From a virus: a DNA stretch of 25,694 bases. Shown here piece by piece: positions 1 through 25,694 of this stretch. The stretch spans positions 1-25,694 of the IMG/VR virus record IMGVR_UViG_3300035389_000028; one strand, 5' to 3'. Made by a program: the position numbers and the translations under genes. Each line of letters starts with the position of its first letter. Within the stretch, counting starts at the first letter, position 1. Under the pieces are notes generated by a model. It was not told the DNA's origin. It saw only the letters and a program-made list of their open reading frames with translations, and did not search any database.

Positions 1-413
1 TGAACTCCAGCACAAGAATTAACAGTGCCCTTACCTTCTTTGTGAGGAATAAGATAAGTTTTGCCATCTTCGTTAGTAATAGGCTTTAAACCACCTTTAC
101 GAGAGGCATAAGAGCGAGAGACAAAACGCTTTTCAAAAAGAGGGTTGATAATATTATAAATAGCCCGCATTACTATCCTATCTAGCATTTGTGGCTCTGT
201 TATGTTTCTTAATTTGGGCTCCCTTACTTGGTAGTGTCTACATCTAGAAAATTTATAAGTCCTATATATCAAATGCCATTGTAAATTAGCTAAGCATTGA
301 TATTCATCAAATGCTAGTTCCATAAAATCAGAATTAAATCTATGAGTTTTACCCACCTCTTCAAAAGCTAGGGATAAATTATCCCAGTCATATATTTGTT
401 CGTATAAAGTCAT
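1..413 (-). CDS. DGR reverse transcriptase, N-terminal part (cut by window edge)
   Basis: Reverse transcriptase of a diversity-generating retroelement; it copies the TR RNA into cDNA with errors at adenines. 137 codons are visible from ATG at 411-413, with GGAG about 8 nt upstream, and the frame is still open at base 1. Known DGR-RT features seen: an N-terminal helical stretch beginning MTLYEQIYDWDNL, then the block TEPQMLDRIVMRAIYNIINP (residues 72-91) and FEKRFVSRSYASRKG (93-107), followed by GKGTVNSCAG. These match the conserved fingers region, in which DGR RTs have a SYAxRxGKGTxxA-like run. Here about 18-20 extra residues separate SYASRKG from GKGT, which is unusual. The catalytic YxDD box lies outside the window. 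The gene is last in the cassette VR gene-avd-TR-RT, and a terminator hairpin sits just before its ribosome binding site, so its expression is probably low. Confidence 0.93.
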   Translation of the reverse strand, partial: MTLYEQIYDWDNLSLAFEEVGKTHRFNSDFMELAFDEYQCLANLQWHLIYRTYKFSRCRHYQVREPKLRNITEPQMLDRIVMRAIYNIINPLFEKRFVSRSYASRKGGLKPITNEDGKTYLIPHKEGKGTVNSCAGV

Positions 414-420
414 TTTTCTC

Positions 421-462
421 CAAAAAAAACACGTTACAACCACTTTTTAGCCGTTGTAACGT
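421..462 (-). terminator. Intrinsic terminator between TR and the RT gene
   Basis: On the minus strand a perfect 10-bp stem, ACGTTACAAC paired with GTTGTAACGT (453-462 with 431-440), has a 12-nt loop and is followed at once by GTTTTTTTT. This is the form of a Rho-independent terminator. It ends directly before the GGAG of the reverse transcriptase gene. I infer that it stops most transcripts after the TR and lets only some reach RT. It could also be a structured part of the TR RNA. Confidence 0.8.
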
Positions 463-508
463 TATATTTATTTTCTCTATAGAGGCAAGTAATCGTTCTT
501 TTTTTTGT

Positions 509-530
509 ACAATAGGGTTTTAGCTATTGT
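509..530 (-). other. Stem-loop in the TR RNA downstream of TR
   Basis: A perfect 7-bp stem (ACAATAG with CTATTGT) encloses an 8-nt loop, CTAAAACC on the minus strand. It lies 13 nt past the TR end, in the spacer where DGR RNAs carry the structured segment bound by RT and Avd. Both this loop and the loop of the terminator hairpin at 431-462 contain GCTAAAA or CTAAAA. No T-run follows on the minus strand, so it is not a terminator for the cassette. A role in RT-Avd binding is inference. Confidence 0.5.
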
Positions 531-542
531 CTTCTTGTTTTA

Positions 543-660
543 AGAGCCCACGCGAAAGCCTATATTCCAGTTCGAATTACCACGGGAATTGTTACCATTG
601 CACTGACCGAAGCCCGTGTTCGAGGCACCATTGTTGCAATTACCACCGAAATACAAACCA
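543..660 (-). repeat. DGR template repeat (TR)
   Basis: This 118-bp block is nearly identical to 1107-1224 at an offset of 564. Seven positions differ: 546, 578, 593, 604, 632, 635 and 641. Six of them (all but 546) are T on the plus strand here, that is A in the coding strand, which is the hallmark of adenine-directed mutagenic retrohoming. Read in the VR frame, the TR carries AAT/AAC and CAG codons where the VR has Tyr, His, Asp and Arg codons. The block is not inside a protein gene; it lies between avd and the RT gene, as in the Bordetella phage cassette. The remaining difference, at 546, sits near the 3' end of the repeat and would correspond to the IMH*/IMH distinction. Confidence 0.95.
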
Positions 661-684
661 AACGCTAATATTACTTAACCATGC

Positions 685-1032
685 TTAGCAATGACTACTC
701 CAAGCTCGCAGTTGCTCTGATATTTGTCCGAGCATTTCACTTATCTTTTGATGATTCTTGATATCTCTCATAGCACCTATTGCTAGAGCTAGTTTAATTT
801 CAACATTCAACTTGTCTAGTTCTAATTTAGCTTCGTTTAATGCTTTTAGTTTTTCAGTTCTATTGTAGGTATAATAGCTTCTTCTAATTAATGCATAAAA
901 TAAAACAGCACTCTCTCTGATTTGTGCACCAAGAGTATACTTTTCAGCATTGGCTATCTTTCTAATAATTGTATATAAATACTGAAGCATTTTTTCTGTA
1001 TCAGTAAAAATAGAAGGAAAGGAATTTTTCAT
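685..1032 (-). CDS. avd: DGR accessory variability determinant (Avd-like), 115 aa
   Basis: A small, basic, nearly all-helical protein of the size and make-up of Avd proteins, which form a pentameric four-helix-bundle barrel that binds the DGR reverse transcriptase and nucleic acid. Seen: long amphipathic helices (residues 10-30, 33-60, 60-90 and 92-112) and the Arg/Lys/Tyr-rich run ALIRRSYYTYNRTEKLKAL in the middle. GAGG stands about 9 nt before the ATG. It lies between the variable gene and the TR, the usual place. Sequence conservation in this family is low, so the call rests on length, helicity and position. It should work with the RT in cDNA synthesis. Confidence 0.85.
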   Translation of the reverse strand: MKNSFPSIFTDTEKMLQYLYTIIRKIANAEKYTLGAQIRESAVLFYALIRRSYYTYNRTEKLKALNEAKLELDKLNVEIKLALAIGAMRDIKNHQKISEMLGQISEQLRAWSSHC

Positions 1033-1079
1033 AATATAACCTCAAAAAAAATAAGAAAAGGAAAAAGAAGAAGGAAAAT

Positions 1080-1099
1080 AAGTCGCTCTTCGAGCTCTT
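1080..1099 (-). other. Hairpin just downstream of VR, probable DGR target-recognition element
   Basis: Coding strand: AAG, then GCTC-GAA-GAGC, then CTT: a 4-bp GC-rich stem with a GAA loop, extended by three more pairs beyond a small internal loop. It lies 8 nt after the VR end and overlaps the stop codon. The matching place after the TR has no such hairpin. In Bordetella phage BPP-1 a short GC stem with a GAAA loop after VR is needed for efficient retrohoming; by analogy this one marks the VR as recipient. Confidence 0.6.
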
Positions 1100-2357
1100 A
1101 AATTAAAGAACCCACGCGAAAGCCTATATTCCAGTTCGAATAACCACGGGAATTGTGACCATTGCACCGACCGAAGCCCGTGTTCGAGGCACCATCGTGG
1201 CAATAACCACCGAAATACAAACCACGTTCCATAAGTAACGCGTTTCGCATGTAAGAATACCCAGTTGGATCATTAGAACCTACTGGCATTACTAGAAGCT
1301 CTTTTAATATCCCAGGAACAACTATTCCAGCTTTTGCTGTAAGTGTTGAGAAATTATTTCCGCCATACCCTTCTGCTTCATTTGCTTGTCTCACTATTTC
1401 GCTACCCTGAGCCAACTCGAACGGTTTAGAAGCTCCAATAACATCAGAATAGCTCCAACCTAAAGCTGTTCCATCATTAGTAGTGCTTAAAGTTCCATTA
1501 GCTAATACATATTTCCATTCAGTGCTAGAAGCAGATAAATCAACTCCTTCTATTGCAGCTTTATTTCCATCCAAGACTTGAATAAATCCTTCATAGTATC
1601 TTATGCCAGCTTTCCACTCATAAGCGTTACCTCTTAAATCAGCAGGACTTAAACAGGTTCCGTCTAGGTTCCAGGAAGCAGGTCCACTTCCCGTTAATGT
1701 TTTTCCAACTCTAGATTCTTCACCACTTACATAAATATGATCATCACATGGAATTCCAGTTCCGTTTTTTGAAGACTGGTCTGTACCAAAATAGCTATTA
1801 CCCTTGCAACAAAAACCCTTAGCCCTTGATAATAAAGACAAATAGCCAACTTCTGGAGCTGTTTCTAAATGCAAGGCTTTACCATTTGAAAAGGCACCAG
1901 CGTTAGCACTATTAATTAATCCTGTACATCCGTCATGGGTTATATTATGAGCTGGAGACATTCCCCTTAATGAAGTAGGGAAGTTGTGATTATTATGGCG
2001 AGCGGCCATATATTTGCCCAATCTAAAACCTTGAAATTTTCCTGATTGAACGAAAGCAGGATGAACTCCAAGATTTCCTTCTGATGGTGCATAATCAACT
2101 CCATTGTTTGAAAGAAAACTATTCCTAGCAGTTTCATTAACTTTAAAATTAACCATTACATTAGGTCTTCCTAGTTTATCAAAGATTAACTCGTTCTTCC
2201 CTTCAGTTAATTCTTTGATTTCTTGACCTAAATCATACAATTCGCAACCGTAGGTTGTTTCATCAGGAATCAAACTAGCATTTGTTTTTGCAATATCAGT
2301 TATTCTGTTTTCTGCCTTGAATAACGCTTCTTCTAATTTTGTTGTTTTATATTTCAT
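1098..2357 (-). CDS. DGR target: variable lectin-fold tail protein (probable receptor-binding tip), 419 aa
   Basis: Protein with an N-terminal linker (residues 1-75, partly helical) and a long Gly/Asn/Ser-rich C-terminal domain resembling the C-type-lectin / formylglycine-generating-enzyme fold used by DGR targets. The last residues, from GLYFGGYCHDG to WNIGFRVGSLI, are encoded by the VR. The typical DGR ending GFR(V/L) is present, with variable sites at Tyr, His, Asp, Arg, His and Tyr, all from AAY or CAG codons in the TR. Cysteines at CCKGNSYFG and GIPCDD may stabilise the fold. GGAGGG stands 5 nt before the ATG, which overlaps the end of the preceding gene by 11 nt. Being last in the tail module, it probably sits at the tail tip and binds the host surface; that role is inference. 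Confidence 0.9.
   Translation of the reverse strand: MKYKTTKLEEALFKAENRITDIAKTNASLIPDETTYGCELYDLGQEIKELTEGKNELIFDKLGRPNVMVNFKVNETARNSFLSNNGVDYAPSEGNLGVHPAFVQSGKFQGFRLGKYMAARHNNHNFPTSLRGMSPAHNITHDGCTGLINSANAGAFSNGKALHLETAPEVGYLSLLSRAKGFCCKGNSYFGTDQSSKNGTGIPCDDHIYVSGEESRVGKTLTGSGPASWNLDGTCLSPADLRGNAYEWKAGIRYYEGFIQVLDGNKAAIEGVDLSASSTEWKYVLANGTLSTTNDGTALGWSYSDVIGASKPFELAQGSEIVRQANEAEGYGGNNFSTLTAKAGIVVPGILKELLVMPVGSNDPTGYSYMRNALLMERGLYFGGYCHDGASNTGFGRCNGHNSRGYSNWNIGFRVGSLI
1107..1224 (-). repeat. DGR variable repeat (VR)
   Basis: 118 bp at the 3' end of the tail protein gene, matching the TR at 543-660. Coding changes from TR to VR: AAT to TAT, AAC to CAC, AAT to GAT, CAG to CGG, AAC to CAC, AAT to TAT. 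The 31 bases next to the 3' end (1111-1141) are identical to the TR and GC-rich, as expected for the initiation-of-mutagenic-homing segment. Confidence 0.95.
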
Positions 2358-2568
2358 TTATACCCTCCAGTTGCTCCGATTCATCTATGAACAGTTTAGC
2401 ATTTTCCACTCTGCAGTCTCGAGCTAACTGATTAGCATAAACCTCACAGTTTCCGTTAACTATTGCAGTTTTTGAACAAATATCTTCATTATCTTTTTTC
2501 CAGATAACTGTAATTTTAGTTCCCTGTGTTACTTTTTCAGTTTCGTGACTATAAGTAAAATTTATCAT
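2347..2568 (-). CDS. Small phage protein of unknown function, 73 aa
   Basis: I do not recognise a family. The protein looks like a small beta-rich domain (TKITVIWKKDNEDICSKTAI) with an acidic tail. GGAGG lies 10 nt before the ATG, which overlaps the previous stop (ATGA), and the 3' end overlaps the variable tail gene by 11 nt. It is thus translationally coupled on both sides within the tail-tip operon. It may be a small structural or assembly factor for the neighbouring variable protein; this is only suggested by position. Confidence 0.75.
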   Translation of the reverse strand: MINFTYSHETEKVTQGTKITVIWKKDNEDICSKTAIVNGNCEVYANQLARDCRVENAKLFIDESEQLEGINEI

Positions 2569-2930
2569 AATTCTGTAACCTCCAAAATTGCAGCAAATCC
2601 AACTGACTTTGCATAAATAGATTGGGATACTGTTGAAAAATTAAGCTTAACAGTACTTCCTGGCTCTAAAGGATAACCAACACTACTATTAATAGTAGAA
2701 GAGGTTAATTGAACTTGTATGTTAGAAAGATTTTTTACTATCAACGAAGTTCTATCTACCAGGGCAGTAGTTCCTACTTGAAGTAAAACATTTGAACTTG
2801 ATAGGGCCGTTATTTTCCCTGTTCTAAAAGATGATCCTATACTAAGTTCTTGAATTTCTTCATGGTTCAATTTGTCAATTGACGTTTTTACTTTAGCCAT
2901 ATCAGATGGTGAGATTTGTGGAAATAGCAT
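2565..2930 (-). CDS. Probable tail-tip structural protein, 121 aa
   Basis: The N-terminal 35 residues are helical; the rest (residues 35-121) is Ser/Thr/Val-rich with alternating hydrophobic residues, suggesting a beta-sandwich. The segment YPLEPGSTVKLNFS is similar in style to small accessory proteins near phage receptor-binding proteins. GGAGG precedes the ATG by 8 nt. It lies between the repeat-containing fibre gene and the DGR target. No catalytic motif, signal peptide or membrane segment is seen. Function is inferred from position only. Confidence 0.7.
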   Translation of the reverse strand: MLFPQISPSDMAKVKTSIDKLNHEEIQELSIGSSFRTGKITALSSSNVLLQVGTTALVDRTSLIVKNLSNIQVQLTSSTINSSVGYPLEPGSTVKLNFSTVSQSIYAKSVGFAAILEVTEL

Positions 2931-2933
2931 TTA

Positions 2934-3617
2934 TTATTCCTCCTGTGTTGTTTGTTCCGTATACACTATACAGTAATGGTTATTGATTTCTTGATAGCCA
3001 ATTGAAAAAACTTTTCCATTTTTTGCAATATTATTGCCACCAAGCCCTGCTCCAATTATGTTTTCAACTTCAACCTTCATTAAGGCTACGGAGTTTTTAG
3101 ACGATTCCGAAGCTACCTCACTTGCTAGGGCCTTTGTTTCACTGGTTAAAGCGTTACTTGCAGAAGTAGAAGCTCCAGAAGCGCTAGCAGTTGCACTATT
3201 CTTGCTTGCTAGAGCTTCACTTGCTGAAGTTGAAGCACTTGAAGCACTAGTACTTGCACTGGCTTTGCTTGCTAGAGCCTCACTAGCAGAAGTAGAAGCC
3301 CCCGAAGCACTGGAACTTGCATTGTGTTCACTTGATAAAGCGTTGTCTTTTAACTGTCTAATGTCTGCTACATTAGTAATGATTTCACTACAATTAATTA
3401 ACAATTCTTGATCAGAAAGAATTTCATTACAATTAGTTAATAGTTCCTGTATTGAATCTGAATTTTCCATTACTTCCTGAAGCATTGAAATTTTTGAGCT
3501 TAAAAAATTCTTTAAAGCTTCAATTGGATAATGTCCAGCACCTAGCTCTGATAGCACTAAAACTTTATCAGTATTTGCGGGATTTAAGAGAGCATCAAAA
3601 TTCCATTTTTCTGCCAT
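2934..3617 (-). CDS. Tail fibre/collar protein with Ser-Ala repeats, 227 aa
   Basis: Residues 1-75 form an N-terminal region likely to attach to the tail. Residues 80-170 are low-complexity Ser/Ala/Thr repeats with a period of 21 residues (for example ASTSASEALASK), typical of the shafts of phage tail fibres. The C-terminal 45 residues (from IIGAGLGGNNIAK) form a short tip. GGAG lies 8 nt before the ATG. It is directly followed by the two small proteins and the DGR target. The repeats are also visible at the DNA level (63 bp). Confidence 0.8.
   Translation of the reverse strand: MAEKWNFDALLNPANTDKVLVLSELGAGHYPIEALKNFLSSKISMLQEVMENSDSIQELLTNCNEILSDQELLINCSEIITNVADIRQLKDNALSSEHNASSSASGASTSASEALASKASASTSASSASTSASEALASKNSATASASGASTSASNALTSETKALASEVASESSKNSVALMKVEVENIIGAGLGGNNIAKNGKVFSIGYQEINNHYCIVYTEQTTQEE
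3142..3330 (-). repeat. Three tandem 63-bp repeats inside the fibre gene
   Basis: Starts of similar units lie at about 3142, 3205 and 3268; for example cttgctagag recurs at 3205 and 3268. Each unit codes for 21 residues of the Ser/Ala shaft, so copy-number change would keep the frame. Confidence 0.7.
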
Positions 3618-4007
3618 TTATTCATCTCCTATGGTTTTAACTAAATCTCTAATATATTGTTTAGCTTCTTTTTTTGCAGCTTTTAACAAAATTACATAAT
3701 CCTCTTTATCACTATCATATTTAGTGATTTCTGCTTGAATTTCATCTACGGTTTTACCATTGCCAAAAAGGGGTTTACTGGTATTGTAAAGAAAATCTTC
3801 ATCTAGCTGATACTTTAAAAAGGTGTAAAGATATTCCTTTTTGTTGCTACTAGTATCTTCTGAAAATAAATATGCTTTCAGTTTTTGTTCTTGTGTTGGT
3901 TTCACTTTTAAATCATATTCACGCTTAGAAACTTCTTTAAAACCATCAAGACTTATATCAGATTCAACATAGATACTTTTATCTGTTTTATAAAATTTAT
4001 TTGACAT
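3618..4007 (-). CDS. Tail-associated protein of unknown function, 129 aa
   Basis: A charged, mostly helical protein with no recognised family. I place the start at ATG 4005-4007, because GGGAGG lies 8 nt upstream; a longer reading from 4040 has no such site. The start overlaps the end of the tail hub gene by 11 nt. The C-terminal 50 residues are Lys/Glu/Asp-rich and probably coiled. Position between hub and fibre suggests a fibre connector or assembly chaperone; this is inference. Confidence 0.75.
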   Translation of the reverse strand: MSNKFYKTDKSIYVESDISLDGFKEVSKREYDLKVKPTQEQKLKAYLFSEDTSSNKKEYLYTFLKYQLDEDFLYNTSKPLFGNGKTVDEIQAEITKYDSDKEDYVILLKAAKKEAKQYIRDLVKTIGDE

Positions 4008-7000
4008 GCAAAACACCTCCCACGTTATAAACGGTACCAATCGGCATACTTGAATCTAGAGCGGGTGCCTCTAACATTACATCATAAGAACTTCCTTTAT
4101 AGGCCATAACTCCAACTAGGGCATTATAGGTAGGAATAACAACATCATAAACTAGAGAATTTAAAGATGATCCATTATATGTAACTACTGGGTTATCCCT
4201 AAAAGTAATTCCATAGTCGATTGGAGTTTGTAGTGCTAAAAAATCGGGATCTACAGATTTAATAGGAGCTACTGGAGTAATTCCTGTTCCTTTGCTAGTA
4301 GCAACTGAATGAAAAGCTCCATCATAGATTTGAAATTTCCCTAAAGTTCCAGCACTTTCAAAATGATATACAACAGTAGAGCCAAGCCACGGCCAAGCCA
4401 CCCCCCACCATCCTATATTAGCTACATCAACACCAACTTTAGTAGTAGTGCTAGATGCCATTGTTACTTGATTACCAGTATCGTTATAAAAATATACATA
4501 GCATTTTAATTCTTCAGTATTCCATGAACCTGAAGCTAAACCACTAATATTATCTGCGGAGAATAAAATCCAGCCGATATTTGATTCTTCTGCAACTTCA
4601 CATCTTATCATTGTATCAAAGCTAATATTATTAGTTTTAGCCCATATACATAAATCAAAGGCCATTCGTTCATTCAATGCTAAAGATTTAATTATTTTTA
4701 CAAAATCTCTACCAGAAGGCTGAACTACAAAAGCAGGAGTTTGTAAAATATCAAATGATCCATTTCCATATATATTGCAGTTTTTGGCACTTAATCCATC
4801 CGCCACCATTCCTTTCATATAAATACGAGAATCGGTTATAGCAAAATCTCCTGTACCATTCACCAGGGCTCTTTTAGTCTTAGATTCATAAAAATCATAG
4901 AAATTATTATCTATTGCCAAAAGGTACGAATCACCTGTTTTTAATTCAAAAGCAGGAGCAGAAATCATTGCACCTTCTTCGTTATATTTAGCTGCACTTA
5001 TATTAACTGAAAAATCTTCTCGTTCAGTAGATGAACCAGGTTTTAATAATTGATCACTAATAACAATTGATTTTGTATATATATTATCAAAGACGGCATT
5101 AACCGCTGAAAGGTTTTGAAAGTACCCATAAAGCGCTATTGAATTTTGTTTAATATTCTTTCCTTCAGAAAGGATAATATCTCTTGATTGTGACATTACC
5201 GCAGAATAATTAAGATCCGCAATATTTGCACATTCAATCCAGGAGCCAGAAGAGAAAACACAGGGTTTATAAACATCTTCAGTTATAGTTTCAACAGTTC
5301 CATCACCTGCGGTTAAAGTTGTTGTTTTTATAGAATGATATATGTAACTATCACCTTCAATAATATATTGTCTATCAGCCACAGAAATTGAATCTGTAAC
5401 CATGTTGACTGGAGCTATATCAAAAATACCAAAACTTTTATTTGCTGTTTCTGAAACTACACCTTTCTCGATTCCGTCAACAACTAATATAGTATTTTTG
5501 CCTACTGTTTTTTTCTGGCCAACTTCGATAGGTATATCATCAAAGTAAAAAGAATCTGCATTATATTCACCTATGAAATTATCATCAAGAGTGGATGAAC
5601 TTGATTGAAGTAATTCTATATTAGTTGTAACAGGAGCGTTATATTCAACTTGAATAACTTTAACAACAGTTTCACTATTATAAGTAACACTAGCTTTAAT
5701 ATAGTTTGTTCCAGCATTGAGATTATCTTTAGTTAAAGTAAATCCCTGTGGATTTACTACCGAAATAGCTTTATCATTAATAGTCCATGAAGGAACTAAG
5801 TTATATTGGTCAAAAACTGTTCCATAAGCAGTAATAATAAATAAAGATTCTGTTAAAGATTCTGTTGATTCAATTTTATATCTTGTTGATTGTATTTTCA
5901 GAAAATCAATAGAAACTGCAGGATATCTTTCTTCTTTATGTATAGTAGTTATTGGCTTGGTTACAGTTATTGAATCAATTCCTTCTAACTCATAATAAAA
6001 CCTATTCGTGTCATAATCTTTTTTTCTGGACAAAATTCGTAATTTAGATAAAAGGTTTAAATTCTTATTTTCATTAAATGAAATAACGGAATTAGGCTCA
6101 ATTTTTTCATAACTCAAAAAAGTGAATACATTTTTACCACTCTTTTTTTTATTATTTATATTTGTTGCAAAAATCTTTACTTCATCATCTTCTGAAATTG
6201 TTTTAGCTTCATATGAAACAGGATTATCTCCTGTAATAATAGTTGATTGATTTCTTGATTCAGATAAATAAACAGTACCTAGAACTTTCATTGTTATTGA
6301 ATCATTTCTAAATAATTCGTCATACCATCCGCTATATTCTATCCAGGCTTTACCTTTTTCTGTTGTAGCATTGGCTGTATCAATTTGACCTCTTACGTGT
6401 TGATAGGCTCCATGATGACTAATACTAGGTTTGTAATTATCAATAGCTATTACAGTTGGAGAGGAATACTGTTTCTTTATTAATGAAAAATCCCAATTTG
6501 TAGAATATCTATTTCCATCTTCGTCTCTTTCTATAGGATACTCTCTCCAGCTTCCATCATAACCAGTAGTAAACCCATCTCTTACCCAGTAACTATTAGC
6601 CCAAGTAGCATCTGGTTTTTTTATGGTTGCTAAAACATAATTTTCAATTGACAAAAACTTTCTATACGAAACTTTTAAACCATCAACATCAGAATCACCT
6701 TTGCTAATCCCTAAATTATTGCGTAATAAATTGGAGGAAATTTCTTTTGTACTTTCTCTATTTGTTTTAGTGGAAAAAACCTTAATAGTATTGCCAATAA
6801 ATCTGTAGTCAATTTCATGCTCATAGCACAAATCAGCAAGATAAGAATTAATATAATTACCTTCCTCTAGTTTTAATTGAACTACAATATTTGGAACTTC
6901 AATTTCTGATTCGACAATAAAATCAGATGAACATAAATCTACTAAAATATGAAATAAAGAATTGGTGGGATCTTCTGAATTAAGAGTTGCTATATTAGTA

Positions 7001-7374
7001 AATTCTTGAATCTTTATTCCATCATCAAGCGCTACTTCTTCATCATATACATAGCATTTTAATTTTTCTGTATTATCTAGAATTGAGATTGTAACAGGAT
7101 CTACTATATGACTATATGTAGCCACAGATAAAGAAGATTTAACAATTCCCGAAAAGATTAAGATTTCATCTTCATAAATAAAGCCTTTAATATCTTCGGT
7201 AGCCGATAAAATCCTAACAGTAAGCTCTTTTGATTTAACAGTAAGTTCTGCTGTTTGAGTTTCATGTTTTCCAAGCGCACCTACACATTCTTTAACCTCT
7301 AAAGTTCTTGCAAGAGTTGTAAAATCTTCCTCGCCAGTTCCAAAATCAAAAGTTATTTTTAAATTATTTAGCAT
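3997..7374 (-). CDS. Tail hub / tail-associated (Tal-like) protein, 1125 aa
   Basis: Very large structural protein directly after the tape measure, the usual place of the distal-tail/Tal-like hub of siphophages. Residues 1-300 resemble the hub domains in which a beta-rich N-terminus is followed by an alpha/beta block (NYINSYLADLCYEHEIDYRFIGNTIKVF). The middle (about 530-620) looks like an Ig-like beta domain ending YIKASVTYNSETVVKVIQVEY. The C-terminal third is Gly/Ser/Thr-rich and fibre-like, ending IGTVYNVGGVLHVK. The start at 7372-7374 is chosen because AAGGTGG lies 4 nt before this ATG; the open frame reaches 7464, but that part overlaps the tape measure gene. No lysozyme or peptidase motif was recognised. 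Confidence 0.85.
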   Translation of the reverse strand: MLNNLKITFDFGTGEEDFTTLARTLEVKECVGALGKHETQTAELTVKSKELTVRILSATEDIKGFIYEDEILIFSGIVKSSLSVATYSHIVDPVTISILDNTEKLKCYVYDEEVALDDGIKIQEFTNIATLNSEDPTNSLFHILVDLCSSDFIVESEIEVPNIVVQLKLEEGNYINSYLADLCYEHEIDYRFIGNTIKVFSTKTNRESTKEISSNLLRNNLGISKGDSDVDGLKVSYRKFLSIENYVLATIKKPDATWANSYWVRDGFTTGYDGSWREYPIERDEDGNRYSTNWDFSLIKKQYSSPTVIAIDNYKPSISHHGAYQHVRGQIDTANATTEKGKAWIEYSGWYDELFRNDSITMKVLGTVYLSESRNQSTIITGDNPVSYEAKTISEDDEVKIFATNINNKKKSGKNVFTFLSYEKIEPNSVISFNENKNLNLLSKLRILSRKKDYDTNRFYYELEGIDSITVTKPITTIHKEERYPAVSIDFLKIQSTRYKIESTESLTESLFIITAYGTVFDQYNLVPSWTINDKAISVVNPQGFTLTKDNLNAGTNYIKASVTYNSETVVKVIQVEYNAPVTTNIELLQSSSSTLDDNFIGEYNADSFYFDDIPIEVGQKKTVGKNTILVVDGIEKGVVSETANKSFGIFDIAPVNMVTDSISVADRQYIIEGDSYIYHSIKTTTLTAGDGTVETITEDVYKPCVFSSGSWIECANIADLNYSAVMSQSRDIILSEGKNIKQNSIALYGYFQNLSAVNAVFDNIYTKSIVISDQLLKPGSSTEREDFSVNISAAKYNEEGAMISAPAFELKTGDSYLLAIDNNFYDFYESKTKRALVNGTGDFAITDSRIYMKGMVADGLSAKNCNIYGNGSFDILQTPAFVVQPSGRDFVKIIKSLALNERMAFDLCIWAKTNNISFDTMIRCEVAEESNIGWILFSADNISGLASGSWNTEELKCYVYFYNDTGNQVTMASSTTTKVGVDVANIGWWGVAWPWLGSTVVYHFESAGTLGKFQIYDGAFHSVATSKGTGITPVAPIKSVDPDFLALQTPIDYGITFRDNPVVTYNGSSLNSLVYDVVIPTYNALVGVMAYKGSSYDVMLEAPALDSSMPIGTVYNVGGVLHVK

Positions 7375-10018
7375 AATTCCACCTTGGTATATAGCCTGTT
7401 CTTTGTGCTTTTTCAATTGCGTTATAAACAGCCTTAGTAGTGTTGTTTGAGTCGCTACCTCCACTTATACTTATATTGAAGTTAATTACACCTGTGCCAT
7501 TATTTGAACTCTTAGAGCTTAATCCATATTTATCAAATACATCTTGATTTAAAGGTAATACTATTTCATCATCACCACCTTCACCTATTTCAACATGAGT
7601 ACTTCCAGAGACAAAACCTCCTGTAGCTAAGGATGTATATTTCTGTGATGCTATTGTAGCAAAAGACGCAGAAATAGCAGCAGTTTCAATTCCTGTTAAA
7701 ACACCTGCAAGAACAGGATTTGCTCCATGTTTTGACCAGATATCAGTTATGCCAAGCGCACCATTAGCCAAGGCTTGCAAAAGATTGTTAGCTTTATCTA
7801 CATTAAATTGTCGCTCTTTAAGCTTATCTATTTCTTTTTGCTTTGATTCTTCTGCTTCTGCTGCTTCTGCTATTGTAGCGTTTTTTGTAGCATAAACTGA
7901 TTTAACTTTCGCTTCATAATCTGATAAAGAAATAAGACCTTCTCCATATTGCTTATCAAGGCTTGATATTTGAGAGATAGCAGATTCTTTTGCACTATCA
8001 GAAGTGAGCTTAAAAGCATTTTGGAGTTCTTCTAACTGTTCTTTTTTTGTATTAATACTGTTTGTAAATAACTGGTCAATAAGATTTGTAGAGGTTTGTA
8101 GCAAGTTTAAACTTGAACTTATAATTTCATTTGTATCATCACTTATAATATCATTGTTTGAATCAGGGTTAGAAGCTTCTTCTTTAATTGCCTTTAATGC
8201 AGCTAATATTTCGGTTAATTTTTGTCTTTGAGTATCTGTCAAATCACTTGATTCAAGTAATGATTCGGCATATTTAACTTGTTCTGATATAGCATCAACT
8301 ACTGCCGTATTGGAATATGTTCTGTTTTCTTTAATATAATTATCAATTGCATTTTCTACTGGAGCTTCTAATACAGCCTTTTGTTCCTTTAGTTTAATTA
8401 TTATTTCATCTAAAATAGTTTTTTGTTTTTCAGAGAGGGCATTATTATTAGAGAGGGCAGTTGCTTTATTAATCTGCGCTTGAATATCTTCTTCTTGTGC
8501 AGATACAGATAAGGCTGAATTTGATTTTACAAATTCACCATAAATAGATACTTCTTCTGTAGTTTTCCCTATTGCTTCTTTTTTTTCATTCCATGTAGTT
8601 ATCATTTCATCTAAAGATGTTTTCTCACCTTCTGTAGCTGTAGCTGTTGTTTTATATTCATTGGCTTTATCAATTAATTCTTTGTAATATTGTTTTTGCG
8701 CAGAATCAGAAGCGGTTTTATTAGAAGAGATAAAATCAGTAACCGTTTGAACTTCAGATTCTGAAGTAGCATTGGTTTGTTGAGCACCTGAAGAAGCAGA
8801 AGAAAAATTTGATATAGTCGGTTTTGTTGGAACATTTTGCTCATATTCATCAATGGTTTGTAAGGCCATAAATTCCTCTCTATAATCTTGTATAGAGCTA
8901 TACCAGGAAGACTTTGTATATATATCATTGCCTAATGCTTTCTTTATTAAATCTACGGCGCCTGCAGAGTCTCCATTTTCTCTTGCTTCAGAAATTTTAT
9001 TTGAAACATTGGAATTAATTCTATCATCACCTTTGCCAAGATTATTTATATCATATGTATCAAGTATAGAACTATATGCAGAAGCTCTTGCCCCTTCCCA
9101 GTTTGTTGAACGTATATCTGGCGCTTCTGTTGGGTCCATTCCGTTTTTTTGCCATTTAACGATACTGGTATAAGAAGCTATTCCGCTTGTAGTACCATTA
9201 ATAGCTTGTATATAATTTTCTACCTTATAGAGAGAATCTAAAAGCCACTCAAAGGCAGGAGCTAAACTCAACACTAAACCTTCACCTAGGTCTTCTTTGA
9301 TATCACCAACTACATTAGAGATTTGTGTTAACTTTGATGAATCTAAAGCTCCAACACTTTCAGCTATGCCTCCATAAGTAGATTCAACTTTAGATAAAAT
9401 GATATTTTGAGCATCTTCTACTCTATTGGTCTCCATTAATGTTTTAATTTTATCTTTTTCACTATCCGTAAAATTGATATTCATTCTTTTCAGTGTAGTT
9501 AACTGGCCGATAGGGTCTGTAAGAGCTCTGGCTAACTGTTGTCCTGCACTGGTTACAGAAGTACCCATTGCAGTAGCTAAATCTAAAGCGTCAATTGTAG
9601 CTCTTTGTAAGCCTTCTTTGCTTAAAGATTTAGTAGCTACCATTAATTGCTCAACACCTAGTATAGTTTCATCACCATAGGTAGTAGTTTTTTGAAGAGA
9701 TGAAGCATAATCACCTAATTCATCTACAGTCATTCCAATTTGATTTCCTGTAGCTGATAGAGTTGCTTGAAGTTTTGTTTCCGCTTGTTCTTGAATAGTA
9801 TATAAATCAACCCATTCTTTTGTTGCGCTTACTATTTTACTTACGGCCAAACCAACAGCGGCGGCGGCAGGAGCTACGGCTAAGAGGCCTTTATTAAAAC
9901 TGGTTAAACCTTGGTTATTACCAAGATCACTCATTTTATTTTTTAAGCCTCCAAGTCCAGTAGTGGCTTGGGAAGTATCTGACGTAACTTTTAATTTTAA
10001 ATCTGCTGATTTTCCCAT
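7364..10018 (-). CDS. Tail tape measure protein, 884 aa
   Basis: Sets tail length and is threaded inside the tail tube. Seen: N-terminal region of tape-measure type with Gly/Ala-rich hydrophobic run GLLAVAPAAAAVGLAV (residues 44-59); the conserved stretch around MGTSVTSAGQQLARALTDPI; long coiled helices with many Lys/Glu/Gln (about 270-700); a hydrophobic Ala-rich segment near LLQALANGALGITDIW; and the C-terminal motif LATGGFVSGSTHVEIGEGG, frequent in tape measures. AAAGGA precedes the ATG. It follows the G-T chaperone frame without a gap and overlaps the hub gene by 11 nt. It is the longest gene of the tail module apart from the hub, as expected. Confidence 0.95.
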   Translation of the reverse strand: MGKSADLKLKVTSDTSQATTGLGGLKNKMSDLGNNQGLTSFNKGLLAVAPAAAAVGLAVSKIVSATKEWVDLYTIQEQAETKLQATLSATGNQIGMTVDELGDYASSLQKTTTYGDETILGVEQLMVATKSLSKEGLQRATIDALDLATAMGTSVTSAGQQLARALTDPIGQLTTLKRMNINFTDSEKDKIKTLMETNRVEDAQNIILSKVESTYGGIAESVGALDSSKLTQISNVVGDIKEDLGEGLVLSLAPAFEWLLDSLYKVENYIQAINGTTSGIASYTSIVKWQKNGMDPTEAPDIRSTNWEGARASAYSSILDTYDINNLGKGDDRINSNVSNKISEARENGDSAGAVDLIKKALGNDIYTKSSWYSSIQDYREEFMALQTIDEYEQNVPTKPTISNFSSASSGAQQTNATSESEVQTVTDFISSNKTASDSAQKQYYKELIDKANEYKTTATATEGEKTSLDEMITTWNEKKEAIGKTTEEVSIYGEFVKSNSALSVSAQEEDIQAQINKATALSNNNALSEKQKTILDEIIIKLKEQKAVLEAPVENAIDNYIKENRTYSNTAVVDAISEQVKYAESLLESSDLTDTQRQKLTEILAALKAIKEEASNPDSNNDIISDDTNEIISSSLNLLQTSTNLIDQLFTNSINTKKEQLEELQNAFKLTSDSAKESAISQISSLDKQYGEGLISLSDYEAKVKSVYATKNATIAEAAEAEESKQKEIDKLKERQFNVDKANNLLQALANGALGITDIWSKHGANPVLAGVLTGIETAAISASFATIASQKYTSLATGGFVSGSTHVEIGEGGDDEIVLPLNQDVFDKYGLSSKSSNNGTGVINFNISISGGSDSNNTTKAVYNAIEKAQRTGYIPRWNYAK

Positions 10019-10318
10019 TTAAAACATCCTTTGCTCGGGGTGATATAGCTTATCTAACGGTTCTAGTAAGTCGATTATTTCTACTAGCTTGCAAGGTATC
10101 GTAGCCCAACCTCCAGAATAGGGATAACCTTGCGTTTTCCACCTCTGGTAAAAAAGAAAAGAGCTGATAGCTAGTTCATCACTTAGGATTGACGTTATGC
10201 TATCAAGCTCTACTAAATCATGATTTTTAAGTTCTAAAACTCTGTCGCAATAGCCATATTTCCGCTTATATTTCGTTGTATACCCTTCACACAAAAGACA
10301 ATATAAGCGGGTTATTAG
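10019..10318 (-). CDS. T part of the tail assembly chaperone G-T, made by -1 frameshift (99 aa extension)
   Basis: This frame has no ATG and no ribosome binding site at its beginning; the first possible start would be a TTG at 10292-10294. It continues without a stop from the A AAA AAC slippery site at 10318-10324 at the end of the upstream gene. A -1 slip there gives a fusion of 109 + 99 = 208 residues. In many siphophages the G and G-T proteins coat the tape measure protein during tail assembly; the order tube protein - G - T - tape measure is exactly kept. The extension contains a Trp-rich C-terminal half (RWKTQGYPYSGGWATIPCK) and ends next to the tape measure start. Confidence 0.88.
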   Translation of the reverse strand, partial: LITRLYCLLCEGYTTKYKRKYGYCDRVLELKNHDLVELDSITSILSDELAISSFLFYQRWKTQGYPYSGGWATIPCKLVEIIDLLEPLDKLYHPEQRMF

Positions 10319-10324
10319 TTTTTT
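10262..10324 (-). promoter_or_regulatory. Programmed -1 frameshift signal
   Basis: Slippery heptamer A AAA AAC (10318-10324) in the reading phase of the G gene, followed by the stop TAA. After a 7-nt spacer comes a perfect 11-bp stem, CCGCTTATATT with AATATAAGCGG (10300-10310 with 10262-10272), around a 27-nt loop. Heptamer type, phase, spacing and stem all fit known -1 signals. Confidence 0.92.
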
Positions 10325-10644
10325 TCTTTAAAATCAAAATTAAATTCGCTTAGAACTTTTTGACAAACTTCATGAACTAATGCTCGAGAGCCAGGAAGAC
10401 CTGGTAATTCTCGTTCAGTTACTTCGTTGTTATTGTCAGATCTAAAAATTCCTTTAACTTTTAAAATGCTTTTTTTGTAGACCTCTGAATCTGTCATTGA
10501 ACTTTTAATAAACCCTTCAAAATCCTCTGAAGACGGAACTTTATAAGTTACCTCAACTGTTGATTCTTCTTTTTCTTCAATCTGTTTGGCAGTTCTACAG
10601 CATTTAGGATGAAAGGTTTTTTCACGTTGAATTGATATAGTCAT
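10315..10644 (-). CDS. Tail assembly chaperone G, 109 aa
   Basis: Short protein between the tail tube gene and the T frame. It is the non-shifted product; the shifted one is G-T. The N-terminus begins TISIQREKTFHPKCC; the C-terminal half is helical and charged and ends FDFKEKN, where the last three codons GAA AAA AAC form the slippery site. Its ATG overlaps the stop of the tube gene (one shared base). Family-level sequence is poorly conserved, so the call rests on gene order and on the frameshift signal. Confidence 0.85.
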   Translation of the reverse strand: MTISIQREKTFHPKCCRTAKQIEEKEESTVEVTYKVPSSEDFEGFIKSSMTDSEVYKKSILKVKGIFRSDNNNEVTERELPGLPGSRALVHEVCQKVLSEFNFDFKEKN

Positions 10645-11030
10645 TATACTTTAGCTGCCTTTGTTAATTCGCCAGTACCTTTGCCTGTGAAGTCTAATTT
10701 GATAATATTCCCACGTTCCAACGGAATACTGTTACTATCAAGAAGAAAAACTCCTGATAAAGTTAGATTGCCAGCATCTGCTTCGAAAGAAACCTCTTCA
10801 CCATTTGCATCAATTAGCAGTTTTCTGTTTTCATCAGTGTAATCCAAATTACATGTTCCAGAGACAGTAAACGAGTGAGTGCCACTAACGTTTTTATCCC
10901 ATTTTTGGCCGAGTTCATTATCTGCTTTAATATCAATTGCTTCTTTTACTGTGAATTTCTCACAGCAAGCCAATTTGCTTGGTATAGTTCCGATTCTTAG
11001 TTCAGCATCAATTCCTGTATATGTTGCCAT
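10644..11030 (-). CDS. Major tail (tube) protein, 128 aa
   Basis: A beta-rich protein of small tail-tube type: MATYTGIDAELRIGTIPSKLACC, then residues 40-100 with HSFTVSGTCNLDYTDENRKLL and LTLSGVFLLDSNSIPLERG, ending TGKGTGELTKA. These are typical for tube subunits, which stack in hexameric rings. AAAGGA within the end of the preceding zinc-ribbon gene serves as ribosome binding site. It lies directly before the G/G-T chaperones and after the tail terminator gene, as expected. At 128 residues it is at the short end for the family. Confidence 0.85.
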   Translation of the reverse strand: MATYTGIDAELRIGTIPSKLACCEKFTVKEAIDIKADNELGQKWDKNVSGTHSFTVSGTCNLDYTDENRKLLIDANGEEVSFEADAGNLTLSGVFLLDSNSIPLERGNIIKLDFTGKGTGELTKAAKV

Positions 11031-11033
11031 TTT

Positions 11034-11195
11034 TTAATCCTTTAGAACTTTAAGTTCTTTCTTGTTTTCATTTTCAACTACAAATGGTGTCATTACTTTG
11101 CCACATTTGGGGCAAGGTCTTTGGCTTTCATAATCAAACCGATTAACTACTATTTTGCAATTTTTACAAATCCATTGTTTCTTTTTTTTATTCAC
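11034..11195 (-). CDS. Small zinc-ribbon protein, 53 aa
   Basis: Reads from GTG at 11193-11195 to TAA at 11034-11036. GAGGT stands about 10 nt upstream, inside the end of the preceding gene, which it overlaps by 8 nt. Two Cys pairs are visible: WICKNCK (CxxC) and CPKCGK (CxxC), about 16 residues apart, typical of a zinc ribbon. Such a protein inside the tail module is unusual; it could be a small regulator or a structural zinc knuckle. No family name can be given. The good frame, the ribosome binding site and the tight packing make it a real gene. Confidence 0.72.
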   Translation of the reverse strand: MNKKKKQWICKNCKIVVNRFDYESQRPCPKCGKVMTPFVVENENKKELKVLKD

Positions 11196-11598
11196 TTGCT
11201 TCTACCTCGATTTTTATAGTAATAGCAATAAGTCCTATTCCTGTTCTAGCATCTGTTTCTATATTTACATCAGACAACAAACACCATCCTCCAAGGTGAG
11301 GGTTGGACCTCATAACTTCTTCAACTGTTTCGGTATAATCAGTCATCCATTTTTTTAAAACGTCACTTTCTTCTGTTTGTATAGCTAAGCCTAAAAGTAA
11401 TGAATGAGATGTAGTAAAATCTTCAACATTAAAAGACCTTCCTGTTTCCACGATATTTGCTCTTGGATATTCAATAGCACTTGATAAAGGATCACTAAAA
11501 CCTTGAACAATAACATTAAATGAAGGTAGCTCTCTTTCTATTAAAAGAGGATTTAAAAAAGCTTCAACAAAAGCTGTTAATTTTTCTTGAACATTCAT
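11188..11598 (-). CDS. Tail terminator / neck protein, 136 aa
   Basis: Fits the tail terminator (gpU-like / minor tail) place: after the connector and head-closure genes and before the tube gene. Seen: helical N-terminus (VQEKLTAFVEAFLNPLL), beta strands in the middle (FNVIVQGF, ANIVETGRSF) and the C-terminal strand pattern GIGLIAITIKIEVEASE, common in this family where the last strand joins the ring. Its ATG overlaps the previous stop (ATGA). The role (ring closing the tail at the head side) follows from the family and order; sequence similarity is only moderate. Confidence 0.72.
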   Translation of the reverse strand: MNVQEKLTAFVEAFLNPLLIERELPSFNVIVQGFSDPLSSAIEYPRANIVETGRSFNVEDFTTSHSLLLGLAIQTEESDVLKKWMTDYTETVEEVMRSNPHLGGWCLLSDVNIETDARTGIGLIAITIKIEVEASE

Positions 11599-11978
11599 TT
11601 TATTTTTGCCTCCACGTTTTTTATTAGATAATCTAAAATATTTGTATTCCTTTTAAATTCATCAAACCCTGGTGACATAAATTCATGCTCCGTTCCAGTC
11701 CATTTTGCTAAATAATTAAGAGACCCAGAAACACCAACTCCAACACGAACAAACCATGATTGTGAACGTTTTTCGTAGAAAGCCTTTACTGATTCTTCTG
11801 TTTGACCAGTAATCATTTCTAAAGCTTTACCATGTAAAAAAGAACTTCTTATGTTATCTGCCAAACTATGAGATAAATCACCAATGGCCATAGTTACGTA
11901 AGCTGGATATTTAGCGTTTAGTTTTTGAATAACATCAGGTGCTTTTCCTCCAAGTGAAATTTTAATTCCTTCAGACAA
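11595..11978 (-). CDS. HK97 gp10-like head-tail joining protein, 127 aa
   Basis: Starts with TTG at 11976-11978 behind GAAGGG; the previous stop TAA is directly adjacent. The segment with ALEMITGQTEESVKA, followed by a beta stretch SWFVRVGVGVSGSLNYLAKW and EHEFMSPGFDEF, is of the HK97-gp10 / minor tail type (residues G-x-L/N-x-S followed by a hydrophobic strand and a Y/W-rich end). It should sit at the head-tail joint. Translational coupling to both neighbours is evident. Confidence 0.75.
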   Translation of the reverse strand: MSEGIKISLGGKAPDVIQKLNAKYPAYVTMAIGDLSHSLADNIRSSFLHGKALEMITGQTEESVKAFYEKRSQSWFVRVGVGVSGSLNYLAKWTGTEHEFMSPGFDEFKRNTNILDYLIKNVEAKIK

Positions 11979-12518
11979 TTAATTTCCCTTCTTATATCTT
12001 TGAAGCATCTTTTTTACTACCAATGGTGGTAATGATTGCTCTATGCTTTCAGTTCCACCATCAGTATTTCTAGTAGTAATTCCAACTTGTGATGAACTTA
12101 AAATTTTAGAAGCATACTGAAATGTCATAGCAATACAGGCCTTTATATCTTTTGGAATATTTTCATATCCTGCCGTATATATAGCTTTAACTACGTCACG
12201 GCCTTCTGCTCTTAAAATTTCTTGATCATAGAAAGTAACTATCCCTGTCCTAGAATCTAGTCTGTAAGATTCAGAGAGAATAGGAGTTGTAAAAATTCTA
12301 TCAATTGAAACATACAAGGCTAAAGCAGTAACAGGAGTTATTGGCAAGACTAACTTATCATAAGAAGCACCATCACTAAAAAAAGAATAATCAGAAAGTG
12401 AAAAGGTTTCACGATCACAAAATTTGGCACAGGCTAATTCGGAAATATCAAGAATGTTTTGATATTTATCATTTTCTGTAACGTTAATTCCAAAATCTTT
12501 TAATTCGCTTACAATCAT
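11979..12518 (-). CDS. Head-tail connector (gp6-like adaptor), 179 aa
   Basis: Connector protein that binds the portal ring. Seen: helical N-terminus with DISELACAKFCDRETF, the typical VLPITPVTALALYVSIDRIF, the strand RLDSRTGIVTFYDQ and AIYTAGYENIPKDIKACIAM, a combination common in phage connector proteins (TAGYxxxPxDIxxA). The C-terminus is basic (VVKKMLQRYKKGN). I start at ATG 12516-12518 since AAGGA lies 8 nt before it; a GTG six bases upstream is too close to that site. It lies just after the capsid gene. Confidence 0.85.
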   Translation of the reverse strand: MIVSELKDFGINVTENDKYQNILDISELACAKFCDRETFSLSDYSFFSDGASYDKLVLPITPVTALALYVSIDRIFTTPILSESYRLDSRTGIVTFYDQEILRAEGRDVVKAIYTAGYENIPKDIKACIAMTFQYASKILSSSQVGITTRNTDGGTESIEQSLPPLVVKKMLQRYKKGN

Positions 12519-12535
12519 TTTCACTTTCCTTTTAA

Positions 12536-13669
12536 TTAAGCTTCAGGTTCTTCAGGAACATCAGCTATAACTTTAAGAATCTTAAAAGCATCCTTAATTG
12601 ACAAATTACCATCTTGACGTTCAGTTCCTTTGAACCCAACTTTGTTTTCATCAGCATATCTTTCTCTTAATATTTTGATAGCCATTGATTGACGGTCTGC
12701 AATATGATAATAACTGAAGTCACCTGCAACAATTACATTACCTGTGCTTCCAACCTTATCAAGCTCTTTACATTCAACAATAGGAATATCATTTATTGTT
12801 TTTAATTTCTCATTTTGTGAGAATAAATAATTCCCAGTTGCAGTTTGGAATTTCTTGATTGTTGCAACAGTTTCATGCTTCATTACCAAAATTGCTGAAT
12901 CTGAATAATCACCAAGTCCATCAATGAAATCCGAAACAGAAGTCCAGTTAAAGTCAGACTGTTCAACTTCTGTTACACCTGTAGAACCCAATTCAGTAAT
13001 AATCCCAGTCATGTTATCAGAAACAGAACCCGCACCTAATAAAATTTCATGATCTTCTTTTTTGGCATAGGCTTTACTGAATTTAGAAACAATCCATGCT
13101 TCTAAATCTTGAGTAACATCTGCTAAATCATCTTCATGAACTTTAATTATTGCATTAAGATCATAAGAACCTAAAGTTTTTGTAGTAGGAGTTACTGTTT
13201 GAGAAGAGTTAGTGCTTGCACTCTGTGCAGTGTAATAAACTTCAATATCATCATCATCAATTGCAATGGTATAAAACCCTTTGGTTTTGTGAACTGTGCA
13301 ATAGTTTCTTAATTTTGCAACCTTATTACGTGCAGTATCAATTTTGGTAGCAATGGTGGTAGGAATTAAGGCAGCATAAGCTCTCCCTTCTAAAAGAGCT
13401 GAACGAAAACCTTCAACAAACTCATCAGTTGCTTTCTTTTCTTGAAGAGACTTTAATTCTATTTCAGTTTTTTTATCACTTTCGTTTTCAATTAAGCCAC
13501 TATCAGAGTTATTTTGAGATTCCTTAACAATCTGCTCTTCAATAACTGAAATCAATTCAGAAGCCTTTTTGTAAGCTTCAAGATTTTGTGTTGTATTTTC
13601 GTTAAGTAAAGTCTTATAAGCCTTTGCTTCATTTGCTACTGCTTGTTCTAATTTTTCTTTAAGTGTCAT
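12536..13669 (-). CDS. Major capsid protein, HK97 fold, 377 aa
   Basis: Forms the icosahedral head. Residues 1-85 are a charged coiled-coil segment like the HK97 delta domain, which acts as internal scaffold and is removed by the prohead protease. Then follows the core: ALIPTTIATKIDTARNK, the beta-strand block YTIAIDDDDIEVYYTAQS, ALTERNATING helical spine SYDLNAIIKVHEDDLADV and AWIVSKFSKAYAKKEDHEIL, and near the end AIKILRERYADENKVGFKGTERQDG with the typical late A-domain strands. Size agrees with the family. GAGGAT precedes the ATG, which overlaps the protease gene stop by 4 nt. Confidence 0.93.
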   Translation of the reverse strand: MTLKEKLEQAVANEAKAYKTLLNENTTQNLEAYKKASELISVIEEQIVKESQNNSDSGLIENESDKKTEIELKSLQEKKATDEFVEGFRSALLEGRAYAALIPTTIATKIDTARNKVAKLRNYCTVHKTKGFYTIAIDDDDIEVYYTAQSASTNSSQTVTPTTKTLGSYDLNAIIKVHEDDLADVTQDLEAWIVSKFSKAYAKKEDHEILLGAGSVSDNMTGIITELGSTGVTEVEQSDFNWTSVSDFIDGLGDYSDSAILVMKHETVATIKKFQTATGNYLFSQNEKLKTINDIPIVECKELDKVGSTGNVIVAGDFSYYHIADRQSMAIKILRERYADENKVGFKGTERQDGNLSIKDAFKILKVIADVPEEPEA

Positions 13670-14322
13670 TTTTTACATCCTCGAGAAATCCTAATTTCTC
13701 TTGCTTTTGTTATTCGAGAAATTTCTTCTGCTAATTCAGAATCCACTGATTCCTCTCCTGGTAAATCCACTGATTCACTTTCGGAATTATCATTATCCTT
13801 TTCATTTTCGTCATCATCTTCATTATCTGCATCTTGTGGTTCTGCATAAACTTCACCTGCTGGAGAAGTTACAAAATCACAATATCGAACTAGCTCATAG
13901 CTTTTATCATCAATTACGCCATCTCTATCACAACTACCATAGCCAACTGATGATACACCAATTCCTATGCCCTCCTTTAATAACCGTAATAAGAGTTCGT
14001 TATATTTTTCATCAATTACTTTAATAGTGACAACAAGTTCGCCGTCTATAATCTTTGGCTCTTTAGCTACAGCTCTATAATTTATAAATTCTGAATGATA
14101 ATCAGGTTCATGGCCATCACAAACAGGAGTTGCTTTATTTTCATTTATAAGCCGTTGAGCCAGTGTTGTAGGATAAACTCTTCCATTTAAATTGATCTTA
14201 TCGAGTTTCCAAATTGAGGCAGTCCAAACATTTGCTTCTGATTCTTGTCCTTCTTTAATTTCTGATTGCTTTAAAGAACCAAAAGTTGTTTCAATCAACT
14301 TTTTTAATTTTTTCTTTCCCAT
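13666..14322 (-). CDS. Prohead protease, 218 aa
   Basis: Assemblin-type serine protease that processes capsid and scaffold parts during head maturation. Seen (numbering from the chosen start): KINLNGRVYP (42-51), His71 in GHEPD, GVSSVGYG (122-129) with the nucleophile probably Ser125, and CDFVTSPAG (148-156), the typical (D/F)xVxxPA. The tail after residue 160 is very acidic (DADNEDDDENEKDNDN) and could act as a scaffold-like or disordered part. I start at ATG 14320-14322, since GGGAG lies 8 nt upstream; the open frame to 14361 overlaps the portal gene. It precedes the capsid gene, as usual. Confidence 0.9.
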   Translation of the reverse strand: MGKKKLKKLIETTFGSLKQSEIKEGQESEANVWTASIWKLDKINLNGRVYPTTLAQRLINENKATPVCDGHEPDYHSEFINYRAVAKEPKIIDGELVVTIKVIDEKYNELLLRLLKEGIGIGVSSVGYGSCDRDGVIDDKSYELVRYCDFVTSPAGEVYAEPQDADNEDDDENEKDNDNSESESVDLPGEESVDSELAEEISRITKAREIRISRGCKK

Positions 14323-14326
14323 TTCT

Positions 14327-16303
14327 TTATCTCCCTGGTGCCACGGCACAATTACATCCATTATGAAAAGGTGGGTGTTTATAATTCTTATTTATTGTTC
14401 TAGTATTACCTGCGCCATCATCCATTTTAGCGCCTTTAGCCAATACAACCCCGTTTATTTCAACTACTTTTCCATCTAATTCTGCGCAAAATTCGCAACT
14501 ATCAGATGAAGCTACTACATGCCAAACTGTTACTCCAAGTGCCGTATATAGAAATAGGTTAAAAGCATTGGATGCTCTTGATGTTTCACCCTTACTTTCA
14601 GCAACAGGGTTATTTACTATCCAATTATCTGATAAAGTTTTAGCTAAATCATCATATTTATCAGGTTCGATATCTTTAAATTTTCTAGAAACCTCTGAAG
14701 CTTTAGAATTAACATGTCTTCCAGCTGCGCCAGTTGCATATGTATTTGTATAAGCTTCTAAGGCATCAGTGCTAACTTCTATATCATCAACACCTGCTTC
14801 TTTTTGTGCTATTGGTATTAATCTAGTACTAATAGAATTAAAAATAGGCTTATAGTCTTTTATTACTGACTCTTCTAGTTCTTTTAAAAATATTGCAAAG
14901 TCAGTTGAAATATTTCCACCTTCTTTTGCTAATGCTTTTAATTTAGACACTTCGAGCTTTGTGTATTTCCTAATTAACTTTTCTAATTTAGATCTATCTG
15001 TTTTTGTTACTTTTGTTTTCTCTTCTAAATAGAATAAATCCTTTTTGTTTTTATCTTCTTTAAAAGTCTCTTCTGGTACTATTATTTCTTTGCTTTTTGT
15101 AGATTCATAACCATTATTAGAGCCAACTTTGGCAAGTGTGGTGTAGTTCATTGGGAACATGTGTTTGTTGCCATCTTTAATAGGGTTCAAATCCTCATAT
15201 GCTCTAACTTCATTAACCGATAACCAACCATCCATTAGACCATTGTGATAAAAAGCAGAACGTGAAGGATTATCACCTCTTAGCAACCCTGCAAAATTGA
15301 ATTTAAAATATTGATTATTTTTAGCCAAACATTGTAAAGCACTTTCCCAAGCAACAGCTCTTGGTTGTAAGGAATAAGTTACTAATTCAGCTCCTTGTTG
15401 TTCAGAGTTTGAATAAGTGGCTTTCGTCATATCTCCAGCAAAGAAGGGTGGAACTCCAAATCTTCTAGCTACTTCTAATACAGTCCATGATTCTGCAGTT
15501 TGTAATTTACCTAGATCATCATTCTTTAATTGAATTGCTTCATATTTGGTATCTCCAATCAAGAATAAAGTTTTATGGGCATTCCCAGTGCCTGAATGAT
15601 ACCTTTTAAACTCTTCTCTTGACTGTTTTTTCATCTCATCAGTAGCGCCTGCAGGTAAAGTCATAACGTCTGAAATTTGACCACCATTCTTAAAGTAATC
15701 AGTTGATAAATCTTTAGAAGCTTTTGCTAAGCTGATATCTGAAAGACTGTAATTTAATGGACACAAGGCACTTGTAGCAGAAAGTGGTAAGTTTGATATC
15801 TTTAAAATATCATCATCTTTAAAAGTCTCTCCTGTGTTGCTGTACATCCAAGTTAATACACCCTTATTCCAGTAAGGAATTAGAGCATTAGGTGAAATAG
15901 GGTAAAGAGCAACAGGTAAACCCAAATTTTTTTCTATAACGGCATAAGCAACTCCATGTAGTTCAAAATTAAAAGCCATAATAAATTTAAATTGATAATT
16001 TGTCATATATTTATTAGGTTGTTTTAAAAGCAACGAAAGAGCACCTGATTTAACTATCTTTTTTGAATTATTTTCTTCTTCAAATAAATGAAGAGGCAGT
16101 GTAGCCATAGTTCTACTTAGCTTGGATACACAAGCCCATAAAGCCGAGTTTTCTAAAGCCGAGAAGTTTTCGAATCCGTAAAACCCATTATCCGCAAAAA
16201 CCGCAGAAACTTGTTCTTTAATATGGTCTTGGGGATTAGGTTCTTGGGATTTGGATTGTTGTTCAGAGGTTTTAAAAAACTTCTGAAAAATTTTTACAGG
16301 CAT
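14327..16303 (-). CDS. Portal protein fused to a Mu-F-like minor head domain, 658 aa
   Basis: Residues about 30-390 are an HK97-type portal (NSALWACVSKLSRTMATLPL, PNKYMTNYQFKFIMAFN, ATYSNSEQQGAELVTYSLQP, GLMDGWLSVNEVRAYEDLNPI). A charged linker follows (about 395-450). From about 450 to the end is a minor head protein domain of Mu gpF / SPP1 gp7 type: SSDSCEFCAELDGKVV and HPPFHNGCNC, with the two CxxC/CxC parts expected for this family. Such proteins are usually separate and are carried inside or at the portal; here they are joined in one gene. AAGGGG precedes the ATG. The stop overlaps nothing; the protease follows after 4 nt. Confidence 0.9.
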   Translation of the reverse strand: MPVKIFQKFFKTSEQQSKSQEPNPQDHIKEQVSAVFADNGFYGFENFSALENSALWACVSKLSRTMATLPLHLFEEENNSKKIVKSGALSLLLKQPNKYMTNYQFKFIMAFNFELHGVAYAVIEKNLGLPVALYPISPNALIPYWNKGVLTWMYSNTGETFKDDDILKISNLPLSATSALCPLNYSLSDISLAKASKDLSTDYFKNGGQISDVMTLPAGATDEMKKQSREEFKRYHSGTGNAHKTLFLIGDTKYEAIQLKNDDLGKLQTAESWTVLEVARRFGVPPFFAGDMTKATYSNSEQQGAELVTYSLQPRAVAWESALQCLAKNNQYFKFNFAGLLRGDNPSRSAFYHNGLMDGWLSVNEVRAYEDLNPIKDGNKHMFPMNYTTLAKVGSNNGYESTKSKEIIVPEETFKEDKNKKDLFYLEEKTKVTKTDRSKLEKLIRKYTKLEVSKLKALAKEGGNISTDFAIFLKELEESVIKDYKPIFNSISTRLIPIAQKEAGVDDIEVSTDALEAYTNTYATGAAGRHVNSKASEVSRKFKDIEPDKYDDLAKTLSDNWIVNNPVAESKGETSRASNAFNLFLYTALGVTVWHVVASSDSCEFCAELDGKVVEINGVVLAKGAKMDDGAGNTRTINKNYKHPPFHNGCNCAVAPGR

Positions 16304-16361
16304 ATTTTCCCCTTTCTTGTTTTACTGGAAATATCATATCACTGTTTTTTTAAATCCAAGC

Positions 16362-18095
16362 CTAACCAATAAAAAAAAGGTCTTCAATACTATCTATTTT
16401 TGATGTATTTTTTTGAGTATTTGCCGTATCAATAGCCATAACCATAGTTATAACTCCATCGATTCTTTTTGATGATCTATCTCGACTTGGTTTAATTAAT
16501 TTTATATTGTCATTGCCGTCAGTTTTTGAATCAACATTATCCATCATCCAGTCTATTACTTTATTTGATGAAGCTATATTTTCAAGTAGATATTCTTTTT
16601 CAAAAGTTTTAATTGATGGACTCATTCCTCTCCATCCTTGCGAGAAAGAGAAGGTTATTTCTTCCCACCAAGGTGGCATATAGTTTGACAAATCACGTAA
16701 ATGCCAAGGATCACCTGCAATAAAAAGCAAATTACTATCTTCATAAACTTCGGTGATATATTCTGCTATCAAACTAAAATCAATAACAGGACCAGGTGTA
16801 GCTATTATAAGATCCTCGTCAATCCAATTCCGTAAAGGTATTTTTAATTGAACTTCAAGCATATCTATTCTTGATTCAGGTATCCAAAATTTATGGTATA
16901 AATAATGGGTTCCTTCATATAAGTAATCATTAGTAAATGCTGCAAAATCAGAGACAGATGCCAAATCTAAGCCTGCATAACATGGAGTTTGTTTTTCAAT
17001 AAAAAAAGATTCTTCTTTATCGTTTTTATTGGATAACCATTTTTCCATATTGGCCCATCTAGAACCTGAAGTAACCCAAATATCTAAAAATTTTGTTTTA
17101 AAATTTCTTAGTTTGGTAGGCGAGAGTAGGGCATCACTATAAAAAGTTTGAAAAGTCGAAGGAATAACAGTAACATTGTAATTTGGATTTGCTTTTTCCC
17201 ATACTTCACTAAGTCCAATTCGCTCATTTTTTTTATCTGCTTCATCTACAGTGTATATTGCAGTGTAATATCTTTCAGATTTAATTATTCCCTTTACTAT
17301 TTTTAAAGCAGATTCTCTTTCTTCATTACATACACTATAAGAATTAGATCCTGCAGTAGTTATATATAGGATTAGAAATTCTTTATCTGTTCCAGCCCCT
17401 AATTTAATTGAGTTAACAACATCATTGTTTGGGTGTTGGTGATATTCATCAACTATTAAACAATGAAATAAACGGCCATCTTTAGGAGAAGAGGTAACAG
17501 CTTCCATCTTTCGTGTGCCGTATTTTGTAACATAGTTATTTTTTGAATTGCCAAATTTAAAACCAGGATGTTTTGCTAGTAGTACTTGTGTTTGAGCATT
17601 TGAGAAGGAGTCTCCTGCTTGATCACCACTAGTTGCAGCAATATAAGTTGCACCATTTTTATCGCCTTCCATATCCGAAAAAGCCATATAGTTCGCAAGC
17701 GCTCCCGATTCAGTTGTTTTTCCATTCTTTCTTGGAACTTCCAGATAAACGTTAACAAATCTTCTATATCCTTCTATTTGATGAACCCAACCATATATTT
17801 GAGCTATATCAAAAACTTGCCAAGGCTGTAACCGTAAAGGCTTACCCATATTTGAACCTGAAGGAAACTTCAAATTACAACCAGCCCAAACTAAAGGTGC
17901 AAAAGCTTTGTCAAAATCAAAACACCATTCCCAATTTGAATGATTTAAATCATTTAAATAGCGCTCTACCTTAAAGCGTTCAGGTTCTGCCGTGTGTCTC
18001 TTTCCAGAAACAACAGAATCTATGTATTCATCAAATTGATTTCTGAATAGAGATTTCATTTTCTTCAAAAGTACTGGAGTTGGTGTTCCTATCAT
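16362..18095 (-). CDS. terL: Terminase large subunit, 577 aa
   Basis: DNA-packaging motor and nuclease, HK97-like class. Seen: Walker A EVPRKNGKTT (119-128), Walker B HCLIVDEYHQ (211-220) with the catalytic Glu of DE, a coupling region with LYITTAGSNS (243-252), and the C-terminal RNase-H-like nuclease with CYAGLDLASVSD (372-383; Asp377 a metal ligand) and FIAGDPWHL further on. Length is normal for this class (about 550-600). It starts just after the small subunit (3 nt gap). About 58 bp separate it from the portal gene. It works with the small subunit and with the HNH protein of the same region. Confidence 0.96.
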   Translation of the reverse strand: MIGTPTPVLLKKMKSLFRNQFDEYIDSVVSGKRHTAEPERFKVERYLNDLNHSNWEWCFDFDKAFAPLVWAGCNLKFPSGSNMGKPLRLQPWQVFDIAQIYGWVHQIEGYRRFVNVYLEVPRKNGKTTESGALANYMAFSDMEGDKNGATYIAATSGDQAGDSFSNAQTQVLLAKHPGFKFGNSKNNYVTKYGTRKMEAVTSSPKDGRLFHCLIVDEYHQHPNNDVVNSIKLGAGTDKEFLILYITTAGSNSYSVCNEERESALKIVKGIIKSERYYTAIYTVDEADKKNERIGLSEVWEKANPNYNVTVIPSTFQTFYSDALLSPTKLRNFKTKFLDIWVTSGSRWANMEKWLSNKNDKEESFFIEKQTPCYAGLDLASVSDFAAFTNDYLYEGTHYLYHKFWIPESRIDMLEVQLKIPLRNWIDEDLIIATPGPVIDFSLIAEYITEVYEDSNLLFIAGDPWHLRDLSNYMPPWWEEITFSFSQGWRGMSPSIKTFEKEYLLENIASSNKVIDWMMDNVDSKTDGNDNIKLIKPSRDRSSKRIDGVITMVMAIDTANTQKNTSKIDSIEDLFFIG

Positions 18096-18098
18096 TGT

Positions 18099-18461
18099 TT
18101 ATTCAAATGCCTCAAATAAATCTTCTTCTTCTTTTTCATTCTTGCTTTTCTTTTTAATGATTTTTTCATTTCCTTTACCTGGCTTTTCTCTTGAAGCTAA
18201 AGCTTGACGGCTCCTAGGTGTGGCGCCGTACTCTTTCATGATTCTTAAATACTCTGCCGAAGATTTTCGGCGAGCATCTTCGTCTTCTGCCTCTTCCCAA
18301 GACTCAAAAGCTTTACAGGCCATTTCCAATAAAGGTAAATCCATTTTTGAAATAACCCTAGCTTGAACTAAAGGCTTTACTATAAATTCCCAATGAACTT
18401 TACCTTTTTTGCCTAATGATTCTGGAGGTTTAGGCATCTGTTTTAGTGTATTTAAAAACAA
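18099..18461 (-). CDS. terS: Terminase small subunit, P27-like, 120 aa
   Basis: DNA-binding subunit that recognises the packaging site. Seen: MPKPPESLGKKGKVHWEFIV (residues 9-28), a hallmark of P27-type small terminases (P-P-x-x-L-x-x-x-G-K-x-x-W), a helical middle (LLEMACKAFESWEEAEDED) and a basic tail. The start is TTG at 18459-18461, supported by AAGGAG 5 nt upstream; the first in-frame ATG (residue 9) would leave that site 29 nt away. The C-terminus is Lys/Glu-rich. The terL gene follows directly. Confidence 0.92.
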   Translation of the reverse strand: MFLNTLKQMPKPPESLGKKGKVHWEFIVKPLVQARVISKMDLPLLEMACKAFESWEEAEDEDARRKSSAEYLRIMKEYGATPRSRQALASREKPGKGNEKIIKKKSKNEKEEEDLFEAFE

Positions 18462-18556
18462 AATTACTCCTTGTGTGTGGGGTTATATAAATCACGTAGG
18501 TCTCTAATTATAGAGAAAAGTTTCGACCCCTCCCCCCGCTTGGAGAGAAACAAGAA
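18462..18556. other. Possible cos / terminase binding region
   Basis: A 95-bp gap between HNH and small terminase genes. It holds the inverted repeat TCTCTA-ATTA-TAGAGA (18501-18516) and the G/C-rich run CCCCTCCCCCCGC (18527-18539), strikingly unlike its AT-rich surroundings. In phages that encode an HNH protein next to terS, the cos site is often found nearby. I see no direct proof of an overhang. Confidence 0.35.
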
Positions 18557-19015
18557 CTAATTACTATATGAATTAAGCTTTTCTTTATCTTCAAAGTACC
18601 TTGAACATACCTTCTTATCATCTTTTGCCTTTCGAGAGTTACAACTTCGACATAAAGGCTGATAGTATTCATCATCTAGGATGAACTTATCATACATATC
18701 AAGCATTATTTGCGCGGGTATGTTCTTGTGATCAACTACAGTAGCTTTCTTGCCACATATAGCGCAGACTGTATGCTTCTTTAAGTAGTTTCTAGCAAAC
18801 TTACGCCACTTTGAATTATATCCTCGCTTACTAGCCGAAGGCCTATCATCACCACAAGCGCTATTACTATGCCTGGCTTTGATTTCTTTCCACTCTTGCG
18901 ACCTTTGATTGTTGCAGTCATCACAGTAGCCGTTATCATTGTGATGAAACTTAGGACATCCAGGAGTTTTGCAACGCTTTTTCATTAACCGTCTGCCATT
19001 AATCATGGCAATCAT
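18557..19015 (-). CDS. HNH endonuclease, 152 aa
   Basis: Phage HNH protein of the type found beside terminases, where it helps cutting at cos. Seen (from the first ATG): zinc-binding pairs in the N-terminal part (CKTPGC, CDDC), then KRGYNSKWRKFARNYLKK (63-80), CAICGKK (84-90), VDHKNIPA (94-101) with the catalytic His, and QPLCRSCNSRKAKDD (119-133) with the second zinc pair. The start could also be the ATG at 19004-19006 (residue 4), where GAGAT stands closer; I keep the first. It overlaps the preceding small gene by 17 nt. Confidence 0.9.
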   Translation of the reverse strand: MIAMINGRRLMKKRCKTPGCPKFHHNDNGYCDDCNNQRSQEWKEIKARHSNSACGDDRPSASKRGYNSKWRKFARNYLKKHTVCAICGKKATVVDHKNIPAQIMLDMYDKFILDDEYYQPLCRSCNSRKAKDDKKVCSRYFEDKEKLNSYSN

Positions 19016-19175
19016 CTCTTGTTGGTGGAGTTAAGTTCACGGCTTGAAGAAAGGTTAAGCAAAGTATGTTCATTCGATAATAAATATCTGACTTATAAAA
19101 CCCAAGCTCATAACCTTCTTTGTAGTATCTGTTCTTGTTTTTATCTTTCCATTTATGAATTTTCTTTTTAGGCAT
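18999..19175 (-). CDS. Small basic protein of unknown function, 58 aa
   Basis: Starts with ATG at 19173-19175 (AAGGA 7 nt upstream, inside the end of the preceding gene) and ends TAA at 18999-19001. It begins MPKKKIHKWKDKNKNRYYKE and is followed by GYELGFYKSDIYYRMNILCL. Strongly basic N-terminus and Tyr-rich middle; no recognised family. It overlaps the HNH gene by 17 nt, which together with the ribosome binding site shows a true coupled gene. Confidence 0.7.
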   Translation of the reverse strand: MPKKKIHKWKDKNKNRYYKEGYELGFYKSDIYYRMNILCLTFLQAVNLTPPTRDDCHD

Positions 19176-19443
19176 CTTTGTCCTTCTTTATATTTTTAAG
19201 CCTTTTAGCTTTTTGAAGTTTTTTATTTTTAGCATGAATTGCAGCAGTTCTTTTATCGGCATTGATTCTTCTAATAAAATATTTAGTTCTAATTTTTGAA
19301 TTTTTGGCTCTAGCAGTAGCTAAAGTCTTTTCAGAAATCTTACTCATTTGAGCTAATTCATTTAAAGAATCTGCTATCATCAGAGGTATCTCAAATTCAT
19401 CAGCACTTACTAGCATATAAACATATCCTTTATTCTTAGGCAT
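19168..19443 (-). CDS. Small phage protein with HTH-like segment, 91 aa
   Basis: The N-terminal part YVYMLVSADEFEIPLMIADSLNELAQMSKISEKTLATA looks like small proteins common in phages of low-GC bacteria, in which a strand pair (VYMLVSADE.EIPLMIADS) is followed by a helix-turn-helix-like stretch (LAQMSKISEKTLATARA). The C-terminus is very basic (Lys/Arg/Asn), suitable for nucleic-acid binding. AAGGAAG precedes the ATG. Function unknown; probably regulatory. Confidence 0.75.
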   Translation of the reverse strand: MPKNKGYVYMLVSADEFEIPLMIADSLNELAQMSKISEKTLATARAKNSKIRTKYFIRRINADKRTAAIHAKNKKLQKAKRLKNIKKDKDA

Positions 19444-19455
19444 CTTAACTTCCTT

Positions 19456-19659
19456 TTATATATCTTTTCTAATTTCTAAAAGCTCTATCAATTCAGTAGT
19501 AAGCTTTAACTGTAATCGAACTAATCCTTCTTCTTTAAGACCTACTGTCCTTTGATGTGAATCACTTCGAATACTATTCTTTAATCTTTCAAGACTGGCT
19601 TTAAGATATTCAATATCCTGCTTAATCTCTTGGATAGCTTTATGAGATTTTGGTTGCAA
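19456..19659 (-). CDS. Small coiled-coil protein, 67 aa
   Basis: Starts with TTG at 19657-19659 behind a strong AAGGAGG (9 nt upstream). Almost all helical: two long charged helices (IQEIKQDIEYLKASLERLKN and LVRLQLKLTTELIELLEIRK) likely form a coiled-coil hairpin. No family recognised. It lies 12 nt upstream of the HTH-like gene in the same operon. Confidence 0.75.
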   Translation of the reverse strand: MQPKSHKAIQEIKQDIEYLKASLERLKNSIRSDSHQRTVGLKEEGLVRLQLKLTTELIELLEIRKDI

Positions 19660-19676
19660 TAGCTAATCCTCCTTGT

Positions 19677-19829
19677 TTAAAACTTAATCATTGTTTGGCA
19701 AAAGTATGATTTACCATGATTATCGACTGAAAGTTTGATTCCACATTGTGGCTTCCAATTATCTTTTAAAAGCTTGTCTCTTTGCTTTCTTAACTTAGAC
19801 TTACTATCTGCTGTAATTACTTTATGCAT
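19677..19829 (-). CDS. Small conserved-looking phage protein, 50 aa
   Basis: Reads ATG 19827-19829 to TAA 19677-19679, with AAAGGA 5 nt upstream. The pattern LRKQRDKLLKDNWKPQCGIK, then a Gly turn and YFCQTMIKF at the end, resembles small proteins of the type with a helix, a W-x-P strand and a final Y-x-Q-x-M-(V/I)-(K/R) strand (DUF1737-like). The resemblance is from memory and short, so the family is uncertain. It lies between the broken membrane protein gene and the coiled-coil gene. Confidence 0.68.
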   Translation of the reverse strand: MHKVITADSKSKLRKQRDKLLKDNWKPQCGIKLSVDNHGKSYFCQTMIKF

Positions 19830-20063
19830 ATGATCCTTTTATTCTTTTAATAATAAATAAGAACAGAAGGGCTGTTATTATTCCTAATCCATCAGCCAAC
19901 AAAACAAGCCAATCCAACTTATTACCTTTAGCTTTTGAGTCTCCATACTCTTTACCAATAGCTAACCAGAAGAAAACCAAGCTCCAGTAACACCTCTTTG
20001 AATTACAACTACTAAAATAGTAGCTACAAAACAGGCATAAAAATGTAAATATTTGTCTTTCAT
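19822..20063 (-). pseudogene. Small two-helix membrane protein gene broken by a -1 frameshift (about 80 aa if repaired)
   Basis: From ATG 20061-20063 the frame reads DKYLHFYACFVATILVVVIQ...GAWFSSG and stops at 19962-19964. In the next frame it continues as FWLAIGKEYGDSKAKGNKLD, WLVLLADGLGIITALLFLFI, ending IKRIKGSYA at 19822. One additional T in the run at 19973-19976 joins both parts. The joined protein has the features of small phage/periplasmic YfiM-like proteins: DK..HF at the N-terminus, two membrane segments and GKE.xD...D...D.xG. AGGCGG precedes the ATG. It may be a real inactivation, a sequencing error in a homopolymer, or a slip-controlled gene. Confidence 0.72.
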
Positions 20064-20072
20064 ATTAACCGC

Positions 20073-20468
20073 CTAATATATTTCTAAGAAGCCTTGAAAC
20101 TCATTATTAAAAGAAATATTAAGCTCCTTAATTAAAGCTTCAGGTCTCTTAAAATTCTTTCTAATAAACAAACCACATGATTCATTAATAGCTTTATAAA
20201 GTTCATGGATAGAATTATATTTAAATTGAATTTTAATGCCAGTTTCAAAAATCCTATAATCATTAGACAAGAAATAAGAAAAGCCATAGAGGTTTTTTTT
20301 ATTTTCTGAATACCTAATTTGTAATGTTGTGGTTCCCCCATTATCAAAATAGTCAGAGCTCTTAATAAGCTTGCCAGTAATTCCAACATTTTGACTATTG
20401 TCAAATGAAGACAACCCTCTGTCTAAATTAAATTTACTGGCAATATCAATATACTTGGGTTTGACCAT
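20073..20468 (-). CDS. Unknown phage protein, 131 aa
   Basis: No family recognised. Start chosen at ATG 20466-20468 (MVKPKYID); an upstream TTG at 20487-20489 in the same frame has no better site. Content: a Tyr/Phe/Asn-rich alpha-beta protein with strands TTTLQIRYSEN and IFETGIKIQFKYN, then a helix IHELYKAINESCGLFIRKNF. It overlaps the preceding gene by 23 nt. Likely an early accessory protein. Confidence 0.65.
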   Translation of the reverse strand: MVKPKYIDIASKFNLDRGLSSFDNSQNVGITGKLIKSSDYFDNGGTTTLQIRYSENKKNLYGFSYFLSNDYRIFETGIKIQFKYNSIHELYKAINESCGLFIRKNFKRPEALIKELNISFNNEFQGFLEIY

Positions 20469-21042
20469 TGTTTTTATCTTTCTTGCCAAAAGCTATTTCA
20501 TTAAGATTCCATCCATCCAAATACCTTTTAGCATTTTCTTCTGTTTTAAAGTCTTCGCAAAAACAGTCATCATCAGAGTTATCACAAGCAGAATAACCAT
20601 TCTTTTCATTTTCATAATAAAAAGAACATCTTGGAAGAGTTTTTTGTTCATCATTCCCCTTGTCGAATTCTTTGCACCATTCTCTAATAAAGTCATTTGC
20701 AGTTGCCTGTGTTACTTTTTCTTTGTAAAAGTCTAAGCTGTTTTTAGATGGATCAAAGAATTTTACCTTGAATGAAATATCAGTACGTCTTGCACCACGC
20801 AATCCCAATTTTTTTTGGTCTGTGACGAAGTATTTAAGAACGTTGATTCTTGCTAATTTTCCGTTACCATAAGGAGTAACCCATATATGCTTGTTTTCAA
20901 AATGTTGAACTAAATCTCTAACTAAGGAGTTCATTTTTACTTTTTCCTTTGTAGTAATTATTTCTTTGCTTACTAATGCATGTTCTGTTGCATCACGTTT
21001 TTCTACTAATAGTTGAACATAATTCGGTTCTTTAATTTTCAT
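20446..21042 (-). CDS. Unknown early phage protein, 198 aa
   Basis: Start at ATG 21040-21042, with GGAGG 8 nt upstream; the longer open frame to 21099 overlaps the preceding gene and lacks such a site. Content: helical N-terminal half, then RTDISFKVKFFDPSKNSL, and a Cys/Asp-rich part (CSFYYENEKNGYSACDNSDD, then DCFCEDF) that may bind metal, with a helix in between (ANDFIREWCKEF). No motif known to me. It is inside the early operon after the small regulators. Confidence 0.68.
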   Translation of the reverse strand: MKIKEPNYVQLLVEKRDATEHALVSKEIITTKEKVKMNSLVRDLVQHFENKHIWVTPYGNGKLARINVLKYFVTDQKKLGLRGARRTDISFKVKFFDPSKNSLDFYKEKVTQATANDFIREWCKEFDKGNDEQKTLPRCSFYYENEKNGYSACDNSDDDCFCEDFKTEENAKRYLDGWNLNEIAFGKKDKNNGQTQVY

Positions 21043-21352
21043 TGCTTGAACCTCCAGAAATTCTTTTATAAATACTCTTAGGGCGGTTGATACATTCATA
21101 GTTAAAACGGCCCTCTGCTCGTTCTTCTCTCAATTGACGTAAGATTGAACCCGAATACATAAAGCAAGGTTCTCCTCGCTCTTCTCCAATTAAGTCACGA
21201 ACCTTTTGAGCTAATTTGAACATATGAAACTCTTCTCCTACTTGAATTTCACTTAATTTACATCTTAGAACTTTCGCCATTGTTACTTTTGGTGATAGCT
21301 CTTTCTTTAAGTTCTTTAATTGGTTGCAATCTCCTGTATATGTTATTTGCAT
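21032..21352 (-). CDS. Unknown early protein with probable winged-helix part, 106 aa
   Basis: AAAGGAG precedes the ATG. The C-terminal half (VGEEFHMFKLAQKVRDLIGE, then GSILRQLREERAEGRFNYEC) has the look of a short winged helix: helix, Arg/Glu-rich helix, and a Tyr-Cys strand. The N-terminal 25 residues (QITYTGDCNQLKNLKKEL) are separate. It overlaps the following gene by 11 nt. A DNA-binding role is inference. Confidence 0.65.
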   Translation of the reverse strand: MQITYTGDCNQLKNLKKELSPKVTMAKVLRCKLSEIQVGEEFHMFKLAQKVRDLIGEERGEPCFMYSGSILRQLREERAEGRFNYECINRPKSIYKRISGGSSNEN

Positions 21353-21354
21353 TT

Positions 21355-21627
21355 TTAATATCTCCTTTTTTCTGCTATAGCTCTTTCAAACCAAGCATTT
21401 GCTAGTTGCATTTCATCTGAACCATTCCTGTGATAGTCCACTAAATCAGCTATGAAATTTTCTAAAACTTTAGAAGGTTCCATTCTTCCGAAATCATTTG
21501 AAATATTATTCAGTTTCACAACTTGAATATCTGTTAGTTTTAATGAAAACTTTCTTAGCTTATAAGTTTTGTTATCTTCATTTTCTTTTTTAATAGCTGC
21601 AATTTCTCTTTCTTCTTTTGTTGGCAT
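21355..21627 (-). CDS. Probable ribbon-helix-helix-like small phage protein, 90 aa
   Basis: Charged N-terminal helix (EEREIAAIKKENED), then KLRKFSLKLTDIQVVKLNNI, a strand followed by a helix, and GRMEPSKVLENFIADLVDYH, an arrangement seen in ribbon-helix-helix-type phage proteins. The end NGSDEMQLANAWFERA is found in a class of small phage proteins of low-GC bacteria that I recall. AGGAGA precedes the ATG by 10 nt. Function: probable regulator; not proven. Confidence 0.68.
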   Translation of the reverse strand: MPTKEEREIAAIKKENEDNKTYKLRKFSLKLTDIQVVKLNNISNDFGRMEPSKVLENFIADLVDYHRNGSDEMQLANAWFERAIAEKRRY

Positions 21628-21640
21628 TTTTAAAATTCTC

Positions 21641-21898
21641 CTATATTAAAATTGTTCCAGCACTATCACGGATGTAACAATACTTTTGGTATCCTTTGCT
21701 TAGATCATCAACAGCAATTGGTTCATTTTCGGGAATTCCCGCTATCCAAGAATTAACTCTTTCTGTTGTTATTCCCATTTTTTTAGCCAAATCTCCTGTT
21801 GTAATCCAATCTGGAAAACATGGAATTAATGGCAACATCATTGCTAACCCTGGTCTTTTTCTTCCCTTTTTTACATACTTCTTTCTTGTTTTTTGCAT
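21641..21898 (-). CDS. Small HTH protein, 85 aa
   Basis: Very basic N-terminus (KTRKKYVKKGRKRPG), followed by a helix-turn-helix: DWITTGDLAKKMGITTERVN (residues 30-49), then SWIAGI. This resembles MerR/excisionase-type DNA-binding segments. The C-terminal part (YQKYCYIRDSAGTILI) is a beta hairpin. AGGAG precedes the ATG. It lies directly after the helicase loader gene; likely an early regulator. Confidence 0.7.
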   Translation of the reverse strand: MQKTRKKYVKKGRKRPGLAMMLPLIPCFPDWITTGDLAKKMGITTERVNSWIAGIPENEPIAVDDLSKGYQKYCYIRDSAGTILI

Positions 21899-21918
21899 TT
21901 TTAAGTTTCTCCTAAATT

Positions 21919-22680
21919 TTAGAACGGAAGTTTCTTTATTTCTTTTAGTCGGTGAGATTCATTAGTTTGAATTTCAAAAACTCTTGTTGATAGTGATGAA
22001 ATCCTTTCAATGGTCTTTTTTGTGTAGCCAACTTTGAAAAGCGAGCTAATTGATAGATTTGAAGTGAACAGAGTAGGCTTTAAATCTTTTTCCCTAGAAG
22101 CTATTATTTCGTTAGCTTTGTCAGCAACAAAAGTTTCATCACTTCCTGTTTTAAACATTCTTTCAGAGCCAATATCGTCAATTACCAAAAAATCTACTTT
22201 CTTTAAAAATGAGAGTTTTATTTCTTTTTTGAAAAGTTTATCAGTTACTTCTGTAAGATTAGTTAAATAAATAGAATAGCCCTGTTTTGCCGCTTCTCGT
22301 AGCATACAAGCTACTAGAGCAGTTTTTCCTCGGCCATTGTCTCCAAACAGATACATTCCTAAGCCTCGGTTTTTACAAACGCTAATTGACTTGCAGTAAT
22401 TCATAGCAGATTGCTTTGCAGTGATAAAAGATTGACTTACATCTTCAAGGTTTGAAAAATCAAGATTCACATATCTAGATCCTAGATTTGCTTTTTCAAG
22501 AGTTTTTCTTAAATTAAATTCTTGATTTAATATTTCTTGTTTCTTGCAAAATTTACATTCTTCAGTTACTGGGTAATATTTATCCAACATAGAAACATAT
22601 TTATATTCAATAACTTTTATTTTATGGCCACAAACAGGGCAAGCTATCAAGTTACCTACTTTTTGTTTATTTTCTGTCAT
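21919..22680 (-). CDS. DnaC-type replicative helicase loader, 253 aa
   Basis: AAA+ ATPase that brings the replicative helicase to the phage origin. Seen: zinc finger with Cys14, Cys17, Cys42 and Cys45 (ACPVCGH ... ECKFCKK); Walker A GDNGRGKT (113-120); Walker B VDFLVIDDIGSE (162-173); sensor 1 FTSNLS (205-210); and an Arg-containing end STRVFEIQ (231-238). Length is normal. AAAGGAG precedes the ATG, which overlaps the end of the initiator gene by 14 nt, so both are coupled. It probably acts together with the initiator encoded just upstream. Confidence 0.92.
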   Translation of the reverse strand: MTENKQKVGNLIACPVCGHKIKVIEYKYVSMLDKYYPVTEECKFCKKQEILNQEFNLRKTLEKANLGSRYVNLDFSNLEDVSQSFITAKQSAMNYCKSISVCKNRGLGMYLFGDNGRGKTALVACMLREAAKQGYSIYLTNLTEVTDKLFKKEIKLSFLKKVDFLVIDDIGSERMFKTGSDETFVADKANEIIASREKDLKPTLFTSNLSISSLFKVGYTKKTIERISSLSTRVFEIQTNESHRLKEIKKLPF

Positions 22681-23401
22681 ATTGATCTAACTCCTTTTGA
22701 GTTATTTCTTTTTGATAATCATGTTTGTTAATTGTTGAATTTGATTGATTAGTATTGAAGTTATTTCTAGTCCAATTTCTTATTGCAGCTTTCCAATCTT
22801 TCATGGAAACTTTACCTGCTACCCAACCATTTGCTTCGTAGTAGTCAAAGAACCTTTGAGAATCAATTTTACTATCAATTTCAAGGCAGTAATTTTTGAT
22901 GTTTTCAATTGAAGGTTTAATGAATTTTTTTCTTTTAATATTTTCTTTTATATTATTATTTATATTATCTATATTATAGTGTGACATTTTGTCACAGGTT
23001 TGCGCCATATTGTCACAGGTCTGCTGACATTTTGTCATGGGTACCTGTGACATTTTGTCATGGGTGGTTAAATCTTTAACCTGTGACATTTTGTCATGGG
23101 TTATAATAGAATTATTATCACTTTCAAAATCAAAATTTACTGCATATTTACACTCTCTTCCAGAGCAAGAAATTTTAGAAAATATACCCCTTTCTGTAAA
23201 ATCTTTTAGTATTCTTAAAACGGTTCTTCTGGACAATCCTGTCCATTCTGAAATGTAGTTAGTGCTCCCTTCAAATAGGCTTTGTCCGTCTTGTGAAAAG
23301 CCATAGATTATGCCAAACACAAGAAGCTCACTTCCACGTAAGTTGTATTGATTTCTGGCAGTTGCTGGAACTACTAGATAGTTATTTTCCCTTAAAGCCA
23401 T
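22667..23401 (-). CDS. Phage replication initiator (winged helix + DnaD-like end), 244 aa
   Basis: N-terminal winged helix (residues 15-95): NLRGSELLVFGIIYGFSQDG, TNYISEWTGLSRRTVLRILK, and wing KISCSGRECKYAVNF. Middle (95-145): repeats of (H/C)DKMSQ-type peptides that are the translation of DNA iterons. C-terminal part (175-215) with RFFDYYEANGWVAGKVSMKD, WKAAIRNWTRNNF is of DnaD-like type, as in many phage initiators of low-GC bacteria. The AAGGAG before the ATG is strong. The initiator probably binds its own gene, like lambda O. Confidence 0.88.
   Translation of the reverse strand: MALRENNYLVVPATARNQYNLRGSELLVFGIIYGFSQDGQSLFEGSTNYISEWTGLSRRTVLRILKDFTERGIFSKISCSGRECKYAVNFDFESDNNSIITHDKMSQVKDLTTHDKMSQVPMTKCQQTCDNMAQTCDKMSHYNIDNINNNIKENIKRKKFIKPSIENIKNYCLEIDSKIDSQRFFDYYEANGWVAGKVSMKDWKAAIRNWTRNNFNTNQSNSTINKHDYQKEITQKELDQYDRK
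22922..22980. other. AT-rich stretch next to the iterons, probable DNA unwinding element
   Basis: About 59 bp made up almost only of A and T (long TTTT, ATT and TATATTA runs), directly beside the first iteron. Iterons plus AT-rich DNA are the usual parts of a phage origin. Confidence 0.6.
22981..23097. repeat. Iterons of the probable replication origin
   Basis: Five copies of the palindrome-like GTGACATTTTGTCA(C/T): 22981-22995, 23002-23016 (degenerate, right half only), 23024-23038, 23047-23061 and 23083-23097. Spacing is 21, 22, 23 and 36 bp, close to two helix turns for most. Each is followed by AGGT or GGGT. They lie within the initiator gene. Confidence 0.82.
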
Positions 23402-23592
23402 TATTTTTTCTCCTTGTTATTAAAATCTAAACAATAAGAATTTTCCGAAACAGGTAAACACAACAAAAGGCAGTAAGTACTACTTTTTGTTCTTTCATGA
23501 AATGTATTGATACCAAACAGAATTGAATTATCACAAAATTTACAGCAACATTTGTTTGGAAGGATTTTTTTTTGAGTAACTTTTTTCTTCAT
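23401..23592 (-). CDS. Small Cys-rich protein, 63 aa
   Basis: Start at ATG 23590-23592 with AAAGG close upstream; the frame to 23664 overlaps the next gene. Seen: a very basic start (KKKVTQKKILPNK), CCCKFC (CxxC) and later CLLLCLP and YCLDF, so a zinc-binding fold with Cys and His (FHERTKSS) is likely. One-base overlap with the initiator gene (TAATG). No family known. Confidence 0.68.
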   Translation of the reverse strand: MKKKVTQKKILPNKCCCKFCDNSILFGINTFHERTKSSTYCLLLCLPVSENSYCLDFNNKEKK

Positions 23593-23602
23593 TTTTTTAC
23601 CT

Positions 23603-24034
23603 TTAGAATAAAATACTAAGAGATGATAAATAATCTTTATCATAGTCAAGTTCATAATTTCCACAAAAAGAAATTAAGTTTTTAGGTTGAGCTTGCCCAG
23701 GAACAGGTAAATTAAATATATTTTGAAAATAACCATATTCTTCAGATATTGAAGTTACTTTATCAACTCTAAGTAAGTTATATAAAAGAACACCTTTTGA
23801 ATTATGATGTTCACGTCTTGATACCGTATATTTAATATCATCTTTCTTGAAAGTGACATTCTCATAGATAGAGTTAAAAAAGGATCCAACTGTATCTCTA
23901 TGTGAAATTCCTTTCTTGTCTAAGAGTTGTCTTAGCTTAGACATCTCCTTAATTAAGTTCTTTTGCATTTTTAATTCCTCTTTGTTTTTTTGAACAAAAG
24001 TAACAAGATCTTCTTTTTCTCTAGGTTCAATCAT
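23603..24034 (-). CDS. Unknown early phage protein, 143 aa
   Basis: Start taken at ATG 24032-24034; a GTG six bases upstream is also possible. Residues 1-45 are a charged coiled coil (LVTFVQKNKEELKMQKNLIK and EMSKLRQLLDKKG); then a mixed alpha-beta part with DIKYTVSRREHHNSKGVLLY and a Tyr/Phe-rich end. No motif recognised. The start overlaps the excisionase-like gene end by 8 nt. Confidence 0.65.
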   Translation of the reverse strand: MIEPREKEDLVTFVQKNKEELKMQKNLIKEMSKLRQLLDKKGISHRDTVGSFFNSIYENVTFKKDDIKYTVSRREHHNSKGVLLYNLLRVDKVTSISEEYGYFQNIFNLPVPGQAQPKNLISFCGNYELDYDKDYLSSLSILF

Positions 24035-24221
24035 CAACACTTAGCTGTGTTGTTTTCTTTACATATTCATCTAAATCGGCTAGATGAAACCTTATTCTTG
24101 TGTTAACTCGGAAAGATGAGATTTTTCTTTGATTAGCCATCCTCCTTATTGTGCTTGTGGAAATTTTTAGATAATTAGCAGCTTCTTGAACTGTGCATAT
24201 CTTGTCTTCTTCTTTTTGCAT
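24027..24221 (-). CDS. Excisionase-like HTH protein, 64 aa
   Basis: MerR-type/excisionase DNA-binding domain: TVQEAANYLKISTSTIRRMA (residues 10-29) is the helix-turn-helix, followed by the wing ISSFRVNTRIRFHLADLDEY (34-53), the usual R..R..DLxxY ending. AGAGAGG precedes the ATG. It is the first protein gene after the tRNA-like region. It may act as Xis or as an early regulator; no integrase is seen in the window. Confidence 0.82.
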   Translation of the reverse strand: MQKEEDKICTVQEAANYLKISTSTIRRMANQRKISSFRVNTRIRFHLADLDEYVKKTTQLSVDD

Positions 24222-24244
24222 TAAAAACCTCTCTTTAATGATTC

Positions 24245-24346
24245 AGACATGAGCGGGATTCGAACCACGCATATAAGGTTGCGACCCTTTGCACTATTCC
24301 TTCTTTGTGCTATCAGCCTATAAATGCTAGTACTTTCCTAGCAGTC
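24245..24346 (-). ncRNA. tRNA-like module 1 (three-armed, degenerate acceptor) with leader hairpin
   Basis: Minus strand: leader hairpin GCTAG-GAAAGTA-CTAGC (24326-24342), 6 nt, then acceptor 5' side AGGCTGA (24313-24319), TA, D-arm GCAC/GTGC with a GG-containing loop (24291-24310), anticodon-type arm AAGG-GTCGCAA-CCTT (24275-24289), and T-arm GCG(T)GG-TTCGAAT-CCCGC with one bulge (24253-24270). Acceptor 3' side TCATGTC pairs only at three or four positions. If the 7-nt loop were a real anticodon loop, the anticodon would be CGC (Ala). Probably a degenerate tRNA or tRNA mimic. Confidence 0.6.
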
Positions 24347-24408
24347 AAAACTCTTCCAAGCTTATGTAGGTGACAAGCCTCTAGGGTTTACCATTATCAT
24401 GCAATTTT

Positions 24409-24424
24409 ACTGTTTGCAAACAGT
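24409..24424. repeat. 16-bp perfect palindrome
   Basis: ACTGTTTGCAAACAGT reads the same on both strands. It lies between tRNA-like modules 1 and 2. It may be an operator or form a small hairpin; no T-run follows. Confidence 0.5.
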
Positions 24425-24444
24425 GAATTAGTCAAATTCAAGGT

Positions 24445-24516
24445 TAGTAACCAGTGGAATTGAACCACTGTAAAGCCTGGTTACTTAATTACTACGCTAG
24501 TACTTTCCTAGCAGTC
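24445..24516 (-). ncRNA. Miniature tRNA-like module 2 with leader hairpin
   Basis: Minus strand: leader hairpin GCTAG-GAAAGTA-CTAGC (24496-24512), 2 nt, acceptor 5' AGTAATT (24487-24493), 17-nt middle AAGTAACCAGGCTTTAC, T-arm AGTGG-TTCAATT-CCACT (perfect 5 bp, 24453-24469), acceptor 3' GGTTACT (24446-24452), then A. The acceptor pairs with two G-U pairs; a second 5' strand, AGTAACC in the middle, pairs perfectly. The middle can form GTAA-CCAGGCT-TTAC. Body 48 nt; no D-arm. Confidence 0.6.
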
Positions 24517-24705
24517 AACAGAAATAATCAGCATGATGAGTCAGTTCGGTCACCTGTTTTTATGACTTACGTTACCGCAATAGTTACCCTCCAGGACTTA
24601 ATAGAAATTACCTCTCTTCTCACTATCTTCTCTTAATTTTTAACTCTTTGCTTTTTCTATAAAGCGCAAGTCTATTGTTAAGCGGTTGATTATTGGGTCA
24701 ACTCT

Positions 24706-24780
24706 AATAGCAAAAAGGACTTGAACCTTAATGTAAGCTTGTTTACTTAGTTGCTATTCGCTAGTTCTTTCCTAGCAGTC
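24706..24780 (-). ncRNA. Miniature tRNA-like module 3 with leader hairpin
   Basis: Minus strand: leader hairpin GCTAG-GAAAGAA-CTAGC (24760-24776), 2 nt, acceptor 5' ATAGCAA (24751-24757), a 20-nt middle with GTAA-ACAAGC-TTAC, T-arm AAGG-TTCAAGT-CCTT (24714-24730), acceptor 3' TTGCTAT (24707-24713). The acceptor pairs at all seven positions although its sequence differs from modules 2 and 4, which suggests maintained pairing. Body 51 nt. Confidence 0.6.
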
Positions 24781-24847
24781 AAACGGTTCATTTTTCAATT
24801 TATTTAAAGTCTTGAATAAAATAGCCATTAAAAGAAAAATCGGACTT

Positions 24848-24919
24848 TAGTAATTGATGGAATCGAACCATTGTAAAGCCTGTGTACTTAATTACTACGC
24901 TAGTACTTTCCTAGCAGTC
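24848..24919 (-). ncRNA. Miniature tRNA-like module 4 with leader hairpin
   Basis: Minus strand: leader hairpin GCTAG-GAAAGTA-CTAGC (24899-24915), 2 nt, acceptor 5' AGTAATT (24890-24896), 17-nt middle AAGTACACAGGCTTTAC, T-arm ATGG-TTCGATT-CCAT (24856-24872), acceptor 3' AATTACT (24849-24855), then A. All seven acceptor pairs are Watson-Crick. Very similar to module 2, with matching changes in the acceptor. Confidence 0.6.
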
Positions 24920-25072
24920 ATTAATATTTGCATGTTTTTATTATTCAGGACACTCTAAATACAAAAAATACTCTTCCTGATACAGTCTCGGTTTTATAAT
25001 GTTTTAATTCAGTGACAAGTTAAAAACCGTTAAAAGTGAACACTCTACAATAAAAAGGGAAACCTGAAATAT

Positions 25073-25240
25073 TTACGGAGTATCTATATCTTTTTTTAAT
25101 TCTTCTCTAACTAATGAACCTAACCACCACTGGAATGAGTATCCATGTCTTTTTGCATATTGTTTAGCTTGTATCTTTACTTCTTTAGTTAGTTCTATTT
25201 TTACGCTAATAGCACCAATTACATGTTTTTGTGTATTCAT
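25073..25240 (-). CDS. Small ribbon-helix-helix-type regulator, 55 aa
   Basis: ATG 25238-25240 to TAA 25073-25075. Sequence: a strand AISVKIELTKEVKIQAKQYA with the following helix, then HGYSFQWWLGSLVREELKKD as second helix: a short ribbon-helix-helix-like layout. It stands in the Cro-like place, divergent from the repressor. No Shine-Dalgarno is seen; the predicted -10 lies only 6 nt before the start codon, so the mRNA may be leaderless. It may repress lysogeny genes or autoregulate. Confidence 0.72.
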   Translation of the reverse strand: MNTQKHVIGAISVKIELTKEVKIQAKQYAKRHGYSFQWWLGSLVREELKKDIDTP

Positions 25241-25246
25241 AATGTT

Positions 25247-25275
25247 AAAATATACCTAAAAACATGTAAAGTCAA
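25247..25275 (-). promoter_or_regulatory. Leftward (early) promoter
   Basis: TTGACT (25270-25275) and TATTTT (25247-25252) with 17 bp between. It would drive the small regulator, the tRNA-like array and the early genes. Transcription would begin at or near the ATG. Confidence 0.65.
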
Positions 25276-25278
25276 CGT

Positions 25279-25313
25279 TTATTACTACTTTTTTACGTAT
25301 TTACCAGTAATAA
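25279..25313. promoter_or_regulatory. Probable repressor operator (inverted half-sites)
   Basis: TTATTACT (25279-25286) and AGTAATAA (25306-25313) are exact inverted half-sites, 27 bp centre to centre, between the two divergent promoters. Likely a binding site for the CI-like repressor or for the small regulator. Confidence 0.5.
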
Positions 25314-25322
25314 TGATATTAT
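25292..25322 (+). promoter_or_regulatory. Rightward promoter of the repressor gene
   Basis: TTTACG (25292-25297) and TATTAT (25317-25322), or GATATT (25315-25320) with 17-bp spacing. Transcription would start at about the repressor ATG (25329), so this mRNA too would be leaderless. Confidence 0.45.
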
Positions 25323-25328
25323 ATATTT

Positions 25329-25694
25329 ATGAAAAACATTAATGCTTATACTTTTTGGAACAGACTTGACGATTTAAGAGCTCAATTAAATATTGCAACG
25401 TTAAAAGAGTTGTCTTTAATTACAAATATAAATTATAGGAAAATAAATGGTCAGAGGACAAATATGTCAATTCCTAAATCTGAAGATTTATTTACTTTAG
25501 CTACTGCTTTAAATGTCTCAATGGAATATTTATTAACTGGAGAGCCAGTCAAAGATAATAAGAAATTCTATCCAATTAGAATAGAAGTAATAGCTGATAA
25601 GCTTTGTAAGGTATCAGACCAGAATTTATCATTGATAGAAAATACAATCAATCTAATGCCAATAGAGGATAAATCCATAAAAGTAAATGTCGTA
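25329..25694 (+). CDS. CI-like XRE-family repressor, N-terminal part (cut by window edge)
   Basis: 122 codons are visible from ATG 25329. An N-terminal helix (YTFWNRLDDLRAQLNIATLK, residues 7-26) is followed by a helix-turn-helix of XRE type: ELSLITNINYRKINGQRTNM (27-46), then SIPKSEDLFTLATALNVSME and YLLTGE, a typical end of this domain. The rest, from KFYPIRIEVIADKL, begins a second domain and leaves the window. It is the only plus-strand gene and diverges from the early operon, as phage repressors do. No Shine-Dalgarno is visible before the ATG. Confidence 0.88.
   Translation, partial: MKNINAYTFWNRLDDLRAQLNIATLKELSLITNINYRKINGQRTNMSIPKSEDLFTLATALNVSMEYLLTGEPVKDNKKFYPIRIEVIADKLCKVSDQNLSLIENTINLMPIEDKSIKVNVV

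Follow-up and report, generated by a model that had tools for sequence, protein, structure and literature searches.

The stretch of viral DNA analysed here (the window, 25,694 nucleotides) carries on its minus strand, between positions 24245 and 24921, an array of four perfect hairpins of the form TGACT-GCTAG-GAAAGWA-CTAGC, each standing before a tRNA-like fold, and the analysis shows this leader hairpin to be a previously undescribed RNA element that unrelated phages of very different bacteria have in common. The anticodon stem-loop is missing from three of the folds, the mini-tRNAs, and is present in the fourth module, a bulged cloverleaf. An earlier note on this DNA had described an array of four such modules, three of them miniature, and this description was confirmed by sequence scanning with a shuffled-window control.

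The 25.7-kb window is a siphophage record in which genes for terminase, portal, capsid and tape measure were identified, together with a divergent repressor-like gene, an excisionase-like HTH gene, a replication initiator and a DnaC-like loader. As judged from this sequence, the host of the array is a temperate siphophage and the array lies in the 5' part of the predicted early operon. Upstream of it, in a cro-like position, is a 55-aa ORF (25073..25240, minus strand) with a weak match to a PHROG of unassigned function, and directly downstream is the excisionase-like HTH_17 gene (24027..24221, minus strand); the divergent HTH repressor-like gene (25329..25694, plus strand) runs off the window. 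The roughly 850 nt between the 55-aa ORF and the excisionase-like gene contain no minus-strand ORF of 60 aa or more. A search for close relatives of the phage with TerL retrieved only loci 25-28% identical, the excisionase-like protein as query found none, and the array compared with phages by blastn gave no real match.

The four hairpins are found with zero mismatches at 24326-24342, 24496-24512, 24760-24776 and 24899-24915, and the window holds no further copy even when two mismatches are allowed. GCTAGGAAAGWACTAGC occurs in four exact copies, all on the minus strand and each preceded by TGACT, the conserved leader starting 5-6 nt 5' of the hairpin, at (N)TGACT. Against the motif model R1 the copies score 33.4-35.8 bits, all above 30, being themselves among the sequences from which R1 was built. 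Leader hairpin 1 (ATGACT-GCTAG-GAAAGTA-CTAGC; 24899..24921, minus strand; 33.4 bits) precedes mini tRNA-like 1 (24847..24897, minus strand), which has an 8-bp acceptor TAGTAATT/AATTACTA, an arm AAGT[ACACAG]GCTT, a T-arm ATGG[TTCGATT]CCAT and a trailing A. Leader hairpin 2 (TTGACT-GCTAG-GAAAGAA-CTAGC; 24760..24782, minus strand; 35.6 bits) is followed by mini tRNA-like 2 (24705..24758, minus strand), with the 8-bp acceptor AATAGCAA/TTGCTATT, the arm TAAGT[AAACAA]GCTTA, the T-arm AAGG[TTCAAGT]CCTT and a trailing A. Leader hairpins 3 (24496..24518) and 4 (24326..24348), both on the minus strand, share the sequence TTGACT-GCTAG-GAAAGTA-CTAGC and score 35.8 bits each. The third leads mini tRNA-like 3 (24444..24494, minus strand; 8-bp acceptor TAGTAATT/GGTTACTA, arm AAGT[AACCAG]GCTT, T-arm AGTGG[TTCAATT]CCACT, trailing A), around which single-sequence folding predicts long-range helix segments that would close it (AGGGT/ACCCT, ACTAT/ATGGT and ATCATGC/GCATGAT; 24383..24590, minus strand). 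The fourth leads a poor, degenerate full cloverleaf (24245..24319, minus strand) with the D-arm GCAC/GTGC, the anticodon loop GTCGCAA and a bulged U both in the acceptor and in the T stem. The T-loops of the four modules are, in order, TTCGATT, TTCAAGT, TTCAATT and TTCGAAT.

All three minis (51, 54 and 51 nt) follow the same order: (N)TGACT, hairpin, G, 8-bp acceptor, AAGT[6 nt]GCTT, a short linker, a T-arm with the loop TTCRANT or TTCAAGT, the acceptor 3' strand and an unpaired A. The earlier note had read a 7-bp acceptor standing 2 nt after the hairpin. The pairing with differing sequences and the constancy of the hairpin-G-acceptor spacing in all three minis were upheld, but the acceptor is best read as 8 bp and the distance as 1 nt (the G). 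Its observation that only 17-20 nt stand in place of the D and anticodon arms was refined: these middles have AAGTA..CARGCTT in common and can form a 4-bp, D-like arm, AAGU[6 nt]GCUU, while an anticodon arm is absent from all three.

A blind scan of the window for a T-arm together with a 7-bp acceptor, allowing linkers of 12-34 nt, returned exactly the three minis and one stray, compared with a mean of 0.17 and a maximum of 1 in dinucleotide-shuffled windows. Identity between the units is 78-89% inside the hairpin and mini-tRNA and 50-63% in the 60-nt flanks; therefore the hairpin plus mini-tRNA is the copied unit, which ends exactly with the tRNA-like fold. The acceptor of unit 2 differs in sequence from those of units 1 and 3 with pairing retained, and the changes between units 3 and 1 are paired or keep wobble pairs. 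Since RNAalifold of the three minis mis-registered the unit 2 acceptor through the alignment, acceptor pairing rests on the blind scan and this comparison of units. Single-sequence folding is strong for the hairpins and modest for the minis; units 1 and 3 fold weakly better than shuffles (z of -1.3 and -1.5), and in the fold of the whole region the mini pairing is not the minimum-energy one. The minis have the feature of tRNA (RF00005) that consists of a 7-8 bp acceptor plus a T-arm with a TTCRANY-like loop. However, the fourth module and mini 1 reach only 21.6 and 18.6 bits with the Rfam model, both below the gathering threshold of 29, and ARAGORN called no tRNA in the window.

The leader hairpin is far more widespread than the array. 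The initial pattern scan produced a single convincing match, an unrelated 54-kb viral contig (L003) with the identical 22 letters 30 nt upstream of a tRNA-like whose anticodon region is broken. Searching for the hairpin together with a T-arm brought up genes for tRNA-Trp, -Gln and -Thr that have TGAC(T/G)GCTAGGAANAGACTAGC 3-5 nt upstream. With looser pattern scans and blastn of phage records, the motif NTGACT-nnTAG-GAAnAGA (or GAAAGnA)-CTAnn turned up in at least 120 viral contigs and, among annotated phages, in those of Streptococcus, Acinetobacter, Proteus and Klebsiella and in crAss-like ones; membership was defined by NTGACT-nnTAG, a 7-nt loop GAA..A, CTAnn, a covarying stem and more than 30 bits with R1. 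It precedes scaffold/capsid genes in Streptococcus Javan phages, the small terminase gene in prophage-type contigs resembling Proteus phage V3 and tRNA-Arg in a crAss-like phage, and it is carried by the Acinetobacter phages Obolenskvirus and BS46 and by Klebsiella Asterion; cultivated carriers include the Acinetobacter phages XC1, Brutus and BS46 and Streptococcus lysogens. A plasmid collection gave few matches, in Proteus and Providencia. The single match on a bacterial genome contig (L013, 5266-5288, minus strand, from a Pusillimonas MAG) is enclosed by a 15-bp helix in surroundings that look like structured RNA and match no Rfam family; it may be either chance or real.

The hairpin is new in that no Rfam family matched it in the loci examined and its sequence was not found in the text of the open-access literature searched. 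In the same open-access texts, a search by concept, including anticodon-less phage tRNAs, gave nothing pertinent, so the earlier claim that no such phage array is known survives within that scope. The suggestion of a new small RNA family is supported for the leader hairpin, which is phage-wide, covarying and without an Rfam match.

Two outer stem pairs were left free in the scan patterns and could be tested for covariation, the inner three being fixed by the patterns. The second pair is kept in 32 of 32 distinct sequences as C-G, G-C, U-A, A-U or, once, U-G. Overall, 96.9% of cells in the outer pairs are paired as opposed to 82.7% in shuffles, and two-sided changes number 19 cells as opposed to 4.0 in shuffles and 0-3 when slid, cells being sequences and not events. 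The 7-nt loop has an invariant GAA...A and, as GA-[AnA]-GA, is likely to contain tandem sheared G-A pairs. Among non-redundant copies, 50 of 52 lie outside ORFs of at least 90 aa and on the sense strand, and neighbouring genes are co-directional with the hairpin in 39 of 43 cases upstream and 40 of 49 downstream. A helix that beats 95% of shuffles starts within 11 nt of the hairpin in 29 of the 52. This helix is interchangeable: it may be a tRNA (L036, L044, L050, L085), an aberrant tRNA-like (L003, L071, L101), a terminator, a long stem or another stem.

Sigma-70 promoters are not enriched directly upstream of the copies, thus the hairpin looks internal to transcripts. Reading TTGACT-N17 itself as a sigma-70 promoter fails for the same reason and also as no -10 consensus follows, and an operator in double-stranded DNA is ruled out by the covarying arms and asymmetric centre. 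The reading frame that begins at TTGACT is open yet short and not conserved, which speaks against a conserved mini-ORF. A host element was rejected as well: the pattern is absent from 368 Gammaproteobacteria genomes, apart from one chosen for its match, and the GCTAG stem form from 5,426 E. coli genomes. Nor is the hairpin a general tRNA leader, being found at one place only in phages with dozens of tRNAs, and it is not just a leader of tRNAs because copies also front non-tRNA helices.

In 1.8 Mb of phage loci, minis outside the window were found only in L036 and L030, and none in 465 kb of mononucleotide-shuffled sequence. Each has a single mini with a perfect 7-bp acceptor. That of L036, GATCTGG..CCAGATC, shares its array with two hairpin-led tRNA-likes; that of L030, GTCTCGT..ACGAGAC, forms the 3' end of an intergenic structured RNA, where 1 nt separates it from a preceding hairpin of a different kind. 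The exact unit of TGACT hairpin plus mini had no match in viral_contigs. The linkers of phages that carry dozens of tRNAs measure at least 36 nt, the L036 mini apart, which puts the minis beyond the usual range.

Other unusual RNAs were seen in hairpin-related loci. A tRNA in L048 (4567-4634, minus strand; Rfam 45 bits) has its anticodon loop cut to about 4 nt; before it stands TGACTAAGCTAGATAACTTCTAGC, a hairpin that has the stem in common but differs in its loop. None of the six canonical-looking tRNA genes of the L003 phage has the hairpin; this phage also carries, roughly 700 nt upstream of its hairpin-led aberrant tRNA, a tmRNA (10317-10693, minus strand; Rfam 76 bits). A group I intron (L085, 3550-3819) lies near the hairpin-led tRNA-Arg pair of the crAss-like phage cr128_1. 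In Streptococcus-type phages (L084, L089, L128, L137, L202) a second short hairpin, about GNC-CTGnnnAT-GNC-(A/G)TAAAAC with an apparently covarying stem, follows the TGACT hairpin and terminator, before the scaffold/capsid genes. In Acinetobacter phages (L083, L087, L203, L204) the TGACT hairpin is surrounded by a structured non-coding region of roughly 500 nt, with a TTGATCG..CGATCAA domain and then a long stem AAATTTAGAGAAGTGAA/TTCACTTCATCTAAGTTT.

The minis can be likened to tRNA-like structures such as the tmRNA domain and mascRNA, without qualifying as members of those families. mascRNA/menRNA (RF01684, the RNase P product of MALAT1) is similarly short, with an acceptor, a D-like arm and a T-arm but no proper anticodon arm, and likewise adjoins structured RNA; however, it is a mammalian nuclear RNA without leader hairpin or array. 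The L036 mini reaches a sub-threshold 19.5 bits with RF01684 (gathering 42.5) and the window modules give no match at E<=5. The tRNA-like domain of tmRNA also has an acceptor, a D-loop and a T-arm without an anticodon arm, whereas an mRNA-like domain and a tag reading frame are missing from the minis, and neither ARAGORN nor Rfam finds tmRNA in the window. Armless mitochondrial tRNAs are miniature bodies too, yet they have an anticodon arm and decode. GOLLD and ROOL are large non-coding phage RNAs of unassigned function near tRNA islands (PMC12286853); Rfam gave no match for GOLLD, ROOL or OLE in the window or related loci.

Tentatively, we favour the possibility that the hairpin is a modular processing or insulating element of a non-coding leader RNA in which the mini-tRNAs are putative RNase P substrates, although we would not call this probable. 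Transcription of the array would yield a non-coding leader, in which each mini-tRNA would fold and be cut by host RNase P at the 5' end of its acceptor, perhaps with CCA tailing. The transcript would thus be split into pieces with a TGACT hairpin at each new 3' end, and the hairpin, stacked on the following helix, could act as a modular boundary against translation, exonucleases or termination. As the mini-tRNAs cannot decode, their role would be in processing or RNA function and not in translation. RNase P punctuation, already suggested in the earlier note, fits the anatomy of an acceptor plus T-arm 1 nt after the hairpin, and in favour of the whole reading we count the exact end of the copied unit at the fold, the pairing acceptors, the constant spacing and the phage-wide covariation of the hairpin, as well as the intergenic co-directional copies and their adjacent helices, the lack of promoter enrichment upstream, the copies before tRNAs and tRNA-likes and the minis in L036 and L030. 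However, RNase P has no part to play at the intrinsic terminators and plain stems that the same hairpin also fronts; therefore acceptor processing is not its general function. Moreover, the conservation of TGACT and the loop calls for a specific binding partner, which this explanation does not name, and the weak fold scores of units 1 and 3 and the minimum-energy fold of the region also count against it.

The position of the array fits this processing reading and antitermination alike. Antitermination is the main rival because the array, between the small cro-like ORF and the excisionase-like/replication block, occupies the position that nutR has in lambda and putR in HK022. The TGACT hairpin and its adjacent helix would then be a nascent-RNA antitermination or anti-pausing element acting on RNA polymerase or Nus factors, so that the polymerase passes terminators and untranslated RNA, and the tRNA-like folds would merely be the second stem-loop of the signal; we regard this as possible, if doubtful. 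In many copies 0-5 nt separate the hairpin from a following intrinsic terminator within a co-directional block. The boxB of lambda nut is a 5-bp hairpin with a GA-rich loop (GAAAA or GAAGA), which the TGACT hairpin resembles in stem, loop and operon position, differing in its 7-nt loop with invariant GAA...A and in its occurrence in phages of several phyla. The put RNA of HK022, also a nascent-RNA element of the early operon with two adjacent stem-loops, works independently of phage protein (PMC9378689), which would suit many host phyla. However, put is a defined structure of about 70 nt whereas the TGACT element is a 23-nt core next to interchangeable helices, and in HK022 25.0-31.5 kb, a record in which put is not marked, R1 gave at most 11.2 bits, as opposed to at least 31 for family members, with no sequence kinship seen. 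Furthermore, the window has no more boxA-like sites than chance would give (14, with 14.5 expected), and the array itself contains one site with 1 mismatch; the hairpin is usually present once per phage and four times here, and the conserved acceptor and T-arm pairing would be left unexplained.

It is unlikely that the element docks ribosomes, with a Shine-Dalgarno-like stretch recruiting the 30S subunit, the UUG of UUGACU near the start and the hairpin blocking or regulating initiation. All 14 non-redundant copies with at least 7 nt of 16S-tail complement upstream begin with UUG, compared with 14 of 30 copies with at most 5 nt, a correlation that is partly ascertainment, the first T being fixed in one search pattern. 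Against it, the tRNA-type, Acinetobacter and window copies have no Shine-Dalgarno-like stretch, and downstream of UUG the frame stays open only briefly and is not conserved.

Evasion of defence by means of phage tRNAs is known (PMC11555353), and the mini-tRNAs might be decoys or sponges for tRNA-binding enzymes or tRNA-targeting defence systems, which we consider quite improbable. Decoys for tRNA-cutting defence proteins, proposed in the earlier note, found no support, given that the minis have no anticodon loop. It is this loop that most such nucleases target, and the cases of evasion known to us involve complete tRNAs in place of cleaved ones, even though the minis retain the acceptor and T-arm, the parts recognised by RNase P, the CCA enzyme and EF-Tu. 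Equally improbable are decaying tRNA genes or attachment-site remnants of integration into host tRNA genes: phages often have tRNA 3' halves at attP, an excisionase-like gene adjoins the array and the fourth module is a degenerate tRNA, but decay would not preserve three units with the same architecture, spacing, middle arm and still-pairing acceptors.

We give not far short of an even chance to the broader view that phages have an undescribed class of cis-acting RNA with the TGACT hairpin at its core, which works through a machine found in all bacteria (RNA polymerase, the ribosome or RNase P). In this phage the hairpin would have been joined on four occasions to a tRNA mimic, in three cases one with no anticodon, so that the array would represent a new, non-decoding kind of tRNA. 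Its near letter-for-letter conservation with compensatory stem changes across Streptococcus, Acinetobacter, Proteus and crAss-like phages points either to a partner common to bacteria or to spread between phages. Phages would also build tRNA-like RNAs that are unable to decode, which raises the question of how an acceptor and T-arm are used outside translation.
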